NCBI RefSeq assembly: GCF_003966715.1
Contig: NZ_AP018907.1
Location: 1,476,001-1,540,000, forward strand
From: Blastochloris tepida
GTDB lineage: Bacteria > Pseudomonadota > Alphaproteobacteria > Rhizobiales > Xanthobacteraceae
DNA length: 64,000 nucleotides
Direction: 5' to 3'
The position numbers and the translations under genes were made by a program. The notes beneath the pieces are model-generated. The model did not search any database. It was not told the origin of the DNA and saw nothing but the letters and a program-made list of their open reading frames with translations. Within the stretch, counting starts at the first letter, position 1, and each line of letters starts with the position of its first letter. Shown here piece by piece: positions 1-64,000 of this stretch.

Positions 1-86
1 CCCAACCCAAATCCGACGCCGCACCGAAGTCCGAAAGCGCGCCTGTGCCTGAGAAACTGCCTGGGGCCGAGAGTAAATCGGCATGA
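1..86 (+). CDS. tatB: TatB C-terminal tail (partial, cut by the window edge)
   Basis: Reading in the frame that begins at base 3 gives a Lys/Pro/Ala/Ser-rich tail ending at TGA 84-86. The stop overlaps the tatC start as ATGA. Disordered, proline- and lysine-rich C-termini are usual for TatB, the component that receives twin-arginine substrates together with TatC at the inner membrane. Only about 27 residues are present and none is diagnostic, so the assignment rests mainly on the position directly upstream of tatC and on the overlap. Confidence 0.7.
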
Positions 87-865
87 CGCAGGAAGACATC
101 GACGCGACGAAGGCGCCGCTGCTCGACCATCTGGTCGAGCTGCGCGCCCGGCTGATCAAGTCGCTGATCGCCTTCTTCGTGCTGTTCATCGTATGCTTCT
201 TCTTTGCGAAGGAGATCTACAATATACTGGTGCTGCCGTTCACCTGGGTGGCTGGGGCGGGGAACGCGAAGTTCATCTATACGGCGCTGCTGGAATATTT
301 CTTCACTCAGTTGAAGATCGCCGCGTTCGGCGCGCTGTTCCTGTCGTTCCCGGTCATCGCCATCCAGATCTACGCGTTCGTCGCGCCCGGCCTCTATGCG
401 CACGAGCGAAATGCGTTCCGGCCCTATCTCGTTGCCACGCCGGTGTTCTTTGTGCTCGGTGCGCTGCTGGTCTATTTCATCGTCATCCCGATGCTGACGA
501 TGTTCTCGCTCGGCATGCAGCAGGCGGGCGGCGACGGGCAGGCGGAAATCGCGCTGCTGCCCAAGGTCGGCGAGTATCTGTCGCTGATCACCACGCTGAT
601 CCTGGCATTCGGCGTGGCGTTTCAGCTTCCGGTCATCCTGACGCTGCTGGGACAGATCGGTATTGTCGATTCGGTGATGCTGAAGGCGAAGCGGCGTTAC
701 TTCATCGTCGGCGCCTTCGTCATCGCCGCGGTGCTGACGCCGCCGGACGTGATCAGCCAGTTGTCGCTGGCCCTGCCGCTGCTGCTGCTCTACGAGGGGG
801 CGATCTGGTCGGTGCGGATGATCGAGATCCGCCGGGCGCGGGAGATGCGCAACACGCCAACCTGA
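83..865 (+). CDS. tatC: Sec-independent protein translocase TatC
   Basis: This is the multispanning receptor of the twin-arginine translocation system. It binds RR signal peptides with TatB and recruits TatA to move folded proteins across the inner membrane. The 260-residue length is normal. The N-terminus carries the family's HLVELRxRL segment, with Glu19 in the position of the conserved signal-peptide-binding glutamate, and six hydrophobic helices follow. The ATGA overlap with the preceding tatB tail indicates translational coupling. Two downstream paralogs in this window (5834-6784 and 6901-7326) begin with an SRRQALLL segment that looks like a partial Tat signal, so they may be local substrates (inference). 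Confidence 0.96.
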
Positions 866-882
866 TGGCGGCTCGGTACCAG

Positions 883-903
883 GGCTGGCGACGGACGCCA
901 GCC
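883..903 (+). terminator. Short GC-rich hairpin after tatC
   Basis: An 8-bp perfect stem (GGCTGGCG pairing with CGCCAGCC) with a five-base loop lies 18 bases after the tatC stop. No T-run follows, so it may be a 3'-end stabiliser or a weak terminator rather than a canonical intrinsic terminator. The remaining bases to serS include an AT-rich patch near 998-1010 that could hold its promoter. Confidence 0.35.
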
Positions 904-1028
904 GGCGCTATGACGCTGCGGACTCGTCTCGCTCCCCGTGTGGGCGAGGGACGGGGCGGCTCCATCGTCAGGACCAATCGTCGGCACCCCGTCGCGTAAA
1001 TATATCAAGTTCTTCCAGGCTCAGTTTC

Positions 1029-2420
1029 ATGCACGACATCAAATGGATTCGCGACAATCCCGACGCCTTCGACGCCGGCCTGAAGCGCCGCGGCCTCGAT
1101 TCCGAGACGTCTCCGCAGCTCTTCTCGGCCCATTTGATCGCGCTGGATGAGGTGCGGCGCACCGCCATCGTCGCGGTGGAGGCGGCGCAGGCGCGCCGCA
1201 ACGCCGCCTCCAAGGAGATCGGTCAGGCCAAGGCCAAGAAGGACGAGGAGAAGGCCGCCGAGCTGATGGCCGAGGTGGCCAAGCTCAAGGACGATCTGCC
1301 CAAGCTGGTCGAGGCCGAGAAGGCGGCCTCCGAGACGCTGGACGCCGCGCTCGCCGCGATTCCGAATCTTCCGGCAGATGATGTGCCCAACGGCCCGGAC
1401 GAGACCACCAATGTCGAGCGCCACCGTTTCGGTGCGCCGCCGGTGCTGGCGTTCCGGCCGCGGCAGCATTTCGACCTGGGCGAAGGGCTGAAGCTGATGG
1501 ACTTCGACGCCGCGGCCAAGCTGTCCGGCGCGCGGTTCGTGGTGCTGAAGGGACACTTGGCGCGGCTGGAGCGCGCCATCGCCCAGTTCTTCCTCGACGT
1601 CCACACCACCGAGCACGGCTATACCGAAGTCGCGCCGCCGCTCTTGGTGCGCGACCATGCGATGTTCGGCACGGCGCAGTTGCCAAAGTTTGCAGAAGAT
1701 CAGTTTCTTGCCACTCGACAGATTTCTCAAGACGAAATTCAGGAGCGCATGGCGAATTTTGGTGAAAGTGAACGTACGGCGCTATTAAGGCTCTATGTCG
1801 GGGACAAAGACTATCATTGGCTCATCCCCACCGCCGAGGTTCCACTGACCAATATAGTCCGCGAATCCATCCTGGAGGAAGCCGAGCTGCCGAAGCGCTT
1901 CACCGCCGGCACCTATTGCTTCCGGGCCGAGGCCGGCGCCGCCGGGCGCGACACCCGCGGCATGATCCGCCAGCACCAGTTCTACAAGGTCGAGCTGGTC
2001 TCGATCACCACGCCCGAGGAAAGCCAGAACGAGCACGAGCGCATGCTCGCTTGCGCCGAGGAAGTGCTGCGCCGGCTCGGTCTGCATTATCGAGTCGTGA
2101 CGCTGTGCACCGGCGACATGGGCTTCGCCTCGCAGAAGACCTACGACATCGAGGTTTGGCTGCCGGGGCAGGGGATGTTCCGCGAGATCTCGTCCTGCTC
2201 CAATTGCGGCGAGTTCCAGGCCCGGCGCATGCAGGCGCGCGTCCGCTCCAAGGAGGGCAGGATCCGCCCGGTCCACACGCTGAACGGCTCGGGCGTCGCG
2301 GTCGGCCGCGCGCTGGTGGCGGTACTTGAGAACTACCAGAACGAGGACGGCTCGATCACCATTCCCGAGGTGCTGAAACCCTATATGGGCGGGCTCGCCA
2401 GGATCGAGCGGGCGGCGTGA
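1029..2420 (+). CDS. serS: Seryl-tRNA synthetase with an internal insertion
   Basis: Class II aminoacyl-tRNA synthetase that charges tRNA-Ser and tRNA-Sec. The N-terminal coiled-coil arm (about residues 30-110) is followed by the catalytic core with motif 2 ([14 protein letters not shown]) and motif 3 ([18 protein letters not shown]). At 463 residues it is about 30 longer than the compact alphaproteobacterial form. The excess lies at about residues 227-263, between [10 protein letters not shown] and the conserved [11 protein letters not shown], and it is encoded by a conspicuously AT-rich stretch (bases 1681-1740 are 24/60 G+C by my count). The reading frame is intact and all catalytic motifs are present, so the enzyme is probably active. 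The stop overlaps the surE start (TGATG). Confidence 0.97.
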
Positions 2421-3181
2421 TGCGCATCCTGGTCACCAATGACGACGGCATCTACGCCCCCGGCCTGGAGGTGTGCGAGCGCATCGCCCGCACGCTCTCC
2501 GACGATGTGTGGGTGATCGCGCCCGAGACCGACCAGTCGGGCGTGGCGCATTCGCTGTCGCTCAACGATCCGCTGCGGCTGCGCGAGGTCGGCCCGCGCC
2601 ATTACGCGGTCAAGGGCACGCCCACCGACTGCGTGATCATGGGCCTGCGCCATCTGATGAACGGCACGCCGCCCGATCTGGTGCTGTCGGGGGTCAATCG
2701 CGGCGGCAATATCGCCGAGGACGTCACCTATTCCGGCACGGTGGCCGGGGCCATCGAGGGCACGATTCTCGGCGTGCCGTCGTTTGCGCTGTCCCAGCTC
2801 TATGGCTACGAGACCCGCCAGAACCCGCATTGGGCTACCGCCGAGCGGTTCGCGCCGCAGGTGATCCGCCAGGTGCTGGCGCAGGGCCTGCCCAAAGGTG
2901 TGCTGGTCAATGTCAATTTCCCGGACTGCCTGCCCGACGAGGTGACCGGCGTCACGGTGGCGACCCAGGGCTTCCGTGCCCAGGAGCTGTTGCGAATCGA
3001 CGCCCGCCACGACGGGCGGGGGCTTCCCTATTACTGGATCGCCTTCAACCGGCAGGAGCCCACCCGCGCCGACGGAACCGATCTGTGGGCGGTACACGCC
3101 CGCAAGGTGGCGGTGACGCCGCTGCGGCTCGACATGACCGACGAGCCGTTCATGACCCGTTTGGCGCAAGTCTTTGGCTGA
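2420..3181 (+). CDS. surE: 5'/3'-nucleotidase SurE
   Basis: Survival protein SurE, a metal-dependent nucleoside-monophosphate phosphatase. The mature start [11 protein letters not shown] contains the metal-binding Asp pair. DQSGVAHS and GVNRGGNIAEDVTYSGTVAGA are further family motifs. I chose ATG 2420 rather than the in-frame GTG at 2417 because SurE proteins begin with MRIL. The start overlaps the serS stop as TGATG, which implies coupling. At 253 residues the length is standard. surE-pcm-nlpD is a conserved neighbourhood in many proteobacteria and is kept here. Confidence 0.96.
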   Translation: MRILVTNDDGIYAPGLEVCERIARTLSDDVWVIAPETDQSGVAHSLSLNDPLRLREVGPRHYAVKGTPTDCVIMGLRHLMNGTPPDLVLSGVNRGGNIAEDVTYSGTVAGAIEGTILGVPSFALSQLYGYETRQNPHWATAERFAPQVIRQVLAQGLPKGVLVNVNFPDCLPDEVTGVTVATQGFRAQELLRIDARHDGRGLPYYWIAFNRQEPTRADGTDLWAVHARKVAVTPLRLDMTDEPFMTRLAQVFG

Positions 3182-3321
3182 TTTGGAATTTTCGTCTCAT
3201 TCCGGCGCGGAGGGCTGCGCTTTCGCTGCGTCTGTCGTAGATTTCCCGCACGTTCCTGCGGACGGCCTGCCTGCGGGCGGCCTGCGCCATCCGCGGGGAG
3301 ACTGTCTTGGGCGGAGTTGAG

Positions 3322-3984
3322 ATGGGCGCCTTCAATCCCACGCCCGAGGATGGCGTCGGCCGCATGCAGTTCCTGCTCGGCCTGCGCCAGCGCGGCATCC
3401 GCGACACCAACGTGCTGCGGGCGATGGAGACGGTGCCGCGCGAGCTGTTCGTCGATCCGGCCGACCGCGACGTCGCCTGGGAGGACCGGGCGCTGCCGAT
3501 CGCCTGCGGCCAGACCATCAGCCAGCCCAGCCTCGTCGCGGCGATGACCGAGGCGCTCGAGGTCCGGCCCGGCCATACCGTGCTCGAGATCGGCACCGGC
3601 TCCGGTTATCAGGCGGCGATTCTCGGCAAGCTCGCCAAGCGGGTGGTGACGCTGGAGCGCTACCGCACGCTGGCCGACCTCGCCGAGGCGCGGCTGGGCC
3701 GGCTCGGCCTCGACAATGTCGAGGTGCGCGTCGCCGACGGCACGCTGGGCTGGCCGGAGGCCGCGCCCTACGACCGGATCATGATGACGGCGGCGGCGGC
3801 CGAAATTCCGCCGGCGGTGTTCGACCAGCTCGCGGTCGGCGGGGTGCTGGTCGGGCCGATCGGGCCGGAGGGCGGCATCCAGGATCTGCTGCAGATCCGG
3901 CGCACCGAATCGGGTTGCGAAAAGAAGCTGCTGCTACCGGTGCGTTTCGTGCCGATGCTCGGCGGCGTCGCCAAATCGCTGTGA
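3322..3984 (+). CDS. pcm: Protein-L-isoaspartate O-methyltransferase
   Basis: Repairs isoaspartyl residues by SAM-dependent methylation. The SAM-binding motif VLEIGTGSGYQAAIL, the preceding GQTISQPSLVAAMTEAL segment and the LVGPIG segment are all typical. ATG 3322 has a GGAG at good spacing. An in-frame TTG at 3307 would add five residues and is less likely. The protein is 220 residues. It follows surE after a 140-base gap and precedes the NlpD-like gene, the usual stationary-phase protein-repair and cell-wall cluster. Confidence 0.95.
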   Translation: MGAFNPTPEDGVGRMQFLLGLRQRGIRDTNVLRAMETVPRELFVDPADRDVAWEDRALPIACGQTISQPSLVAAMTEALEVRPGHTVLEIGTGSGYQAAILGKLAKRVVTLERYRTLADLAEARLGRLGLDNVEVRVADGTLGWPEAAPYDRIMMTAAAAEIPPAVFDQLAVGGVLVGPIGPEGGIQDLLQIRRTESGCEKKLLLPVRFVPMLGGVAKSL

Positions 3985-4150
3985 TCCGGCTTGCGGCGGA
4001 CTGCTCCGGCAACGTGGCAATAATCCCGCAGAATATATTGTTTTAAAACGTTATTTTTAGTTTCAAGATTGCGGCTCTCCGGGTCCCGTCCGAGGGGCGG
4101 CCGACCGCGTCCCCAGAAATCGGCGCCGGACCGTTCATCTTCCGGCAAGC

Positions 4151-4167
4151 TTAAGCGACCGTTTACC
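4151..4167 (+). promoter_or_regulatory. CtrA-like site upstream of the LysM/LytM gene
   Basis: TTAA-N7-TTTACC lies about 55 bases before the LysM/LytM start, one base away from the CtrA consensus TTAA-N7-TTAAC used for cell-cycle genes in alphaproteobacteria. The surrounding 235-base gap (3985-4219) also has an AT-rich tract at 4030-4070 that could hold a promoter. The identification rests only on the motif match. Confidence 0.3.
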
Positions 4168-4219
4168 CCAGATAGTCTCTACTCGCGCCGTTGTGGTCGC
4201 GTGCGAGTGAGTTGCTGGA

Positions 4220-5797
4220 ATGCGTAGCCCTGCCGATGTCGTTCGGTCGCGAATTGTCGCGCGGTTTGCCGTGGCCGGGTTGGTGGCTGCGGCCGTTGGC
4301 GGCTGCGCCGATACTCGCCTTGGGTCCGATCCTCTGTATTCGCCGTTCGGCCCCAGGCCCGGCGAATCCGCGGCGCCGCCGGCTTCCAACGCCCCGCCGG
4401 CAGCGGTGATGGCGGCGCCGACCACCCAGGTTTCCAACCAGCCGCTGCCGCCGCCCTCCTATCCGGCGTCGTCGTATCCCGCGGCGTCGTATCCGCCCGC
4501 CTCGATGCCGCCGCAGCAGGCGCCGGGTCCCTATTACGGCCAGCAGGGCGCGCTGCCGCCGCCGCCGGCCAATCGCTGGGGGCAGGCGAATGCCGCGCCG
4601 CCGCCGGCCACCTATTCCAATGGGCCGGTGATGGCGTCGGCCCAGCCCGGGCCGGCCTACCGGCCGATGTCCAGCGTCGCGCCGCCGCGTGCCGACGTCA
4701 CCGGATCGCTGCCGCCGGCCGGCGCGCCCGCCGCTGGGGGCGCCACGGTGGTGGTGAAGCCGGGCGAGACGATCACGTCGCTGGCCCGCCGCTACAATGT
4801 GCCGGCCAAGGCGATCATGAGCGCCAACAACATCGCCGATGCCCGGCTGGTGCGCGCCGGCCAGCGGCTGGTGATCCCGGGCGCCGGCTACCAGCCCGCC
4901 GCGTCGGCGCCGCCGCCGGCCGAGCGGTTCGCCACCGCCAGCGTGCCGCCGGCCGCTGCGGCGCCGGTCCGCACGCCGGCGCCTGCGGCCGCCGCCGGCA
5001 CCCACATCGTCAATTCGGGAGATACGCTGAACGCCATCGCCCGCCGCTACAAGGTCAGCCGCACGGCGCTGGCCTCTGCGAACGGCCTGACGGCGGATTC
5101 GCACCTCAGCATCGGCCAGCGGCTCACCATTCCGGGGCAGGGCGCCCCGGCCGCGCCGGCCCAGCAGTTCGCCGCCCAGACTCCGCCCGCCGCCGCGGCC
5201 CCGGTGCGTCAGGCGGCGGTGCAGGCTCCGGCGGCGGCTTCGCCGTTGCGGGCCGAGGCGATGGCCCCGGCGCCGAGCCGGTTCGAACGCACGGCGAGCG
5301 TTGCGCCCACGCAGAAGCTTGAGCCGTCCCGCAAGCCGGAGCCGGCGGTCGAGACGGCGGCGATGGTTCAGCCGACCGAGACGCCCGAGGAGACTAAGGC
5401 GGAGCCGGCGCGCAAGGGCGTGGCCTTCCGCTGGCCGGTGCGCGGCCGGGTGATCGCCAATTTCGGCGCCAAGCCGGGCGGCGAGAAGAATGACGGCATC
5501 AATATCGCCGTGCCCGAGGGCGCGACGATCAAGGCCGCCGAGGACGGCGTGGTCGCCTATGCCGGCTCCGAGCTCAAGGGCTACGGCAACCTCGTGCTGA
5601 TCCGCCACGCCGACGGCTGGGTGACCGCCTACGCCCACAACAGCGAGCTGATGGTGAAGCGCGGCGACAGCGTGAAGCGCGGCCAGTCGATCGCCCGCGC
5701 CGGCCAGAGCGGCTCGGTGACCTCGCCGCAGCTCCACTTCGAGGTGCGCCGCGGCTCCAATCCGGTCGATCCGGTGCCGCTGCTCACCGGCGGCTGA
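4220..5797 (+). CDS. LysM/degenerate LytM (M23) lipoprotein, NlpD/DipM-like amidase activator
   Basis: Begins with a lipoprotein signal (lipobox VGGC, Cys about residue 30). A long Pro/Ala/Ser-rich linker follows. Two LysM peptidoglycan-binding repeats start at about residues 173 and 256 (each ends in GQRLxIPG). The C-terminal 125 residues are an M23 fold. Its catalytic residues are degenerate: the first metal ligand pair is NDGIN instead of HxGID, and the HxH motif is QLH. The same losses occur in E. coli NlpD, which activates the cell-wall amidase AmiC and does not cut peptidoglycan. An AmiC-type amidase is encoded at 17973-19301. Likely role: outer-membrane-anchored activator of septal amidase. 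Confidence 0.88.
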   Translation: MRSPADVVRSRIVARFAVAGLVAAAVGGCADTRLGSDPLYSPFGPRPGESAAPPASNAPPAAVMAAPTTQVSNQPLPPPSYPASSYPAASYPPASMPPQQAPGPYYGQQGALPPPPANRWGQANAAPPPATYSNGPVMASAQPGPAYRPMSSVAPPRADVTGSLPPAGAPAAGGATVVVKPGETITSLARRYNVPAKAIMSANNIADARLVRAGQRLVIPGAGYQPAASAPPPAERFATASVPPAAAAPVRTPAPAAAAGTHIVNSGDTLNAIARRYKVSRTALASANGLTADSHLSIGQRLTIPGQGAPAAPAQQFAAQTPPAAAAPVRQAAVQAPAAASPLRAEAMAPAPSRFERTASVAPTQKLEPSRKPEPAVETAAMVQPTETPEETKAEPARKGVAFRWPVRGRVIANFGAKPGGEKNDGINIAVPEGATIKAAEDGVVAYAGSELKGYGNLVLIRHADGWVTAYAHNSELMVKRGDSVKRGQSIARAGQSGSVTSPQLHFEVRRGSNPVDPVPLLTGG

Positions 5798-5833
5798 GCG
5801 GGAGGCCTCCGCGCTCCCCGGGCGCGCCGCGTA

Positions 5834-6784
5834 TCACCGCCGCGAGGCGCTCCAGCTGCCGCTCTGGCTGCCGTGCTTGTTGGCGCCGGCCCAGTTGCCG
5901 GAGGCGACGGCGCTGTTGATCCGCCCGGTCAGCTTGCCGCTGAACGTGAAGGTGCCGAGATTGTACTGGCTGGAATCGCGCAGCGTGCCCGACAGGCTGG
6001 TGGAGATCGTGCCGTCCTCGGACACCGAGCCGGAGAACTTGCCCTGCACGGGGTCGCTGCCCGAGCGGCCCTGAACCGTGCCGCTGATGCGGCCGTTCGA
6101 GACGGTGAAGGTGAGCGAGCCGGACGCCGTGCCCTGGAAGCTGCCGGAATAGGTGCCGTCGAACGAAACCGGCGTCAGGGCCGCCCAGGCTTGGACCAGC
6201 GGTTCGAGGCCGTGATAGCGGTCGCGGGTGTCGCGGATCGCCGGCAGCATGTATTTCTTGTACTCGCGGACCTTGGCCAGCCCCTCGTCGAAGGTCTTCA
6301 GACGGGCGAAGTCCTGGCGGATGATCTCGGCATTCTTGGTCTTGGCCTGCGCCAGCGGCGTCAGAACACCGGGCCTGGGGACGATGCGGGAGATCATCTC
6401 GCCGCCGATGTCGTTGATTGTGCCCTGCGCCTCCTTCTTGCGCAGCGCTTCGAGCTTCTGTTCGGCGTTGGTGTAGGCCTCCCACTCGTCGCGCAGTTCC
6501 TTCAGCCGCGCGCCGAGATCGGCGCGCAGCGGCGCCACCGGATTGGAGGAGATGCGGCCGCCATACTGCAGCGTCTTCTTCAGATCCTCGATGTTGCGCA
6601 GGGCGAGGTCGTACTTCTTGCGCCAGTCGGGATTGTCGCGGGAGGCGGCGAGGGTGCCGGCGATGCGGCTTATGAGCGAATCGACGAAATCCTGCTGCGC
6701 GGCGCGGCTATCGGACGGCAGGGCGACGAAGGCGGCGGCAAGAAGCAGCGCCTGCCGGCGCGACAGACATGACGGTTTCGGCAT
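5834..6784 (-). CDS. Exported protein of unknown function with C-terminal beta-rich domain, paralog 1
   Basis: 316 residues. ATG 6784 has a strong GAGGAGG ribosome-binding site. A signal peptide with SRRQALLLAAA is a partial twin-arginine motif (the usual Phe is Ala) and ends near SRAAQQ. Residues 30-200 are charged and helical. The last 110 residues (about 205-316) are Gly/Ser/Thr-rich with alternating polarity, as expected for a beta barrel. That domain is clearly homologous to the whole mature protein at 6901-7326 (shared GSF-G, GTLTFTV, SDP, EDG, NLGTF-FSG and GANxxxxxxG-W positions). No known family is recognised. The pair sits between the nlpD-like gene and the DUF815 gene, on the opposite strand to the conserved cluster. 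Confidence 0.82.
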   Translation of the reverse strand: MPKPSCLSRRQALLLAAAFVALPSDSRAAQQDFVDSLISRIAGTLAASRDNPDWRKKYDLALRNIEDLKKTLQYGGRISSNPVAPLRADLGARLKELRDEWEAYTNAEQKLEALRKKEAQGTINDIGGEMISRIVPRPGVLTPLAQAKTKNAEIIRQDFARLKTFDEGLAKVREYKKYMLPAIRDTRDRYHGLEPLVQAWAALTPVSFDGTYSGSFQGTASGSLTFTVSNGRISGTVQGRSGSDPVQGKFSGSVSEDGTISTSLSGTLRDSSQYNLGTFTFSGKLTGRINSAVASGNWAGANKHGSQSGSWSASRR

Positions 6785-6813
6785 CGGTCCTCCTCAAGAC
6801 GGAGGGACGCTAG

Positions 6814-6851
6814 GGTTTGCCTGAATCTCTGCCTTGACCTGACGCAACGCG
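6814..6851 (-). promoter_or_regulatory. Duplicated upstream element, copy 1
   Basis: On the minus strand a 21-base block (6831-6851, core TTGCGTCAGGTCAAGGC) is followed after 9 bases by GGCAAACC (6814-6821). The same two blocks with identical spacing occur at 7359-7396 before the paralog. Their distance to the start codon is also nearly equal (46 and 49 bases between the block and the ATG). Conservation of both blocks and spacing, with divergent sequence between, points to a shared promoter or operator. No known consensus was recognised. Confidence 0.5.
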
Positions 6852-6900
6852 CCGGCCTGCGTCGGCGGGGCCGGCGTCTTTGCGCCTCTTCGTTTCGCGC

Positions 6901-7326
6901 CTATTTCCGCGTGGCTCTCCAGGTGCCTTCATGGCGGGCGAACTGGTTGGCGCCGGTCCAGCCGCCGGAGCCGGTCTCGCCGCCGATGCGCCCATTGACG
7001 GTGCCGCTGAACGGGAAGGTGCCGAGATTGAACCGGCTGGTGTCGCGCACCGTTCCGGTCAGCGGCAGGGCGACGGCGCCGTCCTCGCCGACTGCTCCGG
7101 CGAACGTGGCTTCGATCGGGTCGCTCTTCACGACGCCCTTGAGGGAACCGCTGAGCTGGCGGTTCTCCACCGTGAAGGTCAGCGTGCCCGTCGCCTCGCC
7201 CGCGAAGCTGCCGACATAGACGCCGTCGAGAGGCACCGGCGCCGCCGGATCGGCTTGGCCGGCGGATGGCGCAAGAACGGCGGCAGCGAGCAGCAGCGCC
7301 TGCCGGCGCGAAAGAAGCGAGAGCAT
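6901..7326 (-). CDS. Exported protein of unknown function, paralog 2 (single beta-rich domain)
   Basis: 141 residues from ATG 7326, which has GGGGAGG at proper spacing; an upstream in-frame extension to 7392 lacks that support and would run through the shared regulatory element. The signal peptide again carries SRRQALLLAAA. The mature part is one Gly/Thr-rich domain that aligns along its length with the C-terminal domain of the 5834-6784 protein, at roughly half identical residues by eye. A tandem duplication with gain or loss of the helical module is the simplest history. Function unknown; periplasmic or surface location is inferred from the signal. Confidence 0.8.
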   Translation of the reverse strand: MLSLLSRRQALLLAAAVLAPSAGQADPAAPVPLDGVYVGSFAGEATGTLTFTVENRQLSGSLKGVVKSDPIEATFAGAVGEDGAVALPLTGTVRDTSRFNLGTFPFSGTVNGRIGGETGSGGWTGANQFARHEGTWRATRK

Positions 7327-7358
7327 CGTCCGTCCTCCCCTGAGCAAAGGAACGGTAC

Positions 7359-7396
7359 GGTTTGCCGGACGCCCCGCCTTGACTTGACGCAACGCG
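7359..7396 (-). promoter_or_regulatory. Duplicated upstream element, copy 2
   Basis: Matches copy 1 at 20 of 21 bases in the distal block (7376-7396) and 8 of 8 in the proximal GGCAAACC block (7359-7366), with the same 9-base gap. It lies just downstream of the DUF815 stop at 7406, so paralog 2 has its own regulatory region. Confidence 0.5.
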
Positions 7397-7405
7397 GCTG
7401 GTGCG

Positions 7406-8296
7406 TCAGCCGCGGGGGAGGGGCACCCCGGCCCGGCCGGCGGCGTCCTGGATGAACTGCCAGGCGACGCGGCCGGAGCGCGAGCCGCGGGTCACCGACC
7501 ATTCCAGCGCCTCGCGCGTCAGCACCTCGGGCGGAACCGGCAGGCCGATATAAGCGGCGTAGGCTGCGACCATTCCGAGGTATTCGTCCTGGCTGCAATT
7601 GTGGAAGCCGAGCCACAGGCCGAAGCGGTCGGACAGCGATACCTTTTCCTCCACTGCCTCGCCGGGATTGATGGCGGTCGCGCGTTCATTGTCGACCATG
7701 TCGCGCGGGATGAGGTGGCGGCGGTTGGAGGTGGCATAGAACAGCACATTGTCGGGCCGGCCTTCGAGGCCGCCCTCCAGCGCCGCCTTCAGCGACTTGT
7801 AGGAGGTGTCGCCGCCATCGAACGACAGGTCGTCGCAGAACACGATGAAGCGGCAGGGCGCAGGCCGCAGCCGCGCCATCAGATCGGGCAGCGACTCGAT
7901 GTCCTCGCGGTGGATCTCGATCAGCTTCAGCGGCTGGCCGCCGGTGCGCGCGGCCGCCACCTCGGCATGGGCCGCCTTGACGAGGGAGGACTTGCCCATA
8001 CCGCGCGCGCCCCACAGCAGCGCGTTGTTGGCCGGCAGGCCGGCGGCGAAGCGGGCGGTGTTGTCGAGCAGGATGTCGCGGACGCGGTCGATGCCCTTGA
8101 GCAGCGAGATCGCCACGCGATTGACCTTGGCCACCGGCTGCAGGCGCTGGCCGGCCGCCTGCCAGACGAAGGCATCGGCGGCGGCGAAATCGGGCGCGGG
8201 CGGGGGTGGCGGGCTGAGACGCTCAAGCGCCGCGGCGATGCGCTCCAGGAGGGGGGCGAGAGACGGTGAGGCCGGGGATGAAGCGTCGTCGGTCAT
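7406..8296 (-). CDS. DUF815-family AAA+ ATPase
   Basis: Predicted ATP-binding protein (COG2607/DUF815 type). Walker A is GARGMGKSS (about residue 95) and Walker B is FIVFCDDLSF. A sensor-like TSNRRHLIPRDM and an Arg-rich C-terminal lid (TRGSRSGRVAWQF) follow. ATG 8296 was chosen because the protein proper starts MTDDASS; the open frame runs further upstream without family similarity. 296 residues. The biochemical role is not established. Its place directly upstream of and divergent from yajC-secD-secF is common in Hyphomicrobiales. Confidence 0.88.
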   Translation of the reverse strand: MTDDASSPASPSLAPLLERIAAALERLSPPPPPAPDFAAADAFVWQAAGQRLQPVAKVNRVAISLLKGIDRVRDILLDNTARFAAGLPANNALLWGARGMGKSSLVKAAHAEVAAARTGGQPLKLIEIHREDIESLPDLMARLRPAPCRFIVFCDDLSFDGGDTSYKSLKAALEGGLEGRPDNVLFYATSNRRHLIPRDMVDNERATAINPGEAVEEKVSLSDRFGLWLGFHNCSQDEYLGMVAAYAAYIGLPVPPEVLTREALEWSVTRGSRSGRVAWQFIQDAAGRAGVPLPRG

Positions 8297-8356
8297 GTCG
8301 GTTCCGGAATTCCGGGCGTGCTTAACGGGCCGCCTGACGCGCCGCAAGGCGCACCA

Positions 8357-8384
8357 TTGCATTCGAGGGGGGGCTGGCTATAGT
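8357..8384 (+). promoter_or_regulatory. Sigma-70-type promoter for yajC-secD-secF
   Basis: TTGCAT (8357-8362), a 16-base spacer and TATAGT (8379-8384). The transcript would have a leader of about 165 bases, which contains a perfect 8-bp hairpin at 8417-8435 (GCCGGATC, loop GCT). Confidence 0.5.
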
Positions 8385-8554
8385 CCGCGCCGCTTCGTTC
8401 GGTAAGGTTCGGGCGGGCCGGATCGCTGATCCGGCTGGTCCAGACCGGTCGAAACGAGCCGATTTGCAGGCCCTCCCGGGCTGTCGCTGGTGGCGGCGCG
8501 GGGATCGCCTGAACAGCCGCCGCAGGTCCGACCAGCGTTTCACGAGGTTCATCG

Positions 8555-8902
8555 ATGTTCATCTCGCCCGCGTTCGCGCAAAGCGCACCTCTCGGCGCCG
8601 GTGGCGGCACAGACATGCTGCTGTCCTTGATGCCGTTCGTGCTGATCTTCATCATCATGTACTTCCTCATCCTGCGGCCGCAGCAGAAGCGCGCGAAGGC
8701 CCACCAGGAGATGGTGCGCAACCTGCGCCGGGGCGACATGGTGGTGACCGCCGGCGGCATGGTGGCTAAGATCTCCAAGGTGATCGACGACAACGAGGTC
8801 GAGCTGCAGCTCGGCGAGGGGCTCAAGGTCCGCCAGATCCGCGGAATGATCACCGAGGTCCGCTCCAAGAGCGAGCCGGTGAAGGACGACGCCGCCGGCT
8901 GA
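8555..8902 (+). CDS. yajC: Sec translocon accessory subunit YajC
   Basis: 115-residue membrane protein associated with SecDF-YidC. One transmembrane helix (about residues 22-42, LLSLMPFVLIFIIMYFLILR) is followed by the signature RPQQKRAKAHQEMVRNLRRGDMVVTAGGM and a small cytoplasmic SH3-like domain. It is first in the yajC-secD-secF order. Confidence 0.95.
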   Translation: MFISPAFAQSAPLGAGGGTDMLLSLMPFVLIFIIMYFLILRPQQKRAKAHQEMVRNLRRGDMVVTAGGMVAKISKVIDDNEVELQLGEGLKVRQIRGMITEVRSKSEPVKDDAAG

Positions 8903-8975
8903 GAAGCCGGCCGTGGTTCCGCCGCGCGGTTGAGGGACGTCCAGGGCGTCCGCCGATCTCACTGGACTAAGCGAC

Positions 8976-9047
8976 CGCTCGAAGTTGTTGAGTTGTCGCA
9001 TTCTCTTTCGCAAAGCCGGTTCCTACTTTTGCGGAGAATGCTCTAGA
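8976..9047 (+). repeat. Dispersed intergenic palindromic repeat, copy 1 (contains the secD ribosome-binding site)
   Basis: 72 bases that match the reverse complement of 43199-43270 at 61 positions by hand alignment. The unit has internal dyads around its CGCAAA and TTTGCG blocks. Its last base is the A of the secD ATG. The only Shine-Dalgarno candidate for secD (GGAG, 9033-9036) lies inside it. Confidence 0.75.
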
Positions 9048-10648
9048 TGCTGGTGTTCACACGCCTGAAGGCGCTTGCGATCCTGGCGGTCGCCCTGGTC
9101 GGCTGCCTGCTCGCATTGCCGAATGCGCTGCCGGCGTCGGTGCTGCACGCGCTGCCGAGTTGGGCCCAACGCACCATGGTGCTGGGCCTCGATCTGCAGG
9201 GCGGCTCCTACATCCTGCTGGAGGTCGACGTTCCGGCGGTGCGCAAGGAACGGCTGGAGGCGTTGCGCGACGATGTCCGCCGCGTCCTGCGCGAGGCGCG
9301 GGTCGGCTACACCGGGCTCGGCATCCAGGGCGACAGCGTCCAGGTGCGCATCCGCGAGGGTGAGAACTATGCCGAGGCGGTCCGCAAGCTCGGCGAGCTG
9401 TCGGAGCCGATCGGCGGAATGTTCGGCGGCAGCTCGCAGCGCACCATCGATCTGCGCGAAGGCGCGGACGGGCTGATCCAGCTGGTGATGACGCAGGCCG
9501 GGCTGAACGAGCGCGTCAAGCACGCGGTCGATCAGTCGATCGAGATCGTCCGGCGCCGCATCGACCAGCTCGGCACCACCGAACCGGCGATCCAGCGCCA
9601 GGGCGCAAGCCGCATCCTGGTGCAGGTGCCCGGCCTTCAGGATCCGACCCGCCTCAAGCAGCTCATCGGCACCACCGCCAAGCTGAGCTTCCGGCTGGTC
9701 GACATGTCGATGAGCCCGGAGATTGCCGAATCCGGCCGCGCGCCGCCCGATTCGGAGGTGCTGCAGAGCGCCGAGCGCGGCGCGGGGCCGGTTCTGGTCG
9801 AGCGCCGGGTGATGGTGGCCGGCGAGGATCTGGTCGACGCCCAGCCCGGCTTCGATTCGCGCACCCGCGAGCCGGTGGTGAATTTCCGCTTCAACACCAA
9901 TGGCGCCCGGCGGTTCGCCGCCGTCACCCAGGAGAATGTCGGCCGGCCGTTCGCCATCGTGCTCGACAATCAGGTGATCTCGGCGCCGGTGATCCGCGAG
10001 CCGATTCTCGGCGGCTCCGGCCAGATTTCCGGCCGTTTCACGGTGCAGCAGGCCAACGACCTCGCCATTCTGCTGCGGGCCGGCGCGCTGCCGGCGCCGC
10101 TGACCGTGGTGGAGGAGCGCACGATCGGGCCGAGCCTCGGCCAGGATTCGGTGCGCGCCGGCACCTATGCCTCGATCATCGGCTCGATCTTCGTCATCGT
10201 CTTCATGCTGGTGATCTACGGCCTGTTCGGCCTGTTCGCGAACCTCGCCATGATCGTCAACATCCTGATGCTGCTCGGGATTCTTTCGGCGCTCGAGGCG
10301 ACGCTGACGCTGCCCGGCATCGCCGGCATCCTGCTCACCGTCGGCATGGCGGTGGACTCCAACGTGCTCATCTACGAGCGCGTCCGCGACGAGGTTCGCA
10401 ACGGCCGGTCCGCCATCACCGCACTTGACCACGGCTTCCGCGAGGCGCTCGCCACCATCATCGACGCCAATATGACCACGCTGATCGCCGGTTTCGTGCT
10501 GTTCCTCGTCGGCACGGGCGCGGTGCGCGGCTTCGCGGTGACGCTGTCGCTCGGCATTGTCACCACCGTGTTCACCGCCTTCGTCTTCACGCGGCTGATC
10601 ATCGCAAGCTGGGTGCGCTGGGCGCGCCCGGCGCGTCTGCCGATCTGA
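9047..10648 (+). CDS. secD: Protein translocase subunit SecD
   Basis: RND-superfamily partner of SecF that uses the proton-motive force to pull preproteins across the inner membrane. TM1 is at the N-terminus, and the conserved DLQGG motif is at residues 49-53. The large periplasmic P1 region runs to about residue 360. TM2-TM6 follow, with the VDSNVLIYERVRDE motif. 533 residues is the normal length. The start codon abuts a dispersed repeat that seems to supply its ribosome-binding site. Confidence 0.97.
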   Translation: MLVFTRLKALAILAVALVGCLLALPNALPASVLHALPSWAQRTMVLGLDLQGGSYILLEVDVPAVRKERLEALRDDVRRVLREARVGYTGLGIQGDSVQVRIREGENYAEAVRKLGELSEPIGGMFGGSSQRTIDLREGADGLIQLVMTQAGLNERVKHAVDQSIEIVRRRIDQLGTTEPAIQRQGASRILVQVPGLQDPTRLKQLIGTTAKLSFRLVDMSMSPEIAESGRAPPDSEVLQSAERGAGPVLVERRVMVAGEDLVDAQPGFDSRTREPVVNFRFNTNGARRFAAVTQENVGRPFAIVLDNQVISAPVIREPILGGSGQISGRFTVQQANDLAILLRAGALPAPLTVVEERTIGPSLGQDSVRAGTYASIIGSIFVIVFMLVIYGLFGLFANLAMIVNILMLLGILSALEATLTLPGIAGILLTVGMAVDSNVLIYERVRDEVRNGRSAITALDHGFREALATIIDANMTTLIAGFVLFLVGTGAVRGFAVTLSLGIVTTVFTAFVFTRLIIASWVRWARPARLPI

Positions 10649-10664
10649 TCCGGAACCGATCCCG

Positions 10665-11612
10665 ATGCGCCTCCTGAGACTCGTCCCGGCCAACACCAAG
10701 CTGCCCTTCATGGCGTGGCGGCGGCTCAGCTTTCCGCTGTCGGCCGTGCTGTCGATCGCGTCGCTGCTGCTGTTCCTCACGGTGGGGATGAATTTCGGCA
10801 TCGACTTCGTGGGCGGCACCATGATCGAGGTGCAGTCGAAGAGCGGGCCGGCCAATGTCGGCGAGATGCGCAGCAAACTGGGGTCGCTCGATCTCGGCGA
10901 CGTGCAGATTCAACAGTTCGGCCCGCCGACCGACGTGCTGATCCGCGTCCAGACCCAGCCGGGAGGCGACGCCGCCCAGCAGGCGGTGGTCGACAAGGTG
11001 AAGGCGGCGCTGGGCGATTCGGTGGAGTACCGGCGCGTCGAGGTGGTCGGTCCGCAGGTGTCGAAGGAGTTGGTGCAGGGCGGTACCATCGGCGTTGTGT
11101 TCGCCATCTTCGGCATCATTCTCTATCTGTGGTTCCGGTTCGAATGGCAGTTCGCCATCGGGGCGATGGTCTCGACGATGCACGATATCGTGCTGACCAT
11201 CGGCTTCTTCGCCGTGACGCAGATCGAGTTCAACTCGACATCGATCGCGGCGATCCTCACCATCCTGGGCTATTCGGTCAACGATACGGTGGTCATCTAT
11301 GACCGTATTCGCGAAATGCTGCGCAAATACAAACGTATCTCGACCGAGGAATTGCTCGACATCGCGATGAACTCGACGCTGTCGCGCACCATCTATACCG
11401 GCTCGACCACGCTGCTGGCGATGATTGCGCTCTATGCCTTCGGCGGCGAGGTGATCCGCTCCTTCACCGCAGCGATCATCTTCGGCGTGGTGATCGGCAC
11501 CTATTCCTCGGCCTTCATTGCTGCGCCCTTCCTCATCTATCTCGGGGTCAGGACTCAGGGCCAAGGGAAGGACGCCGACACGGCCGAGACGGCGGCGCCC
11601 GCCAAGGCCTGA
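10665..11612 (+). CDS. secF: Protein translocase subunit SecF
   Basis: 315 residues; starts 16 bases after secD. The FGIDFVGGTMIEV motif (Asp47-Gly51) and the VNDTVVIYDRIRE motif in TM4 are diagnostic. Six TM helices are arranged as in the SecDF half-units. The stop overlaps the start of the next gene (TGATG), so the operon continues. Confidence 0.97.
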   Translation: MRLLRLVPANTKLPFMAWRRLSFPLSAVLSIASLLLFLTVGMNFGIDFVGGTMIEVQSKSGPANVGEMRSKLGSLDLGDVQIQQFGPPTDVLIRVQTQPGGDAAQQAVVDKVKAALGDSVEYRRVEVVGPQVSKELVQGGTIGVVFAIFGIILYLWFRFEWQFAIGAMVSTMHDIVLTIGFFAVTQIEFNSTSIAAILTILGYSVNDTVVIYDRIREMLRKYKRISTEELLDIAMNSTLSRTIYTGSTTLLAMIALYAFGGEVIRSFTAAIIFGVVIGTYSSAFIAAPFLIYLGVRTQGQGKDADTAETAAPAKA

Positions 11613-11995
11613 TGGCAGCGCTTGACGGCACACCACATCTGCCGGGCCGCTACGCGATCGAGTCGTTCGGTGCCGGCGGCTTCCGGTTCGGCGACATGTC
11701 GCACCGCGGCTCGCTGCTGATCCTGCCGAGCGGCATGTGGGCGTGGCCGGTTCGCGCGCCGGCCGACGTCAATGAGGCGGCGCTGGAGAGACTGTTCGCC
11801 GAGAGCGGCGAGGTCGACCTGTTCATCTTCGGCAGCGGCGCCGGCCTGAGGCCGCTGCCGGCCGCCCTGCAGGCGCGGCTGCGCGGACTGGGCATGGCGG
11901 TCGAGGCCATGGCGACCGCGCACGCCGCCCACACCTACAACATCCTGCTGGCGGAATCGCGACGCATTGCCGCCGGCCTGATCGCCGTGGACTGA
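11612..11995 (+). CDS. Mth938-like (DUF498) domain protein
   Basis: 127-residue single-domain protein of the Mth938/NDUFAF3 fold, with [18 protein letters not shown] and the [15 protein letters not shown] turn. Human NDUFAF3 is a complex I assembly factor, but the bacterial role is not established. It is translationally coupled to secF, and the next gene resembles another complex I assembly factor (NDUFAF6). That pairing suggests a shared respiratory-assembly role (inference). Confidence 0.87.
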
Positions 11996-12022
11996 CGCGG
12001 CCTGCGCACTATCTCTCCCCTC

Positions 12023-12904
12023 ATGCTCAGCGAAGCCTTCGCCTATTGCGAAAGCCTTGTGCGCGAGGCCGACAAGGACCGCTATCTCGCGACCCTGTTC
12101 GCCCCCGCGGATGCGCGCCCGCATCTGTTCGCGCTCTATGCCTTCAACGCCGAGGTGGCGCGCGTGCGCGAGATCGTCTCCGATCCGCTGCCCGGCGAGA
12201 TGCGGCTGCAGTGGTGGCGCGATGCGCTGTCGGGCAATGGGCCGGGCGATGTCGCCGCGCATCCGGTGGCGGCGGCGCTGATGGCGACGATCCGCCAGTG
12301 CCGGCTGCCGGTGGAGCCGTTTCTCGATCTGATCGAGGCGCGGGTGTTCGATCTCTACGACGACCCGATGCCGACCCTGGCCGACCTCGAGGGCTATACC
12401 GGCGAGACCTCGTCGGCGCTGATGCAGCTCGCGGCGCTGACGCTCGCAGGCGGGCGGGAGCAGGACACCGCCGAGATCGCCGGGCATGGCGGGGTGGCCT
12501 ATGCGTTGACCGGCCTGTTGCGGTCGTTTCCGCTGCACGCTTCGCGCGGCCAGATGTTCCTACCGGCGGAACTGCTCGACCGCCACCGAGTGAACCGCGC
12601 CGACGTGTTCGCTGGCCGCTACACGCCGGCCCTCAAGGTCGCGCTGGCCGAGATGCGCGGCCACGCCCACCGCCATCTGGCGGCGGTGAGCCGGGCGGTG
12701 GGGTCAATTCCCGGCGAGGTGATGGCGGCGTTCCTGCCGGTGGCGCTGGTGCGCAGCTATCTGGCCAGGATGGAATGTGCCGGCTACGACCCGTTCACCA
12801 CTCCGGTGCAGGTGCCGCAATGGCGGCGGCAATGGACGCTGTGGCGGGCGGCCCGGCAGGCGCGCTGCCTCGCCCGGCCGGTTGCGGAACGCCGCGGCGG
12901 GTAG
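12023..12904 (+). CDS. Squalene/phytoene-synthase-fold protein without catalytic aspartates (NDUFAF6-like)
   Basis: 293 residues. The fold is recognised from [32 protein letters not shown] and [11 protein letters not shown]. The two Asp-rich motifs that bind the diphosphate in true synthases are missing. The first is AEVARVRE instead of DDxxD. In the second region [12 protein letters not shown] replaces LRDxxEDxxxG. The same pattern characterises the mitochondrial complex I assembly factor NDUFAF6 and its alphaproteobacterial relatives. It should not be annotated as an active terpenoid synthase. The gene ends 14 bases from the convergent ruvX. Confidence 0.85.
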
Positions 12905-12918
12905 GGGGGGAGGCAGCC

Positions 12919-13386
12919 TCACATCGACCGCAGACGGTCGAGCGCGCCCTGCAGCAGATAGGCGGCGGCCATCTTGTCGACCACCTCGGCGCGGCGCGCC
13001 CGCGAGGCATCGGCGTCGAGCAGGGTGCGGGTGACGGCGGCGGTCGACAGCCGTTCGTCCCACAGCGCGATCGGCGTCTCGGTGAGGGCCGAGAGGTTGC
13101 GGGCGAAGGCCCGGGTGGCTTGGCTGCGCGGGCCTTCCGACCCATCCATGTTCAGTGGCAGTCCGAGCACCAGGGCGGCGGCCTTCTCGGCTGCAGCGAA
13201 GGCCAGGAGCTCGGCTGCATCGGCCTTGAACTTGGTACGGATGATGGTCCTCACCGCGCTGGCGATGGTGCGGGTGCGATCGGAGAGGGCGAGGCCGATG
13301 GTCTTGGTGCCGAGGTCGAGCCCGATCAGCGGGCCGTCGGCGAGATCGGGCGCGAGATCGACGAGAGGCGCGATGCGGGCGGCCAT
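12919..13386 (-). CDS. ruvX: RuvX/YqgF RNase H-fold nuclease (pre-16S rRNA processing / putative Holliday junction resolvase)
   Basis: 155 residues, with the family signature [15 protein letters not shown] (first catalytic Asp), the [13 protein letters not shown] loop, WDERLST (Glu) and the terminal [10 protein letters not shown] segment (third acidic residue). A GGGAG precedes ATG 13386. In E. coli the homolog trims the 5' end of 16S rRNA. The gene is divergent from the UPF0173 hydrolase gene and convergent with the NDUFAF6-like gene. Confidence 0.93.
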
Positions 13387-13497
13387 GGCTCACTCCCTGC
13401 GGGCGGTTGCTGCGGCGTCCGGCCCCGCCGTCATCTGGTTGAATGGGGTACCGCGTTCTATAACCGGCGGGCAGACTGCGCGGGGAGGATAGAACGC

Positions 13498-14196
13498 ATG
13501 AAAATCACCTGGTTCGGCCATGCCACGTTCCGGCTCGATTTCGGCCGGTCGGTCGTCCTGATCGATCCGTTCTTCACCGGAAATCCGGCGTTCGAGGGCG
13601 ATATGGCCGAAGCGACGGCCGGCGCAACCCATATCCTGATCACCCACGGCCATTCCGATCACGTCGGCGACACGGTGGCGCTGGCCAAGACGACCGGCGC
13701 CAAGGTGGTGACGAATTTCGATCTCTGCATGTGGCTGGCCAAGCAGGGGGTGAAGCACTTCGACCCGATGAACACCGGCGGCGCCACCGATCAGGGCGAT
13801 TTCAGCGTCACGCTGGTGCGGGCCGATCACTCGGCCGGCATGGTCGAGAGCGGCGTCGGCTTCCCGCTCGGCTCGGCCAACGGCGTCATCGTCAAGGCGC
13901 GGGGCGAGCCGGTGCTGTGGCACATGGGGGATACCGACATCTTCTCCGACATGGGGCTGCTGGCCGAGATCCACGACGTCAAGATCTGCCTCTGTCCGAT
14001 CGGCGACCGCTTCACCATGGGGCCGCACACTGCCGCGCTGGCGATGAGGAAGTTCGTGACGCCGAAGATGGCGATTCCCTGCCACTACGGCTCGTTCCCG
14101 ATCATCGAGCCGACCGCCGACCGCTTCTGCCAGGAAATGATCGGCTCGGGGATCGAGGTCACCGTGCCGGAAAAGGGCCAGCCCTTCACGGTGTGA
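13498..14196 (+). CDS. UPF0173 metal-dependent hydrolase (beta-lactamase fold)
   Basis: 232 residues starting at ATG 13498, preceded by GGGGAGG. The N-terminus [13 protein letters not shown] and the metallo-beta-lactamase motif [10 protein letters not shown] are clear. Downstream ligands are [11 protein letters not shown] and CHYGSFPI. Substrate unknown for the family. The open frame extends far upstream only because the GC-rich DNA lacks stops; that part overlaps other genes and is not coding. Confidence 0.93.
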
Positions 14197-14256
14197 CGCG
14201 ACACGCGCCTTCATTGTCCAGGCGCTCGTCGTTCCGAGCGGGCGTCATCCGTGGCG

Positions 14257-14422
14257 CGTCGTCATCCCGGCCGAGCGACGCGAGAGCCGGGATCGTTCGC
14301 AGGAAGCGCACCCCTTCCGGAAGACGGTCCCGGGTCCCGGGCCTTTGGCCCTTGCCCGGGACGACGTGTTTTCGCCTGAGCGCGGTCCCGGCTCGGCGCT
14401 GCGCGCCGTCCAGGACGACGGG
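14257..14422 (+). repeat. REP-type palindromic cluster
   Basis: Contains two or three related dyads (TCATCCCGG...CCGGGATCGTT, TCCCGGG...CCCGGGACGACG, and GGTCCCGGCTC...). The same elements occur at 22487-22634, 23791-23865 and 61908-62016. This cluster and the rne terminator fill the gap 14197-14573; no gene was seen there. Confidence 0.65.
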
Positions 14423-14501
14423 ATCAAGAAGCGTATCCCTGCAAGCAACGGCCCCTGCCAAGCAACGGCCCCTGCCGAACGACGACGCTCCAAATGGAAA
14501 A

Positions 14502-14535
14502 CCCCTGCCAAGCGGCTTGTGCCGCTTGGCAGGGG
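14502..14535 (-). terminator. Rho-independent terminator of rne
   Basis: A perfect 15-bp stem (CCCCTGCCAAGCGGC) with a four-base loop. On the minus strand it is followed by TTTTCC, and it lies about 40 bases after the rne stop. Confidence 0.85.
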
Positions 14536-14573
14536 TGATGTGCATTCGGCATTTCGCCTCAGCCGACGTCGCC

Positions 14574-17471
14574 TCAGCCGACTCGGCGCGACCACCAGCC
14601 CGAGCGCTTGGGCCGGGTCGGGTTCTCGTCGGCCGGCGTCAGCACCATGTGAACCGGCTCGCCGCGCGGCCGGGCCGCCGACTCGGGCTCCGCCTCGGGT
14701 TCGGCCGGGGTCGCAGGCTCGGCCGTCGCCGGCTCGCTGGCGGCGGCAGCGGGCTCGCCGGCCGCCTCGGCGATCGGCTCGGCCGCGGGCAGCGCAGGCG
14801 GCTCGACCGCCGCGGGCTCCACCGCCACCTCGTCGTGCGGCGTTGCCGGCTGCAGCGTCGCCGCCTCGCCGTCCTGACCTTCCAGCCCTTCGTCGGCGTC
14901 CTCGGAGATTTCGCCCTCGGCGCCCTGATCGCGGTCGCGCCGGCCGCGCCGACCGCCACGGCGTCCGCGCCGCCGCCGACGACGGCGTTCCTCGGCGCTG
15001 GCATCGCCGGCCTCGGCGCCCTCGCGGGCCTCGTCATCCGCCTCGTCCTCGTCGGAGGTCTCGTCCTCGTCGCCAGCCATGGGCGCCGAACCGGCCTCAA
15101 AACCAGCGTCCTCGCCGTTGCGCGGGCGCCGACGCCGGCGCCGGCGCCGACGTCCGCCACCATTGTCGTCGCGGGCGGCTTCGGACCTGCGCTCGCCGGC
15201 CGTCTCCTCGTCGGCCTCGATCTCGACCTCGGTCTCGAGCTCCTCGACCTCGATCTCGTCCTCCGGCTCGATCGCATCGGGCTGGATCGGCGCCGGCGCG
15301 GTGCGGATCACCGGGCCCTTGGCCGGCGATCCCTTCTCGATCGTGTACGGGGTCTGGCCGTTGAGCGTGTCGTCGGCCTCGAATTCGATCAGCGCGCCGA
15401 ACCGGCGTTCGAGATCGACGAGGTGGGAGCGCTTCTGGTTGAGGCAGTAGAGCGCCACCGCGGTGCGGGTGCGGACGATCAGATCATGGCTCGCCGACTT
15501 GATCAGCGTGTCCTCGATCGCCCGCAGCACATGCAGCGACACCGAGGCGGAGGCGCGCACATGGCCGGTGCCGCCGCAGTGCGGGCACACCTCCGAGGAG
15601 CTTTCCAGCACGCCGGTGCGGATACGCTGGCGGCTCATCTCCAGCAGGCCGAAATGCGAGATGCGGCCGACCTGGATGCGGGCGCGGTCGTTCTTCAGCG
15701 CCTCCTTCAGCCGGCGCTCGACCGAGCGGTTGTTGCGCTTCTCGTCCATGTCGATGAAATCGACGACGATCAATCCGGCGAGATCGCGCAGGCGAAGCTG
15801 GCGCGCCACCTCGTCCGACGCCTCCAGATTGGTCTTGAGCGCGGTCTCCTCGATCGAGTGCTCGCGCGTCGAGCGCCCGGAATTGACGTCGATCGCCACC
15901 AGCGCCTCGGTCTGGTTGATGACGATGTAGCCGCCCGACTTGAGCTGCACGGTCGGCGAGAACATCGCGTCGAGCTGCGGCTCGACGCCGCTGCGGGCGA
16001 AGATCGGCGTCGCCTCGCGATAGGGCTGGACGCTCTTGGCATGGCTCGGCATGAGCATGCGCATGAATTCCTTGGCCTCGCGATAACCGTCCTCGCCGGC
16101 CACCAGGACTTCGTCGATGTCCTTGTTGTAGAGGTCGCGGATGGCGCGCTTGATCAGCGAGCCCTCCTCATAGACCAGGGCCGGGGCGGACGAACGCAGC
16201 GTCAGCTCGCGCACCGTCTCCCACAGCCGCAGCAGATATTCGAAGTCGCGCTTGATCTCGGTCTTGGTGCGGTTGGCGCCGGCGGTGCGCAGGATCACGC
16301 CCATCCCTTCGGGCACCTCCAGCTCGCCGGCAATCGCCTTCAGGCGCTTGCGGTCGACGGCGTTGGTGATCTTGCGCGAGATGCCGCCGCCGCGGGCGGT
16401 GTTGGGCATCAGCACCGAATAGCGGCCGGCGAGCGAGAGGTAGGTGGTCAGCGCCGCGCCCTTGGTGCCGCGCTCCTCCTTGACGACCTGGACCAGCAGG
16501 ATCTGGCGACGCTTGATGACTTCCTGGATGCGGTACTGACGGCGCAGCGGACGGGCGACCCGTTCGGGCATCTCCTCCAGCGCCTCGCCGGAGCCGACGA
16601 TCTCGACGACGCTTTCGGTGTCGGCCTTCTTGCCGCCCTCGGCGTCTTCTTCCTCGTCCTCGTCCTCGTCCTCGTCTTCCTCGTCGTCTTCTTCGTCCTC
16701 GTCCTCGTCTTCCTCGTCGTCGTCGTCCTCTTCCTCGTCGTCTTCGTCTTCCTCGTCGTCCTCTTCGTCTTCGTCCTCGTCGCCTTCTTCTTCGTCCTCG
16801 TCCTCGTCTTCGTCTTCCTGACCGCTGTCCGGAAGCTGGGGCGGCGTCGACTCGGACGAGACATCGGCCGCAGCCGACACCTCGACGGTCATGGTCTCGG
16901 CGGCCTCGGTCGCGGCGCCGGTGTCGGCCGCCTCGGACTCCGTCGTCCCGGCCTCGGCGCTCTCGATTCGGGCGGCTTCGGCCTGATCCGTGCCGGCCTC
17001 GACGAGTCCGGCCGGCTCGGCGGACTCGGCAGCCGGCGCCGGCTCGGCCGGGAGCGCTTCGGAGACCACGGCGTCGCCGGTCGCGGCGCGCGCGGTGAGC
17101 ACGTCGGACTCCGGCTTGCGGCGACGGCGGCGCTTGCGGTCACGCTTCAGCTTGGCGTCTTCGGCTTCGCGCTCGGCGCGCGCGGCGCGCTTTTCCTCTT
17201 CCAGCAGCGCCAGCCGGTCGGCGACCGGGATCTGATAGTAGTCGGGATGGATTTCGTTGAAGGCGAGGAACCCGTGACGGTTGCCGCCATATTCGACGAA
17301 ACAGGCCTGCAGCGAGGGTTCGACCCGGGTTACCTTGGCGAGATAGATGTTCCCGCGCAGTTGCTTGCGGGCTGCGGACTCGAAGTCGAACTCCTCGACC
17401 CGGTTGCCGCGGACCACCACCACCCGCGTCTCTTCCGGGTGGGTGGCATCGATAAGCATTTTATTGGCCAT
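14574..17471 (-). CDS. rne: Ribonuclease E with a giant acidic insertion
   Basis: 965-residue endoribonuclease, the core of the RNA degradosome. The start at ATG 17471 gives the alphaproteobacterial N-terminus MANKMLIDATHPEETRVVVV. The S1 domain begins near residue 38 and is interrupted by about 200 residues. The insertion has an RKRRRRR basic patch, an Ala/Glu stretch and about 60 nearly uninterrupted Asp/Glu residues (about 217-277). The catalytic DNase I-like part has VAIDVNSG and VVDFIDMD, which carry the two metal-binding Asp residues. The Zn-link CPHCGGTGHVR is near residue 628. The C-terminal 300 residues are disordered, with Arg-rich RNA-binding patches and a Pro/Ala/Glu tail. Confidence 0.95.
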   Translation of the reverse strand: MANKMLIDATHPEETRVVVVRGNRVEEFDFESAARKQLRGNIYLAKVTRVEPSLQACFVEYGGNRHGFLAFNEIHPDYYQIPVADRLALLEEEKRAARAEREAEDAKLKRDRKRRRRRKPESDVLTARAATGDAVVSEALPAEPAPAAESAEPAGLVEAGTDQAEAARIESAEAGTTESEAADTGAATEAAETMTVEVSAAADVSSESTPPQLPDSGQEDEDEDEDEEEGDEDEDEEDDEEDEDDEEEDDDDEEDEDEDEEDDEEDEDEDEDEEEDAEGGKKADTESVVEIVGSGEALEEMPERVARPLRRQYRIQEVIKRRQILLVQVVKEERGTKGAALTTYLSLAGRYSVLMPNTARGGGISRKITNAVDRKRLKAIAGELEVPEGMGVILRTAGANRTKTEIKRDFEYLLRLWETVRELTLRSSAPALVYEEGSLIKRAIRDLYNKDIDEVLVAGEDGYREAKEFMRMLMPSHAKSVQPYREATPIFARSGVEPQLDAMFSPTVQLKSGGYIVINQTEALVAIDVNSGRSTREHSIEETALKTNLEASDEVARQLRLRDLAGLIVVDFIDMDEKRNNRSVERRLKEALKNDRARIQVGRISHFGLLEMSRQRIRTGVLESSSEVCPHCGGTGHVRASASVSLHVLRAIEDTLIKSASHDLIVRTRTAVALYCLNQKRSHLVDLERRFGALIEFEADDTLNGQTPYTIEKGSPAKGPVIRTAPAPIQPDAIEPEDEIEVEELETEVEIEADEETAGERRSEAARDDNGGGRRRRRRRRRPRNGEDAGFEAGSAPMAGDEDETSDEDEADDEAREGAEAGDASAEERRRRRRRGRRGGRRGRRDRDQGAEGEISEDADEGLEGQDGEAATLQPATPHDEVAVEPAAVEPPALPAAEPIAEAAGEPAAAASEPATAEPATPAEPEAEPESAARPRGEPVHMVLTPADENPTRPKRSGWWSRRVG
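16640..16820 (-). repeat. GAG/GAC triplet-rich low-complexity tract inside rne
   Basis: About 180 bases of near-pure GAN/GAR codons encode the poly-Asp/Glu run. Such tracts may vary in length by replication slippage in multiples of three. The complementary strand is open as a poly-serine frame, which is an artefact. Confidence 0.85.
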
Positions 17472-17972
17472 TGAACTCTCTCTGCGCAGCGTCGCGCCAT
17501 CGCATCGCGAACGCGACGGCGGAACGCCGTCGTCAGTGCAGGCGATGCGGAACGCCGCGCGGTATCTGAAGCCGTGTCTGAATAGGTGGGGGGCGACCCG
17601 TGATGCCGAAACGCGACGCTGCCGGCCGCCGGAGCGGCATCTGTTGGCAGGCGGGCTATCGTGGGTGCATCCATCGAGGTCTAGGGTCTCTTGGTACGGC
17701 AAGACGATTGCCGCCGTAACACTCTGGCTGTCCGGCCGAGCCGGCGCTGAAACAGCGCGGCAGGCGAGCCGACAGGGCATCACAATCCGCCGCTGGCGGC
17801 TTGTCGGCTGTCGGCGCGGTCGGGACCGTTGGCGGCCTGCCGGAACCACGAACCATGAGCCGTCTTTTAAATAGCGGCAGCCACGGCCCATTGGCAAGGT
17901 TCGCCGCGAATTCTTCGTCCGGCAAGACTGGGTTAACCGTGCGGCGCTATTGGGCTACAGGAGGCTGGGATC
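17472..17972. other. Divergent rne/amiC intergenic region
   Basis: About 500 bases without a supported gene. A weak promoter candidate for rne lies on the minus strand: TTGCCA (17892-17897), 18 bases, TATTTA (17868-17873). It would give a leader of nearly 390 bases. RNase E genes often have long autoregulated leaders, so this would be plausible. A TTAACC half-site (17933-17938) stands 35 bases before amiC and could be a CtrA half-site. Confidence 0.4.
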
Positions 17973-19301
17973 TTGCGTCGGGTCGTCATGCTTCCGCTTC
18001 GCCACTTCGCCGCGCGTGTTCTGCTCGCCTGTGCCGTGCTGTCGGCAGGGGCGGCTTCGGCCGTGGCGCAGCACGCGGCGGTTGCGGCCACCGCGCCCGC
18101 CGGCTCAGCGAAGGACAGGGGCGTCGCCGCCGTCGATGTCCGCCTCGCGGGGGATCTCGTCCGCACGCGGCTGGTGCTCGATCTGACCGCTTCGGTGGAG
18201 ATGCGGGTGTTCACGCTCGCCGATCCCTACCGCGTGGTGGTGGATGTCGCCGGCCTCGACTTCAAGCTCCCCGCAGACGCCGGCCAGCATGGACGCGGCC
18301 TGATCACCGCCTTCCGCTACGGCCAGGTCGGCCCCGGCAAGGCCCGACTGGTGCTGGAAGTGCGCGAGCCGGTGAGCATCGACAAGTCGTTCGTGCTCGA
18401 AGCGATCGACGACCAGCCGGCGCGGCTGGTGATCGATCTGGTGCCGACCGACCGTGCGAGCTTCCTGCGCTCGGCCGAGGCGCCGTCGCCGCAGGTCGAT
18501 CCGGCGCCCGCGATTCGCGGCGCCATGGCCGAGCCCGGAACGGCGGCCGAGGCCAAGCCTTCGGACGCCGGATCCGCGGCGCGTTCGCGTCTTCCGGTTG
18601 TGGTGATCGACCCCGGCCATGGCGGTATCGACACGGGGGCCAACGCCCCGGGCGGGGGTGTCTCCGAGAAGACCGTGGTGCTCGAGGTCGCCCTGATGCT
18701 GCGGGAGAGGCTGGAGAAGGGCGGCCGGGTGAAGGTGGTGATGACACGCACCGAGGACACGTTCGTGCCGCTCGGCGAGCGGGTGCGAATCGCTCGGCGC
18801 AACGAGGCCGCGCTGTTCCTGTCGATCCATGCCGACTCGATCCGCGCCCGCGACGGCATCGCCTCGGGCGCGTCGGTCTACACCCTCTCCGAGAAGGCTT
18901 CCGACGCCGAGGCCGAGCGGCTGGCCGAGTCGGAGAACAAGGCGGACCTGATCGCCGGGGTGAATCTGCAGGAGGAGCCGAACGACGTCGCCGACATCCT
19001 GATCGATCTCGTCCAGCGCGAGACCAAGTCGTTTTCGGCCCATTTCGCCCACACGCTGGTGGGGGAGATAAGCCCGGCCGCCCGCATGCACCGCACGCCG
19101 CTGAAATCGGCCGGTTTCAAGGTGCTCAAGGCGCCCGACGTGCCCTCTGTGCTGCTTGAGCTCGGCTTCATGTCCAACCGGCAGGAGCTGCGGCAGATCA
19201 CCTCGCCGGTCTGGCGCAAGAAGGTCACCGAGGCGATCGCCGACGCCATCGAGCGCTTCGTGGCGATGCGCACGGCCGGCGGCGGCCGGATTCCGAACTG
19301 A
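17973..19301 (+). CDS. amiC: N-acetylmuramoyl-L-alanine amidase with AMIN domain (AmiC type)
   Basis: 442 residues. The TTG start at 17973 is fixed by a perfect AGGAGG eight bases upstream. The export signal ends near AVAQHA. The AMIN domain (about residues 50-155) directs the enzyme to the septum, and Amidase_3 spans about 208-430. Zinc ligands are visible in VVVIDPGHGGIDTGA (His), in the following VSEKTVVLEVAL (Glu) and in FLSIHADSI (His). The catalytic Glu is in VLLELGFMSNRQE. It cuts the peptide side chain from MurNAc during cell separation. The degenerate LytM protein at 4220-5797 is a natural activator candidate. Confidence 0.94.
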   Translation: MRRVVMLPLRHFAARVLLACAVLSAGAASAVAQHAAVAATAPAGSAKDRGVAAVDVRLAGDLVRTRLVLDLTASVEMRVFTLADPYRVVVDVAGLDFKLPADAGQHGRGLITAFRYGQVGPGKARLVLEVREPVSIDKSFVLEAIDDQPARLVIDLVPTDRASFLRSAEAPSPQVDPAPAIRGAMAEPGTAAEAKPSDAGSAARSRLPVVVIDPGHGGIDTGANAPGGGVSEKTVVLEVALMLRERLEKGGRVKVVMTRTEDTFVPLGERVRIARRNEAALFLSIHADSIRARDGIASGASVYTLSEKASDAEAERLAESENKADLIAGVNLQEEPNDVADILIDLVQRETKSFSAHFAHTLVGEISPAARMHRTPLKSAGFKVLKAPDVPSVLLELGFMSNRQELRQITSPVWRKKVTEAIADAIERFVAMRTAGGGRIPN

Positions 19302-19512
19302 CGCCGATCGCTTGTTCGAAGATCGCGAGCAGGATCGCGAGATTGTGAGCCGGTTTGGCGGGGCCTCTGTTTTGCCATGAAGGCGGGCGAGGCATGCTCA
19401 ACGCACGCGAAGCGCGGGGGCGGCATCTGCCGTGAGCGTTGGCCGTCTGCCACGGCGCCATCCCGGCACGAACCGCAAGGGCTTTGGCCCGCCACGAACC
19501 GCAAGGTACGAA

Positions 19513-21996
19513 ATGCGATTTCTGATCAGGTTCTTCGGCTTTCTGTTCGCGATCGGAACCGTGATCTTCCTCGGCGGGGTGGGGGCGGTTTCCTATTTCG
19601 CGTGGAAGTATTCGCAGGATCTGCCGGACTATTCCACGCTCCAGGACTATGAACCTCCGGTCATGACGCGCGTCCATGCCACGGACGGCTCGCTGGTGGC
19701 GGAATATGCCCGCGAGCGGCGGCTCTATCTGCCGATCCAGGCGGTGCCGAAGCTGGTGATCGGCGCGTTCCTGGCGGCCGAGGACAAGAACTTCTACCAG
19801 CACGGCGGTCTCGACTTCGCCGGCATCACCCGTGCCGCGGTGGTCTATTTCCAGAACATCGGCACCAACCGCCGGCCGCAGGGCGCCTCCACCATCACCC
19901 AGCAGGTGGCGAAGAACTTCCTGCTCACCAACGAGGTGTCGATCGACCGCAAGATCAAGGAAGCGCTGCTGGCGCTGCGGATCGAGCGGACCTATTCGAA
20001 GGACAAGATTCTCGAACTCTATCTCAACGAAATCTTCCTCGGCATGGGCGCCTACGGGGTCGCCGCCGCCTCGCTGATCTATTTCGACAAGTCGGTGCAC
20101 GAGCTCACCGTTGCGGAGGCCGCCTATCTTGCGGCGCTGCCCAAGGGGCCGAACCTGTTCCACCCGTTCCGCCAGCGCGAGCGCGCCATCGAGCGCCGCA
20201 ACTGGGTGATCGACCGCATGGTCGAGGAGAAGTTCATCACCGCCGAGGATGGCGAGGCCGCCAAGAAGCAGCCGCTGACGGTGACCACCCGGCCGACCGG
20301 CGCCCACATCTTCGCCGCCGAATATTTCGCCGAGGAGGTGCGGCGCGAGCTGATCGACCGCTATGGCGAGAAGAAGCTCTATGAGGGCGGCCTGTCGGTG
20401 CGCACCACGCTCGACCCCAAGCTGCAGCAGATGGCCAAGAAGACGCTGATGGACCATCTGGTGCGCTTCGACGAGCAGCGCGGCTGGCGGGGGCCGGTCA
20501 ACCGCATCGACCTCTCGTCCGGCGACTGGGGCGTCAAGCTCGGCGAGATGCGCGCCTATGGCGACATCCCCTGGCGGCTCGCCGTGGTGCTGGAGGCGGG
20601 GGATCAGACCGCGCGCATCGGCCTGCAGCCGCCGCGCGAGCGCTCCGGCCAGCTCGCCACCACCCGCGACATCGGCCTGTTGCCGCTCGACGGCGTCAAA
20701 TGGGCGCGCTGGGCCCAGGGGCCGGACAAGGGCAAGCCGGTCACCAAGGTGTCGCAGGTGGTGCGCCCCGGCGACGTGATCTATGTCGAGGAGGCCTCGG
20801 CCGCCGATGCGCCGGGCCGGGGCTCGCAAAGCTACAAGCTGCACCAGTTGCCGGAAGTGGAGGGCGGCCTCGTCGCGCTCGATCCGTGGACCGGGCGCGT
20901 GCTGGCGCTGGTCGGCGGCTTCTCGTTCGACGAGAGCCAGTTCAACCGCGCCACCCAGGCGCAGCGCCAGCCGGGCTCGTCGTTCAAGCCGTTCGTCTAT
21001 GCCGCGGCGCTCGACAATGGCTACACGCCGTCCACCGTGGTGATGGACGCGCCGATCGAGGTCGATCAGGGCCCGGGCCAGGACAAGTGGCGGCCGGAGA
21101 ACTATTCCGGCAAGTTCTACGGGCCGCAGACGCTGCGGTTCGGCATCGAGCAGTCGCGCAACGTCATGACGGTGCGGCTGGCGCAGGATGTCGGCATGCC
21201 GCTGATCGCCGAATACGCCAAGCGGTTCGGCGTCTATGACGACATGCTGCCGGTGCTGTCGATGGCGCTCGGCGCCGGCGAGACCACGCTGCTGCGCATG
21301 GCCGGCGCCTACGGCATGTTCGCCAATGGCGGCAAGCGCATCAAGCCGACGCTGATCGACCGCGTGCAGGACCGCTACGGCCACACCGTCTACCGCCATG
21401 ACGAGCGGAGCTGCCAGGGCTGCGACGCCGACAAATGGGCGGCGCAGCCCGAGCCGACGCTGATCGACAAGCGCGAGCAGGTGCTCGACCCGATGACCGC
21501 CTACCAGATCACCTCGATGCTGGAGGGCGTGGTGCAGCGCGGCACCGGCACGGCGCTGAAGGAGGTCGGCAAGCCGATCGCCGGCAAGACCGGCACCACC
21601 AACGACGCCAAGGACGTGTGGTTCGTCGGCTTCTCGCCCGACCTGGTGGTGGCGACCTATTTCGGGTTCGACCGGCCGCGCTCGCTCGGTCACAAGGCGA
21701 CCGGCGGCGGCATCGCCGCGCCGGTGGTGCGCGACTTCATGAAGCTCGCGCTCGCCGACAAGCCGGCGGTGCCGTTCCGCGTGCCGCCCGGCATCAAGCT
21801 GATCCGCATCAATGCCAAGACCGGCCTTCGCGCCCAGCCGGGCGAGGGCGGCACCATCCTCGAGGCGTTCAAGCCGGGCACCGCGCCGCCCGATTCCTAT
21901 TCGATCATCGGCGTGGTCGATGCCCAGGGCCGGCCGCTCACCGTCTCGCCGGAGGCGGACCGCGCCGTGGGCTCAGGAACCGGTGGGCTCTATTGA
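19513..21996 (+). CDS. mrcA: Penicillin-binding protein 1A (bifunctional glycosyltransferase/transpeptidase)
   Basis: 827 residues from ATG 19513 (AAGG six bases upstream); the open frame to 19432 is not supported. A membrane anchor lies at residues 5-30. The GT51 domain has catalytic Glu90 in AAEDKNFYQHGG and the GASTITQQVAKN motif. An OB-like insert precedes the transpeptidase domain, which has SSFK (Ser489), SRN and KTG (about 692-694). It polymerises and cross-links peptidoglycan. It follows amiC by 211 bases, and its stop overlaps the next start (TTGA). Confidence 0.96.
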   Translation: MRFLIRFFGFLFAIGTVIFLGGVGAVSYFAWKYSQDLPDYSTLQDYEPPVMTRVHATDGSLVAEYARERRLYLPIQAVPKLVIGAFLAAEDKNFYQHGGLDFAGITRAAVVYFQNIGTNRRPQGASTITQQVAKNFLLTNEVSIDRKIKEALLALRIERTYSKDKILELYLNEIFLGMGAYGVAAASLIYFDKSVHELTVAEAAYLAALPKGPNLFHPFRQRERAIERRNWVIDRMVEEKFITAEDGEAAKKQPLTVTTRPTGAHIFAAEYFAEEVRRELIDRYGEKKLYEGGLSVRTTLDPKLQQMAKKTLMDHLVRFDEQRGWRGPVNRIDLSSGDWGVKLGEMRAYGDIPWRLAVVLEAGDQTARIGLQPPRERSGQLATTRDIGLLPLDGVKWARWAQGPDKGKPVTKVSQVVRPGDVIYVEEASAADAPGRGSQSYKLHQLPEVEGGLVALDPWTGRVLALVGGFSFDESQFNRATQAQRQPGSSFKPFVYAAALDNGYTPSTVVMDAPIEVDQGPGQDKWRPENYSGKFYGPQTLRFGIEQSRNVMTVRLAQDVGMPLIAEYAKRFGVYDDMLPVLSMALGAGETTLLRMAGAYGMFANGGKRIKPTLIDRVQDRYGHTVYRHDERSCQGCDADKWAAQPEPTLIDKREQVLDPMTAYQITSMLEGVVQRGTGTALKEVGKPIAGKTGTTNDAKDVWFVGFSPDLVVATYFGFDRPRSLGHKATGGGIAAPVVRDFMKLALADKPAVPFRVPPGIKLIRINAKTGLRAQPGEGGTILEAFKPGTAPPDSYSIIGVVDAQGRPLTVSPEADRAVGSGTGGLY

Positions 21997-22475
21997 CCTC
22001 GACCGCCGACAGTCTGCAGCCCTCCTGGCCCGAAGCGGCGTCACCGAAGCCGCTTTGGCCGCATCCGGGCGACCGATTCGAGAAGACCTTCACGTTCTCG
22101 GCCGCCGAGATTTCCGACTTCGCCACCCGCTGCGGCGACACCAACCCGCTGCACCACGATGCCGACTACGCTGCCAATTCGCGCTTCCGCGGGCTGATCG
22201 CCTGCGGCCCGCACACCTCGGCGGTGTTCATCGCGCTGATCGCCAACTGGTTCGCCCGGGACTGGGAGATCATCGGCCAGGAATTCCAGGTGCGGTTCGA
22301 TCAGGCGGTGCGGGTGGACACCCCGGTGCGGATGGCCTGGACAGTCGCCGAGATCGACACCAACAGCGCCGGCACCCGCGCCAAGCTCGTCGTCACCGGC
22401 GCGGCGGTCGATCCGGCCGGGCGGCCGGTGCTCACCGGGCGCGCGTCCGTGGTGCTGTGGGCGAAGGCGGGGTGA
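21993..22475 (+). CDS. MaoC-like hydratase (hot-dog fold)
   Basis: 160 residues. The only workable start is TTG 21993, which overlaps the mrcA stop as TTGA and suggests translational coupling. The hydratase-2 signature GDTNPLHHDADYA has the catalytic Asp49 and His54 in D-x4-H spacing, followed by FRGLIACGPHTSAVF. MaoC-type enzymes hydrate (R)-enoyl-CoA; the substrate here is unknown. The coupling to a PBP gene is odd and probably reflects operon packing rather than function. Confidence 0.85.
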   Translation: MTSTADSLQPSWPEAASPKPLWPHPGDRFEKTFTFSAAEISDFATRCGDTNPLHHDADYAANSRFRGLIACGPHTSAVFIALIANWFARDWEIIGQEFQVRFDQAVRVDTPVRMAWTVAEIDTNSAGTRAKLVVTGAAVDPAGRPVLTGRASVVLWAKAG

Positions 22476-22486
22476 GGCGCCGCACC

Positions 22487-22634
22487 GTCTCCCGGCCAAG
22501 CGGCGAAGCCGCGCGCGCCGGGATCGTGCGCCGATAGGAGTCTCTTCTGCTGACGGCCCCGGCTCGGCGCTGCGCGCCGTCCGGGGCGACGACATCTTGG
22601 GTGTCATCCCGGGCAAGGGCCGAAGGCCCGCGAG
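22487..22634 (+). repeat. REP cluster, left flank of the IS110 element
   Basis: Two dyads: CCCGGCC...GCCGGGATCG with an AGGAGTCT...CTGCTGACGG arm, then TCATCCCGGGC...GGCCCGCGAG. The second dyad stops abruptly at the IS boundary. Its missing right half (CCCGGGATCGTTG...GAGTCT...CTGCTGACGG) is found on the other side of the element from 23791. Confidence 0.7.
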
Positions 22635-22640
22635 CAACTG

Positions 22641-23609
22641 TCATGCGGTTTTGGGGTCTCGCCAGGGTTTGTTGTCTCGAATCATGGCGTTGAGGATGGT
22701 CAGGAGCTTTCTGGCGATGGCGATGAGGGCGACCTTAGCGGGTTTTCCGCGGGCTTTGAGGTCGGCGTAGAGCTGTTTGGCCCACGGGTTCCAGTGGATG
22801 GCGGCGAAGGCGGCGAGATAGCAGGCGCGCTTGAGCGCGCGGCGTCCGGCCTCGATATGGGCCGGCCGCCGCGCTTTGCCGCTGTCGTTGCGATAGGGTG
22901 CGCAGCCGCCGATGGCACCGGCTTGGCGGGGGGTGAACCGGCCGAGTTCGGGAGCTTCTGCGAGCAGGACGCGGGCCGTCTTGTTGGCGATCCCCGGCAC
23001 CGAGGTGATGATCTTGGCCTTGGCGTCCATCGCCGGATCGGCGGCGATCAACGCCTCGATGGCCTGTTCGGCCGCGGCGACGGTCTCGCGCAGGGCGGCG
23101 ATTTCGGCATCGAGCCGGGCGGTGATGGCCGCCAGGGTGGGGTGGGCCTTGCGGTTCTCGAGGCGGCGGATGTCGGCCTCGGCGCGGGTGATTTCGCGCA
23201 CCCAGGCGGTCAGGTCGCTCTGCGCTTGCGAGGGCTCCGGGAACGGCCGGCAGGGGTGATGCAGCATGAAGGCGCGGATGATGCGGGCGTCGAGCGGATC
23301 GCTCTTGGCGCGCTGGCCGCAGGCCTTGGCGAACTGGCGGCAGCGCCAGCTGTCGACCTGCAGCACGGTGAGGCCGGCCTCGCGCAGCACCGCGACCGCC
23401 AGGCGTTCATAGCCGCCGGTCGGCTCCAGGCCGGCGGTGGTGAGCCCGGCCTTCACCAGGCGCCTGGCCAAGCGCTGGAGAGCCGCGGGGGTGTTATCGA
23501 CGCGCTCGACCTTGGTGTCGTCGAAGGCGATGTCGAGCCAGTCCTTGGAGACATCGATGCCCACAAGGTGGGTGGCAAGCGGCGTCGGGTGTGGCAGCAT
23601 GGCAAGCAT
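22641..23609 (-). CDS. IS110-family DEDD recombinase (bridge-RNA-guided transposase)
   Basis: 322 residues from ATG 23609; an internal ATG at 23600 is an alternative. The N-terminal RuvC-like DEDD domain has VGIDVSKDWLD (Asp19), GLEPTGGYE and KSDPLDARI. A coiled-coil segment follows at about 150-200. The C-terminal transposase_20 domain has VPGIANKTARVLLAEAPELG, then GAIGGCAPYRNDSGK with the serine expected to be the nucleophile, and the RPAHIEAGRRALKRACY helix. No stop or frameshift is seen, so the element could be active. The start codon overlaps the 3' stem of the proposed bridge RNA. Confidence 0.93.
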   Translation of the reverse strand: MLAMLPHPTPLATHLVGIDVSKDWLDIAFDDTKVERVDNTPAALQRLARRLVKAGLTTAGLEPTGGYERLAVAVLREAGLTVLQVDSWRCRQFAKACGQRAKSDPLDARIIRAFMLHHPCRPFPEPSQAQSDLTAWVREITRAEADIRRLENRKAHPTLAAITARLDAEIAALRETVAAAEQAIEALIAADPAMDAKAKIITSVPGIANKTARVLLAEAPELGRFTPRQAGAIGGCAPYRNDSGKARRPAHIEAGRRALKRACYLAAFAAIHWNPWAKQLYADLKARGKPAKVALIAIARKLLTILNAMIRDNKPWRDPKTA

Positions 23610-23763
23610 CCCAGGCTTGGAAGCGGGGTCAAAAGCCCCGTGCAACTGTTCGGGTTGGCTTGGGACGGACGGCCGCTTCTGCTCGCGACGGCCTCGAAGG
23701 CTCACCCGGGATACGGCGTGCCGCCCGCACCGGCTCGGGGTGGCCACCCCGAGCCGGTGCACC
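23609..23763 (-). ncRNA. Proposed bridge RNA of the IS110-family element
   Basis: On the minus strand, 5' to 3', the region contains these parts.
1. A 34-base perfect palindrome (23760-23727).
2. A stem strand GGGCGGC (23726-23720), which pairs with GCCGTCC (23673-23667).
3. Left-target guide ATCCCGGGT (23712-23704), identical to the flank 23797-23789 on that strand.
4. Hairpin GCCTTCGAGGC (23701-23691).
5. Right-target guide CGCGAGCA (23687-23680), identical to plus-strand flank 22629-22636.
6. A second stem TCCCA (23665-23661), which pairs with TGGGA (23613-23609).
7. Left-donor guide ACAGTTG (23649-23643), identical to the element's 3' end (22641-22635).
8. Hairpin CGGGG/CCCCG (23640-23624).
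9. Right-donor guide TTCCAA (23622-23617), identical to plus-strand 23784-23789 at the 5' end.
The exact transcript ends are not known. Confidence 0.75.
23727..23760. repeat. 34-bp perfect palindrome in the IS110 5' end
   Basis: Centred at 23743/23744, with arms of 17 bases beginning GCACCGGCTCGGG. In RNA it would form a very stable hairpin, in the position of the 5' stem-loop of known bridge RNAs. Confidence 0.9.
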
Positions 23764-23790
23764 CATCAAAGCACAGTTCGCCGTTCCAAC

Positions 23791-23865
23791 CCGGGATCGT
23801 TGCGGGAGTCTGCGCCTTTCCTGCTGACGGTCCCGGGTCTCGCCCTCGCTCGCCCGGGACGACAC
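23791..23865 (+). repeat. REP cluster, right flank of the IS110 element
   Basis: Begins CCGGGATCGTTG and continues with the GAGTCT...CTGCTGACGG arm and a TCCCGGG...CCCGGGACGAC dyad, completing the REP interrupted at 22634. From 23866 to the HlyD-family start nothing else is recognisable apart from its ribosome-binding site. Confidence 0.65.
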
Positions 23866-23963
23866 CGGATGGATTCCGCCGTTGCAGAGCAGCCCCGCAT
23901 TGCCCGCCTTGCCGGATCCGGAGTGCCGGCACTACCGTTCGGTGGATTGGATCGGAGGTGTCG

Positions 23964-24953
23964 ATGCGCATGACCACCGTTGTCGCCGCGCTGGCGATCG
24001 TCGTGGCCGGGGCGGCGGGCGGCTATGTGCTGTGGTCGCGCGATGCGGCGAGCCGCGTGCCGCCGGGCTTCGCCCGGGCCAATGGCCGCATCGAGGTCGA
24101 GCGGGTCGATGTCGCCACCAAGATCGCCGGCCGCATCGCCGAAATCCGGGTGCGCGAGGGCGATGACGTCGCCAAGGGCGAACTGGTGGCGCGCCTCGAT
24201 TCGACCGAGCTGCGTGCCCAGCTTGCCGCCGCCAAGGCGGCGGTGCTGCGGGCCGAGCAGGCGATCATCAAGGCCGAGGCCGAGGTCGACAGCCAGGAGG
24301 CCAATCTGGAACTGGCCGAGGTCGAGCTGAAGCGCGGCACCGAGCTGGTGCAGCGCTCGGTGACCTCGGTGTCGGACGTCGACAAGCGCCGCGCCCAGCG
24401 CGACGTCGCCAAGGCGACGGTGGCCGCCGCCAGGGCCGCGGTGGGCGACGCCAAGGCGGCGCGCGAGGTGGCGATTGCCCAGGTCGACCAGATCCAGGCG
24501 ACGCTGGACGAGACCGATCTCACGGCGCCGGTCGCCGGCCGCGTCGAATACAAGCTCACCCAGCCGGGCGCGGTGCTGGCGGCGGGCGGCCGCGTGGTGA
24601 CGCTGCTCGACCTCACCGACGTCTACATGACGGTATTTTTGCCCACCGCCCAGGTGGGCAAGGTGGCGCTGGGCTCGGAGGCGCGCATCATCCTCGACGC
24701 CGCCCCGCAATATGTGGTGCCGGCGACGGTGTCGTTCATCGCCTCCGAGGCGCAGTTCACGCCGAAGGCGGTGGAGACGGTCACCGAGCGCGAGAAGCTG
24801 ATGTACCGCATCAAGGTGTCGATCGAGCCCAAGCTGCTCACCACCTACCGCAACTATGTGAAGGTGGGGCTGACCGGCAACGCCTATCTTCGGATCGATC
24901 CCGCCGCCGCCTGGCCCGCCGACCTCCAGCCGAAGCTGCCGGATGTCCCGTGA
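23964..24953 (+). CDS. HlyD-family periplasmic adaptor (YhiI-like)
   Basis: 329-residue membrane-fusion protein of an ABC-2 export system. It has one N-terminal anchor (residues 5-24), a lipoyl-like half (VATKIAGRIAEIRVREGDDVAKGELVARLD), a long coiled-coil hairpin (about 75-170) and the second lipoyl half (LTAPVAGRVEYKLTQPGAVLAAGG). ATG 23964 has GGAGG at ideal spacing. Its stop overlaps the RbbA-like start. With the next two genes it matches the E. coli yhiI-rbbA-yhhJ set. Substrate unknown. Confidence 0.92.
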   Translation: MRMTTVVAALAIVVAGAAGGYVLWSRDAASRVPPGFARANGRIEVERVDVATKIAGRIAEIRVREGDDVAKGELVARLDSTELRAQLAAAKAAVLRAEQAIIKAEAEVDSQEANLELAEVELKRGTELVQRSVTSVSDVDKRRAQRDVAKATVAAARAAVGDAKAAREVAIAQVDQIQATLDETDLTAPVAGRVEYKLTQPGAVLAAGGRVVTLLDLTDVYMTVFLPTAQVGKVALGSEARIILDAAPQYVVPATVSFIASEAQFTPKAVETVTEREKLMYRIKVSIEPKLLTTYRNYVKVGLTGNAYLRIDPAAAWPADLQPKLPDVP

Positions 24954-27699
24954 TCCGATCGTCCGCATCGAAGCCTTGAGCCACCGCTTCGGCGGCAAGG
25001 CGGCGTTGATCGATGTGACGCTGGACTTGCCGGCGGGCTCGACCACCGCGGTGGTGGGGCCGGACGGCGTCGGCAAGTCGACGCTGCTGTCGCTGATCTC
25101 CGGCACCCGCAAGATCCAGGCCGGCACGGTCACCGTGCTCGGCGGCGACATGCGCGAGGCCCGCCATCGCGACGCCGTGGCTCCGCGCATCGCCTACATG
25201 CTGCAGGGGCTGGGCAAGAACCTCTATCCGACGCTGTCGGTGGTCGAGAACATAGATTTCTTCGGCCGGCTGCACGGCCAGGGCGCGGCCGAGCGCGAGG
25301 TGCGCATCGCGCGCCTGCTGGAGGCCACCGGCCTCGCGTCGTTCCCCGACCGGGCGGCGGGCAAGCTCTCTGGCGGCATGAAGCAGAAGCTGTCGCTGTG
25401 CTGCGCGCTGGTGCACGACCCCGATCTGCTCATCCTCGACGAGCCGACCACCGGCGTCGATCCGCTGTCGCGCCGCCAGTTCTGGGCGCTGATCGACCAG
25501 TTGCGCAGTGAGCGGCCGTCGATGACGGTGGTGGTCGCCACCGCCTATATGGAGGAGGCGGCGCGGTTCGAGCGGCTGATCGCCATCGACGAGGGGCGCC
25601 TCCTCGCCTCCGAGCCGACGGCCGACGTGCTGGCGCGCACCGGCGCCTCAAGCCTGGAGGCGGCGTACGTGTCGCTGCAGCGGCCGGAACGGCGCGGGCA
25701 AAGCGGCGGGCTGGTGATTCCGCCGCGCACGCGCCACGACGGCGCGCCGGCCATTCTCGCCGAGCACCTGACCCGCCGCTTCGGCGATTTTGTCGCGGTC
25801 GACGACGTGTCGTTCCGCATCGAGCGCGGCGAGATCTTCGGCTTTCTCGGCTCCAACGGCTGCGGCAAGACCACCACCATGAAGATGCTGACCGGCCTGC
25901 TCGCGGTCAGTGAGGGCAGGGCGGAGCTGCTCGGCAAGCCGGTCGATGCCGGCGACATCGCTACCCGCATGCGGGTCGGCTACATGTCGCAGTCGTTCTC
26001 GCTCTATGAGGAACTGTCGGTCCGGGCGAACCTCGATCTGCACGCCAAGCTCTACCGGGTGCCGAAAGCGGAGGCCGCGGCGCGGGTGGACGATGCGCTC
26101 ACCCGCTTCGACCTCGCCGGTTTTGCCAACGACCTGCCGGCCAGCCTGCCGCTCGGCATCCGCCAGCGCCTGCAGCTTGCGGCGGCCTGCCTGCACCGGC
26201 CCGAGGTGCTCATTCTCGACGAGCCGACCTCGGGCGTCGATCCGGCGGCGCGCGACCTGTTCTGGCGGCTGATGATCGAACTGGCGCGCCGCGACGGCGT
26301 GACCATCTTCGTCTCGACCCACTTCATGAACGAGGCCGAGCGCTGCGACCGCATCTCGCTGATGCACGCAGGCCACGTGCTGGCGGTCGGCCCGCCGGCC
26401 GAGCTTGCCGCGGCCAAGGGTGCGCCGACATTGGAGGAGGCGTTCATCGCCTATCTCACCGAGGCCACCGGCGAAGGCATCGAGCACGTCCAGGGGAGCG
26501 GAGATGCACCGGCCGACTCGCCCCCGGCCGATCCACTCGCCGACCCGCCGCCGCGCGCTAGCGACTCGCTCGCCGTCTCAATGGGGCGCATCTGGGCGTT
26601 CGCGCGGCGCGAGGCGGTCGAGCTGCTGCGCGACCGGGTGCGGCTGGCGTTCGGCCTGATCGGGCCGCTGATCCTGATGCTGACCTTCGGCTACGGCATC
26701 TCGTTCGACGTGGAGAAGCTGCCGTTCGCGGTGCTCGACCGCGACCAGAGCCTGGAGAGCCGCACCTTCCTCGAAGCCTTTTCCGGCTCGCGCTATTTCC
26801 GCGAAAAGCCGCCGCTGCAGGTGCAGGAGGAGATCGACCAGCGCATGCGCGCGGGCGAGCTCAGACTCGCCATCACCATTCCGCCGGGCTTCGGCCGCGA
26901 CCTGCTCAACAACCGCCGGCCGGAGGTGGGGTTCTGGCTCGACGGCGCCAATGCGTTTCGCGCCGAGACCACCCGCGGCTACATCAATGGCGTGGTGCTG
27001 GCCTATGCCGAGGATCTGGCGCGGCGCACCGCAGGCGCGGTGCCGGACCTCACCCCGATCGAGCTTCGCCCGCGCTTCCGCTACAATCAGGACTTCCGCA
27101 GCGTGTTCGCCATCGCGCCCGGCATCATCATGATGCTGATGGCGATGATCCCGGCGATGATGACCGCGCTCGGCGTGGTGCGCGAGCGCGAGATCGGCTC
27201 GATCGCCAATCTCTATGCCTCGCCGGCCACGGTCGGCGAATTCCTCATCGGCAAGCAGCTTCCCTACCTCGCGCTCGGCTTCGTCAGCTTCCTGCTGCTG
27301 ATCGTTCTCGTCGTGGTGCATTTCGGCGTGCCGGTGAAGGGCTCGCTCGTGGCGCTGCTCGGCGGCGGGCTGCTCTACATCGCCGCGACCACCGCCTTCG
27401 GCCTGTTCGTGTCGAGCTTCGTGAAGAGCCAGATCGCGGCGATGCTGGTGACGGCGGTGATGTGCAACACCATCGCCATCAATTTCTCGGGCCTGCTCTA
27501 CCCGACCTCGACGCTGACCGGCTCGGCCAGGTTGTTCAGCATCGGTTTCCCGGCCGCCTGGTTCCAGCAGATCAGCCTGGGCACCTTCACCAAGGGCCTG
27601 CCGGCCTCGGCCTTCGTGCCCGACCTCGTGGTGCTCGGCCTGTTCGCCATCGGCTTCCTGATGGCGGCACGGCTGTTCCTGAAGAAGCAGGAGACCTGA
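24943..27699 (+). CDS. rbbA: RbbA/YhiH-like ABC protein: two ATPase domains fused to an ABC-2 permease
   Basis: 918 residues, close to E. coli RbbA. The first ATPase domain has Walker A GPDGVGKST (residues 39-47), signature LSGGMKQKLSL and LILDEPTTGVDP. The second has GSNGCGKTT (near 303) and LILDEPTSGVDP, while its signature is degenerate (LPLGIRQRLQL). From about residue 550 there is an ABC-2 permease with a long extracytoplasmic segment and five or six C-terminal helices. E. coli RbbA has been called a ribosome-associated ATPase, but operon context here (adaptor plus second permease) favours export. Confidence 0.92.
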   Translation: MSRDPIVRIEALSHRFGGKAALIDVTLDLPAGSTTAVVGPDGVGKSTLLSLISGTRKIQAGTVTVLGGDMREARHRDAVAPRIAYMLQGLGKNLYPTLSVVENIDFFGRLHGQGAAEREVRIARLLEATGLASFPDRAAGKLSGGMKQKLSLCCALVHDPDLLILDEPTTGVDPLSRRQFWALIDQLRSERPSMTVVVATAYMEEAARFERLIAIDEGRLLASEPTADVLARTGASSLEAAYVSLQRPERRGQSGGLVIPPRTRHDGAPAILAEHLTRRFGDFVAVDDVSFRIERGEIFGFLGSNGCGKTTTMKMLTGLLAVSEGRAELLGKPVDAGDIATRMRVGYMSQSFSLYEELSVRANLDLHAKLYRVPKAEAAARVDDALTRFDLAGFANDLPASLPLGIRQRLQLAAACLHRPEVLILDEPTSGVDPAARDLFWRLMIELARRDGVTIFVSTHFMNEAERCDRISLMHAGHVLAVGPPAELAAAKGAPTLEEAFIAYLTEATGEGIEHVQGSGDAPADSPPADPLADPPPRASDSLAVSMGRIWAFARREAVELLRDRVRLAFGLIGPLILMLTFGYGISFDVEKLPFAVLDRDQSLESRTFLEAFSGSRYFREKPPLQVQEEIDQRMRAGELRLAITIPPGFGRDLLNNRRPEVGFWLDGANAFRAETTRGYINGVVLAYAEDLARRTAGAVPDLTPIELRPRFRYNQDFRSVFAIAPGIIMMLMAMIPAMMTALGVVREREIGSIANLYASPATVGEFLIGKQLPYLALGFVSFLLLIVLVVVHFGVPVKGSLVALLGGGLLYIAATTAFGLFVSSFVKSQIAAMLVTAVMCNTIAINFSGLLYPTSTLTGSARLFSIGFPAAWFQQISLGTFTKGLPASAFVPDLVVLGLFAIGFLMAARLFLKKQET

Positions 27700-28826
27700 T
27701 GCGCGCGCTCGCCAATGTTTGGACGCTGGGCCTGAAGGAGCTTGCCAGCCTGCGCCACGACCGCGTGATGCTGGTGCTGCTGTTCTACATGTTCACAGGC
27801 GCGATCTACTCCATCGCCCACGGCGTCTCGACCGAGGTGGTCAACGCCTCGATCGGAATCGTCGATTCCGACCATTCGCAGCTCTCCGGCCGCATCGCCA
27901 GCGCGCTGCAGGCGCCGCTGTTCCAGTCGCCGGTGATGCTCGACCGCGATCAGGTCGATGCGGCCATGGAGGCGGGGCGCATCACCTTCGTCATCGATAT
28001 TCCGCCGTCGTTCGAGGCCGACGTGCTGCGCGGCCTGAAGCCGGCGGTGCAGATCCTGATCGACGCCACCGCCATGACCCAGGCCGGGGTCGGCTCGCTC
28101 GACATCCAGCAGATCGTGCTGAACGAGGTCACCACGTGGCTGCAGAGCCGCGGCATCGAGGCGTTGCTGCCGATCGAGGTGACGACGCGCGCCTTCTTCA
28201 ACCCCAATCTCGATTCGATCCGCTTCACCTCGGTGATGGCGATCATCAACTTCATCACCATCCTGTCGATCGTGCTGGTGGCGGCGGCGGTGATCCGCGA
28301 GCGCGAGCACGGCACCATCGAGCATCTGCTGGTGATGCCGGTGACGCCGGCCGAGATCGTCGCCGCGAAGATCTGGGCCAATGGCGCGGTGATCCTGGCC
28401 GGCGCCTTCCTGTCGCTGATCGTCATGATCGAGGGGGTGCTGGGCGTGCCGATCCACGGCTCGATCCCGCTGTTCCTTGCGGGCAGCGCGATCTATCTCT
28501 TCGCCACCACCTCGCTCGGCGGGCTGCTCGCCACCGTGGCGCCGACCATGCCGCAGTTCGGCCTGCTGGCGATCCCGGTGTTCATCGTCATGAACCTGCT
28601 GTCGGGCGCCAACACGCCGCTGGAGAGCATGCCCGAGACGCTGCAGACCGCGGTGCAGGTGTCGCCGACCACCCATTACGTCGCCTTCGCCCAGGCGATC
28701 CTCTATCGCGGCGCCGGGCTCGACGTGGTGTGGCCGCAGATCGTGGTGATGGCGGTGCTCGGCGTCATCGCGCTTGCGGCGGCGCTCGCCCGCTTCCGCA
28801 ACATGCTGGCGACCCAGGCGGGGTGA
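27699..28826 (+). CDS. yhhJ: ABC-2 type permease (YhhJ-like)
   Basis: 375 residues, the same length as E. coli YhhJ. The start overlaps the rbbA stop (TGATG), and the frame's upstream extension is spurious. One N-terminal helix, a periplasmic region of about 140 residues, then a permease core with REREHGTIEHLLVMPVTPAEIVAAKI, the hallmark EREHGT segment of ABC-2 transporters. It likely pairs with the permease half of the RbbA-like protein to form the membrane channel. Confidence 0.93.
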   Translation: MRALANVWTLGLKELASLRHDRVMLVLLFYMFTGAIYSIAHGVSTEVVNASIGIVDSDHSQLSGRIASALQAPLFQSPVMLDRDQVDAAMEAGRITFVIDIPPSFEADVLRGLKPAVQILIDATAMTQAGVGSLDIQQIVLNEVTTWLQSRGIEALLPIEVTTRAFFNPNLDSIRFTSVMAIINFITILSIVLVAAAVIREREHGTIEHLLVMPVTPAEIVAAKIWANGAVILAGAFLSLIVMIEGVLGVPIHGSIPLFLAGSAIYLFATTSLGGLLATVAPTMPQFGLLAIPVFIVMNLLSGANTPLESMPETLQTAVQVSPTTHYVAFAQAILYRGAGLDVVWPQIVVMAVLGVIALAAALARFRNMLATQAG

Positions 28827-28845
28827 CGAAAGCCGGAAACGAAAA

Positions 28846-28873
28846 GGGACGGTGGCGAGGTCGCCACCGTCCC
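28846..28873. terminator. Terminator between the export operon and cytochrome b561
   Basis: A 12-bp perfect stem (GGGACGGTGGCG, loop AGGT). On the minus strand it is followed by TTTTCG, which makes it a canonical terminator for the cytochrome gene. On the plus strand it lacks a T-run, although it may still end the yhhJ transcript. Confidence 0.75.
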
Positions 28874-28902
28874 GGATCGTCAAGCCGTCGTGAGACGAGA
28901 TA

Positions 28903-29514
28903 TCACGCCTGCCCGCGCAGCCACGGCACCATGCGGCCGAGCGTGGCGTCGCGGCGCACATAGTGGTGCCACAGCGCGGCGGCAGCGTGCAGCAGCACGA
29001 CCAGCAGGATCAGGTTCATGGTGAAGCCGTGCACCGCGCTGAACTGCTTGGCCAGTTCGGGAACCGGCGTCAGCAGCGGCGGAATGCCGAGCAGGTCGAC
29101 GCCGCGGCCGGCATACATCGACATCAGGAAGCCGCTCACCGGCATCACGATCAGCAGCGCGTAGAGCGCGACGTGCGCCGCCTTGGCGGCGAGGTCGATC
29201 ATCGGCGAGGTCTCGACCGGCGCGGGCGCGCCGCGGGTGGCCCGCCAGAACAGGCGCGCAACGACCAGCGCAAACACGATCACGCCGCCGGCCTTGTGCA
29301 TGCCCATGAGCTGGATCCGCTGGGCGATCAGCGCCTTCACGCCTTCCGGGTCGTTGCCAAGACTCTGAAGCTGCTTGACCTGCTCGCCCATGCCCTCGGC
29401 AATCTGGCCGGACGCGAACAGGCCGACGATCATCAAGAAGATCAGCCAGTGCAGCATGACGGCGACGCCGTCATAGCCGGAGGCGCTGGTTCCTGCTGAG
29501 GTGGTGTTGGTCAT
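28903..29514 (-). CDS. Cytochrome b561-type di-haem membrane protein
   Basis: 203 residues with four TM helices. Candidate haem ligands are His22 in AVMLHWLIF, the His in GMHKAGG, a His in the third helix (KAAHVALYALL) and one in HHYVRRD near the C-terminus. It belongs to the prokaryotic b561 family (YodB/CybB), which passes electrons from quinol and may quench superoxide. The start at ATG 29514 has a GAGGGA. It is a monocistronic gene between two terminators. Confidence 0.92.
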   Translation of the reverse strand: MTNTTSAGTSASGYDGVAVMLHWLIFLMIVGLFASGQIAEGMGEQVKQLQSLGNDPEGVKALIAQRIQLMGMHKAGGVIVFALVVARLFWRATRGAPAPVETSPMIDLAAKAAHVALYALLIVMPVSGFLMSMYAGRGVDLLGIPPLLTPVPELAKQFSAVHGFTMNLILLVVLLHAAAALWHHYVRRDATLGRMVPWLRGQA

Positions 29515-29893
29515 GGGTTCCCTCGGAAATGCCTATCTCCACGGCGATCTATGCCACGATTGCCGGGCGATGTCATGGTTTGGAAAATGAACAAATAGAA
29601 AGGTTTGAATATGTGGCGTGCCGCCGCACTCGGAAAAATACATAGGGCGTGAAACCAGGGCAGCGCCGCTGCGGATGTCCGGCTGATCTCGTGATGATCC
29701 CCGGAAGCAGACGCGCCGAACAATCCTTGTCCGCTGGCGGGATGTTCTGCGGAGGGACCGCGAAATCTCCGGATTCGTCATCCGGTTTCCGACCGGTCCG
29801 TTCGGGATCAACGGTCAGCTTTCGCTGCCGTTGGTCCTAAACAAAAACGGCCGGGCGCGAGGCCCGGCCGTTCCCGTCCGAATGTGGCTGGCG
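29515..29893. other. Intergenic region between cytochrome b561 and pntB
   Basis: No gene was recognised. Bases 29570-29650 are unusually AT-rich for this window and probably hold the cytochrome promoter. At 29781-29807 there is a partial copy of the repeat family also found at 35125-35311 and 60231-60310. The pntB terminator lies at 29846-29872. Confidence 0.5.
29846..29872 (-). terminator. Rho-independent terminator of the pnt operon
   Basis: An 11-bp stem around CGGCCGGGC with a five-base loop. On the minus strand it is followed by TTTTTG, and it begins 22 bases after the pntB stop. Confidence 0.85.
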
Positions 29894-31297
29894 TCAGTGG
29901 CCGAGGCCCTTGACGATCGACTCGGTGACCTTCTTGGCGTCGCCGAACAGCATCATCGTATTGTCGCGGAAGAACAGCTCGTTCTCGACGCCGGCATAGC
30001 CGGACGCCATCGAGCGCTTCACGAACAGCACGGTCTGGGCCTTCTCGACGTCGAGGATCGGCATGCCATAGATCGGCGAGGTCTTGTCGGTCTTGGCCGC
30101 CGGGTTGGTGACGTCGTTGGCGCCGATGACGTAGGCGACGTCGGCGGTGGCGAAGTCGTTGTTGATGTCCTCGAGCTCGAACACCTCGTCATAGGGCACG
30201 TTGGCTTCGGCCAGCAGCACGTTCATGTGGCCGGGCATGCGGCCCGCCACCGGGTGGATGGCGTACTTCACCTCGACGCCCTCCTTCTTGAGGAGGTCGG
30301 CCATCTCGCGCACCGCGTGCTGGGCCTGGGCAACCGCCATGCCGTAGCCCGGCACGATGATGACCTTGGACGCGTTCTTCATGATGAAGGCCGCGTCGTC
30401 GGCCGAGCCCTGCTTCACCGGGCGCTGCTCCTTGGCACCACCGGCGGGGCCGGCGGTCTCGCCGCCGAAGCCGCCGAGGATGACCGAGATGAACGAGCGG
30501 TTCATGCCCTTGCACATGATGTAGGACAGGATCGCGCCCGAGGAGCCGACCAGCGCGCCGGTGATGATCAGCGCGGTGTTGCCCAGCGTGAAGCCGATGC
30601 CGGCCGCCGCCCACCCCGAATAGGAGTTGAGCATCGACACCACCACCGGCATGTCGGCGCCGCCGATCGGGATGATGATGGTGACGCCGAGCACGAACGA
30701 CACCAGCACGATCAGCCAGAACACCGTGGTGCTCTCGCTGGCCATGAAGATCAGCATCAGCAGCAGCAGCGCGACGCCGAGGCCGATATTGATCGCATGC
30801 CGGTTCGGCAGCAGGATCGGCGCGCCGCTCATGCGGCCGTCTAGCTTCAGGAACGCGATCACCGAGCCGGTGAACGTGACGGCGCCGATGGCGACACCGA
30901 GCGCCATCTCGACGAGGCTCGCCCCGTGGATGTGCCCGGGGGCACCGATGCCGAAGGCGGTCGGCGAGTAGAGCGCGCCGGCAGCCACCAGCACGGCGGC
31001 GAGACCGACGAGCGAGTGGAAGGCCGCGACGAGCTGCGGCATCGCGGTCATCGCCACGCGCTTGGCGATCATCGCACCGATGGTGCCGCCGATGGCGATG
31101 CCGACGACGGTGAGGAGGAAGCCCGAGAAGCCGGACGGCGGGCTCATGATCAGCGTGGTCAGCACGGCGATGGCCATGCCGATCATGCCGTAGAGATTGC
31201 CCTGCCGCGAGGTGGCGGGGCTGGACAGCCCGCGCAGCGACAGGATGAACAGAACGGCCGCAACCAGATAGAGCAGGGCGGCGAAACTGGCGCTCAT
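29894..31297 (-). CDS. pntB: NAD(P) transhydrogenase subunit beta
   Basis: 467 residues. Nine or so TM helices (domain II) are followed by the soluble NADP(H)-binding domain III, with the VPGYGMAVAQAQHAV fingerprint, HPVAGRMPGHMNVLLAEANVPYD and VIGANDVTNPAA. It couples proton entry to hydride transfer from NADH to NADP+. ATG 31297 has GAGGGG. It is third in pntAA-pntAB-pntB, the three-polypeptide form known from Rhodospirillum rubrum. Confidence 0.97.
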   Translation of the reverse strand: MSASFAALLYLVAAVLFILSLRGLSSPATSRQGNLYGMIGMAIAVLTTLIMSPPSGFSGFLLTVVGIAIGGTIGAMIAKRVAMTAMPQLVAAFHSLVGLAAVLVAAGALYSPTAFGIGAPGHIHGASLVEMALGVAIGAVTFTGSVIAFLKLDGRMSGAPILLPNRHAINIGLGVALLLLMLIFMASESTTVFWLIVLVSFVLGVTIIIPIGGADMPVVVSMLNSYSGWAAAGIGFTLGNTALIITGALVGSSGAILSYIMCKGMNRSFISVILGGFGGETAGPAGGAKEQRPVKQGSADDAAFIMKNASKVIIVPGYGMAVAQAQHAVREMADLLKKEGVEVKYAIHPVAGRMPGHMNVLLAEANVPYDEVFELEDINNDFATADVAYVIGANDVTNPAAKTDKTSPIYGMPILDVEKAQTVLFVKRSMASGYAGVENELFFRDNTMMLFGDAKKVTESIVKGLGH

Positions 31298-31307
31298 ATC
31301 CGTCCCC

Positions 31308-31742
31308 TCACTTCTGCTTCTTCTGGTACATGGCCAGCATGCGCTGGGTGACCAGGAAGCCGCCGAAAATGTTGATCGAGGCGAAGACCAGCGCCACGAA
31401 GCCGAACGTGCGCGACCAGCCCGAAACCTGATCGCTGGTGAGGTCGACGCCGACGGCGAGCAGGGCGCCGACCACGATCACCGACGAGATGGCGTTGGTG
31501 ACCGACATCAGCGGGGTGTGGAGCGCCGGGGTCACCGACCACACCACGTAATAGCCGACGAAGATCGCCAGGACGAAGATCGAGAGGCGGAACACGAACG
31601 GGTCGATGAAGCCGCCGGAGGCGACGCCGATGGCAGCGCCGGCCGCGTCGGCATAGGCCTGCGCGGTCTCGGCGGCCTGACGGGCCGCTTCGGCCGCCTG
31701 GCGCAACTGCTCAGCGGCCTGGTCTGCATTCACTGTGGCCAT
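31308..31742 (-). CDS. pntAB: NAD(P) transhydrogenase subunit alpha part 2 (membrane)
   Basis: 144 residues from ATG 31742; a TTG seven codons upstream is an alternative. An Ala/Gln-rich helical N-terminus precedes three or four TM helices with [29 protein letters not shown], the conserved segment of domain II. It lies 10 bases before pntB and 49 bases after pntAA. Confidence 0.94.
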
Positions 31743-31791
31743 GAGATGATTTTCCGCTTGCAAAACTGAAGGGGGTTACCCGGCCGTGCGT

Positions 31792-32937
31792 TCACTCGGC
31801 CGCATGCTTGGGCGAAAACGAGGGGTGGATGACGGCGCCATCCTTGGTCAGGCAGGTCGCCTTCACCAGCTCGTCATCCCAGTTGACGGCGAGCGACTTG
31901 GTGTTCTTGTCGACCAGCGTCTCGACGAAGGCGAAGAGGTTCTTCGCATAAAGGCTGGACGCTGTGGCGGCGAGACGGCCGGGCACGTTGAGGTAGCCGA
32001 CGATCTTCACGCCCTCATGGACCACGACCGCGCCGGGCTCCGCCAGCGCGCAATTGCCGCCGCGCTCGACCGCGAGGTCGACCACCACCGAGCCCTGCTT
32101 CATGCTCTCGACCATCTCCTTCGACACCAGCTTGGGCGCCGGGCGGCCGGGGATGAGGGCGGTGGTGATGACGATGTCCTGCTTGGCGATGTGCGAGGCC
32201 ACCAGCTCGGCCTGCTTGGCCTGGTACTCCTTCGACATCTCCTTGGCGTAGCCGCCGGCGGTCTCGGCCTGCTTGAACTCATCGTCCTCGACGGCGATGA
32301 ACTTGGCGCCGAGGCTTTCCACCTGCTCCTTGGCGGCCGGGCGGACGTCGGTGGCGGTGACCACGGCGCCCAGGCGCCGGGCGGTGGCGATGGCCTGCAG
32401 GCCGGCGACGCCGGCGCCCATCACGAACACCTTGGCGGCGGGCACGGTGCCGGCGGCGGTCATCATCATCGGCAGCGCGCGGCCGTATTCGGCGGCGCCG
32501 TCGATCACCGCGCGGTAGCCGGCGAGGTTCGCCTGGCTGGAGAGCACGTCCATCACCTGTGCGCGGGTGATGCGCGGCATCAGCTCCATCGCGAAGGAGA
32601 CGAGACGGGCCTCGGCCATCGCCTTCAGCGCCGCCTCGTTGCCGTAGGGGTCCATGATGGCGATGACGAGCGCGCCGGACTTGTAGTCGGCGAATTCGTC
32701 GGGGGTCGGCCGCCGCACCTTCAGAACGATGTCGGCATTGGCGACGGCGTCCTTCGCGGTGAGGGCCAGCTTGGCGCCGGCCGCCTCATATTCGTTGTCG
32801 CGGATGCCGGAGGCGAGACCGGCCCCCGCTTGAACCACGATGTCGGCCCCGAGGCCGACCAGCCGCTTGACCGTTTCGGGCGTCGCCGCGACCCGCGGCT
32901 CGGCCTCATCGGTCTCGACGGGAATGGCAATCTTCAT
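31792..32937 (-). CDS. pntAA: NAD(P) transhydrogenase subunit alpha part 1 (NAD-binding)
   Basis: 381-residue soluble domain I, related to alanine dehydrogenase. It begins MKIAIPVETDEAEPRVAATPETV, has the MELMPRITRAQVMDVLSSQANLAGY segment and the Rossmann motif VMGAGVAGLQAIATARRLGA. GAGAGG precedes ATG 32937. It is the first gene of the operon. Confidence 0.96.
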   Translation of the reverse strand: MKIAIPVETDEAEPRVAATPETVKRLVGLGADIVVQAGAGLASGIRDNEYEAAGAKLALTAKDAVANADIVLKVRRPTPDEFADYKSGALVIAIMDPYGNEAALKAMAEARLVSFAMELMPRITRAQVMDVLSSQANLAGYRAVIDGAAEYGRALPMMMTAAGTVPAAKVFVMGAGVAGLQAIATARRLGAVVTATDVRPAAKEQVESLGAKFIAVEDDEFKQAETAGGYAKEMSKEYQAKQAELVASHIAKQDIVITTALIPGRPAPKLVSKEMVESMKQGSVVVDLAVERGGNCALAEPGAVVVHEGVKIVGYLNVPGRLAATASSLYAKNLFAFVETLVDKNTKSLAVNWDDELVKATCLTKDGAVIHPSFSPKHAAE

Positions 32938-33307
32938 CGTTTCGCCTCTCCAGAGAAACTGCCTTCGACCGCGGCGGGTCTGTCCGCCAGCGCTCCTTAT
33001 AGGAACGGATGGGTGGTTTTCGCTAGCTCCCGGCCCGGTTCTTTCGGCCTACGGGATTTCCCGAGGGGCGATGCGGAACGGGCTGTGATGGCTTGCGAAC
33101 GGCCGGTAGGTGCCGGCGCCAAGGTCGGCTATATAGGCCCCGTCCCTGGCGGTATAGACCCTTTGTGCATCTCGCGCGGACGCATCAACCGCCAATGCCG
33201 GAGGGGGCTCCTTGTCGTCGTGACGGGGCGGTTGGGACGGCACATTCGGGACGAGACATTCGGCAGGCCGGCGAGCGGGCCGGCATGAGGGCAGGAGAGT
33301 TGGCGCC
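32938..33307. other. Divergent pntAA / GT39 intergenic region
   Basis: No gene seen. A TATAAG hexamer on the minus strand (33001-32996) could be the -10 element for pntAA, although its -35 region is poor. TATATA near 33129-33134 could be a -10 element for the rightward gene. No terminator or repeat was recognised. Confidence 0.35.
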
Positions 33308-35029
33308 GTGACGATCGAGACCGCCGAGGACGATCTTCCGCCGCAGCCGAGCCTCGGCGCGCGGCTGTCGCGGCTGCTGGATGCGGCGAGCGCATCGCAC
33401 CGGCGCGCCTGCGCGCTGCTGGCGGCGCTGGCGGTGCTGTGCTTCCTGCCCGGCTTCTTCACCATCCCGCCGGTCGACCGCGACGAGGCCCGCTTTGCCC
33501 AGGCCACCAAGCAGATGCTGGAGAGCGGCGACTATGTCGATATCCGCTTCCAGGGCGAGGCGCGCCACAAGAAGCCGGTGGGCATCTATTGGCTGCAGGC
33601 CGGCGTGGTGAGTGCCGCCGAGGCGCTGGGCGTGCCGGAGGCGCGAACCCGCATCTGGCTCTATCGCATCCCTTCGCTGCTCGGGGCGATCGGCGGGGTG
33701 CTGCTGACCTATTGGGCGGCGCTCGCCTTCGTCTCCCGCCGGGGCGCGGTGCTGGCGGCGGCGATGATGGCGAGCTCGATCCTGCTCGGGGTCGAGGCGC
33801 GGCTCGCCAAGACCGACGCCATGCTGTTCCTCACCATCATCGCCGCGCAGGGCGCGCTCGCGCACGCCTATTTCCGGCATGCCAGATGGAGCGAGCGCGA
33901 GGAGTGGCTGATCCCGGCGGTGTTCTGGACCGGCATCGGTCTCGGCGTGCTGCTGAAAGGGCCGATCATCCTGATGATCGCCGCCTTCACCATTCTCGGC
34001 ACCGGCTTCGCCACCCGCTCGTGGCGCTGGCTCTGGGCGCTGAAGCCGGGGTGGGGCGTGCCGTGGGCGCTGGTGCTGATCCTGCCCTGGTTCATCGCCA
34101 TCACGCTGAAGACCGGCGGCACCTTCTTCGACGAGGCGGTCGGGCGCGACATGCTGGGCAAGGTGGCCGCCGCCCAGGAGAAGCACTGGGGGCCGCCGGG
34201 CTATTACCTCATCGCCTTCTGGGTGACGTTCTGGCCGGCGGCGCCAATGGTGCTGTTCGCCGCCCCGGCAACTTGGCGCGACCGGCTCGATCCAAAGGTG
34301 CTGTTCCTCGCCGCCTGGGTGATACCGGCCTGGCTGGTGTTCGAGCTGGTGCCGACCAAGTTGCCGCACTATGTGCTGCCGCTCTATCCGGCGCTGGCCA
34401 TCCTGGCGGCGCGGGCGCTGGAAAAGGGCGAGGTGGAGCCCGCCGCGCGCTGGTGGACGCGCGGGGCGGAATGGTGGTGGGCGGCGATCGCCGTGCTGGT
34501 GCCGGCGCTGGCGCTGATCGGCCTCTTGATGTTCCACAGGGGCGCCGGCTTCCTGGCGTGGCCGTTCATGCTGGCGGCCGGCTTCCTCGGCTTCAAGGCG
34601 GTGGAGGCGCTGCGGGTGGAGGGGCCGGAACGCGGCTTCCTGGTGGCGACGCTGGCCGCCTTCACCGTCTATGTGGCGGTGCTGCAGGTGCTGATACCGG
34701 CGACGCGCACCTATTTCCCGGCCGGCACGCTGGCGGGGCTGAAGGTTCCCGGCTGTACCGACGTCCAGATCGCGTCGGTGAGCTACCGCGAGCCCAGCCT
34801 CGTGTTTCTCGGCGGCACCGACGTGCTCTTGACCGACGCGCGGGGCGCGGCCGACTTCCTGCGGGAGGGCGACTGCCGGGTGGCAATCGTCGATCGCCGC
34901 CACGAGCACGCCTTCGCCGTCGGCGCCGAGCAGGCCGGCCTGCGCTATCAGCTTCTCACCGTCATCAAGGCCGCCAACTATAATGGCGGCCGGTGGCTCA
35001 ATCTGTCGGTGTTCGCCAGCAGCCGCTGA
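33308..35029 (+). CDS. GT39-family (ArnT-like) integral membrane glycosyltransferase
   Basis: 573 residues. GTG 33308 is supported by AGGAGA ten bases upstream. About eleven TM helices. The first extracytoplasmic loop has IPPVDRDEARFAQATKQMLESGDYVDIRF, the PMT/ArnT signature with the acidic catalytic pair. A conserved KGP motif sits near residue 218. The C-terminal 90 residues are a soluble periplasmic domain. Such enzymes move a sugar from a polyprenyl-phosphate carrier to lipid A, protein or another acceptor. The GT2 protein at 39416-40147 is of the type that makes polyprenyl-phosphate sugars and might supply its donor. Confidence 0.88.
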   Translation: MTIETAEDDLPPQPSLGARLSRLLDAASASHRRACALLAALAVLCFLPGFFTIPPVDRDEARFAQATKQMLESGDYVDIRFQGEARHKKPVGIYWLQAGVVSAAEALGVPEARTRIWLYRIPSLLGAIGGVLLTYWAALAFVSRRGAVLAAAMMASSILLGVEARLAKTDAMLFLTIIAAQGALAHAYFRHARWSEREEWLIPAVFWTGIGLGVLLKGPIILMIAAFTILGTGFATRSWRWLWALKPGWGVPWALVLILPWFIAITLKTGGTFFDEAVGRDMLGKVAAAQEKHWGPPGYYLIAFWVTFWPAAPMVLFAAPATWRDRLDPKVLFLAAWVIPAWLVFELVPTKLPHYVLPLYPALAILAARALEKGEVEPAARWWTRGAEWWWAAIAVLVPALALIGLLMFHRGAGFLAWPFMLAAGFLGFKAVEALRVEGPERGFLVATLAAFTVYVAVLQVLIPATRTYFPAGTLAGLKVPGCTDVQIASVSYREPSLVFLGGTDVLLTDARGAADFLREGDCRVAIVDRRHEHAFAVGAEQAGLRYQLLTVIKAANYNGGRWLNLSVFASSR

Positions 35030-35124
35030 ACAGAAGCGGACCCTCGAAGGGCCGTCTGCCGCGTACGCGCATGCGGCGAGAGGGCGCGTGGGCCGGATTT
35101 CATCGTCCGGCCACCGAACTTCCC

Positions 35125-35311
35125 TATACGGCTTCCGGTCGATCCCGTCGGGAGGCCGGGACCGGTCTCGCCAAACTCCTCTGTTCGGAAGCGGGATTTT
35201 CGGCGAAGGGACCTTTGATACGGTTTCCGATCGGTCCCTTCGGGACACCGGAAGCGGTCTCGCCGGAAATCCCAGGTCCTCAAGAGAGTCTCGACAACGG
35301 GATTTCGGCGA
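35125..35311 (+). repeat. Two degenerate tandem copies of a dispersed repeat
   Basis: Copy A (35125-35207) and copy B (35217-35311) share TACGG(C/T)TTCCG(G/A)TCG, a CCGGTCTCGCC-type core and a GGGATTT(T)CGGCGA end. A third copy lies at 60231-60310 and a fragment at 29781-29807. The rest of the gap 35030-35576 has no recognisable gene; 35340-35490 is unassigned. Confidence 0.6.
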
Positions 35312-35498
35312 TCGGAATACGCCTCGAAGGCTTGATCGGCTGGAAAACGTATGAGTCTTCCAGGAAGGCGCAGACCGCTGCACGACCGGCCGTACGTCGT
35401 ATCATCGCGGCAAGGGGAGGGCGAGGCGCATGCGGCTGCCATTGCAATGGGGTTGCGCAGCGGGGCGGCCGGATGCCGCAGCAAACGCAGGAATTGTA

Positions 35499-35539
35499 AT
35501 TGCAAATGACTTGCAATAGCGGTCAATCCTCGTTATTAT
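35499..35539 (+). promoter_or_regulatory. sit promoter with overlapping metalloregulator operator
   Basis: A perfect 7-5-7 inverted repeat, ATTGCAA-ATGAC-TTGCAAT (35499-35517), covers the -35 hexamer TTGCAA (35511-35516). A 17-base spacer leads to the -10 element TATTAT (35534-35539). TGCAA-type palindromes before manganese importers in rhizobia are bound by the Fur-family regulator Mur (from memory). The geometry predicts repression by occlusion of the -35 region. Confidence 0.7.
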
Positions 35540-35576
35540 GCACATTAGAGGCATTAAAGTTTATCAGGGTGCTGTG

Positions 35577-36497
35577 ATGGTCGGCTTTCTTCGCGGCGGC
35601 GCTGCCATTGCCATGCTGGTGGTTGGCATGGCGCTCCCGCTTGCTGCACCCGCCGCCGCGCAGGACGGGACGGCGGGCGGCAAGTTCAAGGCGGTGACCA
35701 CCTTCACGGTGATCGCCGACATGGCGCGCAATGTTGCGGGGGAGGCGGCGACCGTCGAATCGATCACCAAGCCGGGGTCGGAGATCCACAATTACCAGCC
35801 GACGCCGGGCGACATCCTGAAGGCGCAGGATGCGCGGCTCATTTTGTGGAACGGGCTCAATCTCGAACGCTGGTTCGAGAAGTTCTTTCGCAATCTGAAG
35901 GGCGTTCCGAGTTCCGTGGTGTCGGAGGGCGTCGCGCCGGTGGGCATTGCCGAGGGCGCCTATCGCGGCAAGCCCAATCCCCACGCCTGGATGTCTCCCG
36001 CGGCCGCCCAGATCTATGTCGACAATATCCGCGATGCGTTCATTGCCCATGATCCGGCCAATGCCGAGGTCTACCGGCGCAATGCGGAAGCCTACAAGCA
36101 GAAGATCGAGGCGACCGTGGCGCCGATCCGCGCCCGGCTGGAGTCGATCCCGCCCGAAAAGCGCTGGCTGGTGACCAGCGAGGGCGCATTCTCCTATCTG
36201 GCGCGTGATTTCGGACTCAAGGAACTCTATCTGTGGCCGATCAATGCCGACCAGCAGGGCACGCCGCAGCAGGTGAAGAAGGTCATCAATGCGGTTCGTG
36301 ACAACAGCATTCCGGTTATATTCAGCGAAAGCACGGTTTCGCCCGATCCGGCCCGGCAGGTGGCGCGCGAGACCGGCGCGCGATACGGCGGCGTGCTCTA
36401 TGTCGACTCGCTGAGCGAGGCGGATGGGCCGGTGCCAACCTATCTCGATCTGTTGCGGGTCACCACCGAGACCATCGCCAACGGCCTGAGCGAGTGA
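35577..36497 (+). CDS. sitA: Mn/Fe ABC transporter substrate-binding protein (SitA/YfeA-like)
   Basis: 306 residues from ATG 35577 (AGGG upstream); an earlier in-frame ATG at 35538 falls inside the -10 element and is rejected. The signal peptide ends near AAAQDG. Metal ligands His71 (SEIHNYQ), His136 (PNPHAWM), Glu202 (TSEGAFS) and Asp277 (YVDSLSE) have the same spacing as His76/His141/Glu207/Asp282 of Yersinia YfeA, the His-His-Glu-Asp set of Mn/Fe binders. The zinc-type His-rich loop is absent. First gene of sitABCD. Confidence 0.94.
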   Translation: MVGFLRGGAAIAMLVVGMALPLAAPAAAQDGTAGGKFKAVTTFTVIADMARNVAGEAATVESITKPGSEIHNYQPTPGDILKAQDARLILWNGLNLERWFEKFFRNLKGVPSSVVSEGVAPVGIAEGAYRGKPNPHAWMSPAAAQIYVDNIRDAFIAHDPANAEVYRRNAEAYKQKIEATVAPIRARLESIPPEKRWLVTSEGAFSYLARDFGLKELYLWPINADQQGTPQQVKKVINAVRDNSIPVIFSESTVSPDPARQVARETGARYGGVLYVDSLSEADGPVPTYLDLLRVTTETIANGLSE

Positions 36498-37516
36498 CTG
36501 CGATGCTGATGAAGTCGGACGCCATGACATCGGACAAGCGCCGCGACACCGCGCCGGAGGCGGGCATCGCGGTGGTGGGGGTAACGGTTACATACCGTAA
36601 CGGCCATACCGCGCTGCGCGATGCCTCCTTCGAGATTCCGACCGGAACCATCGCCGCGCTGGTCGGCGTCAATGGCTCGGGCAAATCGACTTTGTTCAAG
36701 GCGATCATGGGCTTCGTGTCGCTGGCCAAGGGATCGATCTCGATCCTCGGCCGGCCGGTCCGCGAGGCGCTGAAATCCAACCTCGTGGCCTATGTGCCGC
36801 AGAGCGAGGAGGTCGACTGGAGCTTCCCGGTCCTGGTCGAGGACGTGGTGATGATGGGGCGCTACGGCCATATGGGCCTGCTGCGCATCCCCAAGGCGCA
36901 GGACCGCGCGGCGGTGGACGCGGCGCTGGCGCGGGTCGGCATGGCGGCGTTCCGCAAGCGCCAGATCGGCGAGCTTTCCGGCGGCCAGCGCAAGCGCGTC
37001 TTCCTCGCCCGGGCGCTGGCGCAGGACAGCCGGGTAATCCTGCTGGACGAGCCGTTCACCGGCGTCGACCTCACCACCGAGGAGACCATCATCCAACTGC
37101 TGCGCGGCCTGCGCGACGAGGGCCGGGTGATGCTGGTCTCCACCCACGACCTTGGCAGCATTCCCGAATTCTGCGACCGCACCGTGCTGATCCGCAACAC
37201 CGTGCTGGCCTATGGCCCGACGCCCGAGGTGTTCACCGAGGCCAATCTGGAGCGGACGTTCGGTGGCGCGCTGCGCCATCTCGTCTTCGATCGCGCGGAG
37301 GGGGCCGCCAGCCGGCCGACCGGCATCATCACCGACGACGAGAAGCCGTTCGTGCTTTATGGCGACGGCTGTCCCGAGACGGGCACGCCGAAGGCCGGCG
37401 CACCAGAGGCAGCCGAAATCGGGGCAGGGGACGCCAAGGGCGCGCCCGCCCGATCCCCGGCGGACGAGACGACGCCCGTGCGCGAGACACCGGTGCGGGA
37501 ACGGAGCGGCGCATGA
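36494..37516 (+). CDS. sitB: Mn/Fe ABC transporter ATP-binding protein (SitB-like)
   Basis: 340 residues if started at GTG 36494, which overlaps the sitA stop as GTGA; ATG 36503 is the alternative. Walker A GVNGSGKST, signature LSGGQRKRVFLARAL, Walker B VILLDEPFTGVD and the switch His in VSTHDLG are complete. A C-terminal extension of about 60 Pro/Ala/Glu-rich residues follows the usual end and is probably disordered. The stop overlaps sitC (ATGA). Confidence 0.93.
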   Translation: MTAMLMKSDAMTSDKRRDTAPEAGIAVVGVTVTYRNGHTALRDASFEIPTGTIAALVGVNGSGKSTLFKAIMGFVSLAKGSISILGRPVREALKSNLVAYVPQSEEVDWSFPVLVEDVVMMGRYGHMGLLRIPKAQDRAAVDAALARVGMAAFRKRQIGELSGGQRKRVFLARALAQDSRVILLDEPFTGVDLTTEETIIQLLRGLRDEGRVMLVSTHDLGSIPEFCDRTVLIRNTVLAYGPTPEVFTEANLERTFGGALRHLVFDRAEGAASRPTGIITDDEKPFVLYGDGCPETGTPKAGAPEAAEIGAGDAKGAPARSPADETTPVRETPVRERSGA

Positions 37517-38373
37517 TGGCCGCGCTGCTCGAGCCCTTCGGTTACGGTTACATGGTCAATGCCATGTGGGTGAGCGCAATGGTCGGCGCGGTCTGCGCCT
37601 TCCTGTCGGCCTATCTGATGCTCAAGGGCTGGTCACTGATCGGCGACGCGCTGTCCCACTCCATCGTTCCGGGCGTTGCCGGCGCCTACATGCTCGGTCT
37701 GCCGTTCTCGCTCGGGGCGTTCCTGTCGGGCGCGCTCGCCGCCGCTGCCATGCTGTTTCTGAGCCAGCGTACCAAGCTGAAGGAAGACACCGTCATCGGC
37801 CTGATCTTCACCTCCTTCTTCGGGCTCGGCCTGTTCATGGTGTCGTTGGCGCCGACATCGGTGAACATCCAGACGATCATCCTTGGCAATATTCTCGCCA
37901 TCACGCCCGAGGACACGCTGCAGCTGGCGATCATCGGTGCGGTGTCGCTCATTGTGCTGCTGGTGAAGTGGAAGGATCTGATGGTGGTGTTCTTCGACGA
38001 GAACCACGCCCGCACCATCGGCCTCAATCCACCCCTGCTCAAGGGCCTGTTCTTCACGCTGCTCAGCGCCTGCACGGTGGCGGCGCTGATGACGGTCGGC
38101 GCTTTCCTGGTCATCGCCATGGTGGTGACGCCGGGCGCCACCGCCTATCTGCTCACCGACCGGTTTCCGCGCCTCATCGCCATCAGCGTCGCGGTCGGGG
38201 CAACCACCAGCTTCGTCGGCGCCTATCTCAGCTTCTTCCTCGACGGCGCCACCGGCGGGGTCATCGTCGTGCTGCAGACCCTGGTGTTCCTGGCGGCCTT
38301 CGTGTTCGCGCCCAAGCACGGCCTGATCGCCAGCCGGCGGCGGGTGGCGCGGAGCCTGGAGGGCGCCGCATGA
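37513..38373 (+). CDS. sitC: Mn/Fe ABC transporter permease (SitC-like)
   Basis: 286 residues with eight or nine TM helices of the ABC-3 family. It begins near MVNAMWVSAMVGAVCAFLSAYLMLKGWSLIGDALSHSIVPG, which includes the conserved GDALSHs segment. It overlaps the genes on both sides by four bases or fewer. SitC and SitD are about 45% alike by eye and form the heterodimeric channel. Confidence 0.94.
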   Translation: MMAALLEPFGYGYMVNAMWVSAMVGAVCAFLSAYLMLKGWSLIGDALSHSIVPGVAGAYMLGLPFSLGAFLSGALAAAAMLFLSQRTKLKEDTVIGLIFTSFFGLGLFMVSLAPTSVNIQTIILGNILAITPEDTLQLAIIGAVSLIVLLVKWKDLMVVFFDENHARTIGLNPPLLKGLFFTLLSACTVAALMTVGAFLVIAMVVTPGATAYLLTDRFPRLIAISVAVGATTSFVGAYLSFFLDGATGGVIVVLQTLVFLAAFVFAPKHGLIASRRRVARSLEGAA

Positions 38374-39218
38374 TGGAGCTTGCCGCAAGCCTCGCCTCGC
38401 CGTTCCAGTTCGAGTTCATGCGCAGCGCGCTGCTGATTTCGGTGCTGGTGGCGGTTCCGGCGGCGCTGCTGTCGTCGTTCCTGGTGCTCAAGGGCTGGTC
38501 GCTGATGGGGGATGCGATCTCCCACGCCGTTTTGCCGGGCGTGGTGCTGTCCTATATCGCCGGCCTGCCGCTGGCGCTGGGCGCGTTCGCCGCGGGCATG
38601 ACCTGCGCGGTCGCCACCGGATTCCTCAAGGAAAACAGCCGCATCAAGCAGGATACGGTGATGGGCGTGGTGTTCTCGGGCATGTTCGGCCTGGGCCTCG
38701 TGCTCTACACCTGGATCGAGACCGACGTGCATCTCGACCACATCCTGTTCGGCGACATGCTGGGCGTCGGGTGGGCGGATATCGTCGAGAGTGGCGTCAT
38801 CGCCGCCGTGGTCACCGGCCTCGTGATGCTGAAATGGCGGGATCTGCTGCTGCACGCGTTCGATCCGGTCCAGGCCAAGGCTGTGGGCCTGCCGGTGCGG
38901 CTGCTGCACTATGGCTTCCTGGCGATCCTGTCGCTCGCCATCGTCGGCGCGCTGAAGGCGGTCGGCATCATCCTGGCGATCGCCATGCTGATCGCGCCGG
39001 GCGCCATCGCCTTCCTGCTGACTGCCCGGTTCGGGCTGCTGCTGGTGCTGGCGGTTGCGGTCGCCGTGTCGTGCGCGTTCCTCGGGGTCTATCTCAGCTT
39101 CTTCATCGACAGCGCGCCGGCGCCGACCATCGTGCTGCTGATGACCGTGGTCTTCATCGCCGCATTCCTGGGCTCGGCGCGCATCGCCCGGCGGCGGTCC
39201 GAGGCAAGCGTCGCGTGA
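38370..39218 (+). CDS. sitD: Mn/Fe ABC transporter permease (SitD-like)
   Basis: 282 residues from ATG 38370, overlapping the sitC stop (ATGA); the open frame extends much further upstream without meaning. The ABC-3 permease shows SLMGDAISHAVLPGVVLSYIAGLPLALGA and MLIAPGAIAFLLT. Last gene of the operon. A short GC-rich direct repeat (unit TGACGCTGGGGGGCTT, 39245-39275) follows, with no clear terminator. Confidence 0.94.
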   Translation: MMELAASLASPFQFEFMRSALLISVLVAVPAALLSSFLVLKGWSLMGDAISHAVLPGVVLSYIAGLPLALGAFAAGMTCAVATGFLKENSRIKQDTVMGVVFSGMFGLGLVLYTWIETDVHLDHILFGDMLGVGWADIVESGVIAAVVTGLVMLKWRDLLLHAFDPVQAKAVGLPVRLLHYGFLAILSLAIVGALKAVGIILAIAMLIAPGAIAFLLTARFGLLLVLAVAVAVSCAFLGVYLSFFIDSAPAPTIVLLMTVVFIAAFLGSARIARRRSEASVA

Positions 39219-39415
39219 GCGGCCCCGGGCCGGGCAGGGCGACCTGACGCTGGGGGGCTTGACGCTGGGGGGACTTGCCGGCCGGGCGCGGCCCTGCCAC
39301 AAGGGCGCGAAATCGCCGGTGCCGTTAGGCGCCCCCGGCGCGCGTGCGCCGGCCCGTCCTCCGCGCAGGGGTCCGCCGTCCGCGCCGGATCCGCGCCAGC
39401 CGAAGTGATGCGCCC

Positions 39416-40147
39416 GTGGCCGAACAAGCTCCGCTGGTGTCCGTGGTGGTGCCGGCGCGCAATGAGGCGGGCAATCTTGCCCCGCTGATCGATGAGATCG
39501 CCGCCGCCATGGCCGGCCGCGGCCCGTTCGAGGCCATCGTGATCGACGACGGCTCTTCGGACGCCACACCGCTTGTGCTGGCCGATCTGAAGCGCACCTA
39601 TCCCTGGCTGCGGCCGCTGCGCCACGCCGTCTCCTGCGGCCAGTCGGCGGCGATCCGCACCGGCGTGCGGGCGGCGGCAGCCCCGGTGGTGGCGACGCTC
39701 GACGGCGACGGCCAGAACGACCCGGCCTTCCTGCCCGGGCTGGTCGATGCCCTGGCGGCCGCCGGGCCGAATGTCGGCCTGGTCGCCGGCCAGCGGCTGG
39801 GGCGCAAGGATACCGGCTTCAAGAAGCTGCAGTCGCGAATCGCCAACGCCGTGCGCGGCCGGGTGCTGCGGGACGGCACGCGCGACACCGGCTGCGGGCT
39901 CAAGGCGTTCCGGCGCGAGGTGTTTCTGGCCCTGCCGTATTTCGATGCGCTGCACCGCTTCATGCCGGCCTTGGTGCGGCGCGAGGGGTTCGAGGTGGCG
40001 CTGCTCGACGTGGTCGACCGGCCGCGGCGGGCCGGCACCTCGAATTACGGCCTGTGGGACCGGCTGTGGGTCGGCATCCTCGATCTCTATGGCGTGTGGT
40101 GGCTGATCCGCCGCCGCCGCCGGGTGCCCGAGGTCGCGGAGCTCTAG
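39416..40147 (+). CDS. GT2-family glycosyltransferase (polyprenyl-phosphate sugar synthase type)
   Basis: 243 residues from GTG 39416, which gives the usual N-terminus VAEQAPLVSVVVPARNEAGN. GT-A motifs VIDDGSSDAT and TLDGDGQNDP (DxD-like) are present, and the C-terminus is amphipathic without the extra TM helices of GtrB. Family members transfer mannose or glucose from a nucleotide to dolichyl- or undecaprenyl-phosphate. It is three bases from the TVP38 gene and probably cotranscribed with it. Confidence 0.88.
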   Translation: MAEQAPLVSVVVPARNEAGNLAPLIDEIAAAMAGRGPFEAIVIDDGSSDATPLVLADLKRTYPWLRPLRHAVSCGQSAAIRTGVRAAAAPVVATLDGDGQNDPAFLPGLVDALAAAGPNVGLVAGQRLGRKDTGFKKLQSRIANAVRGRVLRDGTRDTGCGLKAFRREVFLALPYFDALHRFMPALVRREGFEVALLDVVDRPRRAGTSNYGLWDRLWVGILDLYGVWWLIRRRRRVPEVAEL

Positions 40148-40150
40148 GCC

Positions 40151-40849
40151 GTGACCGCGCCCGTCGACATCCGCGCCCGCACCGACCTCAAGCTGATGAC
40201 GCGCGGGCTGGTGCTGATCGTCTCCCTCGTCGTGCTCGGCTATGCGATGAAGGAGACCGGCCTGTCGGATGCCGTCAGCACCAGCTGGATCGACGCCCAG
40301 GTGAAGGGCCAGGGCATTTCGGGCGAGGCGATCTTCGTCGCGGTCGGCGCGCTGTTCACCGCCGTCGGGCTGCCGCGCCAGCTCATCTGCTTTTTAGCCG
40401 GCTACGCATTCGACGTCACGCTCGGCACGGCGCTGGCGCTGCTCGCCTCGGTGGGCGGCTGCGTGCTGGCCTTCGGCTATGCCCGGCTGCTCGGCCGGGC
40501 GATCGTCCAGCACCGGTTTCCCCGCCGCATCGCCGCCATCGACCGCGTGCTGCACGGCAACACGTTTTCGATGACGCTGCTGCTGCGGCTGCTGCCGGTC
40601 GGCAGCAACCTCGTCACCAATCTCGCCGCCGGGGTGTCGAGCGTGCGGATGACGCCGTTCGTCGCCGGCTCGGCGCTGGGCTATGTGCCGCAGACGGTGG
40701 TGTTCGCGCTCGCCGGCTCCGGCGTGCAGCTCGATGCGGAGCTGCGCATCGCCGTCTCGGCCGGGCTGTTCATCGTCTCAGGCGCGATCGGCGTGATTCT
40801 CTATCGCCGCTACCGCCGCGCGAAGCGGCTGGACGAGGTCGCGGGGTAG
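40151..40849 (+). CDS. TVP38/TMEM64 (DedA-superfamily, SNARE-associated) membrane protein
   Basis: 232 residues from GTG 40151. Several TM helices surround the family motif TAVGLPRQLICFLAGYAFDVTLGTALALLAS and the LLRLLPVGSNLVTNLAAG segment. DedA-superfamily proteins have been linked to recycling of the undecaprenyl-phosphate carrier, which fits its place after a polyprenyl-sugar synthase (inference). Confidence 0.87.
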   Translation: MTAPVDIRARTDLKLMTRGLVLIVSLVVLGYAMKETGLSDAVSTSWIDAQVKGQGISGEAIFVAVGALFTAVGLPRQLICFLAGYAFDVTLGTALALLASVGGCVLAFGYARLLGRAIVQHRFPRRIAAIDRVLHGNTFSMTLLLRLLPVGSNLVTNLAAGVSSVRMTPFVAGSALGYVPQTVVFALAGSGVQLDAELRIAVSAGLFIVSGAIGVILYRRYRRAKRLDEVAG

Positions 40850-40859
40850 GGACCGTTTC

Positions 40860-41855
40860 TCACTCGCCGGTCTTCACCAGCAGGATTTCGAGATCGTTCT
40901 CGGGGACGAAGTCGGTCTTCTTCATCTCGAACTGGGTGGGCGAGATCTTCTTCACCCCGTCGCCGCAGAAGCTGACCAGCGCGTCCGGCCGGCCCTTGTC
41001 GACCACCAGCCGGAACGAGCCGATATTGCCGGCCCAGTGGCCGCCGGTGGTCAGCACATAGGCAAGGCGGTGTTCGCTGGCGAGGCTGTCGCGCTTTTTG
41101 GCGGCGGCGTCCATCTTCTGCACCGCGTCGAGGAACGCCTTGTCCATGCAGTATTTTTTGACATACTCGGCGTATTCTGCAGGCGAGTTCTTGGGGTCGA
41201 AGCGCAAACCGACGCTGCCGCCGACCACCGGCCTATAGGTGTGCGACACCGTCACCTCGCGCCCGGCCGGGAAGGTCTGCTCCCACCAGAAGGTGGTGCG
41301 CAGGGTCCAGGCCGGCACCAGCCTGGTGGTCTTGGTCTCGTAATCCTCTTCCGGATAAGCGAGGCCGAGCTTCTCGAACTCGCGCTTCCTGTCGTCGGGC
41401 AGCCGGTCGAGCGCGTCCTTGGCCTTGGTCGGGAAGATCGGGATACCCAGCGAGGCGAGAAGCTCGGTGCGGTCGAGAGTGTTGGCGGTGGCGCGCTGTT
41501 CCACCTTCGGGGTCACCGGCTTGCCGTCCACCGTGACGGTGAATCCGATGAAGTTATCCGCATCCTCGACCGGCAGCGGATAGTAATAGAACTCCTCGCC
41601 GCCCGGAATTTCGGGAATGGGGAAGGCGACGATGGTGTCGATGTCCTTGTCGGTCCGGTTCTTGAAGCGGTAGGCGACGCGCACCTCGTCCGGCGAGATG
41701 TAGAGATCTTCCGACAGCATCTCGATATTGGCGGTGATCGTCAGCGTCAGCCCGCCAATGCCGAGTTCGGCTGTCGAATCATTGGCGCCGGCCGCGCCCG
41801 GCAGGGCGGCGAGGCTCGTGGCCAGGAGCAGGGCTGTGGCGAGGCGCGGCATCAT
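40860..41855 (-). CDS. DUF4424 family exported protein
   Basis: 331 residues with a signal peptide (cleavage near GANDS). GGAGGG precedes ATG 41855. The mature part is beta-rich, with YYYPLPVEDADNFIGFTVTVDGKPV, LVPAWTLRTTFWWEQTFPAGREVTVSHTY and a Cys pair (YCMDK and SFCGDG) that could form a disulphide. It matches what I know of DUF4424, a family of unknown function. The gene is convergent with the TVP38 gene. Confidence 0.8.
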   Translation of the reverse strand: MMPRLATALLLATSLAALPGAAGANDSTAELGIGGLTLTITANIEMLSEDLYISPDEVRVAYRFKNRTDKDIDTIVAFPIPEIPGGEEFYYYPLPVEDADNFIGFTVTVDGKPVTPKVEQRATANTLDRTELLASLGIPIFPTKAKDALDRLPDDRKREFEKLGLAYPEEDYETKTTRLVPAWTLRTTFWWEQTFPAGREVTVSHTYRPVVGGSVGLRFDPKNSPAEYAEYVKKYCMDKAFLDAVQKMDAAAKKRDSLASEHRLAYVLTTGGHWAGNIGSFRLVVDKGRPDALVSFCGDGVKKISPTQFEMKKTDFVPENDLEILLVKTGE

Positions 41856-41871
41856 CGAAAGCCCTCCGGAT

Positions 41872-43047
41872 TCAGGTGGCGGCCATCTTGGCGAATCCCT
41901 GCGCCAGATCGTCGATCAGGTCCGCCGGATCGTCCAGGCCGATATGGAAGCGCAGCGTTGGCCCCTCGGGCTGCCAGCGCGTGGCGGTGCGGTAGGGCGC
42001 GGCATCGAACGGGATGACCAGGCTCTCATAGCCGCCCCACGAATAGCCCATGCCGAACAGTTCGAGCGCATCGAGGAAGGCCGCCACCGCCGCCTTCGGC
42101 GCCGGCTTCAGCACCACGGTGAACAGGCCGCAGCCGCCCGTGTAGTCGCGCTTGAACAGCGCGTGGCCGGGGTCGGTGGGCCGCATCGGATTGAGGATGC
42201 GCGACACCTCCGGCCGGCCGGCCAGCCAGTCGCAGACCGTGAGCGCCGAGGCCTGATGGCGCTCAAGCCGCAGCGCCAGCGTCCGCAGGCCGCGCAGCGA
42301 CAGGAAGATGTCCTCGGCCGCCGCGCACAGGCCGAGCGCGCCGTGGGTGTCCTTGAGCGCCTTCCAGGCCGGGGGGGCGGCCGACACGACACCGAGATTC
42401 ACGTCGGCATGGCCGCCGAGATACTTGGTGCCGGCCTCGACCACGAGGTCGACGCCGCAGCCGTGGCCGTCGAAGCCGAGCGCGGTGGCCCAGGTGTTGT
42501 CGATCCCCACCAGCGCGCCGCCTTCGTGCGCCGCCGCCACGAAGGCGGGGATGTCGCACATCTCGAAGGTCTGCGAGCCCGGCGCCTCGGCATAGATCAG
42601 GCGGGTGTTCGGCCGCATCAGCCCGGCGATGCCGGCGCCGACAAGCGGATCGAAATACGTGACCGCGACGCCCAGCCGCGTCAGCACGCTGTCGCAGACA
42701 TGGCGGGTGGGCTCATAGACATTGTCGGCCACCAGGATGTGATCGCCGGCGCGGGCCACCGACAGCAGGGCGACGGACACCGCCGACAGGCCCGACGGGG
42801 TGAGCACCACGCCGGCGCCGCCGGTGATCTCGGCCAGCGCGCTCTCCAGCGCCTCCGAGGTGGGGGTGCCGCGCCGGCCGTAGGAGTAGCGGCTGCGGCG
42901 GTTCAAGAGGTCGTCGGCGGTCGGATAGAGCACCGTCGAGCCGCGATAGATCGGCGTGTTGACGAAGCCGAACTGCTCGGCCGGCTCACGGCCGGCATGG
43001 ACGAGGGCGGTGGCGAGGCGGCGGCGGGGAGAGGAGGGAAGCGACAT
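41872..43047 (-). CDS. metC: Cystathionine beta-lyase
   Basis: 391 residues, PLP-dependent trans-sulfuration family. The active-site Lys is in EAGTKYLGGHADV, and IDNTWATALGF holds the Asp that contacts the PLP ring. SRYSYGRRGTPTSEALE near residue 60 supplies the neighbouring subunit's phosphate contacts. It splits cystathionine to homocysteine, pyruvate and ammonia. The paralog cystathionine gamma-lyase cannot be excluded from sequence alone, but the MetC-type SWGGYESL near the C-terminus favours this call. DUF4424 follows after 16 bases. Confidence 0.92.
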   Translation of the reverse strand: MSLPSSPRRRLATALVHAGREPAEQFGFVNTPIYRGSTVLYPTADDLLNRRSRYSYGRRGTPTSEALESALAEITGGAGVVLTPSGLSAVSVALLSVARAGDHILVADNVYEPTRHVCDSVLTRLGVAVTYFDPLVGAGIAGLMRPNTRLIYAEAPGSQTFEMCDIPAFVAAAHEGGALVGIDNTWATALGFDGHGCGVDLVVEAGTKYLGGHADVNLGVVSAAPPAWKALKDTHGALGLCAAAEDIFLSLRGLRTLALRLERHQASALTVCDWLAGRPEVSRILNPMRPTDPGHALFKRDYTGGCGLFTVVLKPAPKAAVAAFLDALELFGMGYSWGGYESLVIPFDAAPYRTATRWQPEGPTLRFHIGLDDPADLIDDLAQGFAKMAAT

Positions 43048-43198
43048 ATGGTCCGGCGTCCTTGGCAGAGATCGGGGACGAGTGGCCGCGAGCGACCCTC
43101 AGAAGCCTCTGGAACCTTGACCCCGGCCCCGCCGCAGTTTGAGATGCCACCGGCACGCGGCGCATGCGCCAAGCGGAGGTGAAGGGTCGAGCGAGAGA

Positions 43199-43270
43199 TC
43201 TAGAGCATTTTCCGCAAAAGTGGATACCGGTTTTGCGGAAGAAAATGCGACAAACCAAAAACTTAGAGCG
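43199..43270 (-). repeat. Dispersed intergenic palindromic repeat, copy 2
   Basis: Reverse-complement match to 8976-9047 (61 of 72 positions). Sequences starting TCTAGAGCATTTTCCGC are, from memory, very common between genes in Hyphomicrobiales. Confidence 0.8.
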
Positions 43271-43304
43271 TCCGATCTGATGCAGTCAGATCGGATAACG
43301 CTCT
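43265..43304. repeat. Long imperfect hairpin
   Basis: AGAGCGTCCGATCTGA pairs with TCAGATCGGATAACGCTCT around a five-base loop (TGCAG). It adjoins and partly overlaps the preceding repeat, and the two may form one composite element. Confidence 0.7.
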
Positions 43305-43481
43305 AGACCACGGCGAGGGCCATCGCAAAGGGCTGGCACTTGGCGATCCGCCTGCGGCAATGTCAGAAGGGCGGGCGTGTGCAGGCTGATTTGACGGAGA
43401 AGAGCACGCTATTCTCCATGCCGGTGATCCAGCTTCGGGGCGCCTGCTCCGGAAATCGACATTTTGGGAAGGCTTTCCACC

Positions 43482-44510
43482 ATGCATAGACTTGCCCTTG
43501 TTCTTGCGCTCGGGATCGCCTGCTGCGGCGCGGCGTCTTCGGCCTCCGCCCAGGCGACGCTGAAGACGGTGCAGGCCCGCGGCCATGTCCTGTGTGGTGT
43601 CAGCCAGGGCCTGCCCGGCTTCTCCGCGCCCAACGACAAGGGCCAATGGAGCGGGCTCGATGTCGATTTCTGCCGGGCGCTGGCGGCGGCGATCTTCAAC
43701 GACCCCGCCAAGGTGACCTTCGTGCCGCTGTCGGCCAAGGACCGTTTCACCGCGCTGCAATCGGGCGACATCGAAGTGCTGGCGCGCAACTCGACCTGGA
43801 CGCTGTCGCGCGACACCGCGCTGGGGCTCGATTTCCCGGCCATCACCTTCTACGACGGCCAGGGCTTCATGGTGCGCAAGTCGCTGAAGGTCTCATCGGC
43901 GCTGGAATTGACCGGCGCCTCGATCTGCACCCAGACCGGCACCACCACCGAGCTCAACGCCGCCGACTACTTCCACGCCCACAACATGACCTACGAAATG
44001 GTGGCCTTCGCCACCAATGACGAGGCGATCAAGACCTACGACACCGGCGAGAACGGCCGCTGCGACGCCTTCACCACCGACATTGCCGGACTCTCCGCCG
44101 AGCGGCTGAAGCTCGCCAATCCGGACGACCATGTCGTGCTGCCCGAGGTCATCTCCAAGGAACCGCTGGGTCCGGCGGTGCGCCATGGCGACGCCCAGTG
44201 GGCCGACATCGTGCGCTGGACGCATTTCGCCATGATCACCGCCGAGGAGCTCGGCGTGTCCGCGGCGACGGTCGACACCATGCTGAAATCGCCCAATCCC
44301 GAGGTGCGGCGCCTGCTCGGCACCGAGGGCAATGCCGGCGAGCAGCTTGGCCTGACCAAGGACTGGGTGGTGCGCATCGTCAAGCGGGTCGGCAATTATG
44401 GCGAGGTGTTCGAGCGCAATGTCGGCAAGGACTCGCCGCTCGGCATCGCCCGCGGCCAGAACGCGCTGTGGACCAAGGGCGGCCTGCAGTATGCGCCGCC
44501 GATAAGGTAG
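43482..44510 (+). CDS. aapJ: General L-amino-acid ABC transporter, substrate-binding protein
   Basis: 342 residues from ATG 43482 (GGGAAGG upstream). The signal peptide ends near ASAQATL. The mature start TLKTVQARGHVLCGVSQGLPGFS and the WSGLDVDFCRALAAAIF segment are typical of AapJ/BztA, including the conserved Cys residues. It binds polar and branched amino acids in the periplasm. First gene of aapJQMP. Confidence 0.95.
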   Translation: MHRLALVLALGIACCGAASSASAQATLKTVQARGHVLCGVSQGLPGFSAPNDKGQWSGLDVDFCRALAAAIFNDPAKVTFVPLSAKDRFTALQSGDIEVLARNSTWTLSRDTALGLDFPAITFYDGQGFMVRKSLKVSSALELTGASICTQTGTTTELNAADYFHAHNMTYEMVAFATNDEAIKTYDTGENGRCDAFTTDIAGLSAERLKLANPDDHVVLPEVISKEPLGPAVRHGDAQWADIVRWTHFAMITAEELGVSAATVDTMLKSPNPEVRRLLGTEGNAGEQLGLTKDWVVRIVKRVGNYGEVFERNVGKDSPLGIARGQNALWTKGGLQYAPPIR

Positions 44511-44547
44511 AGGACGCGTCGTCGTTCCGGCTACCACGAAAGGCGAC

Positions 44548-45732
44548 ATGACCAACGAATCGGACTCCGCCCCCGGTCGCCGGTTTCGCCTGACCCCGGC
44601 GGCGGTCCGCGCCGCGGCGCTGCAGGCGGCACTCGTCGGCGCGGTGGTCCTCCTCGCCTGGAGCCTGATCGCCACCGCCCGCCAGAACCTCGCCGACCAG
44701 CACATCGCCTCCGGCTTCGGCTTCCTGCAGCAGACCGCCGGCTTCGACGTGTCGCAGAGCCTCATCGCCTACAATCGCTCCGACACCTATGGCCGCGTGT
44801 TCCTGGTCGGGCTCGCCAACACGCTGCTGGTCTCGGTACTCGGCGTCCTGTTCGCCACCGTCATCGGCTTTGCCGTCGGCATCGCCCGGCTGTCGCCATC
44901 CTGGGTGCTGGCACGGTTGGCCGGCGCCTATGTCGAGATCACCCGCAATCTGCCGCTGCTGTTCCAGATCCTGTTCTGGTACCTGCTGATGATCGGCGTG
45001 CTGCCGGGGCCGCGCCAGAGCCTGGAGGGGCCGTTCGGCCTCGTCCTCAATAATCGCGGCCTGATCCTGCCGCAGCCGGTGGCGGGCGTCGGGCTCGAAT
45101 GGGTGGCCGTGGCGGCCGGCGCGGCCGTTGTTGCCGCGGCCGTCGTCTCAAGATGGGCGCGGGCGCGCCAGGCCCGCACCGGCCGCGGCTTTCCCGCCGG
45201 CAGGGTGTCGGCGCTGCTGATCGTGGGCGTGCCGCTGGCGGTGTTCCTCCTGCTCGGCCAGCCGCTGACGCTGGCGCCGGCCGAATTGCGCGGCTTCAAT
45301 TTCATCGGCGGCATCCGGCTGGTGCCGGAATTCGTGGCGCTGGTGGCGGGGCTCGCGCTCTACACCGCCGGCTTCATCGCCGAGATCGTGCGCGCCGGCA
45401 TCCAGGCCGTCGATCGCGGACAGAGCGAGGCTGCCGCCTCGCTCGGCCTGCGGCCGGGGCGAACGCTGCAGCTTGTGGTGATCCCGCAGGCGATGCGGGT
45501 GATCGTGCCGCCGCTGACCAGCCAGTATCTCAACGTCGTCAAGAACTCCTCGCTGGCGATGGCGGTGGGCTTTCCCGATCTGGTCGCGGTGTTCGCCGGC
45601 ACCACGCTGAACCAGACGGGACAGGCGATCGAGATCATCGCCATGACCATGGCGGTCTATCTCGCCATCAGCCTTCTCACCGCGCTGGCGATGAACCTCT
45701 ACAATCGGCGCCTTGCGCCGGTCGGGCGATAG
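44548..45732 (+). CDS. aapQ: General L-amino-acid ABC transporter, permease
   Basis: 394 residues. HisMQ-type permease with the long N-terminal part peculiar to AapQ/BztB. The EAA loop is GQSEAAASLGLRPGRTLQLVVIPQAMRVIVPPLTSQYLNVVKNSSLA. It begins 37 bases after aapJ, with AAGG before the start. Confidence 0.95.
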   Translation: MTNESDSAPGRRFRLTPAAVRAAALQAALVGAVVLLAWSLIATARQNLADQHIASGFGFLQQTAGFDVSQSLIAYNRSDTYGRVFLVGLANTLLVSVLGVLFATVIGFAVGIARLSPSWVLARLAGAYVEITRNLPLLFQILFWYLLMIGVLPGPRQSLEGPFGLVLNNRGLILPQPVAGVGLEWVAVAAGAAVVAAAVVSRWARARQARTGRGFPAGRVSALLIVGVPLAVFLLLGQPLTLAPAELRGFNFIGGIRLVPEFVALVAGLALYTAGFIAEIVRAGIQAVDRGQSEAAASLGLRPGRTLQLVVIPQAMRVIVPPLTSQYLNVVKNSSLAMAVGFPDLVAVFAGTTLNQTGQAIEIIAMTMAVYLAISLLTALAMNLYNRRLAPVGR

Positions 45733-45735
45733 ATC

Positions 45736-46866
45736 ATGAGCCGCGACGTCTTCGTCCGCAGGGAGCTTCAGCCGGCACTGCCGCCGCCGGTGTCGGTGTC
45801 GGGTCCGTTCGGATGGCTGCGCACGCGGCTGTTCGCCGGCCCGCTCAGCACGGTGCTGACGCTTGCGAGCCTCGCGGCGCTGTGGCTGATCGTGCCGCCC
45901 TTGGTGCGCTTTCTTCTCATCGACGCGGTATGGAGCGGCGAGGGGCGCGAGGCCTGCCTTGGAGAGACCGTCGGGCGGCCGGTCGGCGCCTGCTGGCCGT
46001 TCATAACCGCTAAGCTCGGCCAACTGATCTACGGCTTCTATCCGGCCGGCGAGCGCTGGCGCGTCGATCTGGTGTTCGCCACGGCCCTGGCGCTGCTGGT
46101 GCCGCTGCTCATTCCGCCTGCGCCGTTCAAGCGCCTCAATGCCGCGCTGTTCTTCGTGGTGTTTCCGGTCGCCGCCTATGTGCTGCTGGTCGGCGGCTGG
46201 TTCGGCCTTGCCGTTGTCGAAACCCGCGCCTGGGGCGGCCTGCTGGTGACGCTGGTGGTGGCGGTCACCGGCATTGTGGCGTCGCTGCCGCTCGGCATCC
46301 TGCTGGCGCTGGGGCGCCGCTCCGACCTGCCGGCGGTGCGCTGGCTTTCGGTCGCCTTCATCGAGTTCTGGCGCGGCGTGCCGCTGATCACCGTGCTGTT
46401 CTTCGCCACCTATATGCTGCCGCTGTTCCTGCCGGGCTCGTGGAGCATCGACAATCTGCTGCGGGCGCTGATCGGCGTGGCGGTGTTCGCCGCCGCCTAC
46501 ATGGCGGAAGTTGTGCGCGGCGGGCTGCAGGGCGTGCCGCGCGCGCAATATGAGGGCGCCACCGCGCTCGGGCTCAGGCCCTGGCAGACGATGGCGCTGG
46601 TGGTGCTGCCGCAGGCGCTGCGCCTCGTCATTCCCGGCATCGTCAACACCTTCATCGGCCTGTTCAAGGACACCACGCTGGTGATGATCGTCGCGATCTT
46701 CGATCTCCTGGGCCAGCTTCGTGCGGCGTTCGCCGATCCGTCGTGGGCGTCGCCCTCGACGCTCTATACCGGCTTCGCCTTCGCCGGCCTAATCTATTTC
46801 GCCTTCTGCTTCGGCATGAGCCGCTACGCGCAATTCATCGAGCGCCGGCTGAAGGCTGGACGTTGA
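45736..46866 (+). CDS. aapM: General L-amino-acid ABC transporter, permease
   Basis: 376 residues. Second HisMQ-type permease, with [22 protein letters not shown] and the EAA loop [48 protein letters not shown]. It starts three bases after the aapQ stop and forms the channel with AapQ. Confidence 0.95.
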
Positions 46867-46874
46867 GGATGCAA

Positions 46875-47636
46875 ATGGCGCCGAAGATCGAGACCACCAG
46901 GCACCCGATTGCCATCGAGATCGAAGGGCTCGACAAATGGTTCGGCGGCTTTCACGTGCTGCGCGGCATCGATTTCACCGTGAAGCGCGGCGAGCGGATC
47001 GTGATCTGCGGACCGTCCGGCTCCGGCAAGTCGACGCTGATCCGCTGCATCAATCGCCTTGAGACGTTCGAGCGTGGCCGCATCGTCGTCGATGGCATCG
47101 AACTCACCGACGACATGCGGTGCGTCGACGAGATCCGGCGCGAGGTCGGCATGGTGTTCCAGCAGTTCAATCTGTTTCCGCACCTCACGGTGCTGGAGAA
47201 CTGCACGCTGGCGCCGGTCTGGGTGCGCAAGCTGCCCAGGCGCGAGGCCGAGGCAGTCGCCATGCATTACCTGGAGCGCGTGCGCATCCCCGAGCAGGCG
47301 GGGAAATATCCCGGCCAATTGTCCGGCGGCCAGCAGCAGCGCGTCGCCATCGCCCGCGCGCTGTGCATGAACCCGCGCATCATGCTGTTCGACGAGCCGA
47401 CCTCGGCGCTCGACCCCGAGATGGTGAAGGAGGTGCTCGACACCATGGTGCAGCTCGCGCGCGACGGCATGACCATGCTGGTGGTCAGCCACGAGATGGG
47501 CTTCGCGCGCGAGGTCGCCGACCGCGTGGTGTTCATGGATTCGGGCCAGATCCTCGAGGCGGCGCCGCCCGACGCGTTCTTCGGCACGCCGCAGCACGCG
47601 CGCACACGGGCGTTCCTGGCGCAGGTGCTGCGGTGA
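46875..47636 (+). CDS. aapP: General L-amino-acid ABC transporter, ATP-binding protein
   Basis: 253 residues from ATG 46875 (GAGG six bases upstream); ATG 46869 is an alternative but sits directly against the GAGG. Walker [11 protein letters not shown]-loop [15 protein letters not shown], signature [15 protein letters not shown], Walker [13 protein letters not shown] and the switch His in VSHEMGF are complete. It is the GlnQ/HisP type. Confidence 0.95.
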
Positions 47637-47659
47637 ATGGAACGGCTTGCGATACTCGC

Positions 47660-47738
47660 GTAGGGCGCAATAGCGAAGCGTATTGCGCCGCGGCCGGCAA
47701 CGGGAATGGCGGAATACGCTGACGCTATTCCACCCTAC
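47660..47738. repeat. GTAGGG...CCCTAC palindromic repeat
   Basis: Outer inverted repeat GTAGGG/CCCTAC encloses CGCAATAGCGAAGCGTATTG and GGAATACGCTGACGCTATTCC hairpins. This REP type is widespread between proteobacterial genes. Confidence 0.7.
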
Positions 47739-47744
47739 AAGTTC

Positions 47745-47784
47745 GCCTCATCGCGGCTACGCGAAGCGAGAGCCGCGATGAGGC
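47745..47784 (-). terminator. Hairpin after the pyc stop
   Basis: A 14-bp stem GCCTCATCGCGGCT with a 12-base loop that can pair further. It lies 10 bases beyond the pyruvate carboxylase stop. No T-run follows on either strand, so it is a structural 3' end or factor-dependent terminator. Confidence 0.5.
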
Positions 47785-47793
47785 ATCCGGTCT

Positions 47794-50700
47794 CTACCCC
47801 TCGAACACCACCAGCAGATCCTTGGCGTCCACCGGGCTGCCGGGATGCACCAGCACCTCCTTGATGGTGCCGGCGCGCGGCGAGTGCAGCGCGGTTTCCA
47901 TCTTCATCGCCTCGATGGTCATCAGCACGTCGCCGGCCTTCACCGTCATGCCGGGCTTCACCGCCAGCGCCGCCACCGAGCCGGGCAGGGGGGCGGCGAC
48001 GTGGGCGTCGTTGCCGTCCTCGGCCTTGCGGCGGGCGGGGAGCTGCGCGGCGACGACGCGGTTCGGGACCTTGACGAAGCGCGGCTGGCCGTTGAGCTCG
48101 AAGAACACCTCGACCTGGCCGTCCTCGTCCGTTTCACCAATGGCCTGCAGCGAGATCACCAGCGCCTTGCCGCGCTCGATCTCCACCGTGATCTCGTCGC
48201 CGAGCGTCATGCCGTAGAAATAGACCGGGGTCGGCAGCGTCGAGACCGGCCCGTATTTCCGCACCGCGCGCACGAAGTCGCCATAGACCTTGGGGTACAT
48301 CAGGAAGGAGGCGAGGTCGAAGTCGTTCGCCGCCTCCTCGGTCAGCTTGGCGACCTCGGCGCGCTGGGCCTCCAAATCCGTGTCGGCGAGCAGCGATCCC
48401 GGCCGCGCGGTCGAGGCTTCCTTGCCCTTGAGCGCCTTTTTCACCAGCGCTTCGGGCCAGCCGCCGGGGGGCTGGCCGAGATCACCGTGCAGCATCTCGA
48501 CCACCGAGGCGGGGAACGCGATGTCCTTCGCCGGATCGAGCACGTCGGCCGGGGTGATGCCCTGCGACACCATGATCAGCGCCATGTCGCCGACCACCTT
48601 CGACGACGGCGTCACCTTGACGATGTCGCCAAACAAATCGTTGGCGTCGCGATAGGCCCTCGCCACGTCGTGCCAGCGGGTGTCGAGGCCGAGCGCGCGC
48701 GCCTGCTCCTTGAGATTGGTGAACTGGCCGCCCGGCATCTCGTGCAGGTACACTTCCGAGGCGCCGGCCTTGAGGTCGCTCTCGAACGCGGCGTACTGGT
48801 CGCGCACCGCCTCCCAATAGAAGCTGAGATGGCGGATGACGTCGTGATCGAGCCCGGTGTCGCGCTCGGTGTGCTCCAAGGCCTGGACGATCGAGCCGAG
48901 GCAGGGCTGCGAGGTGAGGCCGCTCATGGCGTCCATCGCGGCATCCACCGCATCGGCGCCGGCGTCGATCGCCGCCAGCACCGAGGCGCCCGAAATTCCC
49001 GAGGTATCATGGGTGTGGAGGTGGATCGGCAGGCCGACCTCCTCCTTCAGCGCCTTCACCAGCACGCGGGCGGCGGCGGGCTTGAGCAGCCCCGCCATGT
49101 CCTTGATGCCGAGGATGTGGCAGCCGGCCTTCTCCAGCTGCTTGGCGAGATCGACATAGTAGTTGAGCGAGAACTTGGCGCGGTCGGGATCGAGAATGTC
49201 GCCGGTGTAGCAGATGGCGCCTTCCGCCAGCCGTCCGGTCTCGCCCACCGCGTCGATGGCGACGCGCATGTTCTCGACCCAGTTCAGGCAGTCGAACACG
49301 CGGAAGACGTCGATGCCGCCGGCCGCCGCCTGCCGGACGAAGAACTTCACCACATTGTCCGGATAGTTGGTGTAGCCGACGCCGTTGGCGCCGCGCAGCA
49401 GCATCTGCAGCAGCAGGTTCGGCACCCGCTCGCGCAGGGTGGCGAGGCGCTCCCACGGGTCCTCGTTGAGGAAGCGCATGGCGACGTCGAACGTCGCGCC
49501 GCCCCAGCACTCCAGCGAGAACAGCTGCGGCAGCGCGGTCGAATAGGCCTCGGCGGCGGCGATGATGTCGAACGAGCGCATGCGCGTCGCGATCAGCGAC
49601 TGGTGGGCGTCGCGCATGGTGGTGTCGGTGACCAGCACCCGCTTCTCGGCCTTCATCCATTGGGCGAAGCGCTTGGGGCCGAGCTGGTCGAGCAGCTGCT
49701 TGGTGCCGTCGGGGGCCTCGCGCGCGGGGCCGAACACCGGCACCACCGGCTCGCGGGCGGTGGCCGGCGGCTTGGCGCGGCCCTTGACCTCGGGGTGGCC
49801 GTTGATGGTGACGTCGGCGATGTAGCCGAGCAGCTTGGTGGCGCGGTCGCGCGGCTTGGCGACCTGGAACAGTTCCGGCGTCTCGTCGATGAAGCGGGTG
49901 GTGTAGCTGCCATTGCGGAAGCGCGGGTGGTTCAGCAGCGATTCCAGGAAGGCCAGATTGGTGGCGACGCCGCGGATGCGGTATTCGCGCAGCGCCCGCT
50001 CCATGCGAAAGATGGTCTCGTCCGGCGACGGCGCCCAGGCGGTGACCTTTTCCAGCATCGGGTCGTAGAACGGCGTCACCACCGCGCCGGAATACGCGGT
50101 GCCGCCATCGACGCGGATGCCGAAGCCGAAGGCGCCGCGATAGGCGGTGATGCGCCCGTAGTCCGGAATGAAGTTATTCTCCGGATTCTCGGTGGTGATG
50201 CGGCACTGCATGGCGTGGCCATCGAGCCGGATATCGTGTTGCGCCGGAATCCCGGTCTCGGCAATTTCGCCGAGCCGGCCGCCCTGGGCGATGCGGATCT
50301 GCGCCTTCACGATGTCGAGCCCGGTGACCACCTCGGTCACGGTGTGCTCGACCTGGACGCGCGGATTGACTTCGATGAAGTAGAAGGCGCCGGTGTCGGC
50401 ATCCATCAGGAACTCGACCGTTCCGGCGCCGACATAATCGGTGGCGCGGCCGATCTTCAGCGCCGCTGCAGCGAACGCTTCGCGCGCCGCAGCGTCGAGA
50501 TACGGCGCCGGAGCGCGCTCCACGACCTTCTGATGGCGGCGCTGGATGGTGCAGTCGCGCTCGAACAGATGGACGAGGTTGCCGTGGCGGTCGCCCAGGA
50601 GCTGCACCTCGACGTGGCGGGCGCGGCGTACCAGCTTCTCCAGATAGACCTCGTCCTTGCCGAACGCCGCCTTGGCCTCGCGCCGGGCGGTGGTGACGGT

Positions 50701-51279
50701 GTCGATCAGGCCCTGCGGACCTTCGATCGGCCGCATGCCGCGGCCGCCGCCGCCCCAGGAGGCCTTTAGCATCACCGGGTAACCGATTGCGGCGGCAAGC
50801 CTTTCGATCTCGGCCGGGTCGTCCGGCAGCGGGTCGGTGGCCGGCATCACCGGCACGCCGACGGAAATCGCGAGGTTGCGCGCCGCCACCTTGTTGCCGA
50901 GCGTGCGCATGGTGTCGGGGGAAGGCCCGATGAAGATGATGCCGGCCTCGGCACAAGCCTCGGCAAAGTCGGGGTTTTCCGACAGGAACCCGTAGCCGGG
51001 GTGGATGGCGTCGACCTGCGCGTCCTTGGCGACCCGGATCACCTCGTCGATCGAGAGATAGGCTGCGATCGGGCCGAGCTTCTCACGGCCCGGCCGCGCC
51101 TTGCCGACCTCGTAGGCCTCGTCGGCCTTGAAGCGGTGGAGCGAGAGCTTGTCCTCCTCCGCATAGATCGCCACCGTGCGGATGCCGAGCTCGGTCGCGG
51201 CGCGGAACACGCGGATGGCGATCTCGGAGCGGTTGGCGACGAGGAGGCGGCGGATCGGACGCGGCGGAACGTTGGGCAT
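47794..51279 (-). CDS. pyc: Pyruvate carboxylase
   Basis: 1161-residue single-chain biotin enzyme that makes oxaloacetate from pyruvate, bicarbonate and ATP for anaplerosis. The biotin carboxylase part (about 1-460) has the GGGGRGMR ATP loop and EVNPRVQVEHTVTE. The carboxyltransferase TIM barrel (about 545-810) has TTMRDAHQSLIATRMRS. The allosteric linker and the C-terminal carrier domain follow, with the biotinyl Lys1126 in EAMKMETALH. The order matches other alphaproteobacterial Pyc proteins such as Rhizobium etli. Confidence 0.97.
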   Translation of the reverse strand: MPNVPPRPIRRLLVANRSEIAIRVFRAATELGIRTVAIYAEEDKLSLHRFKADEAYEVGKARPGREKLGPIAAYLSIDEVIRVAKDAQVDAIHPGYGFLSENPDFAEACAEAGIIFIGPSPDTMRTLGNKVAARNLAISVGVPVMPATDPLPDDPAEIERLAAAIGYPVMLKASWGGGGRGMRPIEGPQGLIDTVTTARREAKAAFGKDEVYLEKLVRRARHVEVQLLGDRHGNLVHLFERDCTIQRRHQKVVERAPAPYLDAAAREAFAAAALKIGRATDYVGAGTVEFLMDADTGAFYFIEVNPRVQVEHTVTEVVTGLDIVKAQIRIAQGGRLGEIAETGIPAQHDIRLDGHAMQCRITTENPENNFIPDYGRITAYRGAFGFGIRVDGGTAYSGAVVTPFYDPMLEKVTAWAPSPDETIFRMERALREYRIRGVATNLAFLESLLNHPRFRNGSYTTRFIDETPELFQVAKPRDRATKLLGYIADVTINGHPEVKGRAKPPATAREPVVPVFGPAREAPDGTKQLLDQLGPKRFAQWMKAEKRVLVTDTTMRDAHQSLIATRMRSFDIIAAAEAYSTALPQLFSLECWGGATFDVAMRFLNEDPWERLATLRERVPNLLLQMLLRGANGVGYTNYPDNVVKFFVRQAAAGGIDVFRVFDCLNWVENMRVAIDAVGETGRLAEGAICYTGDILDPDRAKFSLNYYVDLAKQLEKAGCHILGIKDMAGLLKPAAARVLVKALKEEVGLPIHLHTHDTSGISGASVLAAIDAGADAVDAAMDAMSGLTSQPCLGSIVQALEHTERDTGLDHDVIRHLSFYWEAVRDQYAAFESDLKAGASEVYLHEMPGGQFTNLKEQARALGLDTRWHDVARAYRDANDLFGDIVKVTPSSKVVGDMALIMVSQGITPADVLDPAKDIAFPASVVEMLHGDLGQPPGGWPEALVKKALKGKEASTARPGSLLADTDLEAQRAEVAKLTEEAANDFDLASFLMYPKVYGDFVRAVRKYGPVSTLPTPVYFYGMTLGDEITVEIERGKALVISLQAIGETDEDGQVEVFFELNGQPRFVKVPNRVVAAQLPARRKAEDGNDAHVAAPLPGSVAALAVKPGMTVKAGDVLMTIEAMKMETALHSPRAGTIKEVLVHPGSPVDAKDLLVVFEG

Positions 51280-51341
51280 CTGGCTCGGCTCACGCAGGAA
51301 CGACGGGAGGGCGATGACGGGAACGGAGCCTTCTTACACGA

Positions 51342-51367
51342 AACTCCGGCCCACGGGGGCCGGAGTT
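51342..51367 (-). terminator. Terminator downstream of sseA
   Basis: An 11-bp stem AACTCCGGCCC with a four-base loop. On the minus strand it is followed by TCGTG after the final TT, so the T-run is weak. It lies about 70 bases after the sseA stop and before the pyc start. Confidence 0.55.
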
Positions 51368-51438
51368 CAGAGTCGTCGGATCTAAATTTACCTTTGGGAA
51401 CAACGACTTTCGACGAAGGTCTAGCTCAAGGTCGACAC

Positions 51439-52284
51439 TCACGCCGCCGTGGTCACCGGCAGCTCGGGCCTCAAGCCCCACTCAGCCCAAGAGCCGTCAT
51501 AGAGGCGTGCGCTCTTGCCGATCGAGTCGAGCGCCAGAGTCAGCACCGCCGCCGTCACGCCCGAGCCGCAGGAGGTGATGATCGGGCGGTCGAGATCGAC
51601 GCCAGCGGCAGTGAAGGCCGCGCGGATGGCCTCCTCGTCGACCAGCCGGCCTTCGGAGACCAGCGTGTCGAACGGAAGGTTCCGGGCGCCCGGCATGTGG
51701 CCGGCCCGCATGCCGGGGCGCGGCTCCGGCATCTCGCCGAAGAAGCGGGCGGGTCCGCGCGCATCGACCACCTGGGCGGAGCCCGTCGTGAGCGCCGACA
51801 GCACGTCCTCGGCCGACGCCACCGCGCTGTGATCGAGGCGGGCATGGAAGGTGTGGGGCGAGCGGGTCACCGGACCGCTCTCGAGCGGGCGGCCCTCGGC
51901 CGTCCATTTCGGCAGTCCGCCGTCGAGGATGAACACGTCGCGGGCGCCCATGATGCGGAAGGTCCACCACACGCGCGGCGCCGAGAACATCCCGAAGGCG
52001 TCGTAGACCACGATGGTCTGGCCGCTGCCGATGCCGAGCTTGCCGACCTCGGTGCCGAACAGGTCCGGCGACGGGATCATGTGCGGGTAGGGCGAGGCCG
52101 GATCCTTGATCTTGTCGATGTCGAAGCGCACCGCATGCGGGATATGGCCGGCGAGATATTCCGCCTCCGCATTGCGGCCGGTCGTCGGAAGCTGATAGGT
52201 GCCCTCGACCACCACCACGTCGGGGGCGCCGAGATGGGCGGCGAGCCATTCGGTCGAGACAAGCCAGCGGCTGCGGGACGGCAT
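51439..52284 (-). CDS. sseA: 3-mercaptopyruvate sulfurtransferase (tandem rhodanese)
   Basis: 281 residues from ATG 52284 (GGAGAA upstream); the open frame continues to 53382 over the opposite-strand gene and is spurious there. Two rhodanese domains. The active Cys239 is in the CGSGVTA loop, the form typical of mercaptopyruvate rather than thiosulfate sulfurtransferases. It transfers sulfur from 3-mercaptopyruvate to thiol acceptors or cyanide. Confidence 0.94.
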   Translation of the reverse strand: MPSRSRWLVSTEWLAAHLGAPDVVVVEGTYQLPTTGRNAEAEYLAGHIPHAVRFDIDKIKDPASPYPHMIPSPDLFGTEVGKLGIGSGQTIVVYDAFGMFSAPRVWWTFRIMGARDVFILDGGLPKWTAEGRPLESGPVTRSPHTFHARLDHSAVASAEDVLSALTTGSAQVVDARGPARFFGEMPEPRPGMRAGHMPGARNLPFDTLVSEGRLVDEEAIRAAFTAAGVDLDRPIITSCGSGVTAAVLTLALDSIGKSARLYDGSWAEWGLRPELPVTTAA

Positions 52285-52385
52285 GGGTGTTCTCCGGGAG
52301 GGATCATGACCGGGGGGTGATCCGGGGTAGCGAAGCATCCGGGCGCTGGCAAGACAGGCCGCCGCAGATAGGGTGTCGGCCGATG

Positions 52386-52415
52386 TGATCCGGACAGGCA
52401 CCTCGACCGTAACAT
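52386..52415 (+). promoter_or_regulatory. RpoE/ECF-type promoter before the ChrR-like gene
   Basis: TGATCC (52386-52391), 18 bases, TAACAT (52410-52415), ending 31 bases before the ATG. The same pattern with the same spacing occurs before the photolyase gene at 60357-60386. From memory, Rhodobacter sphaeroides sigma-E promoters are TGATCC-N18-TAA-like. Confidence 0.6.
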
Positions 52416-52446
52416 TGTCGTCAACGCAGCCGAGGTGACGTCGAAC

Positions 52447-53112
52447 ATGACCTATGCGAGCCACGCCGGGGCGGCCGCAGTCGATGCCTTGTTGGCCGAT
52501 TACGCAGCCGGGGCGCTGCGGAGCCCAATGTCCGTATTGATCGAAGCGCATCTGGAACTGTCTCCGGACAACCGTCGCTTCGTGCATGATCTGGAGGCGG
52601 TAGGTGGGATGCTTCTCGACGAGGCGCCGCCGGTGGCCATTGCCGACCGCGATGCCCGTCTTGCCGCCATCTTTGCCGACGAGGCGCCCGCCGAGCCCAT
52701 CCGGGCCCGGCCGCGTCCGCCGGCCGATCCGGTGCTGCCGGTGGCGCTGCGGCGCTTCATCGGCCGTCCATTCAACGAGATCGCCTGGAAGTCCAGGCTG
52801 CCGGGCCTGAAGGAGTGCCATCTCGACAGCAAGGAGGGCGAGGCCAGCCTGCTGTGGATCCGGGCGGGTCAGGCGATGCCCTCGCACACCCACACCGGGC
52901 TTGAGGCGGTACTGGTGCTGAAGGGCGGCTTCGTCGACATCAACGGCCACTATGAGCGGGGCGATGTCGCGGTCGCCGACGAGTCGACCGACCACAAGCC
53001 GGTGGCCGACGACCATGGCGAGGACTGCATCTGCTTCGTCGTCGAGGAAGGCCATGTCAGGCTGACCGGCTTGCTCGGCCGCATCTTCCAGCGCCTCGCC
53101 GGCCAGGGCTGA
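52447..53112 (+). CDS. ChrR-like cupin protein with a defective zinc anti-sigma motif
   Basis: 221 residues. The N-terminal 85 residues align with the anti-sigma domain of ChrR (DALLADYAAGAL and DLEAVGGMLLDE). In R. sphaeroides ChrR zinc is held by His6 and His31-x3-Cys35-x2-Cys38. Here His6 is kept and the motif reads His35-x3-Ser39-x2-Asn42, so both cysteines are gone. The C-terminal cupin keeps metal-binding residues (MPSHTHTGLEAVLVLKGGF and a later His). No sigma-factor gene is adjacent. It may be a metal-independent sensor or an anti-sigma factor for a distant RpoE. SDR follows after 10 bases. Confidence 0.85.
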   Translation: MTYASHAGAAAVDALLADYAAGALRSPMSVLIEAHLELSPDNRRFVHDLEAVGGMLLDEAPPVAIADRDARLAAIFADEAPAEPIRARPRPPADPVLPVALRRFIGRPFNEIAWKSRLPGLKECHLDSKEGEASLLWIRAGQAMPSHTHTGLEAVLVLKGGFVDINGHYERGDVAVADESTDHKPVADDHGEDCICFVVEEGHVRLTGLLGRIFQRLAGQG

Positions 53113-53122
53113 GCGTCTCGAC

Positions 53123-53896
53123 ATGAGCGCCCAGCGCGTTTGGATCACCGGTGCCAGCTCGGGAATCGGGCGGGCGCTGGCGCTGGAGATGGCCCGCCGC
53201 GGGGCCGCCGTGGTGGCGACCGCCCGCCGGGCCGAAGCTTTGGCCGAGCTTTCGGGCGCAGCATCGGGCCTCAAGGGCTCTATCCGCGCCGAGCCGGCCG
53301 ACGTCACAGACGCCGATGCGCTGGAATTGCTAGTGGCGCGCGTCGAGGCCGAGGACGGTCCGATCGACACCGCCATTCTCAATGCAGGGCTCTATCTGCC
53401 GGTGCGGGCGGAGGAGTTCGACCTTGCCAAATTCGAGACCTCCTTTGCGGTGAATCTCGGCGGCACGGTGAAGGCGCTGGCGCCAATCCTGCCGCGAATG
53501 ATGGCGCGGAAGCGTGGGCGCATCGCGTTTGTGGCGTCAGTGGCCGGCTATGGCGGCCTGCCGACGTCGTCGGCTTACGGCGCCACCAAGGCGGCGCTGA
53601 TCAACATGGCCGAAAGCCTGAAGTTCGATTGCGACCGCCATGGCGTGACGGTGCAGGTCATCTGCCCCGGTTTCGTCGAAACCCCGGCGACCGAGGTCAA
53701 TCCGTTCCCGATGCCGTTCATCATCCCGGCCGAGGAGGCTGCCCGCCGCATCGCCGATGGGCTGGAGACGAACCGCTTCGAGATCGCCTTTCCCCGCCGC
53801 TTCGCCTTCATCCTGAAAGCCATCAATCTCTTGCCGTACCGGCTCTATTTCCCGCTGGTGGCGCGCGCCACCGGCTGGAACAAGCCTGTCATGTAG
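53123..53896 (+). CDS. Short-chain dehydrogenase/reductase
   Basis: 257 residues with the classical SDR plan: TGASSGIG cofactor loop at residue 10, ILNAGLYLP (NAG), catalytic Ser and YGATK (YxxxK) near 150, and PGFVETPATEV. The C-terminal INLLPYRLYFPLVARATGW is hydrophobic, suggesting membrane contact and a lipid-like substrate. SDR genes of this kind belong to the conserved sigma-E regulon of R. sphaeroides (RSP1087 region, from memory). It ends five bases from the convergent MFS gene. Confidence 0.9.
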   Translation: MSAQRVWITGASSGIGRALALEMARRGAAVVATARRAEALAELSGAASGLKGSIRAEPADVTDADALELLVARVEAEDGPIDTAILNAGLYLPVRAEEFDLAKFETSFAVNLGGTVKALAPILPRMMARKRGRIAFVASVAGYGGLPTSSAYGATKAALINMAESLKFDCDRHGVTVQVICPGFVETPATEVNPFPMPFIIPAEEAARRIADGLETNRFEIAFPRRFAFILKAINLLPYRLYFPLVARATGWNKPVM

Positions 53897-53901
53897 GTCG
53901 G

Positions 53902-55266
53902 TCAGCCTGCCTGCCGCCGCTCGATCGCGGCGCGCAGCCGGGCCTGTTCGGCGGCGTCGAGCGGAAAGCGCCACATCAGCGCGATAGCGGCAAGCTTGAG
54001 CGCCACCGGCACCGCCGCATAGAGCATCGCCAGGGCGATCAGGCCCCGCTCGCTTGCAGCACCTTGCGCCGGATCGAAGCCTGCCCACGACAGGACCGGA
54101 AAGGCGATGCCGACGGCGGCAGCCAGCGCCGCCTTGGTGGCGAGGCTCCAGACCGCGAGATAGAGGCCCGAGCGCTGCTCGCCGGTCGCTGCGGTGTCGA
54201 CATCGATCACGTCGGCCTGGATGGCGCCCGGCAGTATCAGGTCGGCCCCGAGCGTCAGGCCGGTGATCACGCACACTACGAGAAAGAGTCCGGCGTCGCC
54301 GGGGCCGAGGAACGCCGCCGTCACGAACGCCGCGCAGGCGATCAGCATGGCCAGCGACCACGCGCGGTGCTTCGACGTGCGCTGCGCCAGAGCGAGCCAC
54401 GCCGGCACCCCGGCCACCCCGCACAGGAAATAGACCAGCAGCAGCGGGCCGGCATAGGCGGAGGCGCCGAGCCGGTCGCCGACATAGAACAGGAACAGCG
54501 TCGCCGGAAAACCATTGGCGAGGCCGTTGAGGAAGAACGCCGCCAGGAGCCGCCGGAACGGCCGGTTGGCGAGCATCTGCGCTGAGCCCTCGCGCAAATC
54601 GAGCCGGCTCACCGAGCGGTCGGCGGGCTCAGGTGCGGCACCCACCGCCAATGCCGCCGCGGCCGGAAGCATCAGCCCGACCAGCAGCGCGAGCCCCGCC
54701 AACGCGCTCGCCTGTCCGCCGCCCCACAGAGCGGGGATTGCCGCCTGGGCAAGCAGCGCCACGACGGTGCCGAGGACGGTCAGCGTCTCGCGAGCGGCGA
54801 CCACCCGGCTGCGACCGGCATAGGAGGTGGAGAGTTCGGCGCCCCAGGCGAAATAGGGCACGGCCAGCGCCGTCCAGGCCACCGACATCAGCCCAGCCCA
54901 CAGGAGAAGATGGAGAGCGCCGGCACCGTCCGGCGGCAGGAACACCATGGCGGCCGCGCCGGCGGTGACCGGTGCCGCGACCGCCACCCAGATGCGCCGC
55001 CGGCCGAAACGTACGCGGGTACGGTCGGCAAGGAGCCCGATCAGCGGGTCGGTGACGGCATCGAAGACGCGCACCGCCAGCAGCACCGCGCCGACGGTGG
55101 CGATCGGCAGGCCGACGCTGCGGGCATAGAATTCCGGCACCAACACGTAGAAGGGCAGCGCCAGCGCCGCCAGCGGCAGGGCCGGCGCGGCGTAGGCGAG
55201 GATCTGGCCAAAGGTCGGCTCGATCGTTTGTTTGATTTTGGCCGCGACCGGCTCGCCACCGTTCAT
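53902..55266 (-). CDS. MFS transporter of the GPH (sugar:cation symporter) type
   Basis: 454 residues from ATG 55266, which overlaps the methyltransferase stop as ATGA. Twelve TM helices. The GPH motifs are VFDAVTDPLIGLLADRTRVRFGRRRIW after helix 2 and ADVIDVDTAATGEQRSGLYLAVWSLATKAALA. A transporter of this class lies in the homologous sigma-E cluster of R. sphaeroides; its cargo is unknown and could be a lipid or lipid precursor, since related families include lysophospholipid carriers (inference). Last gene of the phr operon. Confidence 0.88.
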   Translation of the reverse strand: MNGGEPVAAKIKQTIEPTFGQILAYAAPALPLAALALPFYVLVPEFYARSVGLPIATVGAVLLAVRVFDAVTDPLIGLLADRTRVRFGRRRIWVAVAAPVTAGAAAMVFLPPDGAGALHLLLWAGLMSVAWTALAVPYFAWGAELSTSYAGRSRVVAARETLTVLGTVVALLAQAAIPALWGGGQASALAGLALLVGLMLPAAAALAVGAAPEPADRSVSRLDLREGSAQMLANRPFRRLLAAFFLNGLANGFPATLFLFYVGDRLGASAYAGPLLLVYFLCGVAGVPAWLALAQRTSKHRAWSLAMLIACAAFVTAAFLGPGDAGLFLVVCVITGLTLGADLILPGAIQADVIDVDTAATGEQRSGLYLAVWSLATKAALAAAVGIAFPVLSWAGFDPAQGAASERGLIALAMLYAAVPVALKLAAIALMWRFPLDAAEQARLRAAIERRQAG

Positions 55267-56495
55267 CCCGCCCGCGCGAAGATCATCTGGCGCACATCGA
55301 TGTTGCGCGAGCGGAAGCCGGCCTCGCAATAAGCGAGGTAGTACTCCCACAGGCGGCGGAAGCGTTCGTCGAAGCCCATCGGCGCCAGATGCGGCCAAGC
55401 GGCGCGGAAGCGGTCGCGCCAGTGGACGAGGGTGGTGGCGTAGTCGAGGCCGAACTCGCGCTCCTTCACCAAAGGCAGGCCCATGCCGGCACCGAGCTCC
55501 CGCAGGATCGAGGGCGGCGGCAGCATGCCGCCGGGGAAGATATAGCGGCGGATGAAATCGAGCTCGCGGCGGTAGGCGTCGAACACCCGGTCCTGGATGG
55601 TGATGCTCTGGATGCCGGCAAGCCCGCCGGGCAGCAGGCGCTCGCGCAGCTTGCGGAAATAGGTCGGCCAGAAGCTCTCGCCCACCGCCTCGATCATCTC
55701 AATGGAGACGACACGGTCGTAAAGGCCGTGCTCGTCGCGATAGTCGCGGTAGCGGATCTCGACACGGTCGGACAGGCCAGCTTTGGCGATGCGGGCGGTG
55801 GCATAGTCGAACTGCTCGCGCGAGATGGTGAGGCCCACCACCTTGCAGCCGCGCTCGGCCGCGGCGTATTCGGCGAAACCGCCCCAGCCGCAGCCGATCT
55901 CCAGCACGGTGTGGCCGGGGGCCAGCGCCAGCTCGTCGGCGAGCTGGCGGTACTTGGCGCGCTGGGCGCTCTCTAGGTCGTTGATGCCACCCTCGAACAG
56001 CGCCGCCGAATAGGTCATCGAGGGGTCGAGCCACGCCGCATAGAAGGCGTTGCCGAGGTCGTAATGGGCCTCGATGTTCCTCCTGGCCTGCCGGCGGGTG
56101 TTTCGGTTCAGCCAGTGGCGGAAATTCTGCCACAGCCGCACCAGCGGCTGGGTAGCGAGCATGGCCTGGGTCAGATCCTGGTTGCTGCAGAACAGGTGCA
56201 GGAACTGCGTCAGGTCCGGGCTCTCCCACTCGCCGCGCAGATAGGCCTCGGCGATGCCGAGATCGCCGGAGACGATCAGCCGCCGGGCGAAGGCGAAATC
56301 CTTGACGATCATCACCGCATTCGGCCCGGGTTCGGCGCCGCCGAGCATCAGGCTGCGGCCATCCGGAAGCTGGACGGTGAGCGTGCCGTGCCGGAGCCGG
56401 GCGGCGAGCGACAGCGCCAAGCGCGCCGCGCGTGGCAGGCCGGGCGCTGCCAGATGAAGCGTTTCGGGCGAAACCGGGATCGGCTGCTGTGTCAT
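55263..56495 (-). CDS. SAM-dependent methyltransferase of the cyclopropane-fatty-acid synthase family
   Basis: 410 residues. The N-terminal lipid-binding domain (about 1-130) precedes the CFAS fold, which has NIEAHYDLGNAFYAAWLDPSMTYSAALF, the SAM motif VLEIGCGWGGFAEYAA, and SIEMIEAVGE with the conserved Glu. FIRRYIFPGGMLP and the Tyr-rich C-terminus complete the family pattern. It modifies unsaturated acyl chains of membrane phospholipids with a methylene or methyl group. In photo-oxidative regulons the product may be a cyclopropane or methylated (furan-precursor) fatty acid. GAGGACGAGG precedes ATG 56495. Confidence 0.92.
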   Translation of the reverse strand: MTQQPIPVSPETLHLAAPGLPRAARLALSLAARLRHGTLTVQLPDGRSLMLGGAEPGPNAVMIVKDFAFARRLIVSGDLGIAEAYLRGEWESPDLTQFLHLFCSNQDLTQAMLATQPLVRLWQNFRHWLNRNTRRQARRNIEAHYDLGNAFYAAWLDPSMTYSAALFEGGINDLESAQRAKYRQLADELALAPGHTVLEIGCGWGGFAEYAAAERGCKVVGLTISREQFDYATARIAKAGLSDRVEIRYRDYRDEHGLYDRVVSIEMIEAVGESFWPTYFRKLRERLLPGGLAGIQSITIQDRVFDAYRRELDFIRRYIFPGGMLPPPSILRELGAGMGLPLVKEREFGLDYATTLVHWRDRFRAAWPHLAPMGFDERFRRLWEYYLAYCEAGFRSRNIDVRQMIFARAG

Positions 56496-56519
56496 CCTCG
56501 TCCTCGGGTCTCCGTATCG

Positions 56520-57377
56520 TCAGCCGGATTTCGCATCACGGGTGGTGGGCAGGAACTCTCCGTCCCGGCTGGCCGGCGGGGGTGCTGTTGCCGGCCGGGC
56601 CGACAGTCGGACGGGAACGCCCTTCAGCCACAGCCGCAGGGCTTCCCAGTGGATGGCGCCGAGCACTTTGGCGGTCATCATCGGATGTACGAAAAACGCG
56701 CGCAACAGATTGGCGGTATTCAGCGCACGACGGTGGCCGGAGAAGGTCGCGGCGAGCAGCGGCCCCTCGGCGTCGGTCTGCAGGATGCGCACCGCGACAT
56801 CCTCGCCGGGCGGGCGCATGCGGAAAAGATAGCGCTGATCGAGCGCGTTGAACGGCGACACGAAGAACCGCTTCTCCGCCTGCTGGCGGATCTCGGCCAC
56901 CGACGCCTCGCCGGGCATGAGCGGGCAGACATAGGCGTGGCGCTCGCCGAAGGTGTTGCGCACCGAATAGATGATGGCGGCAAGCTCGCCGGAGGCCGCG
57001 TAGCACCAATAGACCGACAGCGGATCGAAGGCGGCGCCGAACACGCGCGGATAGCACAGCAGCAGCACCCGCGTCGGATGCGGCGCGCCGGCCGCAGCCA
57101 GCAGGTCATCGACCCAGGGCCGCAGTGGCGAACCGTCGCCCGCGCCGTGGTCCGCTTCCGAAAAGCCCCACAGATTGAACCGCCCGACCGAGAACAGCGG
57201 CGACAGGCGATCGGCCTCGGCGAGGCGGTCGATGTCGATCAGGAGGCTCGTCACGCGGTAGCGGAAGCGGTGGCCGACCGGGCGCAGGCGCGCGTGCATC
57301 ACTACGCCTTCGAACAGCGATGCGGCTGCCTCGGGCGGCGGGCGCTGGCTGGCGAGCGGGCGGCTTTCTGCGCTCAT
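56520..57377 (-). CDS. DUF1365 family protein
   Basis: 285 residues from ATG 57377, which overlaps the preceding stop as ATGA. The typical beginning SLFEGVVMHARLRPVGHRFRYRVTSLLIDIDRL and the NLWGFSEADHG and FDPLSVYWCYAASG segments identify the family, which has no proven function. DUF1365 genes are nearly always linked to an FAD oxidoreductase and a Cfa-type enzyme, as here, so it probably acts in the same fatty-acid modification. Confidence 0.9.
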   Translation of the reverse strand: MSAESRPLASQRPPPEAAASLFEGVVMHARLRPVGHRFRYRVTSLLIDIDRLAEADRLSPLFSVGRFNLWGFSEADHGAGDGSPLRPWVDDLLAAAGAPHPTRVLLLCYPRVFGAAFDPLSVYWCYAASGELAAIIYSVRNTFGERHAYVCPLMPGEASVAEIRQQAEKRFFVSPFNALDQRYLFRMRPPGEDVAVRILQTDAEGPLLAATFSGHRRALNTANLLRAFFVHPMMTAKVLGAIHWEALRLWLKGVPVRLSARPATAPPPASRDGEFLPTTRDAKSG

Positions 57378-58672
57378 GCCGCTGCCGGGAAGACGTTGCG
57401 TGGCACGGTGCGCCACGGGATGACGCCGCCCAGCGCCTCGGCGACAGTGAGGCCGGACACCAGCCCATCCTCGTGGAAGCCGTAGCCAGTCCAGGCGCCG
57501 GCAAACCATGCGCGGTTCTTCCCCTGAATGGTGGAAAGCCGGGCCTGGGCATCGATCGCCCGCGCGTCATATTGCGGGTGGTCGTATTCGAAGGTGCGGA
57601 ACACGAGGTTGGGGTCCGGGTCGCGCACCGGATTGAGGCTGACGAACAGCGGCCGGTTCGGATCGATGCCCTGGAGCCGGTTCATCCAGTAGGTGACGGC
57701 GACCTCGCGGGCGCCGTCGTCCGGGGAGGGGATGGCGCCGGTGACGTTCCAGGCCGACCATACCTTGCGGCGCCTGGGCATCAGGTTGGCATCGCGATGC
57801 AGGAACACGCGGTTCGGCCGGTAGGGTAGCGCCGACAGGATGGCACGCTCGGCCTCGGAGGCATCCGCCAACAGCGCCAGCGTGTCGGGCGCGTGGGTGG
57901 CGAAAACCACCTGATCGAAGGCTTCGGCCGCGCCCCCGCGATCGATCACCTCGACGCCGTCGCTGGTGCGGCGCACGGCGGCGACCGGCGCGGCGAGACG
58001 CAGCGTGCCGCGGAAGGCGGCGAGCAGCGCATCGACATAGGACCTGCTGCCGCCGGTGACCGTGCGCCAGACGATCTGGCGCAGGTTCACCAGCCGGTGG
58101 TTCTCGAAGAACGATACGAAGCTCGCCGCCGGGAAATCCAGCAGGCGGTCGAACGGCGTCGACCAGATCGCCGCGCCCATCGGTACGATGTAGTGGTCGA
58201 CGAAGCGGCGCGAGAAGCGCCGCCGGTCGAGCCACGCGCCGAGCGTCAGCCCGTCGAGATCGCCGGACTGGCGCGCCGCCGGGGCCTCGGTGTTGAAGCG
58301 CCAGACCTCCTTCAGCATCCACAAGAAGCCGGGCGAGACAAGATTGCTGCGCTGCGCGAATACGGTGTCGAGCGACTGGCCGGACCACTCGAATGCGCCG
58401 TCGCCCAGCGACAGCGCGAAGCTCATGTCGCTGACATGGCTCGCCACCCCGAGATGGGCGAGCAGCGCGGTGAAGTTCGGGTAGTTCCGCTCGTTGTAGA
58501 CGATGAAGCCGGTATCGACCGAAACCGGCGTGCCGTCATAATCGACATCGACGGTGTGGCTGTGGCCGCCGGGGCGCGGCTCGCGCTCAAACAGCACCAC
58601 GTCATGGTTCGCGCCCAGCGCCCAGGCGGCGGCGTTGCCGGCGATGCCGGAACCGATCACGGCGATGCGCAT
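57374..58672 (-). CDS. FAD-dependent amine-oxidase-like oxidoreductase
   Basis: 432 residues from ATG 58672 (GGGAG upstream). The dinucleotide motif MRIAVIGSGIAG is followed by FEREPRPGGHSHTVDVDYDG, in which the Gly-Gly-His region is typical of flavin-containing amine-oxidase-like proteins annotated as cyclopropane-fatty-acid associated. The C-terminal FAD motif is WFAGAWTGYGFHEDGLVSGLTVAE. Probable acyl-chain desaturase or dehydrogenase working with the Cfa-like enzyme (inference). Confidence 0.9.
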   Translation of the reverse strand: MRIAVIGSGIAGNAAAWALGANHDVVLFEREPRPGGHSHTVDVDYDGTPVSVDTGFIVYNERNYPNFTALLAHLGVASHVSDMSFALSLGDGAFEWSGQSLDTVFAQRSNLVSPGFLWMLKEVWRFNTEAPAARQSGDLDGLTLGAWLDRRRFSRRFVDHYIVPMGAAIWSTPFDRLLDFPAASFVSFFENHRLVNLRQIVWRTVTGGSRSYVDALLAAFRGTLRLAAPVAAVRRTSDGVEVIDRGGAAEAFDQVVFATHAPDTLALLADASEAERAILSALPYRPNRVFLHRDANLMPRRRKVWSAWNVTGAIPSPDDGAREVAVTYWMNRLQGIDPNRPLFVSLNPVRDPDPNLVFRTFEYDHPQYDARAIDAQARLSTIQGKNRAWFAGAWTGYGFHEDGLVSGLTVAEALGGVIPWRTVPRNVFPAAA

Positions 58673-58737
58673 CAATGTCTCCCGAAGCGGCAGAAGGAGG
58701 GCAGGCGGCTTGGTGCAGATCCGGTCAGCATGTGCTG

Positions 58738-60213
58738 TCAGGCCGCATTTGACTTGATTTCGGCGAACGCGGCCAGAGCGCGGTTGCGTGCCCACGCATG
58801 GTCGACGATGGGGGCGGGGTAGGTGTCGCCGAGCCGGACGCCGGCCGCGGCACGTTCAAGCGGCGAAGCCCTCCAGGGCTGGTGGATGATGGCGGACGGA
58901 AGCCCGGCAAGCTCGGGGATGAAGCGGCGGACATAGGCGCCATCGGGATCGAATTTCTCGCCCTGAAGGATGGGGTTGAAGATACGGAAATAGGGCGCGG
59001 CATCGGCGCCGCAACCGGCCACCCACTGCCAGCTTGCGGGATTCGAGGCCGGGTCGGCATCGACCAGCGTGTCCCAGAACCAGGCTTCGCCGGCCCGCCA
59101 ATCCTGCAGCAGGTGCTTGACCAGGAACGAGGCGGTGATCATCCGCACGCGATTGTGCATCCAGCCGGTGCGCCAGAGCTGGCGCATGCCGGCATCGACG
59201 ATCGGATAGCCGGTGGCGCCGCGCTGCCAGGCACGCAGCAGCCTGTCGTCCGGCCGCCACGGAAAGGCGTCGAAGCGCGGCTGGAGATTGGCCGCCGCCA
59301 GATTGGGGTGGTGGTGCAGGAGATTTTGGGAGAACTCGCGCCAGCCGAGCTCGGACAGGAACTTGTCGGCATCGGGCGCCGCCGCCCGCCCGCTCGCCAG
59401 CGCCGTCTGCACTGTGTGCCAGACCTGCCCGGGCGTGATCTCGCCGAAGCGCAGATGCGGCGACAGCATCGAGACGTGGGCGAGGTCCGGCCGGTCGCGC
59501 AGCGTCGCATAGCCGGCGATGCCTTGGTCGAGGAAATCGGCGAGGCGGGCGGCCGCGCCGGCCTCGCCGGGGGTCCAGGTCTCGCGCAGGCCGCCGGCCC
59601 AGTCGGGCGCGGTCGGCTCCAGCCCCCAGTCGGCGAGGCGGTCGGACGCGATGCTCAGGCCGGCGCGGAGCGGCGGCACCGGCAGCGGTGCGGGCGGCGC
59701 GAGCTTGGCCGTGACCGTCTTCCAGAACGGGGTGAACACCCGCCCGCGCAGTGCGGCCGGGTCGTGCAGCAGCGCGGTGCGGCGCAGGCCATCGGCGATG
59801 GCGACGTGCGGCAGAGTCTCCGCGACGATCCTGCGAACCGCATCGTCGGCCGCCTGTTCGGCCGACATGGGGCGGGGGTTCCAGGCGATCATGCCGGCAC
59901 CGGCCTCGCGCAGCACGTCTGGGATGACAACGGCCGCCGGGCCGCGCCGCAGGATCAACGGCACGCCGACGCGTGCGAGGGCGGCTTGGAGCGCTCGCAG
60001 CGAGCCGGCGAGCCACCAGCGTGCCGCCGCCCCGAGCGGGCGCGAACCATGCCCCGCTTCGTCCTGTACAAAGAGGCCGAGGACCGGCCGGCCGGAGTCG
60101 GTAGCCGCCGTCAGGGCCGGATTGTCGGACAGGCGGAGGTCGAACCGAAACCACACGACGGCCGGCCCGTCGGGGTTGGTCGCGTGGTTGTCACGGGGCA
60201 TCGCGCGCGTCAT
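58738..60213 (-). CDS. phr: Deoxyribodipyrimidine photolyase (class I CPD photolyase)
   Basis: 491 residues. The N-terminal alpha/beta domain starts VVWFRFDLRLSDNPAL. The FAD-binding helical domain has TGYPIVDAGMRQLWRTGWMHNRVRMITASFLVKHLL, then the WQWVAGCGADAAPYFRIFNP signature. It uses blue light to split cyclobutane pyrimidine dimers. ATG 60213 or 60201 is the start; neither has a good ribosome-binding site. It is first in a five-gene operon and is preceded by an RpoE-like promoter. Confidence 0.95.
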   Translation of the reverse strand: MTRAMPRDNHATNPDGPAVVWFRFDLRLSDNPALTAATDSGRPVLGLFVQDEAGHGSRPLGAAARWWLAGSLRALQAALARVGVPLILRRGPAAVVIPDVLREAGAGMIAWNPRPMSAEQAADDAVRRIVAETLPHVAIADGLRRTALLHDPAALRGRVFTPFWKTVTAKLAPPAPLPVPPLRAGLSIASDRLADWGLEPTAPDWAGGLRETWTPGEAGAAARLADFLDQGIAGYATLRDRPDLAHVSMLSPHLRFGEITPGQVWHTVQTALASGRAAAPDADKFLSELGWREFSQNLLHHHPNLAAANLQPRFDAFPWRPDDRLLRAWQRGATGYPIVDAGMRQLWRTGWMHNRVRMITASFLVKHLLQDWRAGEAWFWDTLVDADPASNPASWQWVAGCGADAAPYFRIFNPILQGEKFDPDGAYVRRFIPELAGLPSAIIHQPWRASPLERAAAGVRLGDTYPAPIVDHAWARNRALAAFAEIKSNAA

Positions 60214-60230
60214 TTCCGTCGTGGCACATC

Positions 60231-60310
60231 ATACCGTTTGCGGATGGTCCCTCGGGCTCCCCGAAACAGTCTCGCCGAAAATCCGTGGGCGAAAGGGGGG
60301 ATTTTCGGAG
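60231..60310 (+). repeat. Dispersed repeat, third copy (in the phr leader)
   Basis: Related to 35125-35311: TACCGTTTGCGGATGGTCC, CAGTCTCGCCGAAAATCC and GGGATTTTCGGAGA blocks in the same order. It falls between the phr promoter and the phr start. Confidence 0.6.
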
Positions 60311-60356
60311 ACCGGACAATTGTGTTCCTGCCTCCGGGCCGGAAACTGCCTCCTGC

Positions 60357-60386
60357 ATTCTACGGGTGGGCGTTGATGTTGGATCA
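60357..60386 (-). promoter_or_regulatory. RpoE/ECF-type promoter of the phr operon
   Basis: On the minus strand TGATCC (60386-60381), 18 bases, TAGAAT (60362-60357). Same hexamer and spacer length as at 52386-52415. Confidence 0.6.
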
Positions 60387-60515
60387 GCCGAGCCTCAGCT
60401 CTGACCCAGACTGCGCATGGGCCAAAGGAGGTACGGGCCGGCCACTATTGGCGTCGCCGGCAAATCCCGTCTAGACCTACCGCCGCAGTTCCATCGCTCG
60501 CACGGGGGGAGTTCC

Positions 60516-61883
60516 ATGAGCGACAGCGTCAAGTATCTGCTGCCGGAAGATCGCATTCCGCGCGCCTGGTACAATCTTGCGGCCGACCTGCCGGCGCCGC
60601 TGCCGCCGGGCCTGCATCCGGGTACCGGCAAGCCCCTCGGTCCGGACGACCTCGCCCCCATCTTTCCGATGGCGCTGATCGCCCAGGAAGTCTCCACCGA
60701 GCGCGAGATCGAGATCCCCGAGCCGGTGCGCGAGATCTACCGGCTGTGGCGCCCCTCGCCGCTGGTGCGCGCCCGCCGGCTGGAGAAGGCGCTCGACACC
60801 CCGGCGCGCATCTTCTTCAAGTATGAAGGCGTGAGCCCGGCCGGCTCGCACAAGCCCAACACCGCGGTGGCCCAGGCCTTCTACAACCGCGAGGCCGGCA
60901 TCAAGAAGCTGTCGACCGAGACCGGGGCAGGGCAGTGGGGCTCCTCGCTGGCCTTCGCCGGGTCCCTGTTCGGGATCGAGGTCAAGGTCTACATGGTCAA
61001 GGTCTCCTACAATCAGAAGCCCTATCGCCGGGCGCTGATGGAGACCTACGGCGCCACCTGCATTGCCAGCCCGTCGAACGAAACCGCGTCGGGCCGCGCC
61101 ATTCTGGCCGCCAATCCGGATTCGCCCGGCAGCCTCGGCATCGCGATCTCGGAAGCGGTGGAGGTCGCGGCCCAGAATCCCGACACCAACTACGCCCTGG
61201 GCAGCGTGCTCAACCATGTCGGCCTGCACCAGAGCGTGATCGGGCTTGAGGCCATCGAACAGATGGAGATGGCCGGCTTCTGGCCGGACGTGGTGATCGC
61301 CTGCGCCGGCGGCGGCTCCAATTTCGCCGGTCTGGCCTTCCCCTTCCTCGGCAAGAAGCTGCGCGAGGGCAAGGACGTGCGGGTGGTGGCGGTGGAGCCG
61401 GCGGCCTGCCCGACGCTGACCCGCGGCACCTACGCCTACGACTTCGGCGACACGGCGCACCTCACCCCGCTGATGAAGATGCACACGCTGGGCTCGTCCT
61501 TCGTGCCGCCCGGCTTCCATGCCGGCGGCCTGCGCTATCACGGCATGGCGCCGATGGTCAGCCACGCGCGCGAACTCGGCCTGATCGAGGCCCGCGCGGT
61601 GCACCAGAACCCGTGCTTCGAGGCCGGCCTGCTGTTCGCCCGCCAGGAAGGCATCGTACCGGCGCCGGAATCGACCCATGCGGTGCGCGCCGCCATCGAC
61701 GAGGCGCTCGCCGCCAAGGTCGAAGGCAAGCCGCGCACCATCCTGTTCAACCTGTCCGGCCACGGCCATTTCGACATGCAGGCCTACATGGACTACCTGT
61801 CGGGCAAGCTCGAAGACCGCGACTACGACGAGACGGCGCTCAACGCCTCGCTCGATCAGCTGCCGAAGATCGCGGCGGAGTAA
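60516..61883 (+). CDS. TrpB2-type (TrpB-like) pyridoxal-phosphate enzyme
   Basis: 455 residues from ATG 60516, preceded by a G-rich ribosome-binding site. The PLP Lys is in [16 protein letters not shown]. The phosphate loop is [12 protein letters not shown], and the extended N-terminus ([29 protein letters not shown]) is the form called TrpB2. These enzymes use serine and free indole and are usually not coupled to TrpA. No other trp gene is nearby, which fits an indole-salvage role. Confidence 0.92.
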
Positions 61884-61907
61884 TCCGCTCGGTACGGCTG
61901 GATGCAC

Positions 61908-62016
61908 CGTATCCCGGGCGCGGCGAGAGCCGAGCCCGGGACCGTTGTCCGGACAGGACACCATCCTGCGAGCGATCCCGGCTCGCGCGCCCAGAAGCGC
62001 TCGGCCGGGATGATCC
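61908..62016 (+). repeat. REP cluster between trpB2 and the MCP gene
   Basis: ATCCCGGGC...GCCCGGGACCGTTG and GATCCCGGCTC...GGCCGGGATGATCC dyads, related to the other REP copies. It fills the gap between two convergent genes and may act as a bidirectional 3' structure. Confidence 0.65.
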
Positions 62017-62025
62017 AACTGAAAA

Positions 62026-63402
62026 TCAAGCTGCGGCCTTTCCGCGGTCCTGCCGCCGCTCGGGTCCGCGATAGGTCGGATCGTCGCGCTTGCGGCGGTT
62101 CAGCGGGCCGTTGTGCAGCGCGGCGAGGAAGCTGCGCACTTCCTCGGTCAATTGCTGGGCCTTGGCCGACAGCTCGCCGGAGGCGGCCTTGGTGCCGTCC
62201 GCCAGCGTCTCGGTGCGGCCGGCGATCTCGGTGGCGCCGTGGATGTTGGTGGTGATGTCGCGGATGCCGTCGAACGCCTGCTCGACGTTGCGGGCAATCT
62301 CGGCGGTTGCGGCCATCTGCGTCTCGACCGCCCTGGCGACATGGCTGGTGATCTGGTCGACCTCGCCGATGGTGCGGGCGATCTCGGCGATGGCCTCGAC
62401 CGCGCTGCGGGTCGAGGCCTGGACCTCGGCGATCTGGGCTGCGATCTGGCTGGTCGCCTGCGCGGTCTGGCCGGCCAGCGACTTCACCTCCTGCGCCACC
62501 ACCGCGAAGCCGCGCCCGGCCTCGCCGGCGCGGGCGGCCTCGATGGTGGCGTTGAGCGCAAGCAGGTTGGTCTGGGCGGCGATGGCGCGGATCAGCTCGG
62601 CGACCTGACCGATGCTCTCGCTGGCGGTCTCCAGCACCTGGATGGTCTGGTGCGCCTCGCGGGTGCGGCTCACCGCCTGCTGGGCGATGGTGGCCGACAT
62701 CCCCACCTGCTCGCCGACCTCGCGGGCCGAGGTGGAAAGCTGGGTGGCCGCCGCCGCGACTGTCTGCATGTTCACCGTCGCCTCTTCCGAGGCTGCCGCC
62801 ACCGTGGTGGCGCGGCTCAGCGTGGCGCTGGCGTTCTCGGTCATTGCATTGGCGGTATCGCCCATGCTGGCCGACGCCGATGCGACATTCTCGACGATGC
62901 CCTGGATCGACGTTTCGAACTTGGCTGTCTCGTTGGCGAAGGCGCCGAGGCGGGCCTGGATCGCCGCCATCGTGGCGTTGATGCTGTTGGCCGCAGCGAG
63001 CATGGCGCCCTTCAGCCCCTCGGGGCGGATGGTGCGATAATAAGTATTTGAGCGCACCGCCTGCATTGCCGCCGCCGACTCGCGCACATAGGCGTCGCAG
63101 CGGTCGATCATGTCGTTCAGCATCCACTGCATGGCGCCGAGATCGCCGCGCTCGGTGATGCCGGTCAGCCGCGCCTCGAAGTCGCCTTCGGCGATCGCGC
63201 GGCAGACGGTGGCGATGCGGCCGAACTCGCGCCGCACCCTGAGGGCGAAATGGAGAGCCAGCGCCATGGCGGCGAGGCCCACCGCCAGCACGACCGGCAC
63301 GGCGCCGTGCCAACCGAGAAGCGTGCACGCCAAGCCCAGGGCGACAGCCGCCGCGGCCACGCCGCCGGCGGCCAGGGCCTTAGAGAGAGAGGACGAGTTC
63401 AT
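62026..63402 (-). CDS. Methyl-accepting chemotaxis protein without its own sensor domain
   Basis: 458 residues from ATG 63402, inside the end of the PAS gene (23-base overlap). Two closely spaced TM helices (about 8-50) leave almost no periplasmic domain. A HAMP-like segment follows ([20 protein letters not shown]), and then a long coiled-coil signalling domain with the tip [39 protein letters not shown]. No C-terminal NWETF-type pentapeptide is present. The overlap suggests it signals for the Aer-type PAS protein encoded just upstream. Confidence 0.92.
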
Positions 63403-63901
63403 CGTAGGGCTTCTTGGTGGATTCGACGAAGGCGGTGAGGTGGCGGTAACCGGCCTCGAGCTGCTCCTTGCCGTTCTTGTGGCGCGCCTCGACGGCGGCG
63501 ACCTCGGCATAGATCGGCTCGATTGCCGCAATGGCGCCGCGGCTGGGAACCCGGCGGTTGGAGTGGAAGCCGACGAGCTGGCCCGCGGCATCGTAGGAGG
63601 GGGTGACGTGGGCGAACACCCAGTAGAAATCGCCGTTCTTCGCCATGTTCTTGACGTAGGCGAAGATCTCGTGCCCGGCGATGATGGTGTCCCAGAGCAG
63701 CTTGAACACCGCCCGCGGCATGTCCGGATGGCGAATGATGCTGTGGGGCTGGCCGAGCAGCTCAGCCTCGCTGAACCCTGCCAGGCGGCAGAAGACGCTG
63801 TTGGCGTAGGTGATCCGCCCCTTGAGATCGGTCTTCGAGACGATCAGTTCGCTCGAGTCGAAAAATCGCTCGACCTGGGTCGGCGCGACCGGTGTCCGCA
63901 T
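63380..63901 (-). CDS. Aer-type PAS protein (probable FAD redox sensor)
   Basis: 173 residues from ATG 63901; an upstream in-frame ATG at 63982 lacks family similarity. The PAS domain (about 15-115) has [27 protein letters not shown] and the Aer hallmark [12 protein letters not shown], with [13 protein letters not shown] closing the fold. In Aer this domain holds FAD and reports the redox state of the respiratory chain. Here it is a separate protein followed by a basic helical tail of about 50 residues, and the next gene supplies the signalling part. Bases 63902-64000 hold its upstream region. Confidence 0.88.
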
Positions 63902-64000
63902 GGCAGTGGCCCAAACAGGGTGACGGTGGGAGTCGTGCCACTGCAGCAGATGCCGGTTCAATAAGAGTAAATTTGACCGCATGAACCGGCGGAAATGCCG

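Follow-up and report, generated by a model that had tools for sequence, protein, structure and literature searches.

Does the noncoding stretch upstream of the recombinase gene at this Blastochloris tepida locus encode a bridge RNA, and do the guides of such an RNA account for the place where the element is inserted? The window (the whole 64,000-nucleotide stretch of DNA that was analysed) contains an IS110-group insertion sequence on the minus strand, at 22635-23788, with 1154 bp reading TGGAAC...ACAGTTG, and an earlier note made from the letters alone proposed that the bases before its recombinase gene hold four guides matching the insertion site and the ends of the element. This interpretation is supported. 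Taken as a whole, the element is very probably an autonomous insertion sequence of the IS110 group that encodes an IS621-type bridge RNA in its upstream noncoding region. Features and coordinates are collected in Table 1.

Table 1. Features of the element and its surroundings, in window coordinates (LTG, RTG, LDG and RDG: left and right target guides, left and right donor guides).
Feature	Positions	Strand	Evidence
IS110-group element TGGAAC...ACAGTTG, 1154 bp	22635..23788	-	22 near-identical copies and an orthologous empty site
DEDD recombinase gene, 322 aa, alternative start 23600	22641..23609	-	Pfam PF01548 and PF02371; match to the IS621 and ISCro4 recombinases; invariant residues
Bridge RNA with target-binding and donor-binding loop (predicted)	23603..23731	-	Found by covariance model R1 (built on 23 relatives) with 31.3 bits, rough E 3e-6
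5' stem-loop, perfect 34-base palindrome	23727..23760	-	Sequence; unchanged in 7 G044 left ends
Target-binding loop: closing stem GGGCGGC/GCCGTCC, inner hairpin GCCT/AGGC	23667..23726	-	Folds so alone; stem covaries
Donor-binding loop: closing stem TCCCA/TGGGA, inner hairpin CGGGG/CCCCG	23609..23665	-	Folds so alone; closing stem weakly supported in relatives
LTG, ATCCCGG + core GT; base 23712 is A in 18 copies, G in 4	23704..23712	-	Sequence, copy alignment
RTG, CGCG + AG (core) + CA (handshake bases)	23680..23687	-	Sequence, ordered-match test
LDG, ACAGTTGC (ACAGTTG + C)	23642..23649	-	Equals the element 3' end plus core C
RDG, TTCCA + AG (core) + CC (handshake bases)	23614..23622	-	Complementary to GG-CT-TGGAA
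Left target in REP, ATCCCGG + target core GT	23789..23797	-	Empty site in G044
Donor core CT, then right target CGCG	22629..22634	-	CT absent from the empty site
Candidate -10-like TTTGAT (4 of 6), 17 bp from a -35-like TTGCTT (3 of 6), existing only at the circle junction	23765..23770	-	Simple hexamer scan without chance control
Neighbouring intact G-type REP, not used as target	23830..23859	+	Repeat pattern search

The protein belongs to the IS110 family, as it carries the PF01548 DEDD domain and the PF02371 domain with the catalytic serine, and it matches the solved structures of the IS621 (E 1.5e-25) and ISCro4 (E 2.4e-28) recombinases. The residues D19, E62, D104, D107 and S243 are invariant across 47 aligned sequences (the window sequence among them) and correspond to D11, E60, D102, D105 and S241 as named for IS621 (PMC11208158). 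The noncoding stretch measures 179 bp to the first ATG and only 6 bp separate the stop codon from the right end, which places the element in the IS110 group rather than IS1111, since the former is defined by a long noncoding region upstream of the gene and a short right end (PMC11208160). With at most five candidates scored per genome, no close relative outside the own genome was found in the family (391 genomes, E 1e-60), the order (397 genomes, 1e-70) or the class (385 genomes, 1e-70). Copies of the element in G044, a genome of another species of the same genus, surfaced in a DNA search and were missed by these protein searches, probably because contig ends fall within the element. Proteins at 46-67% identity, about 50 in number, were listed, viral contigs gave a single distant match, the plasmid DNA search returned partial matches only, and the matches from the plasmid protein search all lay below 60% identity.

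The own chromosome (3.95 Mb) carries 22 copies at 98-100% identity, and all of them lie in a REP-like repeat, always at the same place in it. One of them (L028, at 3816620-3818420 of the own genome) has a one-base deletion in the recombinase gene and should therefore depend on the other copies. The left flanks read A or G followed by TCCCGGGT, or a one-base variant of this, with CT then added in 4 copies, while the right flanks all begin with CTC. The ends of the element are fixed by the G044 orthologue of the window site, an uninterrupted repeat CGATTCCGGGT/CGCGCGG (the slash marks the junction) that reads GGGT/CGCG around the insertion point and carries one other mismatch, ATTCCGGGT. This means that the insertion consists of TGGAAC...ACAGTTG plus CT, placed after GGGT, and that the window copy has the donor core CT and the target core GT. 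The earlier note let the element reach 23789, which has to be corrected, because the T at this position is target in this copy. In IS621 the LTG comprises nine bases, the core being positions 8-9, the LDG comprises eight, and cleavage of the top strand follows position 9 (PMC11208158); in this register the cut falls exactly where the window copy is inserted, after GGGT, which counts in favour of the bridge RNA.

A core of TTG, suggested by GTTG at both ends, was considered and rejected, since the empty orthologue reads GGGT/CGCG and only one genomic place reads TCCCGGGT...TGCTC, which is better explained as a scar. Locus L042 (own genome 2834818-2834857, minus strand) has the repeat GGGTTGCTCGCG, where GGGTTGCTCGCGCAGC has an extra TGCT compared with GGGTCGCGCAGC elsewhere; by its sequence, it looks like a scar from deletion of an element between its two GTTG sequences.

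The four proposed guide matches were found as described: the LTG ATCCCGGGT (23712-23704) equals the left flank (23797-23789), CGCGAGCA lies at 23687-23680, ACAGTTG from 23649 equals the 3' end of the element, and TTCCAA (23622-23617) equals the opposite strand of its 5' end. The sequence also contains the palindrome of 34 bases (23760-23727), the two closing stems and the two inner hairpins. However, the limits of several guides had to be redrawn. The whole of CGCGAGCA had been assigned to the right flank, but it reads CGCG, AG and CA, and its counterpart (plus strand 22629-22636) straddles the junction, so that AG pairs with the donor core CT and CA with the last bases of the element, TG. The left donor guide is one base longer than ACAGTTG, i.e., ACAGTTGC, and the right donor guide continues beyond its match to the 5' end through AG, pairing with the core CT, and CC, pairing with the target bases GG. 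The two core bases of the RTG fit the donor core CT; with the target core GT, one of them fails to pair.

Order and sense of the guides (LTG, RTG, LDG, RDG) are those of IS621-type RNAs. With templates taken from the junctions, the ordered match in the IS621 register, which was picked after the sequence had been seen, comprises 34 of 34 bases (30 of 30 without the handshake bases), while the maximum in 5,000 dinucleotide shuffles of the guide-bearing part was 24 in both forms. Chance in REP DNA rich in CCCGGG, a concern raised in the earlier note itself, hence does not explain the matches. It could be argued that the noncoding leader originated as a captured piece of REP DNA or serves to regulate the transposase gene, and that its flank matches reflect REP-rich DNA and not guides, as REP-like repeats are abundant (one intact-repeat pattern has 82 matches in the own genome, not all of them necessarily REPs) and the leader is GC-rich with a strong palindrome. 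Nevertheless, the ends of the element itself are matched by two of the four guides, the ordered match lies far above the shuffles, matches of this kind recur in relatives that have other targets, and a covariance model finds the RNA, which makes such a reading of the leader extremely unlikely.

Across the 22 copies, the LTG matches the own left flank exactly over nine bases in 18 (in 4 of these CT stands between the match and the element) and differs at one base in the other 4; the match to the right target is looser, with four bases in 11/22 copies and two in 18/22. None of these copies sits at an unrelated site with unchanged guides, the outcome that would have spoken against guidance. All four handshake bases can pair here with the opposite DNA, as they would after exchange. 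In 30 relatives, the first handshake base of the target loop is invariably C, and the second one pairs in 8; due to this lack of conservation, the second base was dropped as added evidence.

For the structure of the RNA, the leader regions of 23 relatives (36-42% protein identity) were aligned with the window element excluded, and model R1 was built from these 23 of 26 sequences (L052 and L065 were left out as duplicates, and L111 as differently laid out). The model finds the RNA of the element with 31.3 bits, a rough E of 3e-6 for 69 kb, while the next match in the window reaches 8.5 bits. None of the 4227 Rfam families matched the window above its gathering score. RNAalifold predicted 26 pairs in the relatives, 11 of them with at least one change on both sides, and 10 of those make up the closing stem of the target loop, where 10 of 10 pairs are so changed. 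The donor loop was paired by RNAalifold through CCC/GGG, not through the closing stem of the earlier note; a stem of that kind is paired in 82.6% of cells in the relatives, with one pair changed on both sides, and is weaker than the other helices. The conserved two-loop structure is thus borne out by the model match, strongly in the target loop and weakly in the closing stem of the donor loop, and the whole named structure scores above shuffled and slid controls. Each module folded separately gives the expected closing stems and inner hairpins, and the minimum-energy fold of the whole RNA differs from the two-loop form (-85.4 vs -82.6 kcal/mol when the latter is forced, a cost of 2.8). All 34 bases of the palindrome are kept in the 7 left ends from G044; among the 22 own copies, L029 departs from it at a single position.

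If the guides choose the sites, they should change together with them, and the earlier note had proposed this comparison in homologous elements. Of the 80 relatives that were fetched, 61 have the donor-guide motif CCGAACAGTCG (up to 2 mismatches) in the region upstream of the gene. Of these, 51 had 100 bases downstream, giving 44 distinct loci, 3 of them with none of the three variants sought; in 40 of the remaining 41 (45/46 before removal of duplicates) the 7-base donor guide agrees with the variant before CT in the right end. The RTG fits the own right flank better than swapped flanks, with a mean of 6.25 of 8 against 3.39 (0 of 2,000 as high) in 40 distinct loci, obtained from the 61 relatives with the motif through 54 with a recognisable right end. 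For the LTG the corresponding means are 4.76 and 3.22 (25 loci, 0 of 2,000), with the left ends set by a crude rule and 9/25 loci matching over three bases or fewer. Guides therefore covary with target and donor, as in IS621-type elements, which reproduces for a subgroup the finding of Durrant et al. on the family (PMC11208160). The left junction of L051 seems to read TT where the right one shows CT, so that among L051 and related Rhizobiales elements a target core that differs from the donor core may be widespread.

The recombinase might instead recognise the hairpin structure of REPs, with the guide matches being secondary, and the location of all 22 copies at one place in REPs would agree with this, as would the use of REPs by other IS110-family elements (PMC11208160, PMC1525189, PMC8450116). 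We consider it very unlikely, since the relatives use other targets that fit their own guides, and since the REP class in which copies sit (there are two) goes with a single guide base, as described below.

In elements of the IS621 type, the core is expected to be CT at both ends. On the right, CT follows ACAGTTG in 22/22 copies, while on the left TGGAAC is preceded by GGGT in 16, GGTT in 1, GGCT in 1 and GGGTCT in 4, so that the left core is GT in 16, TT in 1 and CT in 5 of 22. A uniform rule of CT duplicated at both ends was rejected, as 4/22 copies have CT after GGGT on the left. Cores other than CT are reported to work, with lower efficiency (PMC11208160). Out of 17 empty-site comparisons for 16 copies, 8 were informative (the window copy, L011, L012, L018, L019, L022, L023 and L027, the homology of L012, L018 and L023 being mainly one-sided); L013, L014 and L029 were set aside because they differ at the core, and L009, L017, L024 (twice), L025 and L026 because they align poorly. 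In the first outcome, a target GGGT/CGCG gains CT on the right (the window copy, L011, L012), and in the second, a target GGGT-CT-CGC ends up with CT on both sides (L022, L027). In the third, a target of the latter kind becomes GGGT/element/CTCGC with no net CT (L019 most clearly; also L018 and L023). The first two outcomes are what a cut behind the core would produce, provided that the left junction retains the core of the target and the right junction receives that of the donor; the third does not follow from such a scheme.

Five copies (L018, L019, L020, L023 and L028) fit no simple junction rule. Their junctions read GGGT/element/CTCGC, with the empty repeat GGGTCTCGC where compared (L018, L019 and L023), and it seems that either two target bases were lost or no core was gained.

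Among the variable positions of the 1154-bp copy alignment, one falls in a guide, namely the first base of the LTG, and the four copies with G at this base are L011, L014, L016 and L020. All 18 copies with an A guide sit at A flanks, while those with a G guide sit twice at A and twice at G. Among the 82 intact matches mentioned above, 59 read GTCCCGGGT and, by a slightly narrower pattern, 15 read GATCCCGGGT; compared with these 15 A and 59 G sites, the placement of the A-guide copies gives a Fisher value of 1.8e-10, or 6.6e-9 if all 23 non-G matches count as A. It can be seen that the A-guide copies avoid the majority class. Within the own genome, the table of guide against flank is weak (2/4 vs 0/18, p 0.026). 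L011 and L016 have another variant in common and may not be independent.

The association could also arise because A-type REPs are generally favoured or more exposed here, without any role of pairing, and the G-guide copies in the own genome, just four with two at A sites, leave room for this. The picture in G044 is reversed, since 7/7 copies with a readable left end are at G flanks there, although A is found at 60 and G at 40 of the first 100 listed of 173 sites (0.4 to the 7th = 0.0016), and we therefore regard a general preference for A-type REPs as improbable. Pairing by the guide base fits the pattern, as G can pair with both classes (G-C and G-T wobble) whereas A can pair with just one of them. 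Of the 7 G044 copies, L142 alone shows the guide base, which is G there. This copy (on contig C66) is truncated: it keeps the left end, the palindrome and the G-variant LTG, and ends within the target loop, where REP-like sequence follows. Six G044 contigs (L143-L148) end exactly one base before the variable LTG base, which may indicate that the G044 copies are mixed at it. An A at element position 13 is common to the G044 copies and L016, which suggests that G is likely the older guide base.

To hypothesize boldly, a single G-to-A change at the first LTG position switched the element from one class of REPs to a second before it amplified in one genome, while the 22 junctions record how mismatched cores are resolved, the target's being retained at the left and the donor's at the right. 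Taken together, these two propositions appear somewhat more plausible than their denial. In titles and the beginnings of abstracts, which are not proof of absence, we found no report of guide-base polymorphism among the copies of one genome.

The observations can be arranged into the following putative cycle. Excision would join the ends of the element around CT into a circle, and the junction of this circle might supply a promoter (TTGCTT-17-TTTGAT) that resembles the consensus weakly; the hexamer scan found no such pair at the left end of the integrated element, and in IS621 the promoter is reported to form at the circle junction (PMC11208158). From there, a bridge RNA of roughly 155 nt starting near the palindrome would be transcribed and bound by the recombinase. 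Within a REP, its target loop could pair with one strand at ATCCCGG-GT and with the opposite strand at CGCG, and its donor loop could pair with ACAGTTG and TGGAA at the circle junction. The top strands would then be cut after the core and exchanged, leaving the target core on the left and the donor CT on the right, as seen in most copies. The first LTG base would choose the REP class, with A guides leading to ATCCCGGGT and G guides to GTCCCGGGT and, by G-T wobble, probably to ATCCCGGGT too, and a change from G to A would have redirected the element before most of its amplification here.

Bridge recombinases are under development as programmable DNA-insertion tools. The element described here is an ordinary member of this recently discovered RNA-guided family, but its natural record of site choice is unusually clean: the variant is compact, it has inserted many times into one chromosome, and a congener offers the corresponding empty sites. 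Without any engineering, one can read from it how single bases in the target are discriminated, how far wobble is tolerated and what becomes of mismatched cores, as well as a candidate promoter that depends on circularisation. It also suggests how such elements may shift targets through point mutation of a guide. This record of natural retargeting merits the attention of specialists.

The closest known system is IS621 of Escherichia coli, as described in PMC11208160 and PMC11208158, which likewise has an upstream bridge RNA with a 5' stem-loop, a target loop followed by a donor loop, and guides in the order LTG-RTG-LDG-RDG. A nine-base LTG that includes the core, an eight-base LDG, the donor core CT, REP targets and DEDD plus serine residues are also shared, as is a promoter at the circle junction, here a weak candidate. 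Unlike in IS621, the target core here is mostly GT against the donor core CT, the RDG pairs as seven contiguous bases and not as two pieces, the 5' stem is a perfect 34-base palindrome, and the REPs are of another family. ISEc21 and other seekRNA elements are also of the IS110 type, with an upstream noncoding region that matches both target strands, and natural redirection by three altered guide bases is described between ISEc21 and its relative ISMch6 (PMC11187229); the candidate redirection here involves one base and segregates among the copies of one genome. ISPpu9 of Pseudomonas putida has seven copies in REPs and small RNAs encoded beside the transposase gene, a likeness by description only (PMC8450116). 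Within the genus, an IS110 element of genome G074 (L155-L157) has the same kind of RNA, with 118 bits for each of three fetched copies in model R1, and its donor guide ACAGTCGC equals its right end, as in the element here. It differs in having about 60% DNA identity over 965 bases and the target ACCCCT/CACCC (the right side from L155 only). Judged by eye, the right donor guide of the G074 element is split in two (TT...CAAG) as in IS621, while it is contiguous in the element described here.
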